40,386 bases of DNA from Candidatus Afararchaeum irisae. GTDB taxonomy: Archaea; Halobacteriota; Halobacteria; Halobacteriales; Afararchaeaceae. The stretch covers positions 1-40,386 of the forward strand of contig JAXIOF010000023.1 in assembly GCA_034190545.1 (NCBI GenBank), written 5' to 3'. The notes below the pieces were generated by a model. The model was not told where the DNA came from. It ran no database searches and was given only the letters and a program-made list of their open reading frames with translations. Below, in pieces: positions 1 through 40,386 of this stretch (position 1 is the stretch's first letter; each line of letters begins with the position of its first letter). A program made the translations under genes and the position numbers.

Positions 1-1045
1 GGCACTCGTCGTTGGTACACCGGAACGTGGCTTGTGCGGCTCTGTTTCCGATGTGACCGCACTCGTAGCACATCTGGCTGGTGTACTCCGGTCGGACGTA
101 CTCGACTGGAATACCGGCCTCTCGCGCTTTGTCCTCGACGCGGTTCTGTAACCGAGCGAACGCCCACGCATGGAGTCGTCGGTTCATATACGCGCCGTAG
201 TCCAATTCTTCGCGGATATACGTCAGATTCTCCATCACCAGCACCGGCTTCTCGAATTGCCGGGCGTACTCGACGGCCTGCCGAGACGCCTTCTCGACAA
301 TATCGGTGAGCGCGTTCTGGTAGTGGTTGAATCGCTCGTTCATCCGCCACTCGGCGGCGTCACGCTCTTGAAGGCGCTTCAGGGTGGTGTGCATCTCTTT
401 TCGGAGATGTTTGGCACGGCTCCCGTCACACACGAACGGGCCAGTTGGTGAACCGTCCTTGAGGGCACAGCCCGTTATCAGGGCAGTTTCACCAATGTCC
501 AGACCGATGTGCGTCACGTCGTCGCCGTCTGTCGCGTAGTCGGGTTCTTCGAACGGAAACTCGACAGTGACGTGTAGCGTCCACGATGTACGATTCCGTT
601 GCAGTCGGAGTTGGCCTGCCGACGCTTCACCGTCCACGAGGTCGTGCCACAGACCCTCCTGTTCGGGGTTGATGCGAAGAGGTATCCAGAAATTCGTTCC
701 GCGACCGGGCTGGGGCACCCACCACGTAAACTCGTAGTCCCGTTCCGGTGAGTGGTCGAACTCGGCGGCTTGGTTGGTGAGTCGAACCGGGTGGTCGTCG
801 TCCAACTCCTGTGCATCGTAGATTCCGTGCAGTTGCGGGACGTAGTTGCACAGAGCCGCTTTCGCCTGATACGGGAGGTCGTAAGGTGTCACCACGTCAC
901 TGGTTGCGCTCATCGTGTCACACCCGGCGTCGAATGCCTCGTGTAGACCCTCACGGTAGGTTTCGAGCAGGTCACACAGTTTCCGCTCCTTGTGTGCTGT
1001 CGGCGGCGCGAGGGTCGCTTCGAGCGTCTTAGTCGTCGTTTCCAT
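1..1045 (-). CDS. tnpB: RNA-guided nuclease TnpB (IS1341-type), C-terminus cut off by the window edge
   Basis: The frame is open from ATG at 1045 to base 1, giving at least 348 residues. An N-terminal OrfB region precedes a RuvC-like core: Asp183 in HIGLDIGETALI, Glu272 in PVLVMENL, then a zinc ribbon with Cys326, Cys329, Cys343 and Cys348 at the very edge. The last RuvC aspartate should follow just outside the window. TnpB proteins of this family cut DNA using a guide RNA made from the element's own end; that end is not in the window. The coding region is uninterrupted, so the protein may be active. It overlaps the small upstream ORF by 17 nt. Confidence 0.92.
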   Translation of the reverse strand, partial: METTTKTLEATLAPPTAHKERKLCDLLETYREGLHEAFDAGCDTMSATSDVVTPYDLPYQAKAALCNYVPQLHGIYDAQELDDDHPVRLTNQAAEFDHSPERDYEFTWWVPQPGRGTNFWIPLRINPEQEGLWHDLVDGEASAGQLRLQRNRTSWTLHVTVEFPFEEPDYATDGDDVTHIGLDIGETALITGCALKDGSPTGPFVCDGSRAKHLRKEMHTTLKRLQERDAAEWRMNERFNHYQNALTDIVEKASRQAVEYARQFEKPVLVMENLTYIREELDYGAYMNRRLHAWAFARLQNRVEDKAREAGIPVEYVRPEYTSQMCYECGHIGNRAAQATFRCTNDEC

Positions 1046-1172
1046 CTGTCTCTAACCCTTGTTCAATTAGCTCGCGGTAGGCACGCGGATGGCGGATGCC
1101 ATTCTCACGAGCGTACTCTTTGACTCGCTCGTGTAGGTCGCCACCGCGCTCCATATCTATCTCCGTTCGCAC
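1029..1172 (-). CDS. small conserved ORF preceding tnpB
   Basis: A 47-residue ORF if read from GTG at 1172, or 41 residues from ATG at 1154. It is charged and probably helical (MERGGDLHERVKEY and onwards) and ends GNDD. It overlaps the tnpB start by 17 nt, which suggests translational coupling. Small helical ORFs of this kind sit in front of many haloarchaeal tnpB genes; their role is unknown to me. It could be an accessory or antitoxin-like DNA-binding peptide, but nothing in the sequence proves that. The start codon is uncertain. Confidence 0.6.
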   Translation of the reverse strand: MRTEIDMERGGDLHERVKEYARENGIRHPRAYRELIEQGLETDGNDD

Positions 1173-1275
1173 AAGAATTTGTACGTTTCTGCCCTACTAA
1201 ATACTTACGTTGGGTATTCAGTCAGGCAACAGTCACGGAGATTGTGGCACGGAGCTTACGCGATTCACTCCCGTT

Positions 1276-1378
1276 CGCCAGACTGCGTCTGGCGGGCAAC
1301 CAGAATCCTGTGGATTCTGGGTGACGTCCCCAGAACGCGAAGCGTTCTGGTGTGCGAACAAATCGCGCAGCGATTTGT
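1276..1378. repeat. array of four perfect hairpins, left copy
   Basis: Four different palindromes follow one another: 1276-1294 (8-bp arms), 1300-1320, 1330-1350 and 1358-1378 (9-bp arms), each with a 3-nt loop. They are separated by 5, 9 and 7 nt. The first three are identical, in reverse orientation, to the three tnpB-proximal hairpins of the array at the right end of the window; the fourth differs. The spacer between hairpins two and three contains ACGT and the next contains GTGC, as in the right copy. The array lies on the 5' side of tnpB, not at its 3' end where guide RNAs are usually encoded. Confidence 0.85.
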
Positions 1379-1504
1379 CAACGCCCTGTTCGGTTCTCGG
1401 GTCTGACTAAGCGTCGGAACACTCGTCGTTCGCGGGAAGGGCGGGATTCTCTCGCTGTATCAAGATAGAGGCTTTTTTGTGGTCTCCGCTTTACTCTAAG
1501 CCTA

Positions 1505-2920
<1,416 letters not shown>

Positions 2921-2952
2921 AGCCATTTCAACCTTCACGACTTATTTCTTTC

Positions 2953-3345
2953 ATGGACAGGGATCTAGAGACGGAGTACGACGGACGCGACCTGCCCGAG
3001 GGCTGGGTCGTCTGGTCCGAGGACGAGGGCGTCGTGATCTGTTACCGACCCGACGTCTTCAACGCTGAGGACTACCCACGACGGTGCCTACCCCTCGTGA
3101 CTGTCGTCGAGGCTGACACCGGGAGCATAGGCGGACGTACCGGCTGGAGGGTCAGCCTCTTCGTGGAGGTCGACGTCGAGGCACACACCGTGGGACGTGT
3201 TCTTCCCGACTACGACGCCGCAGTCGACTACATGGTCGAGGTAGCCGAGGAGTTCAACGCCGGCGACTTCGACCTCCGGGGCTTCTACGCTGAGGAGGAC
3301 GTACGTGACGACTACATAGAACGGATAGAAGAAGAGATAGACTAA
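2953..3345 (+). CDS. conserved haloarchaeal protein, DUF5820-like
   Basis: A 130-residue, strongly acidic cytoplasmic protein with no signal peptide or membrane segment. It opens with LPEGWVVWSEDEGVVICYRP, a mixed beta-strand start that resembles the haloarchaeal family I know as DUF5820; that assignment is from memory and tentative. The second half contains RVLPDYDAAVDYMVEVAEEF and an acidic C-terminus. Function is unknown. It lies 32 nt after fumC on the same strand and converges with pspA, the two stop codons being 5 nt apart. Its codon use matches the host genes, so it is a resident rather than recently acquired gene. Confidence 0.75.
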   Translation: MDRDLETEYDGRDLPEGWVVWSEDEGVVICYRPDVFNAEDYPRRCLPLVTVVEADTGSIGGRTGWRVSLFVEVDVEAHTVGRVLPDYDAAVDYMVEVAEEFNAGDFDLRGFYAEEDVRDDYIERIEEEID

Positions 3346-3350
3346 CTAAA

Positions 3351-4169
3351 CTATCCCTCGTTATCGTTATCTTTCTTTATCTCCTCAAGCTCCTTCTCGA
3401 CCTCGTCGTCGGTCTCTGAGTCCCTGCTCTCACTCTCTCCCGAATCCTTCCCGTCGCCGTCCTTTTCCGTCTCCCCGCCCCCCTCTTTCTTGAGAGTCTC
3501 AAGCTCCTCCTCAACGGCGTTCTGAGACGAGATCTCTTCTAACTCGTCGTCTATCGAGTCGGAGTCCTCGAACGGCGACTCTAAGTCGCCTTCCTGATCC
3601 ATCTCGTCTAGGGCTTCCGAACGCGCCTTCATCTCGTCGAGCTCTTCCTGTGCCCTCTCGACAGTCCTGTCGATGTTCTCCATCTCGTCGCCCGCGCCGC
3701 TCACAGCCTCATTGACCTTCACCGACGCCTCGGCGGCGGAGTACTCCGCTTTCATGCTATCCTTCTTCGTCTTGAAGTCCTCTATCTTCGTCCTGAGCCT
3801 CTCGCGTTTCTCCTTGAGATCTTTCTCCTGTGTCTCAAGACGCTGTATCTTCTCGTCAAGATCCTCTATCTGTGACACAGCAGACTGCTTCTTTTCGAGA
3901 GCCTTCCTCGCTAAGTCGTCCCTGTCCTGATCCACGGCTTCACGTGCCTGCTTATTGCGTTCGTCGACTTCTTCCTCTAACTTCCTCTTCCTCATCTCAA
4001 GACGTTTCTTAGACGTCTTGAGGTCTGTGAGTCCCTTGTTGACCTTCTGTTCCTCGTCCTTGAGATCCTCGTAAGCCTGGTCGAGTGTCTCGTACGGATC
4101 CTCGAAACGTCCTATAAGAGAGTTCAGCTTAGTACGTACGAGGTTGGTGAGACGCTGTATCACTCCCAT
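3351..4169 (-). CDS. pspA: PspA/IM30 (ESCRT-III-like) membrane-protection protein
   Basis: The first 25 residues (MGVIQRLTNLVRTKLNSLIG) form the amphipathic helix with which PspA family proteins bind membranes. It is followed by DPYETLDQAYEDLKDEEQKV and a long charged coiled coil to about residue 185. The remaining 85 residues are an acidic, Ser/Asp/Glu-rich tail, making the protein (272 residues) longer than bacterial PspA (about 220). Family members polymerise on stressed membranes; a similar envelope role in this cell is inferred. A TATA-like ACTTATC (minus strand, 4192-4200) lies about 25-30 nt before the ATG. No PspBC-type partners are adjacent. Confidence 0.88.
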   Translation of the reverse strand: MGVIQRLTNLVRTKLNSLIGRFEDPYETLDQAYEDLKDEEQKVNKGLTDLKTSKKRLEMRKRKLEEEVDERNKQAREAVDQDRDDLARKALEKKQSAVSQIEDLDEKIQRLETQEKDLKEKRERLRTKIEDFKTKKDSMKAEYSAAEASVKVNEAVSGAGDEMENIDRTVERAQEELDEMKARSEALDEMDQEGDLESPFEDSDSIDDELEEISSQNAVEEELETLKKEGGGETEKDGDGKDSGESESRDSETDDEVEKELEEIKKDNDNEG

Positions 4170-4219
4170 AAAGGAATTTGGCGTCTTAAACAGATAAGTC
4201 TAAGGCAAGTCGTACGTCA

Positions 4220-5242
4220 CTAAGCTATTGCCGAGACGAGACGTTCGAGATGTATCCTCTCGTTGTTGCCCCCTGCCTCCGACATCTCGTCCTCGACCTC
4301 TCCTATCAGACGTACTATCCTCGCTGCCTCAGTGTCGTCTATCTCAGACCTGCGTACTTCGTCTACGAGAGCTTCGAGTATCTCGACACCCGAGAAGCCC
4401 TCGTCTATCAGAAGGTCGTCGATAACATCTACTGCGTCTTCGAAGTTACCCTCGCGCGACAGACTCAGCACCTCGCCGATGTCTCCACCTGTGACCGAGT
4501 CTATGACGTCGTTCGCGTTCGACATCGTGATGACGTCTTTCTCCGAGGCGACCGTCTGTAGGGTCAGAACCGCCTCACGCAGGTTTCCGTCGGCTTCCTC
4601 GGCTATGAACTCCAGACCCATACCGTCGTACTCGATGTCTTCCTCGCGGGCTATCTGCCTGAGTCTGTCCCTCACGCGGTCTCTCGTCGGAGCACCCAGG
4701 GACACAGAGAAACACCTCGATCTTATCGGAGGTATCACGGCTGAAGACAACCGCGTCGTGAGTATGAACTGGCACGTCTCGGAGTGACGTTCCATCACCC
4801 TTCTGAGCGACTCCTGAAAGTCACGTCTCATGCTCTCGGCGTTGTCGATTACGAGGGTCTTGAATCCGGTTCCGACAGTCGTGTGTGAGGCGATCTCCTT
4901 GAGGACGTGGTTCATGAGGTCTGCCTTCGACGAGTTACGGCGTCTCTTCGAGGTTATGAAGCCCTCGAAACGCGGGTCATCGGCTATCTCCTTCTTAGTC
5001 ATTCCGAAGAAGTCGGAGGCGTTGAGGACGAAGACCGAGTTCTCGTATGCGTCTCCGTGTTCCTCGCTCGCTATCGCTTTGGCTGCGGCGGTCTTTCCGA
5101 CCCCCTCGGAGCCGTGTATCAGCGCGTTGAGGCGTCCCTCGGCTACGTTCCTCAGGAGACTCTCGGCGTCGGGATGTACGGACGAGACCTCGTCGATGCT
5201 TCGAGGTGAGTGCTTAGAAGTCCAGAGATCCGACTCGGTCAT
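4220..5242 (-). CDS. rfcC: replication factor C small subunit 2 (clamp-loader AAA+ ATPase)
   Basis: Part of the clamp loader that places PCNA on primed DNA. The 340-residue protein has a Walker A motif GSEGVGKT at about residue 44, followed by AAA+ core and lid and a C-terminal helical collar. The arginine-finger motif appears as PIRSRC near residue 172. The Walker B position reads VIDNAES rather than the usual DEADS, which points to the divergent haloarchaeal RfcC subunit rather than the fully canonical small subunit. The gene follows pssA on the same strand, but a TATA element overlapping the pssA stop suggests its own promoter. Confidence 0.85.
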   Translation of the reverse strand: MTESDLWTSKHSPRSIDEVSSVHPDAESLLRNVAEGRLNALIHGSEGVGKTAAAKAIASEEHGDAYENSVFVLNASDFFGMTKKEIADDPRFEGFITSKRRRNSSKADLMNHVLKEIASHTTVGTGFKTLVIDNAESMRRDFQESLRRVMERHSETCQFILTTRLSSAVIPPIRSRCFSVSLGAPTRDRVRDRLRQIAREEDIEYDGMGLEFIAEEADGNLREAVLTLQTVASEKDVITMSNANDVIDSVTGGDIGEVLSLSREGNFEDAVDVIDDLLIDEGFSGVEILEALVDEVRRSEIDDTEAARIVRLIGEVEDEMSEAGGNNERIHLERLVSAIA

Positions 5243-5270
5243 GGTATAGAAGAGATAAGTCTCCTCTCGG

Positions 5271-5277
5271 TATAAAC
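5271..5277 (-). promoter_or_regulatory. TATA element for rfcC
   Basis: GTTTATA on the minus strand, 29-35 nt before the rfcC ATG at 5242, the spacing expected for a nearly leaderless archaeal transcript. It runs up to the edge of the pssA stop codon, so rfcC can probably be transcribed separately from pssA. Confidence 0.6.
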
Positions 5278-5958
5278 TCAGTGACCTTCTTTCTCAGGGT
5301 TCGGGTATAGCGACGATCCTCCGACGACGAAGAGGACGAGGAAGACGAGAAGTAGACGCGGCAGAGCCGACCCCGCTACGTCGGGAAAGACACCCGAGGC
5401 TCCTATGAGTCCACCCATCAGTACTGCGTCTCTCTCTCTGAGGTCGGGGTACGACGTGTCGATCACCATGAGGTACGCGAGTACAGACGTGAGACCGACG
5501 AAGAAGACTGACGGAGTCCCGAGGTCGGAGAGGTAAGCCGACGCGACTGTGATACCCGAGAGTGTCGACGGTACTCCCGTGAACCCCGGTGAGTCGGAGT
5601 CCTTGACGTTGTAGACCGCAAGACGTACGACCGCCGAGAGGAGAAAGACGACGGGGAGAACCGAGATGTACGTGTACTCGCCTCTCGTGAGGACATAGAC
5701 GAGCGAGGCGGGCACGAGACCGAACGAGACTGCGTCAGCGAGTGAGTCGAGTTCGACGCCTATCTGACTCGTTCCCGACTGACGCGCTAATATACCGTCG
5801 AGTCCGTCGGCGACCCCGGCTATCAGAACCAGGCGCGCCGCTGTATCTGTGTCACCTGAGAGGAGGAAGGTAACCGCGGCGAACCCCAGAGCCGTGTTAG
5901 TGAGAGAGACGACGTCAGGAGTCCGAAGCAGAGTCACGAGTCGGGGTCGTGGTGCCAT
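5278..5958 (-). CDS. pssA: CDP-archaeol/CDP-diacylglycerol serine transferase (PssA-like phosphatidyltransferase)
   Basis: A CDP-alcohol phosphatidyltransferase that joins a CDP-activated lipid to serine; in archaea the expected product is archaetidylserine. The catalytic signature DG-x2-AR-x8-G-x3-D-x3-D reads DGLDGILARQ followed by GVELDSLAD near residue 60-85. About six hydrophobic membrane segments cover the 226 residues. I place the start at ATG 5958 (MAPRPRLVTLL) rather than an upstream TTG, because CCTTTATG lies 27-34 nt before it. The serine specificity is inferred from the LDSLADAVSFG context typical of PssA; archaetidylglycerol or inositol transferases are less likely. Confidence 0.87.
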   Translation of the reverse strand: MAPRPRLVTLLRTPDVVSLTNTALGFAAVTFLLSGDTDTAARLVLIAGVADGLDGILARQSGTSQIGVELDSLADAVSFGLVPASLVYVLTRGEYTYISVLPVVFLLSAVVRLAVYNVKDSDSPGFTGVPSTLSGITVASAYLSDLGTPSVFFVGLTSVLAYLMVIDTSYPDLRERDAVLMGGLIGASGVFPDVAGSALPRLLLVFLVLFVVGGSSLYPNPEKEGH

Positions 5959-5984
5959 CTGAAACAACGCGTGGTGTCCGTGAG

Positions 5985-5992
5985 CATAAAGG
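5985..5992 (-). promoter_or_regulatory. TATA element for pssA
   Basis: CCTTTATG on the minus strand, 27-34 nt before the ATG at 5958. It supports that ATG over the TTG nine bases upstream and a leaderless or near-leaderless mRNA. Confidence 0.55.
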
Positions 5993-6034
5993 CTTCGTGT
6001 CTCGTACCGCGGCGTACTCGGGGACTCCGACAGA

Positions 6035-6046
6035 TTTAACTTAAAC
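6035..6046 (+). promoter_or_regulatory. TATA element for the microprotein-hemA pair
   Basis: TTTAACTTAAAC lies 19-30 nt before the ATG of the 42-residue ORF at 6065. It is the only clear promoter ahead of hemA, so the two genes are probably co-transcribed. Confidence 0.55.
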
Positions 6047-6064
6047 TGTGGTATAGTATGACGT

Positions 6065-6193
6065 ATGCAAGTGTTTGGGCTGGAACAAGGAAGCAGTACC
6101 TACTGGGCTTTGGTCACGGCTATAGGACTAGTCGTAGTCGGTGTTATAATACTCAACCAGATACTCAGCGGGACACTCGTACTCAAAGACTAG
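6065..6193 (+). CDS. single-pass membrane microprotein upstream of hemA
   Basis: A 42-residue ORF with a short polar start (MQVFGLEQGSSTYW) and one hydrophobic segment (ALVTAIGLVVVGVIILNQIL), ending LVLKD. A TATA element sits at the leaderless distance ahead of it and the stop codon is 6 nt before the hemA start, so it looks like the first gene of a hemA transcript. I do not recognise the family. Coding is supported by the promoter position, the clean hydrophobic segment and host-like codons such as ATA; there is no homology evidence. Possible roles are membrane anchoring or regulation of the neighbouring enzyme, both speculative. Confidence 0.6.
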   Translation: MQVFGLEQGSSTYWALVTAIGLVVVGVIILNQILSGTLVLKD

Positions 6194-6199
6194 CCTGAG

Positions 6200-7507
6200 A
6201 TGTCTGAGATCAGGAGCCTTCTTGTAACTCACAAGTGGGCGGAGGTCAACGAGCTAGAGGAGGTCTGTAAGCCCGACATAGACTACCTCCTAGAGAGTCT
6301 GGAGTCTAAGAAGGGGATTCGGGAGGCGTTCGTGCTCCAGACGTGTAACAGAGCCGAGTTCTACGTTACGGGTGACTCGCCGAGGGAGGCTCTCCAGGAG
6401 ATCGCCGACGAGATAGAGATAGACCGCGAGCTCAGGAAGTATAAGGGACACACAGAGTCGGTACGTCATCTGATGCGTCTCGCGTGTGGTCTCGAAAGCA
6501 TGGTTCTCGGCGAGGACGAGATACTCGGTCAGATAAGGGAGGCGTACCACGAGGCTTCCGAGAAGGGTCATCTTGACAGCACCCTCGACACAGCCATAAT
6601 AAAGTCGATACATCTCGGCGAGAGGGCGCGTTCGGAGACACGTATAAACGAGGGCAATGCCTCGATGGGAAGTGCAGCCGTCGAGGTCGCGAAGGAACGT
6701 CTAGGCGACCTCTCGGGTATAACAGTTCTCGTGATAGGCGCGGGAGACATGGGCGAGCTAGTCTCGAAGGCTCTCGCTTCGAGGGACAAGGAGTACGACG
6801 ACATACTCGTGGCTAACCGGACGTTCGAGACGGCTGCGAAGCTCGCAGACGACATAGGTGGCGAGCCCGTCAAGTTCGCCGAGCTATCGAGACATCTCCA
6901 CGACGCCGACATAGTCGTGACAGCGACGGGTGCTCCCCATCCCATATTCGACAAGTCAGACCTTGATGGGCACGAACTCCTCGTAGTCGACCTCGCCAAC
7001 CCGCGTGACGTCAACCAGAACGCCGACGAACTCGACGACGTAGATGTCGTAGACATAGACGATCTCTCACAGGTCAGCGACTCGTCTCTTCAGACACGCA
7101 GAGAGGCGGCAGAGAGGGTGGAGGAGATGATCTCGGACGAGATGGAGGTTCTCGAACGCAAGCTCAACGAGAAGGCGGCACAGGAGATGCTTTCGAGGAT
7201 CTACAGCTACGCCGAGGGTCTGAGAGAGACAGAGACCCAGAGAGCCTTCGAGAGACTCGAGGAGAACGGAAGAGGACTCTCCGACGACGAGAAGGAGATA
7301 ATAAACGACCTCACTCGGTCGCTCGTCTCACAGCTTCTCTCCGACCCCACGAAGTCGCTCAAGAAGGCGGCGGCGTCAGAGGACTACGAGACACTCCAGT
7401 CGGCGTCACGTATATTCCGCCTCAGCGACTCGGAGTCGTCAGAGCCCCCGGCTCCGACAGGGGCACGTGAGGAGGTCGGCTACGTACCGGGTTCGAGTGA
7501 GTCGTAG
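6200..7507 (+). CDS. hemA: glutamyl-tRNA reductase
   Basis: Reduces glutamyl-tRNA(Glu) with NADPH to glutamate-1-semialdehyde, the first committed step of heme, siroheme and corrinoid synthesis by the C5 pathway. The active-site cysteine is Cys49 in LQTCNRAEFYV. The SAMCGLE-like region reads ACGLESMVLGEDEILGQ, the Rossmann NADPH domain begins VLVIGAGDMGELV, and a helical dimerisation domain follows. At 435 residues it is family length with a Ser/Pro-rich acidic tail. Start ATG 6200 lies 6 nt after the microprotein stop. Its 3' end overlaps the convergent rhodanese gene by 28 bp. No other heme genes are present in the window. Confidence 0.95.
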   Translation: MSEIRSLLVTHKWAEVNELEEVCKPDIDYLLESLESKKGIREAFVLQTCNRAEFYVTGDSPREALQEIADEIEIDRELRKYKGHTESVRHLMRLACGLESMVLGEDEILGQIREAYHEASEKGHLDSTLDTAIIKSIHLGERARSETRINEGNASMGSAAVEVAKERLGDLSGITVLVIGAGDMGELVSKALASRDKEYDDILVANRTFETAAKLADDIGGEPVKFAELSRHLHDADIVVTATGAPHPIFDKSDLDGHELLVVDLANPRDVNQNADELDDVDVVDIDDLSQVSDSSLQTRREAAERVEEMISDEMEVLERKLNEKAAQEMLSRIYSYAEGLRETETQRAFERLEENGRGLSDDEKEIINDLTRSLVSQLLSDPTKSLKKAAASEDYETLQSASRIFRLSDSESSEPPAPTGAREEVGYVPGSSES

Positions 7508-8685
7508 AGTATCTCAAGCAGTTCATCGGAGCCGTACGAACTTTGTTCTACGCCGTAGTCTTCTCCACCGGGGAAGCCTCCGTACTCCTCGGCTCTCTCG
7601 TATGCCCATCCACCACCGGGCGGCAGGTCTGTTATGGGTGTTATCTGGTTTCCTCCCCACTCCTCGTAGGCTCCCTCGTAGACACGGACGTTGTATCCCA
7701 TGTCTGTCAGGAGAGGGAGCGGCAGAGCACCCCTAACGGCTGTCTGGCAGTACGAGATAACGGTCTGGTCGCGGCTTATACCTAACTCTCCGAGCTCCGA
7801 CGATACCTCGTCGACAGGACGCAGATGTGCGGGGCTACGGATTATCTCGCTAGTTCCCACGGTCGTTAGCTCGTCGTTGTCGGGGTCTGTGAGGAGACGT
7901 CTCCACGGAAGAAGCTCCGCGCCGGGTATATGTCCCCCGCGGTGGTTCATCCCCTCGCGCGAGCCGCTGGGTCCTCCGTGGCGTCTCACCTCTGTCCCGG
8001 TGTACTCGACGAAGTCCCTGTTGTCTACGAAGACAGCCGAGTCGTCGTTGAGATGTCTCATAACGTCGACTCCGGTCACGATGAGATCCTCCGCGGGACC
8101 GTTGTGTGAGTAGTCGGCTTCTGATGGCTCGGCTAAGCTCTCTGAGGTCGCGCCTCCCTCCTCGACCCAGTAGGTTCGGTTGCCCTCGAAGAGCTTTACG
8201 TCTCCCTCGTGTCCCGCCCAGATGAAGCTCTTGACGACCGTAGCCGCCCAGAGACCTCCGAACTCGTCGTAGACCACGACGTCGTCTGTCTCCGAGATAC
8301 CGTTCTGACCGAAGACTTCGGCGAGGTCGTCGGGTCTCTTCATGATGCCGTTGACCTCGAAATGGAGAGGCGTCGCCGGAGCCCCCCTCGTCTGACCCGC
8401 GTCGAGCCCGACAGCACCGTCTATGTACCCCGTACCGTCGACGGGACTAGCGTCTACCACGGTCACGTCGTCTATGTTGTCGGAGAGCCAAGAAGCAGTC
8501 GCGACGTGTTGAGCCTCTTCCCACGACTCTATGTCGGAGCCTCCACCTGAGTCCGATCCAGTCCCCCCACCACCATCCTGCCCCCCCGTCTGTTGCGTTT
8601 CTGTCTGCCCCATACACCCCGCTACTGACACTCCCCCCGTTACTACACCGACCTTCTTAAGGAAGTCACGTCTCGATTCTTTCAT
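7480..8685 (-). CDS. exported two-domain rhodanese lipoprotein (thiosulfate sulfurtransferase-like)
   Basis: The N-terminus has a twin-arginine signal (SRRDFLKK) and a lipobox SVAGC with Cys24 as the lipid site, then a Gly/Ser/Gln-rich linker, so it should be tethered outside the membrane. Two rhodanese domains follow. The second holds the active cysteine, Cys313 in SYCQTAVRG; the first has EFGGLWAA in the loop and lacks a cysteine, as in other tandem rhodaneses. Such enzymes move sulfane sulfur from thiosulfate or a similar donor to an acceptor; the physiological substrate is unknown. Length is 401 residues. The stop lies inside the hemA 3' end. Confidence 0.88.
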   Translation of the reverse strand: MKESRRDFLKKVGVVTGGVSVAGCMGQTETQQTGGQDGGGGTGSDSGGGSDIESWEEAQHVATASWLSDNIDDVTVVDASPVDGTGYIDGAVGLDAGQTRGAPATPLHFEVNGIMKRPDDLAEVFGQNGISETDDVVVYDEFGGLWAATVVKSFIWAGHEGDVKLFEGNRTYWVEEGGATSESLAEPSEADYSHNGPAEDLIVTGVDVMRHLNDDSAVFVDNRDFVEYTGTEVRRHGGPSGSREGMNHRGGHIPGAELLPWRRLLTDPDNDELTTVGTSEIIRSPAHLRPVDEVSSELGELGISRDQTVISYCQTAVRGALPLPLLTDMGYNVRVYEGAYEEWGGNQITPITDLPPGGGWAYERAEEYGGFPGGEDYGVEQSSYGSDELLEILYDSLEPGT

Positions 8686-8691
8686 TTTGTT

Positions 8692-8731
8692 TCCCCCGAT
8701 TGACCACCTACCAATCCGAGACTCATATATC
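8692..8731 (-). promoter_or_regulatory. promoter and ribosome-binding site of the rhodanese lipoprotein gene
   Basis: On the minus strand AGATATATGAG ends at 8723, about 38-46 nt before the ATG, and a GGGGGAA purine run (8692-8698) sits 7 nt before it. This gene therefore seems to have a short leader with a Shine-Dalgarno site, unlike many of its neighbours. Confidence 0.5.
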
Positions 8732-8759
8732 TAGGGCTCGTCTCCGTGACAACGACAGC

Positions 8760-8767
8760 CTTTTAGA
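8760..8767 (+). promoter_or_regulatory. TATA element for aglJ
   Basis: CTTTTAGA lies 29-36 nt before the aglJ ATG at 8796. The promoter is divergent from that of the rhodanese gene. Confidence 0.45.
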
Positions 8768-8795
8768 GCCAGTCACACATTCCTAACCCAACTAC

Positions 8796-9758
8796 ATGAA
8801 AGACCCCGAGAGCCTCGGCGACACGAAGGTGAGAGATGTCTCGAAGGACGAAGTCTGTGTTCTCATACCCACTCTCAACGAGGAGGGAGCCATAGGAGAG
8901 GTCATCGAGGGGTTCTCGGGATTAGGATTCGACAACATACTCGTTATCGACGGCGGGAGCGACGACACGACACGTGAGATAGCCCGCGAGAAGGGAGCAC
9001 GTGTCGTAGTTCAGTCGGGGAAAGGAAAGGGACAGGCGGTACAGGAGGCGATAAACCTCATAGACGAGCCCTACGTCGTGATGGTAGACGGCGACGGAAC
9101 CTACGACCCTGACGAGGTCGACAGACTACTCGAACCCCTCGAAAGGGGCTACGACCACGTACTCGGAAACCGCCTCTCAGACCCCGACGAGGGAGCCTTC
9201 ACGCGTCTCAACTACGCCGGCAACAGGATCTTCAACTCCGTCTTCAGTCTCGCACACGGCAGAGACCTCAGCGACATACTCACCGGCTACCGTGCCTTCA
9301 CGACACAGTCGGCTGAGGATCTCTACTTAGAGGAGAAAGGCTTCGGCATAGAGACCGAGATGACAGTCGAATCACTCAAACACGACCAAGACGTCGTGAG
9401 CGTTCCTATCTCTTACAGGTCACGTCCCGAGACCGCCGACACTAAGCTCCATCCAATCAAGGACGGCGCGAGGATAGCCTACACTATCTACCGTATGACC
9501 AAGACCAACAACCCACTCTTTTACTTCGGGAGCATAGGAGGACTCCTCTTCTTAATGGGATTTGTCTCGGGTCTCTACGTAGTCTACGACAGGTACGTCA
9601 ACGGAATAAGCCGTAACCTCCTCGCTGTCCTCACCGCACTCCTCGTCCTCGCGGGGGTTCAGCTATTCATATTCGGCTCCCTGAGCGACATACTCGTCGA
9701 CCTCCACAGGGAGGAGATGAGAGAGATAAGGAGTCTGAAAGAAGAAGACGACGAGTAA
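8796..9758 (+). CDS. aglJ: GT2 glycosyltransferase AglJ-like (dolichol-phosphate hexosyltransferase for N-glycosylation)
   Basis: Family 2 glycosyltransferase of the dolichol-phosphate type. The GT-A domain opens CVLIPTLNEEGAIGEVI; the nucleotide-sugar loop reads VIDGGSDDTTREIA and the metal-binding DxD-like motif MVDGDGTYDPDEV. The conserved stretch GFGIETEMTVES lies near residue 190. Two membrane segments end the 320-residue protein (LFYFGSIGGLLFLMGFVSGL and LLAVLTALLVLAGVQLFIFG), followed by a charged cytoplasmic tail. The pattern closely matches haloarchaeal AglJ, which charges dolichol phosphate with the first glycan sugar for S-layer N-glycosylation. No other agl genes are nearby, so the AglJ assignment rests on sequence resemblance alone. 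Confidence 0.78.
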   Translation: MKDPESLGDTKVRDVSKDEVCVLIPTLNEEGAIGEVIEGFSGLGFDNILVIDGGSDDTTREIAREKGARVVVQSGKGKGQAVQEAINLIDEPYVVMVDGDGTYDPDEVDRLLEPLERGYDHVLGNRLSDPDEGAFTRLNYAGNRIFNSVFSLAHGRDLSDILTGYRAFTTQSAEDLYLEEKGFGIETEMTVESLKHDQDVVSVPISYRSRPETADTKLHPIKDGARIAYTIYRMTKTNNPLFYFGSIGGLLFLMGFVSGLYVVYDRYVNGISRNLLAVLTALLVLAGVQLFIFGSLSDILVDLHREEMREIRSLKEEDDE

Positions 9759-9792
9759 AGTAGACCGGAAACTATTCTTATCTTATCTTATC
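9759..9792. terminator. pyrimidine-rich tract between convergent aglJ and rpl15e
   Basis: The 34-bp gap between two convergent stop codons contains a run of CTTAT repeats (9776-9794). On the plus strand this is the T-rich sequence that can end archaeal transcription of aglJ. No hairpin is visible. Confidence 0.4.
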
Positions 9793-10362
9793 TTAGTTCC
9801 TGCTGGGTCGGAGCCTCTCAGCACCCTTTCCGCGTGTCTCGAGACCACGGTTCGACTGTCCCGCGCTCGTCTTTCCGCGGAAGACACGTCCCGTCTGGCT
9901 CTCGTCACATACCCAGTTGAGGTCGGGGTCGTTCTGTACCGCGGGATGGTCGGGGTCGTAGAGTATGACCTCGAACCACTCCTGGTCTCCGTCGTCGCCG
10001 ACCCAGTACGAGTTGACTATCTCTAGGTTTGTGAACCTGCGCGCAGTTCTCTCCTCGGCTATCCTCTGTGTGTTCTTCGTCGGAGTGACCCTCGTTACAC
10101 CCGTCCTCTTCGACCTTCTTCCTGCCTTGAAACGCTGCTTCCTAGCTGTTCCCTTACGGACTCTCGTACGTGCGACGACTACACCCTGCTTAGCCTTATA
10201 GCCGAGAGACCTCGCCCTGTCTATACGCGTTGGTCTCTCGATCCTCTCAACTGCGCCCTGCTTCCTCCATCTCTGCATACGACTCCACTGAAGCTCGGAG
10301 ATGTCACCTTCGTCGGTGTTCTTCCAGGCTTCCTGAACGTGTGAGTAGAACGATTTTGCCAT
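9793..10362 (-). CDS. rpl15e: 50S ribosomal protein L15e
   Basis: Structural protein of the large ribosomal subunit found only in archaea and eukaryotes. It is 189 residues long and very basic for a halophile, with the family start [15 protein letters not shown], the central region [20 protein letters not shown] and the C-terminal [15 protein letters not shown]. No internal oddity is visible. It follows the histone gene on the same strand after 69 nt; a TATA-like element in that gap (10406-10417) suggests that it can be transcribed on its own. Confidence 0.96.
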
Positions 10363-10405
10363 AGTATCACTTGAATTTGGTCTTACTTACTCCCTTTGTT
10401 TGTCG

Positions 10406-10417
10406 CATATTTAAAAG
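10406..10417 (-). promoter_or_regulatory. TATA element for rpl15e
   Basis: CTTTTAAATATG on the minus strand, about 44-55 nt before the rpl15e ATG, would leave a leader of roughly 20-25 nt. Confidence 0.45.
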
Positions 10418-10431
10418 AGTTGTTTTCGGTC

Positions 10432-10890
10432 TCACGAGCACGAGCCGTCGCCACAGATTTCGAGATAGGCGTCTATGTCCTCCGACTGAACTGTTCTCCT
10501 CTCGGCGTGGCGTGCGAGATCCGCCGCCGACGCCGCTATATCCTTCGCCCAGTCCTCTAAGTAGTCGGCGAGTACGAGACGTGCCTCCTTGCTAATCCTG
10601 TAGTTCTGAATGTCGAGACGTGCTATCCTGTCGACCGGAGCTATCGGCAGTCCGACTTCGTCCTTAGAAACCTCGGCGGGGTGGGTCTCGAAGCCGAAGT
10701 CGTCCGCCATCACCGTCTTACGTCCGTCTTCTGTAGCTTTCTCGGCGGCTTCGGCTGCGACCTCCGCGCCCTTTCTCTGTATAACCTCGGCGAGTCTCTC
10801 CGAAGCTCCTGCGCTCACGCGTATATCGGGGTCGGCGTCACGTATCAGGCTGTCGACGGGAGCGAAAGGGAGTTCGACCGTACGTGTCAT
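10432..10890 (-). CDS. archaeal histone, fused tandem (two histone folds)
   Basis: Two histone-fold domains lie in one 152-residue chain. The first starts VELPFAPVDSLIRDADPDIR and ends KTVMADDF; the second starts GLPIAPVDRIARLDIQNYRI and ends RTVQSEDIDAYLEI. Fused doublets are characteristic of Halobacteria, where the histone is acidic and acts more as a global regulator than as a bulk packaging protein. The C-terminal tail CGDGSCS contains two cysteines. The gene overlaps uspA by 4 nt (ATGA), so the two are translationally coupled, and rpl15e follows. Confidence 0.93.
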   Translation of the reverse strand: MTRTVELPFAPVDSLIRDADPDIRVSAGASERLAEVIQRKGAEVAAEAAEKATEDGRKTVMADDFGFETHPAEVSKDEVGLPIAPVDRIARLDIQNYRISKEARLVLADYLEDWAKDIAASAADLARHAERRTVQSEDIDAYLEICGDGSCS

Positions 10891-11306
10891 CTTACCACAG
10901 TCACGGGAATCGACGCCCTTCTCACGATCTCCTGTGCGACGCTTCCCATGAGATCCTCCTGTTTCTGTGACATTCCCCTGTGTCCGACGTAGATCGCGTC
11001 GAACTCCTCGTCCTCGGCGTATCTAACTATCTCGTCAGCGGGGTCTCCGTAGAGTAGCTCGGTGGCGACGTCTATCCCGGAGTTCTCGTTCTCGGCTTCT
11101 GCGCGTGCGTCCTCGAGAACCGTCTCTCCCCTCGTCTCAGCCTCTGACATGTCCTCTATGAGCATGTCTCCTCCTTCGGAGTATATCTCAGGAACTGAGG
11201 AGTGGAGGAGAGTCACCGAAGCACCCAGACATTCGGCTATGTTCATGGCGTAACTCACGGCGTTATCGCTCTGGTCTGATCCATCGACCGCGACTGCGAA
11301 CTTCAT
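10887..11306 (-). CDS. universal stress protein, UspA family
   Basis: A single Usp domain of 139 residues. It starts MKFAVAVDGSDQSDNAVSYA and ends with the ATP-binding signature G-x2-G-x9-GS, read here as GHRGMSQKQEDLMGSV, followed by SIPVTVV. The intact signature suggests the ATP-binding type. Its 3' end overlaps the histone start by 4 nt, an unusual pairing that suggests coordinated expression of a stress protein and a chromatin regulator. CTATTAAG at 11331-11338 (minus) lies 25-32 nt before its ATG as a leaderless promoter. Confidence 0.9.
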   Translation of the reverse strand: MKFAVAVDGSDQSDNAVSYAMNIAECLGASVTLLHSSVPEIYSEGGDMLIEDMSEAETRGETVLEDARAEAENENSGIDVATELLYGDPADEIVRYAEDEEFDAIYVGHRGMSQKQEDLMGSVAQEIVRRASIPVTVVR

Positions 11307-11330
11307 ACCTTCTATACTCGGAGAGAGCGA

Positions 11331-11338
11331 CTTAATAG
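11331..11338 (-). promoter_or_regulatory. TATA element for uspA-histone
   Basis: CTATTAAG on the minus strand, 25-32 nt before the uspA ATG at 11306. Confidence 0.55.
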
Positions 11339-11399
11339 CTTTCCATGTCTCCGACTAGTACGTGTCTAGAAATCCTTACCTATATACTTCGGGGAAGTC

Positions 11400-11406
11400 T
11401 TTAAAT
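11400..11406 (+). promoter_or_regulatory. TATA element for tfb
   Basis: TTTAAAT lies 27-33 nt before ATG 11433. This spacing decides the start: the ATG, not the in-frame TTG at 11409, is at the expected transcription start. Confidence 0.6.
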
Positions 11407-11432
11407 GTTTGGGATACGTTATTATAAGTATA

Positions 11433-12413
11433 ATGGTTAATCTCAGATCATCCGAATCCGTCAGGGAGTACCAGGGCTCCGAGTCAGAGAAAGAGGAGGA
11501 GACGGAAGAGGAGACGGTACATGAATGTCCCGAGTGTGGCTCCGATAACCTCGTGGAGGACTCCGAGAGGGGCGAGACTGTCTGTCAGGACTGTGGACTC
11601 GTCGTCGAGGACGAGCAGGTCGACAGGGGTCCCGAGTGGCGCGCATTCGACTCGAAGGAGCGTGACGAGAAGTCACGTGTCGGGGCTCCCATGACACAGA
11701 GGATGCACGACAAGGGACTCACGACCAACATCGACTGGAGGGACAAGGACGCCTTCGGCCAGTCGCTCTCCGCCGACAGGCGCGCCCAGATGAAGAGGCT
11801 CCGTAAGTGGCAGAACCGCATAAGGACGAGCGGCTCTAAGGAGCGTAACTTACAGTTCGCTCTCGGGGAGATAGACCGTATGTCGTCGTCGCTCAACATA
11901 CCCGAGAGCACGCGTGAGGTCGCCTCAATGATATACAGACGCGCGCTTGACGAGAACTTGCTCCCGGGACGTTCGATAGAGGGCGTCGCGGCTTCAGTGC
12001 TTTACGCGGCGTGCAGACAGGAGAACATACCACGTTCGCTCGACGAGATCGCTGAGGTCTCACGTGTCGAGAAACAGGAGGTAGCGAGAACCTACAGGTA
12101 CGTCGCACGTCAGCTTAACCTCGAAATAGGTCCGACTGACCCCGCCGAGTTCGTACCGAGGTTCGCTTCTGACCTCGATCTCAGCGAGGAGGTACAGCAG
12201 AAGGCGAGCGACATAATACACGACACAGCCGAACAGGGTCTCCTCAGCGGCAAGTCGCCGACGGGATACGCCGCCGCCGCGATATATCTCGCTTCTATTC
12301 TGTGCAACGAGAAGAGGACACAGAAGGAGGTCGCCGAGGCGGCGAGTGTGACAGAGGTCACTATACGTAACCGTTACCACGAACAGGCGGAGGCTATCGG
12401 CGCTGGTGTGTAA
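11433..12413 (+). CDS. tfb: transcription initiation factor IIB
   Basis: TFB bridges TBP-bound promoter DNA and RNA polymerase. An acidic lead is followed by the zinc ribbon, [11 protein letters not shown] and [11 protein letters not shown], at about residues 29-60, the B-reader/linker region, and two cyclin folds, each with a box such as [17 protein letters not shown] and [17 protein letters not shown]. The last recognition helix reads [10 protein letters not shown]. Translation from ATG 11433 gives 326 residues, the family length. Halobacteria usually encode several TFBs; which paralogue this is cannot be told here. It is monocistronic. Confidence 0.95.
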
Positions 12414-12431
12414 CCCAACTCTGTAACTCGG

Positions 12432-12438
12432 TTTTTAT
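12432..12438 (+). promoter_or_regulatory. TATA element in front of a truncated Tat leader
   Basis: TTTTTAT lies 28-34 nt before ATG 12466, the leaderless distance, although only 14 codons follow that ATG. Confidence 0.35.
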
Positions 12439-12465
12439 CCCCTTCTCTCACTCCATATATATGAC

Positions 12466-12510
12466 ATGGAGAATACAAGTAGAAGAAAAGCTATCGGTTC
12501 TAGATATTGA
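12466..12510 (+). pseudogene. possible remnant: promoter and first codons of a Tat-exported protein
   Basis: ATG 12466 opens a 14-codon frame, MENTSRRKAIGSRY, that ends in TGA. The SRRKAIG stretch has the look of a twin-arginine signal, and a TATA element sits at the right distance, but no hydrophobic region or protein body follows. I read it as the head of a Tat substrate whose body has been lost, at the edge of the accessory island. It may equally be chance. Confidence 0.3.
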
Positions 12511-12527
12511 GTTGGCGAAAAAGAATA

Positions 12528-12719
12528 TTAATTAGGACTTCTAATTCGTTTCGCAGCAAGCCATAACAGGTCAACCGCCGAAAGGACAAGAAGACCGGCA
12601 ATAACCAGTTTGAGGAATGGGTACTTCCCAAATATAGTGTCCCATACGCTTGTAGATTCAAGCAAGAACACTACGAATATGAACAAGGCTGCTACGAGGT
12701 CACGATAACTACCCATCAT
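12528..12719 (-). CDS. small membrane protein with two TM segments, function unknown
   Basis: A 63-residue protein starting MMGSYRDL, with hydrophobic segments LVAALFIFVVFLLEST and FLKLVIAGLLVLSAVDLLWL and a basic end AAKRIRSPN. It has its own TATA element (GGTAATTA, 12741-12748 minus) at the leaderless distance. It follows the coupled Tat-precursor/peptide genes on the same strand after 57 nt. Small two-TM proteins next to secreted peptide genes are often immunity proteins, which is the reason to note it, but no family match is recognised. The second ATG (12716) is an equally possible start. Confidence 0.55.
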   Translation of the reverse strand: MMGSYRDLVAALFIFVVFLLESTSVWDTIFGKYPFLKLVIAGLLVLSAVDLLWLAAKRIRSPN

Positions 12720-12740
12720 GAATATATTGTTTCTGTTTCC

Positions 12741-12748
12741 TAATTACC
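12741..12748 (-). promoter_or_regulatory. TATA element for the two-TM microprotein
   Basis: GGTAATTA on the minus strand, 22-29 nt before ATG 12719. Confidence 0.45.
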
Positions 12749-12776
12749 TTTCGGACGGAGGTCATTGTGAGAGGAC

Positions 12777-13082
12777 TTAGCAGATTGGTAACGCTATAAG
12801 CCCCCAAGGTGCTGGATTCCACCATTCTTTTTGGTAGAGAGCCCACTCCCACTCTCCATCATTGCATGCGCCAGCCCAGTCAGCGATTCCGAGTTCGATC
12901 GCCTGTTCGAGAGCACATCCTGAGTCGGCCACGAGAGCGCCAGGAATGAGTACATCGTCGATAACCCCGATCCCGGTCGGATCATCGGCAAAGAGAAACA
13001 CTGTTGCTCCTCCGAGGACGGTACATGCTTGGTCCGTCTCATATACTCCTATCAGGTCATAGCCTGGGAACGAAGGTGCCAT
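12777..13082 (-). CDS. Cys/Trp-rich 101-residue peptide, candidate halocin-like effector
   Basis: The 101-residue product has no signal peptide. It is glycine- and hydrophobic-rich, with cysteines at 20, 56, 73 and 101 (the last residue) and six tryptophans in the last 33 residues (69, 78, 80, 87, 88, 93). Its ATG overlaps the stop of the upstream Tat-signal gene as TAATG, so it is translated by coupling. The four cysteines suit disulfide bonding outside the cell. I do not recognise the family. Halocin C8 is made as the C-terminal part of a Tat precursor of 283 residues (207 immunity + 76 peptide, from memory); here 198 + 101 residues lie in two coupled genes. The halocin analogy is inference. 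Confidence 0.6.
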   Translation of the reverse strand: MAPSFPGYDLIGVYETDQACTVLGGATVFLFADDPTGIGVIDDVLIPGALVADSGCALEQAIELGIADWAGACNDGEWEWALYQKEWWNPAPWGLIALPIC

Positions 13083-13678
13083 TAGTCCTTACCTCCACTT
13101 ACCTTCGCAAGACTATTCGCTTGGCGAGTTACATTCACACCGTTACCAACAGACTTCACTTGATCATCGGAATAGTAGACCTTCGTAGCAGCTCCATCGT
13201 TTTCCGGTCGATTTACGATTACAGACATCTTAATGTCGTCTCCAGTGGAAGGTGAAAATGCATATCCCTTTGCCTCGCCACTATTATTGGATTTAAATGG
13301 AATTTCCAATTGCTTTCCCTCCTCATTGGACGGTATGTGGTGAAGCTGTTCACCTCTCTCCTCGCCCATATGCGGAGTAAAACCCTCCTCTTTCAGCGCC
13401 TTCTTCACCGCCTTGAACTGCTCCGAACTTCTCACTTCGGCGACGAACTCACGCTCGTCGTCCTCGTCCATCTCGCGCTCCTCTATCTCGTCGTCTTCTC
13501 TCTCATGTTCGTCGTCGTGTTCATCGTCATCATGGTCTTTTTTGTCTTCCTCATACTCGTCCTCTTCCTCGTCGGCTGCAACTGTGGGAATTCCAAATGC
13601 ACCTATACCTGTTGCTAATCCTGCTCTTTGCAATACTGTACGCCTATCAATCTCTAACTCATTTTCTTCGTCGGCCAT
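13082..13678 (-). CDS. Tat-exported acidic protein, candidate halocin-precursor/immunity-like partner
   Basis: A 198-residue protein with a Tat signal (DRRTVLQRAGLATGIGAFG, cleavage near VAA at about residue 35). A segment of about 45 residues follows that is almost entirely Asp, Glu, His, Lys and Arg and may bind metal or act as a spacer. A folded region begins FVAEVRSSEQFKAVKKALK, continues with KQLEIPFKSNNSGEAKGYAF and DDIKMSVIVN, and ends KVSGGKD. The latter part resembles, by eye only, the HalI-type region of halocin C8 precursors. Its stop overlaps the next gene's start (TAATG). The TATA element AGTTATATG (13701-13709) is intact, but an IS6 element begins 52 bp upstream of the ATG. Confidence 0.65.
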   Translation of the reverse strand: MADEENELEIDRRTVLQRAGLATGIGAFGIPTVAADEEEDEYEEDKKDHDDDEHDDEHEREDDEIEEREMDEDDEREFVAEVRSSEQFKAVKKALKEEGFTPHMGEERGEQLHHIPSNEEGKQLEIPFKSNNSGEAKGYAFSPSTGDDIKMSVIVNRPENDGAATKVYYSDDQVKSVGNGVNVTRQANSLAKVSGGKD

Positions 13679-13700
13679 TTTATCAGGGGCCTCTTAATTC

Positions 13701-13709
13701 CATATAACT
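13701..13709 (-). promoter_or_regulatory. TATA element for the Tat precursor-peptide pair
   Basis: AGTTATATG on the minus strand, 23-31 nt before ATG 13678. The IS6 target duplication starts only 13 nt further upstream, so the core promoter survived the insertion. Confidence 0.55.
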
Positions 13710-13721
13710 AATGTTACTTTA

Positions 13722-13729
13722 CATTAAGG
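13722..13729 (+). repeat. 8-bp target-site duplication, left copy
   Basis: CATTAAGG directly abuts the left inverted repeat of the IS6 element and recurs at 14434-14441 after the right one. Confidence 0.9.
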
Positions 13730-14433
13730 GGCGCTGTTAAGTTAAGCAGTTATTCCAGAACCAAGCGAACTGACGCAACCAGTTCTGGGTAGGTTCTACG
13801 CTTTTTCCGGTGAAAGAAGCGTAGAACGCATTGATTCTACGCTTAAGCTCCTGAAACCACCGTTCGATACGGTTTCTTACTCCGGTATGGATCACATACT
13901 GTTGGATACTGAGCCGCTGAAAAGCGGCTCCGTATCCTACAGCATTATCTGTAACTACCGCTTCTGGCAGTTCGTCGTATATTTCTTCGATCTCTCGTAG
14001 GAACTTGGTTGTCGTGAGGTAATTACGTGTAGGATAGAGATTTAGATGGACTACTTCCCTTGTTTCGGGATGAAGAGCGGCGAAGAGTGTAAACTCTTCC
14101 CCGCTCTGGGTTATAGACGTTTCATCCATAAGGATCACATCAGGGAGATCGTTGACTGGCTGAGAGCCAGTCAACTTCTCTCCGAGCTTATTAACCCATT
14201 CCCATACTGCCACATGAGAAACATCTACTCCTAACCAATTGAGAACCTTCTCGGTCTTGCGAAGGCTTAGTCCTGCATCGTACAGGACTAAGCCAAGCTC
14301 TACGTACGACTCGTCGGTTCTTTCTCTCTCGAAAAAGTCTACTTCTTCTAATACTTTCGTTAATACGGGGAGTTTGAATTTCATCATCAATATCTCATAC
14401 ACTCCCCATCCTAATCCTTAACTTAACACTGCC
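13730..14433 (-). mobile_element. complete IS6-family insertion sequence, 704 bp
   Basis: The 17-bp terminal inverted repeats are GGCGCTGTTAAGTTAAG (13730-13746) and the complement of 14417-14433, which reads GGCAGTGTTAAGTTAAG, a match at 15 of 17 positions. An 8-bp direct duplication, CATTAAGG, flanks both ends. The single ORF is an uninterrupted DDE transposase. All parts are intact, so the insertion looks recent. It separates the promoter of the Tat precursor gene from a palindrome/direct-repeat site at 14443-14472. Confidence 0.93.
13737..14402 (-). CDS. IS6-family DDE transposase
   Basis: The 221-residue transposase has an N-terminal helix-turn-helix region (GLSLRKTEKVLNWLGVDVSH) and a DDE catalytic core. 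Asp93 is in VILMDETSI, Asp152 in AVVTDNAVG and the glutamate in NRIERWFQELKRR at about 185. Length is normal for the family, and the stop lies inside the left inverted repeat. The start is GTG 14402 or the ATG pair at 14387/14384. IS6 elements move by replicative transposition through cointegrates. Confidence 0.93.
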   Translation of the reverse strand: MYEILMMKFKLPVLTKVLEEVDFFERERTDESYVELGLVLYDAGLSLRKTEKVLNWLGVDVSHVAVWEWVNKLGEKLTGSQPVNDLPDVILMDETSITQSGEEFTLFAALHPETREVVHLNLYPTRNYLTTTKFLREIEEIYDELPEAVVTDNAVGYGAAFQRLSIQQYVIHTGVRNRIERWFQELKRRINAFYASFTGKSVEPTQNWLRQFAWFWNNCLT

Positions 14434-14441
14434 CATTAAGG
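14434..14441 (+). repeat. 8-bp target-site duplication, right copy
   Basis: CATTAAGG immediately follows the right terminal repeat; it matches 13722-13729. Confidence 0.9.
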
Positions 14442-14442
14442 G

Positions 14443-14472
14443 TTCGTCAAATGACGAGATCTTCGTCAAATG
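14443..14472. promoter_or_regulatory. candidate operator: palindrome plus direct repeat
   Basis: TTCGTCAAATG occurs twice, at 14443-14453 and 14462-14472, 19 bp apart start to start. The first copy is part of the perfect palindrome TCGTCA-AA-TGACGA (14444-14457). About two helical turns between copies suits binding of a dimeric regulator. With the IS6 element removed, the site would lie some 20 bp upstream of the TATA of the Tat precursor gene (13678); it is also about 20-50 bp upstream of the TATA of the RPA gene. Confidence 0.4.
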
Positions 14473-14490
14473 TCAGGGGGGTCCGTAATA

Positions 14491-14500
14491 GTATAAAAAA
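14491..14500 (+). promoter_or_regulatory. TATA element for the RPA2-like gene
   Basis: GTATAAAAAA is the strongest TATA-like stretch in the window. It lies about 67-76 nt before ATG 14567, implying a leader of roughly 40-45 nt, longer than for its neighbours. Confidence 0.5.
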
Positions 14501-14566
14501 ATTGGTGGTAAACACATCAGTTTTGAAGGGTTAACTCTAAGGGACATCACTCCCTATAGTTGCGAC

Positions 14567-15745
14567 ATGGATTCGGGCTCCGGTGAAGGGGACAAAGCAG
14601 TGAGCGATGTCTACTCAAGACTCGACGCCGACGTTTCGAGGGAAGAGTTCGAGGGCTTCGTCGAGAAGAAGGTCGAACAGATGGGGGGACTCTGTGACGT
14701 TCCGACCGCGGCGAAGTTAGTCGCCCACGAGATGAACGGCAGCGTAACCGACTCGGTAGAGGACATAACCACAGAGATGAGCGAGGTCAAGTTCACCGCG
14801 AAGGTCGTCGACATAGGCGATGTACGTAGCTTCGAGAGGGACGACGGAGACGACGGAAAGGTAGCTAACATAGAGGTCGGAGACGAGACGGGACGTGTAC
14901 GTGTTGCACTCTGGGACGAGTACGCCGACTCGATAGACGAGTTATCCGTCGGAGACGTACTCAAGATAGGCGGCTCGCCGAGGGAGGGATACCGAGGCGG
15001 TGTAGAGGTCAGCGCGACAGAGGTCGAACCCGACGACGAGACCGATGTCGACGTTATCGACACTGCGACGTCTGTCGGGGATCTGACTGAGGGGATGTCG
15101 GAGGTCGAGATAGTCGCCGAGGTGATAGAGACCTCCGGTGTCAGAACCTTCGACCGCGATGAGGGAGAAGAGGGACGTGTCTCGAACCTCGTCGTAGGAG
15201 ACGACACCGACTGGATACGTCTCACTCTCTGGGACGGAAGAGCCGACGACGTCAAGCGGCTGACCGAGGGCGACGTCGTGAGGGTCAAGGGTGGCTATAC
15301 GAGGGTCGATGACGGCGACCTTGAACTCCACGTCGGTGACAGGGGTACCGTCGAGAAGACAGACGACGACGTCGAGTTCGTCCCCGACTCGACACCCATA
15401 GAAGACGTCGAGATAGACGAGACCTACGACATAGACGGCGTCGTCACAGACGTTGAGGAGACGAGGACCTTCACGAGGGACGACGGCAGCGAGGGCAGTG
15501 TCAGAAACATACGTGTGAGCGACCCGTCTGGAGAGATGCGCATCGCTCTCTGGGGCGAAAAAGCCGACATCCAACTCCGACCGGGCGACGAGATAAGTCT
15601 CACGTCGGTCTATGTCAAGGAAGGATGGAACGACGGCGTCGAGGGAAGCGTCAACTGGAACAGCACCGTGACTGTCGACGGTAACGGGTCACCACGTGAG
15701 GAGAACGCCGAGACACATGAAGAGGGTCTCGACAGCTTCACTTAA
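14567..15745 (+). CDS. single-stranded DNA-binding protein, RPA2-like, three OB folds
   Basis: The N-terminal helical domain reads VYSRLDADVSREEFEGFVEK followed by VEQMGGLCDVPTAAKLVAHE, the typical start of haloarchaeal RPA. Three OB-fold repeats follow, each with a version of R-S/T-F-x-RDDG-x2-G-x-V-x-N ending in a LW-x3-AD element (residues about 85-125, 190-230 and 300-340). The C-terminus is acidic and has no obvious zinc finger. The role is to coat ssDNA in replication and repair. It is monocistronic with a TATA box and leader. The paralogue assignment to RPA2 is from overall resemblance. Confidence 0.85.
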   Translation: MDSGSGEGDKAVSDVYSRLDADVSREEFEGFVEKKVEQMGGLCDVPTAAKLVAHEMNGSVTDSVEDITTEMSEVKFTAKVVDIGDVRSFERDDGDDGKVANIEVGDETGRVRVALWDEYADSIDELSVGDVLKIGGSPREGYRGGVEVSATEVEPDDETDVDVIDTATSVGDLTEGMSEVEIVAEVIETSGVRTFDRDEGEEGRVSNLVVGDDTDWIRLTLWDGRADDVKRLTEGDVVRVKGGYTRVDDGDLELHVGDRGTVEKTDDDVEFVPDSTPIEDVEIDETYDIDGVVTDVEETRTFTRDDGSEGSVRNIRVSDPSGEMRIALWGEKADIQLRPGDEISLTSVYVKEGWNDGVEGSVNWNSTVTVDGNGSPREENAETHEEGLDSFT

Positions 15746-15771
15746 CCGGTTTCTAGTCACATACCAAACAA

Positions 15772-15778
15772 GTTATAC
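15772..15778 (+). promoter_or_regulatory. TATA element for the SCO1 gene
   Basis: GTTATAC lies 25-31 nt before ATG 15803, consistent with a leaderless transcript covering the SCO1, TlpA-like and regulator genes. Confidence 0.55.
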
Positions 15779-15802
15779 TCGCCATTCCACTATCCCCCAG
15801 TA

Positions 15803-16495
15803 ATGAAGAGGCGTAACCTTCTCAAGCTTCTCGGAACTACTGCGGTAGCCTCGACAGCGGGCTGTACTAGTGTGATGGGGGGATCGTCGGGCAGTCAGAC
15901 GTATCTCGACAAGCGCGAGAGTCAGAGGGCGAAGAGCGAGGCTCTGTCGTATCCCGCATATGGGGAGAAGCTACCGAAGGCGACTCTTACCGACCCCATA
16001 ACAGGCGACGAGTACACGACGACGAAGGTCAATAATAACATACTGATGACCTTCTTCTATTCTCACTGTAACACGATCTGTCCACGTCTCATATCGACAC
16101 TCAGCAACGTACAGGCAGACTCGATCAAGAACGACTACACCGACGAAGTCGTCTTTCTCCCTATAACCTTCGATCCCAAACGTGACACAGCCGACAGGCT
16201 CATAGAGTACGCCGACCAGATGAACATAAACCTCGACGTCGGAAACTGGCACTTCCTCAGACCTAAGTCCGTGAAGAGAGCAAAGGAAGTGGTCGCTGAG
16301 AAGTACGGTGTCGGCTTCCAGAAGGAGTCGGATGTCGGAACCCAGTATATGTTCACCCATCTAGGACTCATAATACTCGCCAATCCCAAGGGCTACGTTG
16401 AGAGGGCATGGACTATGACGACGACCTCGGGACCGTCGTGGCAGGAGGTACGTGACGCTCTCAAGAAGATCCGTAAGGCTGAGTCACAGGGGTAA
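15803..16495 (+). CDS. SCO1/SenC copper-chaperone lipoprotein
   Basis: The N-terminus MKRRNLLKLLGTTAVAS leads to a lipobox TAGC with Cys21, so the protein is membrane-tethered and exported. The thioredoxin-like fold carries the copper/redox motif HCNTICP (Cys89, Cys93) and a downstream histidine, His186 in YMFTHLGLI, which together form the SCO Cu site. SCO proteins deliver copper to, or reduce, the CuA centre of cytochrome oxidase. The next gene starts 3 nt after its stop, forming an operon with an exported thioredoxin. Whether it serves an oxidase or the neighbouring DyP/P19-like proteins cannot be told here. Confidence 0.9.
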   Translation: MKRRNLLKLLGTTAVASTAGCTSVMGGSSGSQTYLDKRESQRAKSEALSYPAYGEKLPKATLTDPITGDEYTTTKVNNNILMTFFYSHCNTICPRLISTLSNVQADSIKNDYTDEVVFLPITFDPKRDTADRLIEYADQMNINLDVGNWHFLRPKSVKRAKEVVAEKYGVGFQKESDVGTQYMFTHLGLIILANPKGYVERAWTMTTTSGPSWQEVRDALKKIRKAESQG

Positions 16496-16498
16496 CAG

Positions 16499-17038
16499 AT
16501 GAACCTATCACGTCGAGAGATTATTGCGGCTCTGGGTGGAACGGGTCTCACCGCTTTCGGGGCGTGGGTGGGTCTGACACGTCCCTTCTCAGACGACGGC
16601 TTCGAACCCGTTAAGATAGATACACTCGAAGCAAGCGGGAGCCAGCCAGGGACTATGACCGTCCCCGTCGAGGGGGAGGTGACCGTAGTAGACATATTCT
16701 CTACGACGTGTGCGCCGTGTGTTGACCAGATGGACTCGCTCGGAGCCGTCGAGTCACGTCTCGGAGATGAAGCCGTCTTCGTCTCTGTCACAAATCAGCT
16801 AGTCGGAGAGGAACTCTCGGTCACGAGGGACGACATACGTGACTGGTGGAACCGGAACGGCGGAGACTGGACGGTCGGCTTCGACGACGACGGAAAGCTC
16901 ACGAGAGCCGTGAGTGCGACGGGAATGCCGTATCTCGTTATAGTCGACACCGACGGCGAGGTTGCGTGGAGCCACGCCGGAGTCGTCGGCGAGGAGAAGC
17001 TCACACGCGAGATCCGTGACGTTTTAGATGGTGGGTGA
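16499..17038 (+). CDS. exported TlpA-like thioredoxin
   Basis: The 179-residue protein has a twin-arginine-like signal (SRREIIAALGGTGLTAFGAW) without a lipobox and a thioredoxin fold with active site CAPC (Cys71, Cys74) in FSTTCAPCVDQM. The cis-proline loop reads GMPYLVIVDTDGEV. Proteins of this type keep copper-chaperone or apocytochrome cysteines reduced outside the membrane; reduction of the SCO1 partner encoded just upstream is the natural inference. Operon context: 3 nt after SCO1, and 13 nt before the regulator remnant. Confidence 0.88.
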   Translation: MNLSRREIIAALGGTGLTAFGAWVGLTRPFSDDGFEPVKIDTLEASGSQPGTMTVPVEGEVTVVDIFSTTCAPCVDQMDSLGAVESRLGDEAVFVSVTNQLVGEELSVTRDDIRDWWNRNGGDWTVGFDDDGKLTRAVSATGMPYLVIVDTDGEVAWSHAGVVGEEKLTREIRDVLDGG

Positions 17039-17051
17039 GAAATATACAGCA

Positions 17052-17555
17052 ATGAGCGAGACGCGTAGCACGATAGAGGACTACATAAGGAGCAACCCGG
17101 GAGTCTACTTCAACCAGATAGTCAGGTCTCTCGACCCCGCTCCGGGACAGGTTCAGTACCATCTCCGGCGTCTCGAAGAGGGTAAAGACATAGTCGAACA
17201 GAGTCTCTACGGACACACACATTACTAGCCCGAGACCTACGGCGACTGGGAGAGGAACGCGCTCGCTCTCTTCCGGCGTGAGACCTCGCGCGAGATACTC
17301 ATCCATCTCATAGACGAGAACGGCGCGAAGCCGTCGGAGATGACCGACGATCTCGGCATACCGAGGAGCACGCTTGAGTGGCATCTCGACCATCTTATCG
17401 AACAGGAGATAGTCGAGAAGGAGCGTGACATGGGAGGAAGGGTCAACGTCGTCCTCACTAAGCCTGAGAGGACGCGTGACCTCCTCGAAATAGTCTCTCC
17501 GTCTCTCCCCGACAAGCTCATCGACCGTTTCATACGTCTCTTCGACCAGCTCTAG
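17052..17555 (+). pseudogene. two-module winged-helix regulator interrupted by an in-frame TAG
   Basis: Translated through, the frame gives two winged helix-turn-helix modules: STIEDYIRSNPGVYFNQIVR with a QYHLRRLEEG wing, and REILIHLIDENGAKPSEMTD with a TLEWHLDHLIEQ helix. Codon 59 (17226-17228) is TAG, between THY and PETYGDWERNAL. Related haloarchaeal regulators, as I remember them, have a second tyrosine there, so a TAC or TAT to TAG change would explain it. Both halves remain in the same frame with host codon use. It may be a fresh nonsense mutation, a base-calling error, or two separate half-proteins (a restart at ATG 17340 is possible). Position suggests control of the SCO1-TlpA operon. 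Confidence 0.7.
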
Positions 17556-17581
17556 TTTTAGACGTACATACCAGAACGCAG

Positions 17582-17588
17582 TTTATTC
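17582..17588 (+). promoter_or_regulatory. TATA element for the DUF7405 gene
   Basis: TTTATTC lies about 32-38 nt before ATG 17620. Confidence 0.45.
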
Positions 17589-17619
17589 TGAGAGGGTTAC
17601 ACAGAGTATAGAACAGAAC

Positions 17620-18903
17620 ATGGATCGGCGCGGTAGTCGTAGTCACAGTCGAGACAACGCGAGAGGCATAAGAAGACGTGAGTTCCTCAAGTCGGCAGTC
17701 GCGATAGGAGGAGCCTCGGCGCTCGCGGCGTGTATGGGACGTTCCGACGACAGTATACCACGCGGTGGGACGTCTAAGCTACCCGAGAGACAGCACGCGT
17801 GGAACGACTACCTCAGACACGACGACCACGGAAACCCACTGAACCCCCGCCACCACGTCCTCGTCTTCCTCGACTACTCCGGAGATGTCCCGTCAGAAGA
17901 AGACCGCGACTCGGTCGAAGAGTCCCTCAGCGACCTCGAAGAAGCCTTCGCGTGGGGAAGCGACGGTCTCCTCTTCACAGTCGGCTACTCGCCCTACTAC
18001 TTCGAGAGGTTCGACGCCGATACACCGACATCGATAGAGCTTCCGAAGCCCGAGCCTCTCGCCGACTTCGAGAGTCCCGACCCCGACAAGTACGACGCCG
18101 TCTTACATCTCGCTAGCGACCACGCGACTGCGGTACTCTCCGCCGAGGAGGCACTCCTGGGCGAGGTCGACGAGGCGAACGGAGTTGAGGTCTCTCCGCT
18201 CGATGGTATCTTCGAGAGAAACGAGAGACGCACGGGCTTCGTGGGTGAGGGACTTCCCGCCCAGAACCAGGACGTCGACGGTATACCTGACTCGGAGCCA
18301 GTAGACGAAGACGCGCCTATGTACATGGGATTCAAGTCTGGCTTCTTGAAGAACCAGGCGACAGAGGACAGGGTCACAGTAGACGAAGGTGGGTTCGCGG
18401 GAGGTACGACACAGCACGTCTCACGTCTCAGACTTAGGCTCGAACAGTGGTACGAACAGGACAGCCGTTACCAGAGGGTCGGAAAGATGTTCTGTCCCGC
18501 ACACGCTCAGGAAGGGAGGGTCGAGGGGACGGGCGAGAGCCTCGGTGACTCTAGCCGTATGGAGGACTGCGGTGACGCCGTCGAGTCGGCGAGACAGAAC
18601 GGCATGGTAGGACACTCACAGAAGATGGTCTCCGCGAGACGTGACGGCTCTCCCGTTATGATAAGACGTGACTTCGACTCGACAGATGGCGGCGAGGCGG
18701 GACTACATTTCGTCGCCCTCCAGGAGAGCATCTCCGACTTCGTCTCGACACGGAAAGCTATGAACGGAACCCGCGTCTCACGTAGCTCTCCCGTCGGAAC
18801 CAAGACCAACAACGGCATACTCCAGTATATATCGGTCGAGAGACGCGGAAACTACCTCGTGCCCCCGAGGAGTCTTAGGGCTCTTCCGACCCCGAATCCG
18901 TGA
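17620..18903 (+). CDS. Tat lipoprotein of the DUF7405 family, DyP-peroxidase-like
   Basis: The 427-residue protein opens with a long basic n-region, the Tat motif IRRREFLKS and a lipobox ALAAC. The body matches, by memory, the haloarchaeal DUF7405 family: HHVLVFLDYSGDVP early, GFVGEGLPA near residue 208, GGFAGGTTQHVSRLRLRLEQ, MFCPAHAQEG, and a C-terminal NNGILQYISVERRGNYLVPP. DUF7405 belongs to the dye-decolorising peroxidase superfamily, in which GxxDG and a proximal histidine bind heme; here the motif is altered to GEGLPA. It is followed by a P19-like protein, so a role in extracytoplasmic metal or heme handling is inferred. Confidence 0.8.
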   Translation: MDRRGSRSHSRDNARGIRRREFLKSAVAIGGASALAACMGRSDDSIPRGGTSKLPERQHAWNDYLRHDDHGNPLNPRHHVLVFLDYSGDVPSEEDRDSVEESLSDLEEAFAWGSDGLLFTVGYSPYYFERFDADTPTSIELPKPEPLADFESPDPDKYDAVLHLASDHATAVLSAEEALLGEVDEANGVEVSPLDGIFERNERRTGFVGEGLPAQNQDVDGIPDSEPVDEDAPMYMGFKSGFLKNQATEDRVTVDEGGFAGGTTQHVSRLRLRLEQWYEQDSRYQRVGKMFCPAHAQEGRVEGTGESLGDSSRMEDCGDAVESARQNGMVGHSQKMVSARRDGSPVMIRRDFDSTDGGEAGLHFVALQESISDFVSTRKAMNGTRVSRSSPVGTKTNNGILQYISVERRGNYLVPPRSLRALPTPNP

Positions 18904-18929
18904 GATTTCGACAGCCGTACCAGAACCCG

Positions 18930-18938
18930 TATTTAAAG
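18930..18938 (+). promoter_or_regulatory. TATA element for the DUF7350 gene
   Basis: TATTTAAAG-like stretch 27-35 nt before ATG 18965. Despite being in the same orientation as DUF7405, this gene appears to have its own promoter. Confidence 0.6.
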
Positions 18939-18964
18939 AAAGAACCAACCAAGACACAGAAATA

Positions 18965-20140
18965 ATGCGACGCCGAGAGTTTCTCAGAGCCGCGGGTCTC
19001 ACGGGACTCTCTGTATCTCTGTCTCTCCCGGGATGCATAGAGATACGTGGAAGTCCGAGGACACGCGCGGTTCTACCTCCCTTGGTCGACGACAGACCCG
19101 ATGCTGTCTACTATCCTACTCACTCTGAGGGCATGGTCTTCCTCGGAACCGAGACTGTCGGAGACTACAAGCTGGGTCTGACCTACTCTTTCCCCGACAG
19201 GTTCTGGAACGTCACGGGTCAGAGGACGTCGAGGGTCGATCCCACTGTCGAGGACGACATACATCTCATGGCGACGGTCTGGGACTCCGAGACGGGGATC
19301 GTCCTTCCGGTCGCTTCGGGGGTCGACGTCGAGGTTCTGAGAGACGGTGAGACTGTCGAGGAGAGAACACTCTGGCCCATGCTTTCTCAGAATATGGGAT
19401 TCCATTACGGCGACAACCTCAGTCTCGATGGAAACGGAAGGTACGTCGTTAGGGTCACAGTGCCGGGAATGGAGATAGAGAGGACTGGAGAATTCAATGG
19501 AAAGTTCGAAGACGGCGGCACAGTCGATTTCTCGTTCGGGTACACCAGATCGAGCATGACACAGATTCCGTACAAGAAGTACCCCGACAAGAAGGGTGAG
19601 CGCGACGCTATAGAACCGCGCGAGTTAGAGGTCGTTCCCCCCTTGTCGACACCTTCGACCTCAGTGAATGAGTCGAGGGAGAGGAGTAGAAACATGGTAA
19701 AGGAGTACGCCATACCTGTCTCAACGTCTCCTCGTGTCGAGGAACTCCCGGGTGATACACTTGGGACTCAGAGCCTCGGGGACATCATTCTGTGTCCGAC
19801 TCTTCTCGGAGCCGAAACAGACTCAGACGAAGATGACACTGACATCCTGAGACATATCGCTGTCTCCCCCCGTACCGCCTACAACTCTTTCCCCCTCCCG
19901 ATGGCTTCCCTCGCCGCGCGCCTCGTCGACTCCGGGGAGACAGTATTCGAGTCGTACCTCGAAGCATGTATAGACCCCGAGATAGGCTACCACTACATAA
20001 CATCATCACCCGTCGATTCCGAGACAGTCGACTCCGCCGAGATCCTTACTGTGACAGTCGAGACACCCCCACAGGTCGCACGACACGAGGGGTACGAGAC
20101 TGCTTTCATGAGAACCGGCGACGTGAGTTTCGAGATCTGA
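18965..20140 (+). CDS. Tat lipoprotein of the DUF7350 family, P19/Tp34-like metal-binding protein
   Basis: Signal MRRREFLRAAGLTGLSVSL with lipobox LPGC (Cys23). Two similar beta-rich halves follow. The first has DDIHLMATVWDSETGIVLPV and MGFHYGDNLSLDGNG; the second has RHIAVSPRTAYNSFPLPMAS and DPEIGYHYITSSPVD. Paired Met and His of this sort resemble the periplasmic P19/Tp34 iron-copper proteins, whose family uses an HxM/M-rich site. The C-terminus VETPPQVARHEGYETAFM is typical of DUF7350. Together with the DyP-like gene before it, this recalls bacterial EfeOB or P19 iron-uptake loci, but no permease is present in the window. Confidence 0.78.
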   Translation: MRRREFLRAAGLTGLSVSLSLPGCIEIRGSPRTRAVLPPLVDDRPDAVYYPTHSEGMVFLGTETVGDYKLGLTYSFPDRFWNVTGQRTSRVDPTVEDDIHLMATVWDSETGIVLPVASGVDVEVLRDGETVEERTLWPMLSQNMGFHYGDNLSLDGNGRYVVRVTVPGMEIERTGEFNGKFEDGGTVDFSFGYTRSSMTQIPYKKYPDKKGERDAIEPRELEVVPPLSTPSTSVNESRERSRNMVKEYAIPVSTSPRVEELPGDTLGTQSLGDIILCPTLLGAETDSDEDDTDILRHIAVSPRTAYNSFPLPMASLAARLVDSGETVFESYLEACIDPEIGYHYITSSPVDSETVDSAEILTVTVETPPQVARHEGYETAFMRTGDVSFEI

Positions 20141-20166
20141 CTGTGACAGTGGTTACTACCACCACC

Positions 20167-20244
20167 ATGACCACGAACGACTCCGACTGTGACTCCGACC
20201 GCGACAAAGCCTATACAGTCCGAGGACAGATATACGACAGATGA
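20167..20244 (+). CDS. possible 25-residue ORF overlapping the MoxR start
   Basis: ATG 20167 opens MTTNDSDCDSDRDKAYTVRG and ends at TGA 20244, overlapping the MoxR ATG (20241) as ATGA. The overlap is the usual sign of coupled genes, yet the peptide is low-complexity and has no promoter of its own. It may only be leader sequence of the operon. Confidence 0.25.
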   Translation: MTTNDSDCDSDRDKAYTVRGQIYDR

Positions 20245-21197
20245 GTCTAGACTCTTCGTCTTCCGACGACGAGGTCGACCTCGACCTCGAAGAGGCTTCG
20301 TCTCTGATCCACGGTGTTATCGAGAACCTCCACGAGGTGATCGTAGGACACGACGGCGCTGTCCGTCATCTCGTGACGGCTGTTCTCTCGGGTGGACATC
20401 TCCTGATAGAGGACGTCCCCGGGGTCGGAAAGACGGTTCTCGCACGTTCTTTCGCCGAGTCGTTCGACGTCTCCTTCGGTCGAGTCCAGTTCACCCCTGA
20501 CATACGTCCGACCGACATCACGGGGGTCAACGTCTACAACCAGAAGACGAACGACTTCGAGTTCCGTCCGGGACCTGTCTTCGCCAACATACTCCTGGGC
20601 GACGAGATAAACCGCGCGCCACCCAGGTCACAAGCCGCGCTCCTTGAAGCGATGGAGGAAAAACAGGTAACTGTCGACGGTGAGACACGTTCGGTTCCGT
20701 CGCCTTTTACCGTGATAGCCACACAGAACTCGGTCGAGACCGACGACGTCTATGAGCTTCCTCTCGCCCAGATAGACCGTTTCACGAAGAAGATACATCT
20801 CGGCTATCCCGACCCCGATGAGGAGACTGAGCTTCTCCGGAGAACCACGGGAGACCATCCGTTAGACGACCTCGAAGCCGTCGCGACTCAAGAGGATCTC
20901 GTGAGTATGCGTGACTTCGTCTCCGAGGTCGAAGTCAGTGACTCAGTACGTGACTACATAACACGTCTGTCGGAGTACAGCCGCGAAGTCTCACGTATAG
21001 GCGCGAGCCCGCGGGCTTCTATCTCGCTCATGGAGTCGTCACAGGCACGTGCGGTTCTCAACCGCCGTGACTACGTCACGCCCAACGACGTCAAGGAAGA
21101 GGCACACGCCGTCTTGAGCCACAGAATCGTCGGCTCCGACTCCGATGGTGTGGTCTCAGACGCAGTCGAAGAGGTTTCGGTTCCGGTTACTGAGTAA
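20241..21197 (+). CDS. MoxR-family AAA+ ATPase
   Basis: The 318-residue ATPase has Walker A EDVPGVGKTVLARS near residue 60, Walker B ILLGDEINRAPPRSQAALLE, the sensor-1 region FTVIATQNSVE and a C-terminal lid with ARASISLMESSQARAVLN. MoxR proteins act as chaperones that activate or mature partner proteins, commonly VWA-type DUF58 proteins. Here DUF58 follows after 2 nt and a transglutaminase overlaps that gene, the standard three-gene arrangement. The start at 20241 gives the expected length. Confidence 0.93.
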   Translation: MSLDSSSSDDEVDLDLEEASSLIHGVIENLHEVIVGHDGAVRHLVTAVLSGGHLLIEDVPGVGKTVLARSFAESFDVSFGRVQFTPDIRPTDITGVNVYNQKTNDFEFRPGPVFANILLGDEINRAPPRSQAALLEAMEEKQVTVDGETRSVPSPFTVIATQNSVETDDVYELPLAQIDRFTKKIHLGYPDPDEETELLRRTTGDHPLDDLEAVATQEDLVSMRDFVSEVEVSDSVRDYITRLSEYSREVSRIGASPRASISLMESSQARAVLNRRDYVTPNDVKEEAHAVLSHRIVGSDSDGVVSDAVEEVSVPVTE

Positions 21198-21199
21198 GA

Positions 21200-22315
21200 A
21201 TGCTCGGGGTTAGACTCACAAGACGCGGATGGGCAGCCCTCGGTGTCTTAGCCGTAGCTGAGGCGTCGGCTCTCGGATTCGGAGCGAGGTCACTCAACTA
21301 CGTCGCCGCACCCCTCGGAGCCGTCTTTGTCGTGAGCGGTCTACGTGTGGCGAGGCTAAGCCGAAGCGACTTCGGAGTCTCAGTAGAGGCTCCCGAGACA
21401 GTCTTCGAGGACGACGAAGCCGAGATCACTGTCGTCGTCGAGTCGGAGACCGAGGCTAAAGCCAGACTAGACGTGGATCTTCAGACGGGCAGAGACAGCC
21501 GTGTCAGTCTGACCGACTCTGTCTTTCTGAGGGAGGGAACCCACGACTTCCGCCGACACGTGAGTCTTCCGAGGGGAGTCTACGGATCGGTCTCCGTGGG
21601 TCTGAGACTCACCGACTACTTCGGTCTGTTTTACCGTACCGAGAGCTTCGTTTCGCAGACCGAGTTAGCAGTCGTACCCCGACCCTACGTCCTGAGGTCT
21701 TCGGCGGTTTTCGTCTCAGAGGGCGACGGTCTCCCGAGGGAGACGTCTCCGGACAGAGGCAGTGACACAGTCAGAGCCTACGAGGTCGGAGACCCTCTCA
21801 AGGACGTCGACTGGAGACTGAGTGCTGGCTCCGTCGACGGTCTCCTCGTACGTGACTACGTCTCGGCGTCGGAGTCTGACTCAGAAGACACCGAAGCCGT
21901 GGTGTCTGTCTCAGTCCCTGAGACCACGAGACGTGAGACAGCCGACGAGGCTGCGAGAGCCGCCGCGAGCCTACTCCTTCTTCTGTCGAAGAGAGGCTAT
22001 GAAGTCGGTCTGAGAACCTCGCGTAAGACTACCGAAGCCGGCGACGCGAGCTTCGACTCGTTTCTCCGACATCTCGCAGCCGTAGGACTCTCGTATGGTG
22101 ACGACAGAACGAGTCCCGACACGTCTGAGACCGAGGTTGACGACGAACGAGCCTCCGATCCTACTCTAACCGTAACCGTCGAGGACGACGCCTCCGAAGA
22201 GGTGGCTGTCATACACACACCGAACCAGAGCCACGTCTTCTCTGAGATAGCCGAGACGAAGGCAGGTCTCGACTACTCGGTCGGTAACAAGTCTTCGAGA
22301 GGTGATTTAATCTGA
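21200..22315 (+). CDS. DUF58 membrane protein
   Basis: Two N-terminal hydrophobic segments (AALGVLAVAEASALGFGARS and LNYVAAPLGAVFVVSGLRV) precede a beta-rich region and the DUF58 signature VRAYEVGDPLKDVDWRLSAG with LLVRDYV at about residues 192-225. The C-terminal part is a divergent VWA-like fold, 371 residues in total. It is translationally linked on both sides: 2 nt after MoxR, and an NTGA overlap with the transglutaminase. Family role: partner of MoxR in a membrane-associated maturation system of unknown substrate. Confidence 0.9.
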   Translation: MLGVRLTRRGWAALGVLAVAEASALGFGARSLNYVAAPLGAVFVVSGLRVARLSRSDFGVSVEAPETVFEDDEAEITVVVESETEAKARLDVDLQTGRDSRVSLTDSVFLREGTHDFRRHVSLPRGVYGSVSVGLRLTDYFGLFYRTESFVSQTELAVVPRPYVLRSSAVFVSEGDGLPRETSPDRGSDTVRAYEVGDPLKDVDWRLSAGSVDGLLVRDYVSASESDSEDTEAVVSVSVPETTRRETADEAARAAASLLLLLSKRGYEVGLRTSRKTTEAGDASFDSFLRHLAAVGLSYGDDRTSPDTSETEVDDERASDPTLTVTVEDDASEEVAVIHTPNQSHVFSEIAETKAGLDYSVGNKSSRGDLI

Positions 22316-24591
22316 AGACGCCCAAAGTCGGCATCCCTCGTCTTCTTGCGACAGCCGGGGCGGGTCTTTTAGTCTACTCCTTCTTCGAGACTCTGAGACG
22401 TATAGCTTCGGTGACGGGAACCTCGACAGTCTTCCTCGGCGTATCAGCCGCAGCCGTAGGACTCGGTGTCGGAGCCTCGTTCTCACGTCTGTCGGAGGTC
22501 GACACACGCCGACTCGGGGCTGTCGGAGTCGCCGTCTCGTCTGTCTCCGCCGCGGTCTATCTCACGACACTCCCTCCCGGTGTATTCAGTCTAAACCACT
22601 TAGTCTCCGACGCCGTCGGATTTGCGACGGGGAGTATGTCGGTTATGAGGATACTCAACGCCGGCGTCTGGTCGGTCTTCTTCGTCCCGATACCACTCTT
22701 CGTCTCAGTCTACCTCGTCCTCACGACGAGATACGTCGGAGCGACGGGAGTCGCGGGTGCCGTCCTTGGCTTCTTCGTCCTGACCGGAGACGCCGACTCG
22801 ACTCTCGTACTCCTCGGAGTCGCGGGGGGTATAGCAGCCGTCGGATTCGGAGAGATCGACCGTCTAGCCGAGGATCAACGTCCTCCGAAGTCAGCGTATA
22901 CGACTGTCCTCCTCACCCTATTAGTCGTCGCGGCGTCGCCTCTCGTAGTGACGGCTGTACCCGGCGACGAGACCGGAATACTCGGAGGAGATGGGGGAGG
23001 CGAAGGTGGTAGCGGCGGATCCGAGGTAAGCACGGGATTTGCGAAGGCGTCCGACACCTACGACATCTCCGAGGGGGTGGATCTCACGACACGTCGGATC
23101 TACACGGTCGAGTCGGAGAGAGTACCCGAGTACATGGTCGTCTCGGTCTACGACAGGTACTCGGGAGAGAGCTGGGTTAGGACACAGTCGGCTTCGGCAT
23201 CGACTAGAGCACAGCCACCTCCCGAGGTAAGAGACTTTGTGACCCAGAGAGTAAACCTCAACTCGTCGGGTCTCGGGATACGACCCTCTGTCTACAAGCC
23301 CGTGGACGTTGAGGGCGGTCCTACTATCTCCCCCGACGGATACCTCGAAGCCTCCGAGACCCCCGAGACCTCCGAGACTGACACCGACACGTCTTACAGG
23401 GTCATAAGCGGCGTGGCTCCCGAAAACAGAAGGGTCGTAGAGGCACTGTCGTCCTCGTCCTCGTCCTCGTCCTCGGAGTATCCTCCCGAGATACGTGAGA
23501 GGTACCTCCAGACTCCCGAGACGGTACCCGAGAGACTCGTCGAGAAGACCTCCGAGATCACACGTGGCGACCCGACTGCGTACGCGAAGGCGGAGTCAGT
23601 TGAGGACTGGCTTGAGACCAACAAGGAGTACTCGTTACAGGTCGAGAGACCCAACTCGACACGCGGCGGAGTCGCTGACTCGTTTGTCTTCGGGATGGAG
23701 GAGGGATACTGTGTCTACTACGCGACTTCTATGACTGTCATGTTACGTACACAGGGGGTTCCCGCGAGATACGTCACGGGATACCTCCCGGGAGACTCGG
23801 TCGGCGAGAACACCTGGAGACAGAGAGGCGTCGACTCACACGCCTGGGTACAGGTCTACTTCCCCGACGTCGGCTGGGTCGACTTCGATCCCACTCCCTC
23901 GGCTCCGCGCGAGACACAAGAGGCTCTGATGGTTCCCGGGAGAACCCCTCCGCCGTCTACCGACATTCCGAGCCCAAACGGGACACAGACCGACAGTCGA
24001 ACTCCGACAAACCAGACTAACACAACCGACTCCTCCGACCAGACGACTAACACGTCTACTTCTACTTCTTCCGAAAACACGACAGTCAGGGCGGGGTACA
24101 GTAACTCCGAATCCGACGCCTCTCTAGTCTCCGCCGTCTCTTCCACGATACCCGTCTCCTTATCCGAGGCTCTGTCTCTGGGAGTCTCTGCCGTCGTTCT
24201 CCATCTCACAGGTGTCTTCGGAGACGTAGCCAAGCGGCTCCGTCTGAGGCTTCAGATCACGTCGACACGGAGCCACGAAGCACGGTCGCGCACAGTCTCG
24301 ACCGCAAGACGGCGTGCTGAGGCGGCTATCTCACGTAGACATGGTCGGAGACGGCGTGGCGAGACCTTCCGTGACTACGTCGAGAGGACTCTCGGGGAGG
24401 GCGAACTGTCCGGGCTTATAGAGGCACACGAGAGGTCAGCCTACTCCGACGGTGTCTCGGCTTCCGACGTTAAGGCGGCGGTAGACGACGCCGACTCTAC
24501 AGTACGTCAGACTAAACGTCTCGGCTTCGCTGTCAGTCTCAGATCGCCTCTCGACTACATCCGGGACAAGTTACAAGTTAGTCAACTGTGA
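22312..24591 (+). CDS. membrane transglutaminase-like protein (TgpA type), probable CTG start
   Basis: About seven hydrophobic segments fill the first 200 residues, then an external transglutaminase core: Cys in EEGYCVYYATSMTVM (codon at 23710), His in VDSHAWVQVYF and Asp in GWVDFDPTPSAP. A Thr/Ser/Asn-rich linker, one TM segment (SLSEALSLGVSAVVLHLTGV) and a cytoplasmic helical domain follow. No ATG lies near the gene start. CTG 22312 overlaps the DUF58 stop as CTGA, exactly where ATGA would be expected, and keeps a first TM segment (RLLATAGAGLLVYSFFETLR) that a GTG at 22411 would lose. The full product is 759 residues; the start is inferred. Confidence 0.85.
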   Translation: MKTPKVGIPRLLATAGAGLLVYSFFETLRRIASVTGTSTVFLGVSAAAVGLGVGASFSRLSEVDTRRLGAVGVAVSSVSAAVYLTTLPPGVFSLNHLVSDAVGFATGSMSVMRILNAGVWSVFFVPIPLFVSVYLVLTTRYVGATGVAGAVLGFFVLTGDADSTLVLLGVAGGIAAVGFGEIDRLAEDQRPPKSAYTTVLLTLLVVAASPLVVTAVPGDETGILGGDGGGEGGSGGSEVSTGFAKASDTYDISEGVDLTTRRIYTVESERVPEYMVVSVYDRYSGESWVRTQSASASTRAQPPPEVRDFVTQRVNLNSSGLGIRPSVYKPVDVEGGPTISPDGYLEASETPETSETDTDTSYRVISGVAPENRRVVEALSSSSSSSSSEYPPEIRERYLQTPETVPERLVEKTSEITRGDPTAYAKAESVEDWLETNKEYSLQVERPNSTRGGVADSFVFGMEEGYCVYYATSMTVMLRTQGVPARYVTGYLPGDSVGENTWRQRGVDSHAWVQVYFPDVGWVDFDPTPSAPRETQEALMVPGRTPPPSTDIPSPNGTQTDSRTPTNQTNTTDSSDQTTNTSTSTSSENTTVRAGYSNSESDASLVSAVSSTIPVSLSEALSLGVSAVVLHLTGVFGDVAKRLRLRLQITSTRSHEARSRTVSTARRRAEAAISRRHGRRRRGETFRDYVERTLGEGELSGLIEAHERSAYSDGVSASDVKAAVDDADSTVRQTKRLGFAVSLRSPLDYIRDKLQVSQL
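23449..23474 (+). repeat. coding hexanucleotide microsatellite (poly-Ser)
   Basis: A run of TCGTCC hexamers inside the transglutaminase gene encodes nine consecutive serines before EYPPE. Such runs are prone to in-frame length change. Confidence 0.8.
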
Positions 24592-24600
24592 TTCTCAGAC

Positions 24601-24655
24601 GGGGTCTCTAAGACCCCAGGAAGGAGGGCACGTGGTGCCAATTCTTTGGCTCCAC
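24601..24655 (+). terminator. two hairpins downstream of the transglutaminase gene
   Basis: GGGGTCT-CTA-AGACCCC (24601-24617) is a perfect 7-bp stem. A second stem (24632-24655) pairs nine bases with one T-T mismatch around the loop TTCT. Neither is followed by a clear T run, so they may be a 3'-end structure or processing site rather than a terminator in the bacterial sense. Confidence 0.4.
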
Positions 24656-24774
24656 AACGACACAGACGCAGGGACTGAATAAATACTTTCTGTTAATTTT
24701 GACCTGAAAAAAGTAAGACGGACGTATGACAACTTAAACCTAAGCTTGATACTTCTGGGCATCGAATACGTGAC

Positions 24775-25269
24775 ATGGAACAGGAGACAGACGAGAGACG
24801 TCTGGATCTAATTGAGACTTCTACGACCGCCGACAGACCTCCGTCACACGACGCCTTCTCGCTCTCGGTCGCCTTCGACGACTCGGGTGACTTCGTTCTC
24901 GTCAGGAACTCTGACGACGACAGGGGATGGGAGATACCCGGCGGAAAGGTTGAGGACGGAGAGACCTACGCCGACGCGGCGGCGAGGGAGTTCGAGGAGG
25001 AGACGGGGCACGAACTCGTCGACCCCGATCCTTTCGCCGTCATAGAAGAGACCTACGACGTCGAGGGAGAAGACCACGTCGTCGAGGGAAGGGTCTTCGT
25101 CGGTGAGATGGGCGACGAGATGCGTGAGACCGACGACGAGGTCGACGCAGTCAAGCTTTTCGGCTCCCTACCCGACGACGACGATCTGACACATATTACC
25201 TTCACGTACTCGACCTTCGAGACCCTTGTCTCACTCGGACGCGAAGCCCGAGAGCGCAAGAACCATTAG
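24775..25269 (+). CDS. Nudix hydrolase
   Basis: The Nudix box G-x5-E-x7-RE-x2-EE-x-G is complete (GGKVEDGETY followed by ADAAAREFEEETGHEL) at about residues 61-83. The 164-residue protein is acidic and cytoplasmic. Nudix enzymes cleave nucleoside diphosphates linked to another group; the substrate cannot be read from this sequence. It precedes icd by 21 nt on the same strand and is probably co-transcribed with it. An ACTTAAAC element (24732-24739) lies 36-43 nt before the ATG. Confidence 0.9.
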   Translation: MEQETDERRLDLIETSTTADRPPSHDAFSLSVAFDDSGDFVLVRNSDDDRGWEIPGGKVEDGETYADAAAREFEEETGHELVDPDPFAVIEETYDVEGEDHVVEGRVFVGEMGDEMRETDDEVDAVKLFGSLPDDDDLTHITFTYSTFETLVSLGREARERKNH

Positions 25270-25290
25270 ACGCGCGACTCAGTCTGTAGT

Positions 25291-26535
25291 ATGGCAGCCG
25301 ATTTCGACAACGTAGAAGTACCAGAAGACGGAGAGGTCATACAGGTCGAGGACGAAGACCTCGTAGTCCCCGACAGTCCGATAGTTCCCTACATCACGGG
25401 AGACGGCATAGGACAGGACGTCTCGCCCGCTGCGAGGAAGGTTCTCGACGCCGCCGCCGAGGAGACGGGACGTGAGATACACTGGACCGAGATCTACGCC
25501 GGGGAGCGCGCCGAGGACGAGTATGGGGAGCTACTCCCCGACGAGACCTTCGATGCGATACGCCATTTCAAGGTCGCTCTCAAAGGACCCCTCACGACAC
25601 CCGTCGGCGCGGGATTCCGCTCACTCAACGTCGCGATACGTAAGGGTCTCGACCTCTACGCCAACATACGTCCAGTCTACTACCTCGACGGAGTCCCCTC
25701 GCCCGTCAAGTCGCCCGAGGAGATGGACATGGTCGTCTTCAGGGAGGCTACCGAGGACGTCTACGCCGGAATCGAGTGGGAGGAGGGAACCGACGATGTC
25801 GACGACGTCAGGGAGTTCCTCAACGACGAGATGGACTGTGACATACCCGACGACGCCGGAATCGGTGTCAAGCCCATAAGCGAACACAAGACGAAGAGGC
25901 TCGTGAGGAAGTCGATAGAGTACGCGATAGACAGAGGCCGCGACTCGGTCACACTCGTCCACAAGGGCAACATAATGAAGTTCACCGAGGGTGCTTTCCG
26001 TGACTGGGGCTACGAACTCGCTGAGGACGAGTTCCCCGAGAAGGTCATCACAGAGGACGAGCTCTGGGACGAGTACGACGGCGAGAAGCCCGACGACAAG
26101 GTCGTCATAAAGGACAGGATAGCCGACAACATGCTCCAGCAGATTCTGACACGTACAGACGAGTACGACATACTCGCACTCCCCAACCTCAACGGCGACT
26201 ACCTCTCGGACGCCGCCGCGGGACAGGTCGGAGGTCTCGGTGTCGCACCCGGTAGTAACATAGGCGACGTCTTAGGGGTCTTCGAGCCTGTCCACGGAAG
26301 CGCGCCGAAGTACGCCGGAGAGGACAAGGTCAACCCGACCGCGATGATACTCACGGGACGTATGATGCTCGAGGAGTTCGGCTGGGACGACGCCGCCGAC
26401 CTCGTCAGGGACGCAGTCGAGGAGACGATACAGGACGGAACAGTTACCTACGACATCCACAGACAGATAGACGGCGGAGAGAAGGTCTCGACTAGTGAGT
26501 TCGCCGAACTCGTCGCCGAGAAGATAAGGTCTTAG
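25291..26535 (+). CDS. icd: isocitrate dehydrogenase, NADP-dependent
   Basis: Oxidatively decarboxylates isocitrate to 2-oxoglutarate in the citric acid cycle. The substrate loop TTPVGAGFRSLNVAIRKGLD includes the serine equivalent to E. coli Ser113, and the metal-binding aspartates lie in LPNLNGDYLSDAAAGQVGG. The cofactor loop HGSAPKYAGEDKVNP has the Lys-Tyr pair that marks NADP use in this family. At 414 residues it has family length. With fumC at 1505 the window holds two TCA-cycle genes at separate sites. Confidence 0.95.
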   Translation: MAADFDNVEVPEDGEVIQVEDEDLVVPDSPIVPYITGDGIGQDVSPAARKVLDAAAEETGREIHWTEIYAGERAEDEYGELLPDETFDAIRHFKVALKGPLTTPVGAGFRSLNVAIRKGLDLYANIRPVYYLDGVPSPVKSPEEMDMVVFREATEDVYAGIEWEEGTDDVDDVREFLNDEMDCDIPDDAGIGVKPISEHKTKRLVRKSIEYAIDRGRDSVTLVHKGNIMKFTEGAFRDWGYELAEDEFPEKVITEDELWDEYDGEKPDDKVVIKDRIADNMLQQILTRTDEYDILALPNLNGDYLSDAAAGQVGGLGVAPGSNIGDVLGVFEPVHGSAPKYAGEDKVNPTAMILTGRMMLEEFGWDDAADLVRDAVEETIQDGTVTYDIHRQIDGGEKVSTSEFAELVAEKIRS

Positions 26536-26561
26536 CTCAGATTCGAGAGAGAGAGAGAAAG

Positions 26562-26792
26562 ATGTGCTCGCCTATCGACCTCGACTCCGAGAGACGTAAG
26601 CTTAAGCTCGTGAAGGACGCCGGCACGAAGAGGTCTTTCAGGAACATGAAGGGACTCGACTGTCCGGCGTGTGGACGTGAGTTCGAGGTCGTGATGGAGT
26701 CGGAGGAGACGTGTAACTCGTTCAGCCCCGACAAGCCTTTCAGCTTCTGTGTCGTAAGAGGCGACGAGAGAATACAGCTTTACAGGCACTGA
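26562..26792 (+). CDS. small zinc-ribbon-like haloarchaeal protein (DUF7385-like)
   Basis: The 76-residue protein has CPACGREF and later a cysteine in SEETCNSF and another in FSFCVVRGD, with a conserved-looking end ERIQLYRH. It resembles the haloarchaeal family annotated as flagella cluster protein / DUF7385; that name is from memory and no flagellar genes are near. It starts 26 nt after icd in a GA-rich stretch that may act as ribosome-binding site. The next gene begins 1 nt after its stop. Confidence 0.7.
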   Translation: MCSPIDLDSERRKLKLVKDAGTKRSFRNMKGLDCPACGREFEVVMESEETCNSFSPDKPFSFCVVRGDERIQLYRH

Positions 26793-26793
26793 T

Positions 26794-27210
26794 ATGTCAG
26801 ACGAATCCCGCGACCACGACCGTATTACCGACGACCTAGCCGAGGGCGTCCGTCTCTTCAACGAAGGCGAGTACTTCGAGGCTCACGAGGTCTGGGAGGA
26901 CGAGTGGCACGGGGTCGTAGGTGACAACAAGAACTTCCTCCAGGGTCTGATACAGACCGCGGCGGTCTATGTCCATCTCACGAGAGGCAACCCCGAGGGG
27001 GTCAGGAGCCTCTCGACGAGTGCTCTGATATACCTCGAAGAGATACCGTCGACTTACAGAGGTATCGACGTCGACTACCTCCGGCGGATAAACCGCGAAG
27101 CTAAACGCAGAGCCCGTAGCTCCGAGAGAGACGGCACCGAGCTAATACTGAGGGAGCCCGAGCTGAGCCTTGACCTCGACACGGACAGGGACAGGGACAG
27201 GGATCAGTAG
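26794..27210 (+). CDS. DUF309 family protein
   Basis: A 138-residue helical protein with the DUF309 signature, FNEGEYFEAHEVWEDEWHG, at about residues 20-40 and FLQGLIQTAAVYVHLTRGNP after it. The family is widespread, small and of unknown function; its HE-x-WE-x3-W motif looks like a binding site. The C-terminus is a repeat DTDRDRDRDQ written by a GACAGG microsatellite (27184-27204) that runs into the convergent ppsA end with a 7-bp overlap. It starts 1 nt after the preceding small zinc protein. Confidence 0.88.
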   Translation: MSDESRDHDRITDDLAEGVRLFNEGEYFEAHEVWEDEWHGVVGDNKNFLQGLIQTAAVYVHLTRGNPEGVRSLSTSALIYLEEIPSTYRGIDVDYLRRINREAKRRARSSERDGTELILREPELSLDLDTDRDRDRDQ

Positions 27211-29696
27211 AGACACAGGCTGTATTCCCTCTCTCTGTGTCCTTTCTCGACTTCGACCCAGTTCTCGTTGAGGAGCCAGCCGAGAGCCTGAGAGACGTCC
27301 TCTGTATCCATACCCGTCTTCTGACTCAGCTCTTCTGACGTAGCCTTTTCGTCTCCGAGGGCTTCGATGACTTCCCTCACACAGCCGACCATATCTATAT
27401 CTGACTCTACGGTTCCGTCCATCTCCCCCTCCGCCTCCGCGACACGTAGTATAGTTTCGAGGGCGACGTCCGACGAGACAGAGACCGAGTCTATACCCGT
27501 CTCGACGAGAAACTCAGCGTATCCTTCGTGGGTGCTCGGAGCGTCGCCACAGATTCCGGTGTGGAGACCCAGTATCTTCGCCTTCTCGACGAGCGACTTC
27601 ACCGACCTCTTGACGGCGACGTCCCTCTCGTCGAAGAGCTCCGAGAGCCTGTCGCTGTTTCTGTCGACACCGAGTGTTAGCTGTGTCAGGTCGTTGGTTC
27701 CGACAGAGAAGCCGTCGAAGTTCTGCGCGAAGCCGTCGGCGGCGACGACGTTCGACGGAACCTCAGCCATGACGTAGATATCTATGTCGCCCTCGTCGAG
27801 ACCGTACTCCCGCATCTTCTCACGTACCCTCTCGCCCTCCTCGACGGTTCGGCAGAAAGGAACCATCACCTTGAGGTTGTCGAGACCGAGGCTGTCTATC
27901 GCCCTCCTTATGGCTCTACATTCGAGTTCGAACGCCGCCGAGAACTCGTCGTCGTAGTAACGTGACGCCCCCCTGAATCCGAGCATCGGGTTCGACTCCT
28001 CGGTCTCGTACTCGTCTCCTCCTCTGAGCTCTGCGTACTCGTCCGACTTGAAGTCGCTGAGACGGAGTACGACGTTGTCGGGGTAGAACGCCGCTCCTAT
28101 CTTCCCGACCCCCGACCTGAGAGACTCGACGTACTCGTCCTCTCTTCCCTCGTCCATCAGCTTGAGTGGATGTACGCCGACCTCCGACGAGATTATGAAC
28201 TCCTCACGTGCGAGACCCACTCCGTCTACGGGAAGCTGTGCGACCTCGAACGCCTTAGACGGCACGCCTATGTTGACGAGAACCTCAGTATCTGTCTCCG
28301 GAATCTCGTCGAGTCTGTGTGTCTCGACCTCGAAGTCGAGAACCCCCGACCAGACCTTTCCCTCCGACTCCGAGGCGTCGACTGTGACCTCGTCGCCCGT
28401 CTCTATCACAGACGTACCGTCGTCGGTCCCTATCACAGCCGGAATACCGAGTTCGCGCGAGACTATCGCGGCGTGGGACGTCCTTCCACCCTTGTCTGTG
28501 ACTATCGCCGCGGCTTTCTTCATTATGGGCTCCCAGTCGGGGTCTGTCCTCGAAGTAACCAGAACCTCGTCTTCACCGAACTCGTCGATCTCGTCCGGCG
28601 ACTCTAAGACGCGTGCGACTCCCGCACCTATCCTCGACCCTACCGCGCTGCCTCTCGACAGGACCTCCGACTCGTCGCTGAGACGGTACTTCTCTACTAC
28701 GTTCGGGTCACGCTCCGACTCGACAGTCTCGGGTCTCGCCTGTATCACGAAAACTTCGTCGGTGTCTCCGTCGAGTATCCATTCGACGTCCATGGGTCTG
28801 CCGTAATGCTCCTCGACACGCATTCCGTACTCTGCTACCTCTCTGACCCGTTCGTCGGAGACACAGAAAGACTCCGAGTCTTCGTCTGGCACTTCGACTC
28901 TGACGTTTTCTCCCCCGCGTCTCACGAGCTTCTCCTGCTTGTCGCCGAGCCTTCTCTCTATAATACCGAGGTTCTGCTTGAAGACTGTGAACTCGTCGGG
29001 GTTTATCTCCCCCTGTACGACGAGGTCACCGAAGCCGTAGCTCGCGTTTATGACGAGGGCGTTCTCGAAACCCGTGTCGGGGTCTATCGTGAAGGTCACT
29101 CCCGAGACCCCCTCACCTGCGTTCCCCATCTTCTGGACAGCGGCTGAGAGCTTGACTTCGAGATGGTCGAACCCCTTGTCCTCCCTGTACGAGATAGCCC
29201 TGTCAGTGAAGAGGGAGGCGTAACATCCCTTGACGCTCCCGACTACTTCTTCCGTCCCCGAGACGTTGAGAAAGGTCTCCTGCTGTCCCGCGAAAGAAGC
29301 CCCGGGGAGATCCTCCGCGGTCGCAGATGAACGCACGGCTACGCCGGGATTCTCGACTTCGACCCCGAGACGGTCACTGAGCTCGGAGTAAGACTCGGCT
29401 ATCTCGTCGCGGAGGTCGTCCGGAATCTCGCCACCGAGTATGAGTGAACGTATCTTACTGCCACGTCTCCGGAGGTCGGCTGTGTCGTGGGTGTCGATTC
29501 CCGAGAGAGTCTCACGTATCTCGTCGTCTAGGTCGTTGTGTCTTATGTAGTCGTCGTAGGCTTCGGCGGTCGTCGCAAAACCCGGGAGAACGGGGACGTC
29601 GACCTCGTTTGCAAGGACTCCTAAGTTAGCACTTTTCCCTCCGACTGACGCCGTGTCACCCGACCCTATCTCGTCGAACCAGAGGACTCTGGACAT
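27204..29696 (-). CDS. ppsA: phosphoenolpyruvate synthase with C-terminal winged-helix extension
   Basis: Makes PEP from pyruvate and ATP for gluconeogenesis. The ATP-grasp domain (about 1-330) includes AVRSSATAEDLPGASFAGQQ; the phosphohistidine domain has His408 in DKGGRTSHAAIV; the TIM-barrel PEP domain ends with the catalytic cysteine Cys716 in TGICGDAPS. Residues about 767-830 are additional: VGCVREVIEALGDEKATSEE and VSQALGWLLNENWVEV, closely resembling the DUF2582 winged helix (ALGWLxRE). Standard archaeal PpsA ends before this. The 830-residue frame is continuous. Promoter TATTTGAAT-region lies at 29719-29727. Confidence 0.93.
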   Translation of the reverse strand: MSRVLWFDEIGSGDTASVGGKSANLGVLANEVDVPVLPGFATTAEAYDDYIRHNDLDDEIRETLSGIDTHDTADLRRRGSKIRSLILGGEIPDDLRDEIAESYSELSDRLGVEVENPGVAVRSSATAEDLPGASFAGQQETFLNVSGTEEVVGSVKGCYASLFTDRAISYREDKGFDHLEVKLSAAVQKMGNAGEGVSGVTFTIDPDTGFENALVINASYGFGDLVVQGEINPDEFTVFKQNLGIIERRLGDKQEKLVRRGGENVRVEVPDEDSESFCVSDERVREVAEYGMRVEEHYGRPMDVEWILDGDTDEVFVIQARPETVESERDPNVVEKYRLSDESEVLSRGSAVGSRIGAGVARVLESPDEIDEFGEDEVLVTSRTDPDWEPIMKKAAAIVTDKGGRTSHAAIVSRELGIPAVIGTDDGTSVIETGDEVTVDASESEGKVWSGVLDFEVETHRLDEIPETDTEVLVNIGVPSKAFEVAQLPVDGVGLAREEFIISSEVGVHPLKLMDEGREDEYVESLRSGVGKIGAAFYPDNVVLRLSDFKSDEYAELRGGDEYETEESNPMLGFRGASRYYDDEFSAAFELECRAIRRAIDSLGLDNLKVMVPFCRTVEEGERVREKMREYGLDEGDIDIYVMAEVPSNVVAADGFAQNFDGFSVGTNDLTQLTLGVDRNSDRLSELFDERDVAVKRSVKSLVEKAKILGLHTGICGDAPSTHEGYAEFLVETGIDSVSVSSDVALETILRVAEAEGEMDGTVESDIDMVGCVREVIEALGDEKATSEELSQKTGMDTEDVSQALGWLLNENWVEVEKGHREREYSLCLY

Positions 29697-29718
29697 GCGA
29701 CTTACTCCCAGACGAAAG

Positions 29719-29727
29719 TATTTGAAT
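29719..29727 (-). promoter_or_regulatory. TATA element for ppsA
   Basis: ATTCAAATA on the minus strand, 23-31 nt before the ppsA ATG at 29696. Confidence 0.5.
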
Positions 29728-29745
29728 CTGGCGTGCGAGTCAACT

Positions 29746-31323
29746 CTAACGTCTAAGAGCCGTAAGAGAAGCCACGGCTATGAAGGCGACAAAGACGACC
29801 AGAGACACGGTTAATGCGGTTGTGTCGCTCGGAAACACCCCGGAGATCGGATTCGTAACTGTCTCCGAAACATCTGAACCTGAGCCTGAACCTGAATCAG
29901 GGTCTGAACCGACTGACACCGACTCTGACTCTGAATCGGATGTCCCTGTGGTTATGGTCGCGTCGATCTGACTCAGACTCTCGACGTCGGGCGCGTTGAC
30001 GATCTTTACTGTCTTTCCATCCTTCGTGACATGGAAAGCGTCGGCGAACTCGCCGTCGGGTATCACCCACGCCTCTCCGTGTCTCTCGGCTCCGTGTCCT
30101 TCGAGAACCTCTGTGTAGGCGTCGTAGAACTCGTCGGCGTCGCTCTCGGAGTCCCAGACAGTCTTCCAGACGTAACCGTTCCCGCCGCCGTCTGTCTTGT
30201 AGGGATAGACTCTGTCGTTGCCCCATCCCGCCGAGGCTCGGCTGACGTATCTGTAGATACCGTACTTGCGTGAGGGCTGTCTGAAGTCCGATGTGTTGGT
30301 GGCTTCGACTCCGTACTTGTAGCTCTGGTACCAGAACATATTGTGGATCGACGCCTCGCCGACTGTGTCGTAGCCGTGTTCGTAGAGACTCCAGTTACGT
30401 GACGACGTGTCGTTGAACTCGATCTCGGGGACGTCGTCTGAGCCACCGAGATGGAGATGTATGACCTCCTCAGTCGTCTCGGGTGGGTCGTCGTACCTTT
30501 CTTCGAGACGGCTCCATCTGTATCCATTCCTATCTCGGTCTTCGACGAGCGAGGCTACGTAGCCGGGATCGTCTGAGTAGGGCTCGTACATAGTCATCAG
30601 TACACCGAGGTTGACGTCTGACCCCGACCCCGACGTCGACGACGATCCGCCTTCGAGGCAGTTCCATCCGTCGCCGCATCTCTCCTCGTACCTGTACATG
30701 ATGTAGTTCGCCTCGCCCTCTATGACAGCGTCCGACGCGAGCTGCTGATCCTGTGTGAGACGTGACGTGTTCCTGAACTCCTCAAGCTTGCCTCTCTGAT
30801 CCTGGAGTGCGTGTACGAGTTCGTGTACGAGTGTCGACCCGTCTATCTTCGAGGCACCGCTCACGAGGAAGACGGTGTCGTTCTCGGGCGAGTAGTAGCC
30901 TATGACGTTCGAGTTGATGACGTCGTGTATCTCGTCGGTGACGTCGTCGTTCTCTCCGACTATGAAGAGGGCTTCCCAGACCTGGTTGTTCCAGTCGGAG
31001 AGAGTACTGTTTCTGTTACTATTACTGTTAGACCCTTTCTCCCTCTCCGACATCCTGTCGCGGTACTCCGACCGTGATATACTCCTCACGGGAATCTCCG
31101 AGTTAAACTCGACCCCGCGTATGTACTCGACACGTGCCATGCTACGTGAGACGAGAGCCTCCGCCTCGTCGTCGGAGAGTCCGTCTGAGGTGTTTATGTC
31201 GAGTCTGTCGTCATGGGAGTAGCCGTCTACTTCGCCTATCTCAGCGGATGCGGTCGGAACGAGACATAGGGACAGTACAACGACGAGAGAGACGAGGACG
31301 ACGGAACGGTTGAGATGTGTCAA
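29746..31323 (-). CDS. Hvo_1808-family surface protein with HExxH motif
   Basis: I place the start at TTG 31323, preceded by GGTGG. From there a Sec signal (RSVVLVSLVVVLSLCLVPTASA) leads into the mature protein, whereas the 66 codons before it look non-coding. The external domain has a metalloprotease-like HELVHALQDQRG and, about 40 residues on, VIEGEANYIMYR, giving HExxH plus a third-ligand Glu. A Ser/Asp/Gly-rich stalk and a C-terminal TM segment (ALTVSLVVFVAFIAVASLTA) anchor it. Length is 525 residues. The family is common on haloarchaeal cell surfaces; proteolysis has not, to my knowledge, been shown. Confidence 0.82.
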   Translation of the reverse strand: MTHLNRSVVLVSLVVVLSLCLVPTASAEIGEVDGYSHDDRLDINTSDGLSDDEAEALVSRSMARVEYIRGVEFNSEIPVRSISRSEYRDRMSEREKGSNSNSNRNSTLSDWNNQVWEALFIVGENDDVTDEIHDVINSNVIGYYSPENDTVFLVSGASKIDGSTLVHELVHALQDQRGKLEEFRNTSRLTQDQQLASDAVIEGEANYIMYRYEERCGDGWNCLEGGSSSTSGSGSDVNLGVLMTMYEPYSDDPGYVASLVEDRDRNGYRWSRLEERYDDPPETTEEVIHLHLGGSDDVPEIEFNDTSSRNWSLYEHGYDTVGEASIHNMFWYQSYKYGVEATNTSDFRQPSRKYGIYRYVSRASAGWGNDRVYPYKTDGGGNGYVWKTVWDSESDADEFYDAYTEVLEGHGAERHGEAWVIPDGEFADAFHVTKDGKTVKIVNAPDVESLSQIDATITTGTSDSESESVSVGSDPDSGSGSGSDVSETVTNPISGVFPSDTTALTVSLVVFVAFIAVASLTALRR

Positions 31324-31532
31324 GATACCACCTGCCGAGTATACGTCCCGATGCCTCAAAACAGTACAGTACAGATACTTGTACCGGAAGGTAGTCACCA
31401 TGGGAGTTCTACTTAACGTGTACACGTACTTAGATAGATTAGATGGCGCCGAAAATGCTTTAAAACTATTCCGAATACTAGAATTGATGTATCGAAACAG
31501 AGCTTTGATGCTCATAGCCACCAGAGGTGGTC

Positions 31533-32198
31533 ATGATGACCTTGAACCGGCGTGAGTTCCTTGACCTCTCTCTATCTGTAGCCGGCACCACAGCCATTGC
31601 AGGCTGTACCTCTAAACTTCCCGCTGGCGACACTCACACTGGCTCTAACTCTATCGCCACTGTCACGGTTGACGGGACTCAACCCATACCTAACTCAGTC
31701 CCGGTTTCTTTTGAGGTTAGCGTTCCCCGTGCCACTGTCACCAAAGACGATACCGCACTCGTCCGCATCACAGTGACAAACACAGGCTCCGAAAAACAAA
31801 GCATTACAACAGGTGGATTTCCTTTTTTTAGTCTCCCAAATCGGATAAGTAAGGAGACCGATCCCGGACTCATATTAACCAGTTCTTACGAGAAATCCGT
31901 GCTCACCAAAAGATCCTCGGAAGCCATCCCTGAGGATACTCCTCGAAAGAACGGGAGGCCGTGCTGGAAGCTGAACGGAGTACCTGGAAATCCTTTCTTA
32001 CTAAAGAAGTCAGTCGAGTTAGATCCAGGCAGTAGTCGACATATCGATCTTCAAGTTTGGGGTCATCCTCAAAACTCGGACTGCCTCCATACAGGAAATT
32101 ATCATTTTCAAGAGTCATATAGCCTGTATATGTATGGTTCCGAGGAGGAGTTCAGTTCCTTTTCCTGGGGGTTCACCCTCAGACTGACAAAGAGCTAG
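31533..32198 (+). CDS. Tat lipoprotein, function unknown, accessory
   Basis: Signal MMTLNRREFLDLSLSVAGTT with lipobox IAGC, then about 200 mostly polar beta-strand-like residues: VPRATVTKDDTALVRITVTN resembles an Ig-like or intracellular-protease-inhibitor-like (BsuPI) extracellular domain. Two later cysteines (RPCWKL, DCLHTG) might pair. The gene is AT-richer than its neighbours, uses ATT/ATC for isoleucine and contains a GGCC, all signs of acquisition. GAGGTGG lies just before the start; TTTAAAAC at 31459-31466 may be its TATA. It is divergent from the surface-protease-like gene. Confidence 0.7.
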   Translation: MMTLNRREFLDLSLSVAGTTAIAGCTSKLPAGDTHTGSNSIATVTVDGTQPIPNSVPVSFEVSVPRATVTKDDTALVRITVTNTGSEKQSITTGGFPFFSLPNRISKETDPGLILTSSYEKSVLTKRSSEAIPEDTPRKNGRPCWKLNGVPGNPFLLKKSVELDPGSSRHIDLQVWGHPQNSDCLHTGNYHFQESYSLYMYGSEEEFSSFSWGFTLRLTKS

Positions 32199-32456
32199 TT
32201 GAACCAGAGACCTAGAGTATCGAGGATATGTCCAATTGCATTACCGCCAGTCCCGTCGTAGTCATCATCATGTAGTCTACGGCTCAAACCAAGGGGTAGT
32301 CCGGACTGCAGATCCAACAGATATGTGGTGGGGAAGGCAGGTCTTCGACTACTACCGTCAGTCGAGTTTGAGTTAGGTATGCTCGATCCTTGAAAGGTTA
32401 TTCTCCAGACCGATGAACTTACAGTTACCACGCCTCGATAGATAACCAGACAAGAA
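32199..32456. other. 258-bp gap with no convincing gene
   Basis: The gap between the accessory lipoprotein and gpmI has atypical composition. A 78-codon minus-strand frame (32195-32431) ends DDDYDGTGGNAIGHILDTLG plus four residues and overlaps the lipoprotein stop by 4 bp. It has no promoter, signal or recognisable domain and may be the decayed tail of an acquired gene. The gpmI promoter must lie near its right end; GGTTATTC at 32396-32403 is a weak candidate. Confidence 0.35.
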
Positions 32457-33938
32457 ATGACTCACGCCGCGCTCATAATACTCGACGGCTGGGGAATACG
32501 TGACGAGACTCAGGGGAACGCGGTCGCAAACGCCGAGACACCCAACTTCGACAGATGGAGACGCGAGGGAAGGTTCGGTCTTCTCACGACACACGGACCC
32601 TCTGTCGGTCTCACCGAGGGTCAGATGGGGAACTCCGAGGTCGGACATCTCAACATAGGCGCGGGTAGGATAGTCAGACAGCCCATAAAACGGATAGACG
32701 AGTCTATAGACGACGGCTCTTTCTTCGAGAACGAAGCTCTCGTCGATGCGGTCGAGTCGGGAGACCGTCTCCATCTCATGGGACTCGTGAGCGACGGCGG
32801 TGTACATTCGGCACAGAGACATCTCCACACCCTCTTAGAGATGGCACAGGATCACCGACGCGAGGCAGTCGTACACGCCTTCCTCGACGGACGTGACACT
32901 CCTCCGAAGAGTGCTCTCGGTTATATCGAGGAGTTAGAGGAGAAGGCGGACGAGACAGATGCGACGGTTGCGACGGTCTCGGGACGTTACTACGCGATGG
33001 ACAGGGACGAGAGATGGGAACGCACGGGCATGGCTTACGACGCGATAGTCAGCCGCGAGGGAAGAGACGCCGAGACAGCCAGCGAGGCGGTCGAGGAAGC
33101 CTACGACAGGGGAGAGACAGACGAGTTCGTCGAGCCGACTGTCGTCGACGGTGCCCCCGCTCTCGAAGACGGTGACTCAGTTGTCTTCTTCAACTTCCGT
33201 GCCGACAGGGCGCGCCAGCTTACGCGTATGCTGAACGGCATAGACTCCGACGCTTGGGACACCCGGGAGTATCCATCTCTCGACCTCGACTTTACTACGA
33301 TGACCGAGTACGACTCCGAGTACGGCTTAGACGTGGCTTTCGACCCCGTCGAGCCCGAGAACGTCTTAGGCGAAGTAGTCTCGGACGAGGGAATGACACA
33401 GATGCGGATAGCTGAGACCGAGAAGTACGCCCACGTGACCTACTTCCTCAACGGAGGCAGAGAGGAGACCTTCGACGGAGAGGAGCGCGTCATAGTTCCG
33501 AGCCCTGACGTCGAGACCTACGACGAGACACCCCGTATGAGTGCGCGTGAGGTCACCGACAAGGCACTCGAAGCCGTCGGAGAGTACGATCTCCTCATAC
33601 TCAACTACGCCAACCCCGACATGGTGGGACACACGGGAGACTACGAAGCCGCAGTCGAGGCGTGTGAGTTCGTCGACATGTGCGCGGGAGAGCTCGTCGA
33701 CGCTCTCGTAGAGGACGGAGCCGAGGTTATCGTGACAGCCGACCACGGAAACGCCGACGAGATGGGGACTCCCGACGACCCACATACCGCACATACCTTC
33801 AACCCCGCTCCCTTCATACAGATAGACGGAGACGGCGAGGTGGAGCGACGTGGGGAGCTTCGTGACATCGCTCCGAGCCTCCTCAAGCTACTCGGGACTG
33901 AGGCTCCTGATGAGATGACGGGCGACCCTCTCGTCTGA
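32457..33938 (+). CDS. gpmI: 2,3-bisphosphoglycerate-independent phosphoglycerate mutase
   Basis: Interconverts 3- and 2-phosphoglycerate in glycolysis and gluconeogenesis with two Mn ions. The first metal site is LIILDGWGIRDE; the phosphorylated serine is in QMGNSEVGHLNIGAG at about residue 61; the later metal ligands lie in YANPDMVGHTGDY and VIVTADHGNADEMG. Length, 493 residues, is slightly shorter than the bacterial enzyme. It is the BPG-independent bacterial-like type rather than the archaeal ApgM. Together with ppsA in the window it serves gluconeogenesis, but the genes are 3 kb apart and on opposite strands. Confidence 0.95.
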   Translation: MTHAALIILDGWGIRDETQGNAVANAETPNFDRWRREGRFGLLTTHGPSVGLTEGQMGNSEVGHLNIGAGRIVRQPIKRIDESIDDGSFFENEALVDAVESGDRLHLMGLVSDGGVHSAQRHLHTLLEMAQDHRREAVVHAFLDGRDTPPKSALGYIEELEEKADETDATVATVSGRYYAMDRDERWERTGMAYDAIVSREGRDAETASEAVEEAYDRGETDEFVEPTVVDGAPALEDGDSVVFFNFRADRARQLTRMLNGIDSDAWDTREYPSLDLDFTTMTEYDSEYGLDVAFDPVEPENVLGEVVSDEGMTQMRIAETEKYAHVTYFLNGGREETFDGEERVIVPSPDVETYDETPRMSAREVTDKALEAVGEYDLLILNYANPDMVGHTGDYEAAVEACEFVDMCAGELVDALVEDGAEVIVTADHGNADEMGTPDDPHTAHTFNPAPFIQIDGDGEVERRGELRDIAPSLLKLLGTEAPDEMTGDPLV

Positions 33939-34002
33939 GTCTCAGCCGCCGAAACGCCGACAGTAAGCTTGATCTGTCTCTCGTAACGTCTATTCATTCG
34001 GT

Positions 34003-34665
34003 ATGTCGAGACCCGAACATCCTCTCAAACAGAGGTTCGTCGTCGATACGTCGGCTTTCATGACCGACGAGATACGCAGGGAGGGGGAGAGCTTAGAGGA
34101 CGCACTCACGCGTCTACTCGATCTCATAGCCGACGCCAAGCTCAAGCTCAACATTTCGTGTTACTTCCCGCCCTCGATCTACGACGAACTCGACGGCATG
34201 TTACGTGACAGGGATATCTCAGACGAGACCTACTCACGTCTCAACACGTGGGTCATAAAGAAGAACCCCGCGAGGTTCGAGGTCATGATTCCCGCCGAGA
34301 TAGTCTATGGCTTCATAGACGAGATGAGCGACCGCGTCAACCGTGGTCTCCGTGTCTCGGAGGAGGCAGTGAGACGAGCCGAGAAGTCGAAGCCCGAGAC
34401 TGTCGACGAACACGACTACATGACCGAGGTCGACAAGGTCGTCTCCGATCTCCGCGACAAGTACCGCGACACGCTCCGTCAGGGAGTCCTCGACTCGCGC
34501 GAGGACTTCGACCTCCTCATACTTGCGCGTGAACTCGACGCCGGAGTCGTGACAGAGGACGAGGGTATAATAAGATGGGCGAGTGACTTCGGTCTGCGTT
34601 ACATGAGAGGACGTGAGTTTCCCGGACTCCTAGAGGAGTACCTCAAGGAGACACAGAACAGATAG
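34003..34665 (+). CDS. RNA ligase partner protein (PIN-domain nuclease-like)
   Basis: The 220-residue protein has a PIN fold: [14 protein letters not shown] with the first acidic residue, [20 protein letters not shown] with the later acidic cluster, and [20 protein letters not shown] at the end. The family is named for its usual place beside an archaeal Rnl3-type RNA ligase, implying RNA cleavage or end processing before ligation. No ligase gene lies next to it here. It follows gpmI by 64 nt on the same strand. A substrate has not been established to my knowledge. Confidence 0.85.
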
Positions 34666-34706
34666 TTAGTTGATCGAAAGTTTCTGTACTGTACTACTTT
34701 ACTCTT

Positions 34707-35192
34707 CTAACCCTGGTAAGCGGCGTAGAGCGAGCAGTAACCTGTGGGGTTTATGTAGCCCTGGACGAGGGCACACGCGCCGTAGCCGTCGCCGTTCTTG
34801 TCGGGTATGTACTGGACACAGCCGTTACACTGCTGTCCAGAGCTTGGATGCGACTGGTAGCCCACAGCACTCTTTGCCTGGAGGACTTTGGGGTTTCTCT
34901 TGGTTCCACCCTGTGAGGTTGCAGTTCTCTCGGACTTTGGGACGGGACCAGTGTCGAACTGTTTCTGGGAGACGCCTTCGGGGAGTCCCGAGGTTCCGCC
35001 GCCGCTACTTCCGCCGGAGCTTCCTCCGGATTCGTTACCTCCTGTGCTTCCACTAGAGCCTCCACTGCTTCCGCCTCCGCCGTTTCCGCCTGTGTCTCCA
35101 CCAGAGCCGCCGCCTCCACCGCCGCCTGTACAGCCGGCGAGTCCAGCTATCGATGTCGCTCCCGCAGCCTTCAGGAAGTCTCTTCTGTCCAT
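34707..35192 (-). CDS. high-potential iron-sulfur protein (HiPIP) lipoprotein
   Basis: A Tat signal (MDRRDFLKAAGATSIAG) ends in the lipobox LAGC (Cys21). An exceptionally long linker of Gly, Ser, Thr and Asn spans residues 22-68. The C-terminal 55 residues form a HiPIP: Cys122, Cys125, Cys140 and Cys153 in the order C-x2-C-x14-C-x12-C, with GYQSHPSSGQQC before and GYCSLYAAY after, binding one 4Fe-4S cluster. HiPIPs carry single electrons at high potential, best known from purple bacteria. In this archaeon it would act on the outer membrane face, perhaps toward an oxidase. Promoter elements lie at 35213-35228. Confidence 0.88.
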   Translation of the reverse strand: MDRRDFLKAAGATSIAGLAGCTGGGGGGGSGGDTGGNGGGGSSGGSSGSTGGNESGGSSGGSSGGGTSGLPEGVSQKQFDTGPVPKSERTATSQGGTKRNPKVLQAKSAVGYQSHPSSGQQCNGCVQYIPDKNGDGYGACALVQGYINPTGYCSLYAAYQG

Positions 35193-35212
35193 GATCTACT
35201 AGGTCTGTACCA

Positions 35213-35228
35213 CTAAATAGAAATATAT
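35213..35228 (-). promoter_or_regulatory. AT-rich promoter element of the HiPIP gene
   Basis: CTATTTAG and an adjoining ATATATT on the minus strand lie 21-36 nt before ATG 35192. Confidence 0.45.
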
Positions 35229-35260
35229 CTTTCCCTTTCGGTCTGAATTTGTATATGTAC

Positions 35261-35926
35261 TTAGGACGCTGCCTGAGCTACTAGCTCGTTCGTGTCGTCG
35301 GAGTAGCCGTCTAGTACCTGTCTGGCTCGGTCGTTTCCTATCTCTGAGAGCGACTTCGCCGCACTCACCCGAACCGACTCGTGTGTCTCTTCTTCTAAGA
35401 GGCGTTCGAGACCCTCGACTGCGTCCTCGTCGCCTATCTTTCCTAAGGCGTCTGAGGCTGCCTCTCTTAGGCGTACGGATTCGAGTTCGAGACTCTCGAC
35501 GAGTGTCTCTGTGGCTCCCTCGTCACCGATCTCTCCGAGGGCGTCCGCCGCCTTCGCACGTACGTTGTCGGGGACATTGGCTTCAGGATCGAGGAGTTCC
35601 TGTAGCTTCTCGGACGCCTTCGGAGATCCTATACGAGCGAGTGCTTCTATCGCGTCGAGACGCATGTCGGCGTCGTCGACCTCATCGAGGAGACGGTCGA
35701 CGGCGTCCGGGTCTCCTATCCTTCCGAGAGCCTCTATGACCTCTTCCCTCAGGAAGTTGGCTTCGAAGACGTCGAGCGACTCGACTAAGGGCTCTGTCTT
35801 CCCCTCGACCTTGAACCTCTTTATCCCGCTGAGCTCGGGAGGGAACTCGGTGAACTCGTTGTCGTAGAACCCGAGGTCGTCGAGTTCGTCGCGCGTCGAC
35901 GGCGAGTCATTGTCACTGTCTGACAT
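35261..35926 (-). CDS. HEAT-repeat protein (PBS-lyase-type repeats)
   Basis: After about 45 polar residues the chain consists of five roughly 31-residue helical repeats, each with a form of ALGRIGDPDAVDRLLDEV, for example ALARIGSPKASEKLQELL and ALGEIGDEGATETLVESL. Such repeats bind other proteins; the partner is unknown. I take ATG 35926 (MSDSDNDSPSTRDELD) as start: a TATA-like ATATTTGAT (35949-35958 minus) lies 23-32 nt ahead. The result is 221 residues. It follows the Rsm22-type gene on the same strand, but the promoter abuts that gene's stop. Confidence 0.85.
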   Translation of the reverse strand: MSDSDNDSPSTRDELDDLGFYDNEFTEFPPELSGIKRFKVEGKTEPLVESLDVFEANFLREEVIEALGRIGDPDAVDRLLDEVDDADMRLDAIEALARIGSPKASEKLQELLDPEANVPDNVRAKAADALGEIGDEGATETLVESLELESVRLREAASDALGKIGDEDAVEGLERLLEEETHESVRVSAAKSLSEIGNDRARQVLDGYSDDTNELVAQAAS

Positions 35927-35948
35927 TGTCGGGTATACACGGTTACGT

Positions 35949-35958
35949 ATCAAATATC
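35949..35958 (-). promoter_or_regulatory. TATA element for the HEAT-repeat gene
   Basis: GATATTTGAT on the minus strand, 23-32 nt before ATG 35926; it supports that start over an upstream in-frame codon. Confidence 0.5.
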
Positions 35959-35959
35959 T

Positions 35960-37321
35960 TTACTCTTGTCTTGCCACCACGGAGTCACTGTCGACGACGA
36001 GGTGGTAAGACTCGGGAACGTCCTCCGACTCGTTGGGATTGTAATGTACTAAGACGTCTTCGAGACGGAGTATCTCGCCGTAGTCGGCGTCTCGGAGGTA
36101 GGTGTTGAACTCCGTCTCCTGTCTGAGGACGGCATAATGCTCCGACTTCGCCGAGCCGTCACAGATCTTGTAGATCTCGGTTCCGTCGTTTTTGTCGCTG
36201 AGGTCGCCGCTCATCTTCTCCGCCGTGACACGTATCCGTCTTCCGACGTGTCCCGACATTTCGTCCATCATAGCCTCATCCGACCGTCGGGCGTCGTACG
36301 AACGCCGTGTTCTACCGTCCTTCCTCAGTATGAAGTGGGAGTACTTGACCTCGCTGCGGACGTAGGCGTCCCTGTCTCCGACATACGAACGCGCGAAGTC
36401 GGGGGGCTCGAAACCGACCGAGTCGAAGCTCCAGCATCTGCCTCCGCATTTCTCGTCCCAGAGATACGTACACGGACCGTAAACAGTGTACTCGTCGTGG
36501 AACTCGCGCTGTATCTCACGCAGCGGAACCGAGGTCTCTAGGTCGGCGGGATCGACTACGACGAGGCTCCCGTCTTCGGAGAGGTAATCGGTGTACTCCT
36601 CGAGGACACCGACAGGATCGTTTAGCTCGTTCACGACGTTGAAGAAGAGTATGAGGTCGTATCTCTCATCGGCTTCGGGAGAGAAAGACGAGGCTGTCCC
36701 CCTCTCGACACGTGTCCCGAAAGTAGTACGTGTTCCCGAGAGGAGACGTTCGAGGTACTCGGAGGCTCCCGAAGGTTCGACTCCTGTGTACTCGACCGCT
36801 GTTCGTGACGGAAGTAGGTCGTGGAGTCCGAGGGCGTTCGCGCCGACACCCGCGCCTACATCGAGGACGCGCATCCTGTCACTGAGAGGCAGGTCTGAGA
36901 GAACGTGTTTTGCCTCGACGTAGTAGGCGGGGAAGTGGTACGTGAGGTAAGCCAGACAGTCCTCTGCGGTGTACTCGACTCCTGAGCCGGGATAGCTTCC
37001 CCTGAGTGAGTCTATGTACCTCAGAAGCTGTCTCTCTGACCCCGACTCTGTCTCCTCTTCTAGTATCTCGACGACGCTCGACTCGACCCAGTCTGTCATC
37101 CCGGAGTCGAAACCCGCCTGTATTCCGTCGCCCTCGACCCTCGTGAAGACACCCTCGTCTGTCTCACCCACTGAGACGTCGTAGACGTTGTCGGATATTA
37201 CCTCCCTAACCTCGTCGGGGTCGGCATCGAAGGAGAGGTAGTTGTCTATCTCCTCAGTCGTGAAGTCGTGTGCTTTCGCGGTGTAACACACCGTGTCGAG
37301 TATCTCGTCGCGCTCAGTCAC
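35960..37321 (-). CDS. Rsm22-family (METTL17-like) rRNA methyltransferase-like protein
   Basis: A SAM-binding Rossmann domain starts at motif I VLDVGAGVGANALG (residues 152-165) with a DLILFFNVVNELNDP acceptor loop. Past it is the Rsm22 hallmark: Cys284, Cys292 and Cys296 in YGPCTYLWDEKCGGRCWSFD, a later Cys387, and KYSHFILRKDG. In human METTL17 a comparable set of four cysteines holds a 4Fe-4S cluster; whether spacing here allows the same is inference. The family acts in small-ribosomal-subunit assembly. The 453-residue gene overlaps the end of tyrA by 4 nt and is translationally coupled to it. Confidence 0.8.
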   Translation of the reverse strand: MTERDEILDTVCYTAKAHDFTTEEIDNYLSFDADPDEVREVISDNVYDVSVGETDEGVFTRVEGDGIQAGFDSGMTDWVESSVVEILEEETESGSERQLLRYIDSLRGSYPGSGVEYTAEDCLAYLTYHFPAYYVEAKHVLSDLPLSDRMRVLDVGAGVGANALGLHDLLPSRTAVEYTGVEPSGASEYLERLLSGTRTTFGTRVERGTASSFSPEADERYDLILFFNVVNELNDPVGVLEEYTDYLSEDGSLVVVDPADLETSVPLREIQREFHDEYTVYGPCTYLWDEKCGGRCWSFDSVGFEPPDFARSYVGDRDAYVRSEVKYSHFILRKDGRTRRSYDARRSDEAMMDEMSGHVGRRIRVTAEKMSGDLSDKNDGTEIYKICDGSAKSEHYAVLRQETEFNTYLRDADYGEILRLEDVLVHYNPNESEDVPESYHLVVDSDSVVARQE

Positions 37322-38604
37322 GTCCTGATCTCGCCTCCGAGTCCTTCGACTGTCTCGACTACCGATCCGACGACCTCGTCGGGGTCGGCGTCGCCTATGA
37401 TCTCGAGCCGCACCGTGTAGCTCACGGTTCCGTCGGGAACTCCTTCGCCGTCGTATACGTCGATTACCTCCGAGCCGACGACTTCGGCGTGGGAAGACTC
37501 CAGTACGTCTTCGAGAACATCAGGGTCGAGACGGCGTCCGAAGACGGTGCTGACGTCTCTCTCGTGTCTTTCGAGGCTTTCGAGCTTCCATCTCCTGAGC
37601 TCTTCGTCGGAGAGTAACTCGACGTTTCCGGTGTTTAGCTCGACCCTGCCGTCGTCCCCTTCGCCCTCGTCGAGATAGACCGTCTGTCCATCGATCTCCT
37701 CGACCACACCGACGTGAACCGTGTCGGAGTAGATATGCCGTAGACCCCTTTCGTCGCCCACGCTCTCGTGGAGCTCCTCGTACTCCCTGACCTTCGCGTC
37801 TATGAGCTTGTCGGAACGCCGGAGAGCACTCTTGGTGTCTCCGTAATGGCGCGCCGACTCGTGCATCAGGTCGACGAAGCCGTCGTGGTCGTCTTCCTCG
37901 ACCAGACTCCTGAGTTCGCGCGCCGTCTCGACGAAGGCGTCGTGTACCTCGCCGACGGGCTGGTTCTGCTGTATGTCGGCGTAGAGATGGGGGTTCTGGT
38001 TGAGAATACGTCCTACGAAGTCGAGTGTTATCTCGTAGACTGGGGACATGAACCGTCTCGACTCGTCGACGTCGAACCTCAGACGTTCGAGGGTTCTTCC
38101 GACTGTGATGTAAGAGAAATGGGTCAGACCCTGGACTATGCTCATCATCCTGTCGTGTTCCTCAGCCGAGACGCGCTGTATGTTAGCCCCCGCGTCGTCG
38201 AAGAGCGAGATGACCTCCTTGGCTCTTTCCCCCGTACGTACCTCGACGAGTATGACTGTCTGTCCTCTCATCGAACGTACGCTCGGACCGTACATCGGAT
38301 GTGTGCCGAGAACCTCGACGTCCTCCGACGTACTTTCACGCATAGCCTCGACGGGTTTCTTCTTGACGCTCGTGATGTCCATCAGGAGACCGTCCGACAT
38401 ACGCGGGGCGACCTCCTCGACGACGTCGACAGTCGACTCTATGGGTACTGAGACTACTACTAAGTCGAAGTCGTCGGCGCGTTCGAGACTCACGGAGTCC
38501 TCGGCGTCGGGGTCACTCACCGAGACGTCGTAGCCGCGTTCCTCGAAGAACTCCACGAACCACCTCCCCATCGCGCCCGCGCCGCCGACCACGAGAGTCT
38601 TCAT
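37318..38604 (-). CDS. tyrA: prephenate dehydrogenase with C-terminal FDX-ACB-like domain
   Basis: Converts prephenate to 4-hydroxyphenylpyruvate in tyrosine synthesis. The NAD domain starts VVGGAGAMGRWFVE; GTHPMYGP (His102) and LTHFSYITVGR (His162) match active-site regions of TyrA, and the helical dimerisation domain ends near residue 285. The remaining 140 residues are extra. Residues about 370-428 (SEVIDVYDGEGVPDGTVSY, then VRLEIIG and VVETVEGLGGEIR) look like the ferredoxin-fold anticodon-binding domain of phenylalanyl-tRNA synthetase beta. Haloarchaeal TyrA is, as I recall, about 250-280 residues, so 428 is long. Coupled to the Rsm22-type gene by a 4-nt overlap. Confidence 0.88.
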   Translation of the reverse strand: MKTLVVGGAGAMGRWFVEFFEERGYDVSVSDPDAEDSVSLERADDFDLVVVSVPIESTVDVVEEVAPRMSDGLLMDITSVKKKPVEAMRESTSEDVEVLGTHPMYGPSVRSMRGQTVILVEVRTGERAKEVISLFDDAGANIQRVSAEEHDRMMSIVQGLTHFSYITVGRTLERLRFDVDESRRFMSPVYEITLDFVGRILNQNPHLYADIQQNQPVGEVHDAFVETARELRSLVEEDDHDGFVDLMHESARHYGDTKSALRRSDKLIDAKVREYEELHESVGDERGLRHIYSDTVHVGVVEEIDGQTVYLDEGEGDDGRVELNTGNVELLSDEELRRWKLESLERHERDVSTVFGRRLDPDVLEDVLESSHAEVVGSEVIDVYDGEGVPDGTVSYTVRLEIIGDADPDEVVGSVVETVEGLGGEIRT

Positions 38605-38626
38605 GTATTAGAAGACGACAGAGACA

Positions 38627-38634
38627 GATAAAAG
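38627..38634. promoter_or_regulatory. shared TATA-like element between divergent tyrA and thiDN
   Basis: GATAAAAG/CTTTTATC lies 23-30 nt from the tyrA ATG (38604) and 25-32 nt from the thiDN ATG (38659). It is the only AT-rich stretch in the 54-bp gap, so one element may set both leaderless starts. Confidence 0.5.
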
Positions 38635-38658
38635 TCGAACGGTCTTGATACGTCTCAC

Positions 38659-40011
38659 ATGGAAGTAGCTCTGACAGTTGCGGGATCCGACTCGGGAGGC
38701 GGAGCCGGGATACAGGCAGACCTCAAGACGTTCGAGGCGAGAGGCGTCTTCGGAACTTCGGCTGTGACCAACCTCACAGCACAGAACACGGTTGGGGTCG
38801 ACTCTGTCTATCCCGTGCCACCCGACGAAGTCGTCGCACAGATAGACTCAGTCGTCTCTGACTTCGACGTCGGAGCCGTGAAGACGGGTATGCTCGGGAG
38901 CCCCGAGATAATAGAGGCGGTCGCCGATAAGCTGAGACAGAACGACTTACCTCTCGTGGTCGATCCCGTGATGGTCGCACAGAGCGGTGACAGACTCTTA
39001 GACGAAGACGCCGAGGAGGTACTCAGACGTGAACTCGTCCCCGAGGCGAGCCTCGTCACACCCAACATACCCGAGGCTGAGGTACTCGCCGACGTCGAGG
39101 TTCACGACGAGAAGTCAATGGAGAGGGCGGCAAAGATAATCACCGAAAGCCTAGGAGCCGACGCGGCTCTCGTAAAGGGAGGACACTCCGAAACCGAGGC
39201 TGACGACAGGGAGATAGTCGACGTTCTGCGTCTCTCGAACTCACGTAAGTTCTACAAGGAGAGGCTCGAAACCGAGAAGACACACGGAACGGGCTGCGCG
39301 CTATCGTCGGCTGTGACCGCCGAACTCGCTAAAGGAGAGGATCTCCAGACTGCTGTTGCGAGGGGAGAGGAGTTCATCCACAGAGCGATAAGATACGGTC
39401 TAGAACTCGGTGAGGGAAACGGTCCCGTCCACCATATGTCGGGGTTACGCAACCGGGCGTCGGAGTTAGAGACCGTGGCGAAGGTCAGGGACGCCGTCGA
39501 GACATTCGAGTCAGAGGACATCTCTCGTGTCGTCCCTGAGGTGGGTACCAACTTCGCTGTCACGACTCCGTATGCCGTCTCGGTCGACGAGGTCGCAGCA
39601 GTAGAGGGACGTATCTCGCGGCTCTCTGACGGCGTCAAGGCGACGTCGGGAGCCTGGCTAGGAGCGTCAAGCCACGTCGCGCGTTTCCTCTTGGGAGTAC
39701 GTGACTACGACGAGTCGGTCAACGCTGCCGCGAACCTGCGTCTCGACGACAGGATAGAGAAAGCCGTAGACAGTCTCAACTGGGACGTCGTCGAGTTCGA
39801 CAGGTCGGAGGAGCCTGAAAGAATAAAGTCGACTGAGGGAAGTACGATGAGCTGGAGCGCGAAGGTCGTGATGGAGGGGCGCGGTGAGGCTCCCGACGCG
39901 GTTCTCGACAGGGGGGACGTCGGAAAGGAGAGTATGGTCAGACTCTTAGCTGACTCAGCCGACGAAGCCGTCGAGAGGGTACTCGAACTCGATGACGAGG
40001 CTGGGGTCTGA
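38659..40011 (+). CDS. thiD/thiN: bifunctional HMP/HMP-P kinase and thiamine-phosphate synthase (ThiD-ThiN)
   Basis: The N-terminal kinase (about 1-255) phosphorylates hydroxymethylpyrimidine for thiamine synthesis: [34 protein letters not shown] and the anion hole [12 protein letters not shown]. After a linker, residues about 290-445 form ThiN, the archaeal thiamine-phosphate synthase that replaces Thi[36 protein letters not shown] and [14 protein letters not shown]. The ThiDN fusion is normal in archaea, and 450 residues fits. It ends about 10 nt before the right-hand mobile element begins and is divergent from tyrA. Confidence 0.94.
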
Positions 40012-40019
40012 CCGTCCAC

Positions 40020-40386
40020 CTGATTCAGCGAGGGAGTCCCGCTGTTCACGGCGTTCACAAGACCTTCGGTCTTGTGGGCTCGGAAATCGAAGATTTCCGA
40101 ACGTATGCAAATCAAAGATTTGCTTGCACGCTAATCAGAGATTAGCGAACGTTGACGAGAGCGAAGCTCTCGTCCGCACATCAGAATCGCTCTGCGATTC
40201 TGAGGACGTTGACGAGACGCCGTGCGTCTCGTTCGGCACACCAGAACGCTTCGCGTTCTGGGGACGTCACCCAGAATCCACAGGATTCTGGTTGCCCGCC
40301 AGACGCAGTCTGGCGAACGGGCGGGAATCGAGTAAGCTCTGAGGGGCAAACAACGTTCAACGATCCGACCTACTCCCCAAGTTTTT
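40020..40386 (+). mobile_element. 5' part of a second TnpB-type element, inverted relative to the left one
   Basis: An 85-nt stretch (40236-40320) is the exact reverse complement of 1271-1355, and the bases after it remain similar (GTAAGCTC in both). In the left element the small ORF and tnpB begin about 100-225 nt beyond this point, so here they would lie past the window edge on the plus strand. The inner boundary near 40015-40025 is a guess. Confidence 0.75.
40056..40315. repeat. array of ten perfect hairpins, right copy
   Basis: Ten palindromes lie in tandem: 40056-40076, 40080-40100, 40107-40123, 40129-40147, 40154-40174, 40182-40202, 40212-40232, 40241-40261, 40271-40291 and 40297-40315. 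Arms are 7-9 bp and perfect, every loop is 3 nt and most units are 21 nt long, but arm sequences differ from unit to unit. Spacers are 3-9 nt and alternate: those containing ACGT take turns with those containing GCA or GCACA, so the underlying unit seems to be two hairpins of about 57-60 nt together. Confidence 0.88.

Follow-up and report, generated by a model that had tools for sequence, protein, structure and literature searches.

Results

Ten hairpins in the window form five two-hairpin units

The window, that is, the whole stretch of 40,386 nucleotides of Candidatus Afararchaeum irisae DNA analysed here, contains close to its right-hand end a palindrome of a type that occurs near the ends of IS605/TnpB-type elements and in PATE-like remnants, consistent with the TnpB-type surroundings first assigned to this locus. 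The palindrome is interrupted by an array in which a finder with free spacing recovered ten perfect hairpins in 260 bp (40056-40315), every loop being 3 nt long and the arms measuring, in order, 9, 9, 7, 8, 9, 10, 9, 9, 9 and 8 nt. The preliminary description had correctly counted ten palindromes in these 260 bp, but had slightly overstated their uniformity in calling nearly all of them 9-3-9, since six of the ten have exactly this geometry. Markov shuffles of the 260 bp gave a mean of 0.02 such hairpins and a maximum of 1, compared with 10 observed. When folded as single-stranded DNA, the region has a z-score of -11.4, and its centroid structure consists of the ten hairpins.

The alternation of ACGT- and GCA-containing spacers, noted from the outset, is real and meaningful: GC-type spacers (GGC, TTGCA, CGCACA, TCGGCACA and TTGCC in units 1 to 5) lie inside a two-hairpin unit, while CG-containing spacers link one unit to the next. 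Rather than ten independent hairpins, the array holds five two-hairpin units joined at CG; the module is the pair and not, as originally proposed, the single hairpin. A unit measures about 46-57 bp and reads T(T/CC)-hairpin-(T)G(T/G)GC-type spacer-hairpin-(A)A. Its consensus is CG-TYY-hairpin-(GC spacer)-hairpin-RA-CG, with the unit boundaries after the first and before the last CG; the outer ends are TT/AA or TCC/GGA, and one end usually reads CGTCC, the other CGTT. Units 3 and 4 are oriented opposite to units 1, 2 and 5. The features are as follows.

1272-1383, no strand assigned: second array of the window, two units (1325-1383, plus; 1272-1326, minus) in a homologous palindrome; hairpins 1276-1294, 1300-1320, 1330-1350 and 1358-1378
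40016-40053, plus: 5' half of the host palindrome up to and including the left CG; matches the uninterrupted copy on contig C1
40054-40101, plus: unit 1, TT-hairpin (40056-40076)-GGC-hairpin (40080-40100)-A, then joint CG 40102-40103; from hairpins and spacers
40104-40149, plus: unit 2, hairpin (40107-40123)-TTGCA-hairpin (40129-40147)-AA, then joint CG 40150-40151; from hairpins, spacers and genome copies
40152-40206, minus: unit 3, hairpin (40154-40174)-CGCACA-hairpin (40181-40203)-GGA, joint CG 40207-40208; covariance-model match 40150-40208, E 1.2e-12
40209-40264, minus: unit 4, hairpin (40212-40232)-TCGGCACA-hairpin (40241-40261)-GGA, joint CG 40265-40266; covariance-model match 40207-40266, E 4.6e-20
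40267-40317, plus: unit 5, hairpin (40271-40291)-TTGCC-hairpin (40297-40315)-AA, right-hand CG 40318-40319; covariance-model match 40265-40319, E 3.2e-6
40318-40386, plus: 3' half of the host palindrome with its flank, identical (100% over 69 nt) to array-free C1:75515-75583

On contig C1 of the host genome the matching flank without the array reads AGTCCCGGCGTTCACGCCGGGCGGG, and the window reads AGTCCCGCTGTTCACGGCG-[array]-CGGGCGGG. The array does not form a constant part of a single insertion sequence, a possibility that had been raised at the outset: six host-genome palindromes of this type hold 0, 1, 2, 3, 5 and 5 units. The end of the window's contig (40386) and that of C1 (75583) are the same base of the same repeat, and the host element beyond the window is thus probably a collapsed repeat in the assembly.

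The unit is dispersed among haloarchaea and occurs in protein genes

The array DNA matches 43 places in the host genome by BLAST, mostly over the length of one unit. A covariance model of the two-hairpin unit, built from 14 sequences with 18 pairs, gave 57 matches at E<=1e-3 in this 1.9-Mb genome, some of which represent one place on both strands. Across the order, at least one model match was found in 107 of 118 genomes (95 of the 98 good genomes and 45 of 48 genera). The proposed search for such arrays in the host genome and its relatives has thus revealed a dispersed unit. When genomes were drawn from the whole phylum, matches were obtained in 42 of 43 from the order versus 5 of about 200 others, four of those five belonging to one family, while a GTDB-wide pattern scan returned at least 80 loci, all haloarchaeal among the matches listed, which include Halorubrum, Natrialba, Halobacterium, Haloquadratum and Natronomonas. 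The unit also matches 43 plasmid records, all named ones being haloarchaeal; no match was found in the phage collection searched.

Two observations concern individual genomes. At loci L268-L287 of genome G302 the unit is embedded in a larger homogeneous repeat (AGGGGCAGTCGCGAGG...) and has multiplied along with it, so that copy number in genomes of this type reflects that repeat. In a genome outside the order (L267, G142:C12), a four-hairpin array of the same style lies near the locus centre, close to the start of what reads as an HMG-CoA synthase-like gene.

By simple flank rules, at least 85 of the 180 copies have flanks of the IS605/TnpB type. One host TnpB element (L015) carries arrays in both end palindromes (429-708 and 2103-2244), around its tnpB gene (802-2139). 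Other copies lie in frame in protein genes. The host Hel308 gene (L123, G000:C43:300-1400, at about 461-613) contains three in-frame hairpin pairs between conserved helicase blocks, amounting to about 65 residues that do not align at a point where PDB 2p6r runs on, and the AdoMet synthetase gene (L113, G000:C2:30500-31500, at about 484-540) has an in-frame unit that immediately precedes the conserved TSAEMGDDGS region, an insertion relative to 4l4q. Further in-frame copies occur in TnpB and ABC-transporter genes and in one that we take, from reading its sequence, to be CbiH-like. A Y1 transposase gene (L111, G000:C31:66800-69139) has hairpin pairs inside its coding frame. The unit enters IS605/TnpB-type elements at several sites and also protein genes. 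Recognition of transposon ends, one of the roles first suggested for the array itself, is not supported, given insertions far from any IS, as in the ABC-transporter gene.

Units insert discretely at CG dinucleotides

The clearest empty site is that of a 57-bp in-frame copy in the ABC-transporter gene of genome G039. This copy is lacking in each of the five congeners found to have the gene. The empty site reads GTCGACG followed by TCGTACATCC, with the junction between the two, and the filled G039 copy keeps the reading frame. Congeners resolve gain from precise loss at one locus only, and no gained unit was observed among strains of the same species. Three IS605/TnpB-type sites exist in both states, with CG on both sides when filled: the C-terminal coding region of tnpB (6 empty, 14 filled), the right end (8 empty, 19 filled) and the left-end palindrome (2 empty, 8 filled), filled copies that possibly reflect vertical inheritance of an old insertion. 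CG is present at the left end of 169 of 180 copies (94%) and at the right end of 162 (90%), frequencies somewhat favoured by the inclusion of these ends in the covariance model. The two CGs may represent a target duplication or the element's own sequence. Dispersal, discrete insertion with empty sites, CG flanks, variable unit number and occurrence in both orientations are all directly observed.

Arms are compensated and loops flip

The preliminary description had suggested that the arms vary in a compensated manner. Among 89 distinct copies, 99.0% of the 1544 pair cells hold standard pairs; 278 cells show two-sided differences, 6 are one-sided and 16 unpaired, whereas controls with slid partners gave 7-41 two-sided cells compared with the 278 of the true pairing. 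In a second set of 113 copies from named genomes, 98.1% were paired and 269 cells were two-sided; since the search pattern for this set fixed part of hairpin 1, hairpin 2 is its independent part. Both sets confirm compensated variation, with G-U or mismatched intermediates nearly absent, although mismatched copies are under-sampled by the covariance model and the genome-wide pattern, both of which prefer paired ones. The outer arm letters are conserved (CAGAA, ACGA), the inner ones vary widely, and the geometry is constant.

The loop-closing pair is C-G in 324 of 324 perfect hairpins, and 61% of their loops are GNA or its complement TNC, compared with 33% after column shuffling. Loop orientation is evenly split (GAA 59, TTC 60) and flips on unchanged arms: among 17 G302 paralogues whose orientation is fixed and whose arms are identical, 7 have TTC and 5 have GAA as loop 1, and these paralogues contain 37 reverse-complement loop pairs versus 11 expected, a number reached in 0 of 2000 shuffles. 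Compensated arms and flipping loops are likewise directly observed. Polymerase template switching between short inverted repeats homogenises arms and inverts spacers (PMC8604942). Covariation almost without G-U or mismatches, together with loop flips, carries the signature of such DNA template switching between arms and not of selection on RNA, from which we infer upkeep of the element at the DNA level. GNA triloops with G-C closing pairs form exceptionally stable DNA mini-hairpins (PMC4686876; PMC6479982), d(GCGAAGC) melting at 78 C (PMC4686876). The invariant C-G closing pair and the GNA triloops suggest that single-stranded folding matters for the element, which probably folds as single-stranded DNA.

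Discussion

Nature and upkeep of the element

The array most likely represents a stack of five copies of one haloarchaeal mobile element, a non-autonomous double hairpin that inserts at CG. A unit would enter at a CG dinucleotide and leave CG on both sides, and tandem arrays would arise when a new unit used the CG bordering an earlier unit. The apices of palindromes would be highly tolerant of insertion because extra hairpins merely lengthen the stem. Arm matching could be kept by a DNA polymerase that switches template between the arms, or by repair of a hairpin intermediate; a template switch would copy a mutation from one arm into the other and sometimes invert the loop.

Could the hairpins instead function as structured RNA, be it a TnpB omega-RNA scaffold, a terminator or an mRNA stabiliser, with compensation arising from selection on the RNA fold? 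Many copies do lie in or near TnpB elements, as the flank rules indicate, and element counts correlate with TnpB counts (Spearman 0.38, p 1e-4), although TnpB elements may only be good landing sites. RNA helices under selection, however, tolerate G-U and normally show many G-U pairs, while one-sided changes such as G-U occupy merely 6 of the 1544 cells. An Rfam search returned no family for the hairpins, with one chance match below threshold, the in-frame copies sit in unrelated protein genes, and the loops are equally frequent in both orientations. An RNA function is accordingly very improbable, and the guide-scaffold role initially considered for the array is not borne out. Selection by a protein that binds a double-stranded dyad, rather than template switching, would account for the conserved outer arm letters and the constant geometry, but not for the wide variation of the inner letters, nor does it predict loops that flip as a block on unchanged arms; we regard it as rather unlikely.

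The mode of spread has to be weighed in the same way. An array grown in place, through tandem duplication or slippage of hairpins in one IS palindrome with the unit itself immobile, fits the tandem arrangement and the variation of unit number at homologous palindromes. Yet adjacent units differ in arm sequence and orientation, and the unit is also found singly at unrelated sites, which have clean empty counterparts, and in 45 of 48 genera, so that this origin has little to recommend it: for the unit it is contradicted, and in-place duplication may contribute to array length. Mobilisation by a Y1 (HUH) transposase of IS200/IS605 type that would use single-stranded hairpins as substrate, the mechanism put forward for REPINs and TnpA-REP, is doubtful as well. 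The very stable single-stranded loops, the frequent insertion in IS605-type palindromes and the presence of Y1 genes in the host genome are in its favour, but 41 of the 98 good genomes lack a Y1 match and 39 of these 41 still carry the element, nine with at least 10 copies. Element and Y1 counts are uncorrelated (rho 0.16, p 0.11; partial -0.16 after TnpB). Co-occurrence thus does not support a Y1 transposase as the present mobiliser; one since lost may have been active in the past. No mobilising enzyme was found, Y1 transposase not tracking the element among the 98 good genomes.

For the mobile double-hairpin element that we favour, a broader and more tentative proposal is that haloarchaea at large harbour transposase-independent single-stranded DNA hairpin elements, which would spread at CG through replication or repair, keep their fold by template switching and not by sequence, and continue to supply in-frame inserts of 18-19 residues to proteins. 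The hundreds of natural copies in culturable strains make arm homogenisation and loop inversion measurable in nature, and allow one to ask whether the stability of single-stranded hairpins drives a mobile element. They also raise the question of how Hel308 and AdoMet synthetase tolerate such inserts.

Relation to known elements

We file the element among short palindromic non-autonomous mobile elements; no description of it from haloarchaea was found in the literature searched, subscription journals lying outside its coverage. Mitochondrial double-hairpin elements and repetitive hairpin elements of fungi and sponges are short mobile elements of two hairpins. With these our unit shares two adjacent hairpins in a mobile unit and works alike, but they are organellar. 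The closest haloarchaeal comparison is SMR-A of Haloquadratum walsbyi (HqIRS42/43/55), about 110 bp long, nearly identical within the family, with terminal inverted repeats and no duplication (PMC3119063). SMR-A is likewise frequent and lacks a transposase, its mobilisation having been called enigmatic (PMC3119063), and its insertion sites, like those of the unit, include palindromes near the ends of IS605-type transposons and of PATEs. The unit described here is distinguished, by description, by its 46-57 bp with two hairpins, diverse arms, CG boundaries and entry into protein genes, and it has neither the length of about 110 bp nor the homogeneous sequence. Two Haloquadratum loci (L154, L174) were read for a 110-bp SMR built from the unit; the clear copies are single units, and no link was shown.

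Other candidates fit less well. The omega-RNA scaffold of IS605/TnpB elements was set aside because RNA-type helix evolution and a fixed place at the 3' end of tnpB are both absent. The 108-nt insertion in halobacterial 5S rRNA (PMC7812874), considered because 108 is about twice 54, has one hairpin and a long irregular arm, a shape that does not fit.

REP, BIME, REPIN and CGTC-REP sequences resemble the unit as short palindromes with 8-9 bp stems that form head-to-head dimers in many copies, some of them intragenic (PMC3733652, PMC3116915), and the CGTC tag of CGTC-REPs resembles the CGTC(C) end of the unit. The described CGTC-REP families are bacterial and have loops of 4-5 nt (PMC3733652), whereas the unit belongs to an archaeal lineage, has CGTCC/CGTT tags and shows 3-nt loops in all units presented, a length that the genome-wide hairpin finder looked for but that free spacing yielded for the ten hairpins of the window. 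Nor does the association of REPINs and RAYTs with a Y1 TnpA-REP extend to the unit, given the 39 of 41 Y1-free genomes that carry it. Rickettsia palindromic elements are bacterial, about 150 bp long and, like the unit, inserted in frame in unrelated protein genes (PMC10969869); they are not known to have a two-hairpin CG-bounded architecture. The element can be viewed as an archaeal equivalent of the REPINs of bacteria, of Rickettsia palindromic elements and of mitochondrial double-hairpin elements, and it extends the question posed by the Haloquadratum SMRs of what moves tiny repeats into IS605 palindromes.
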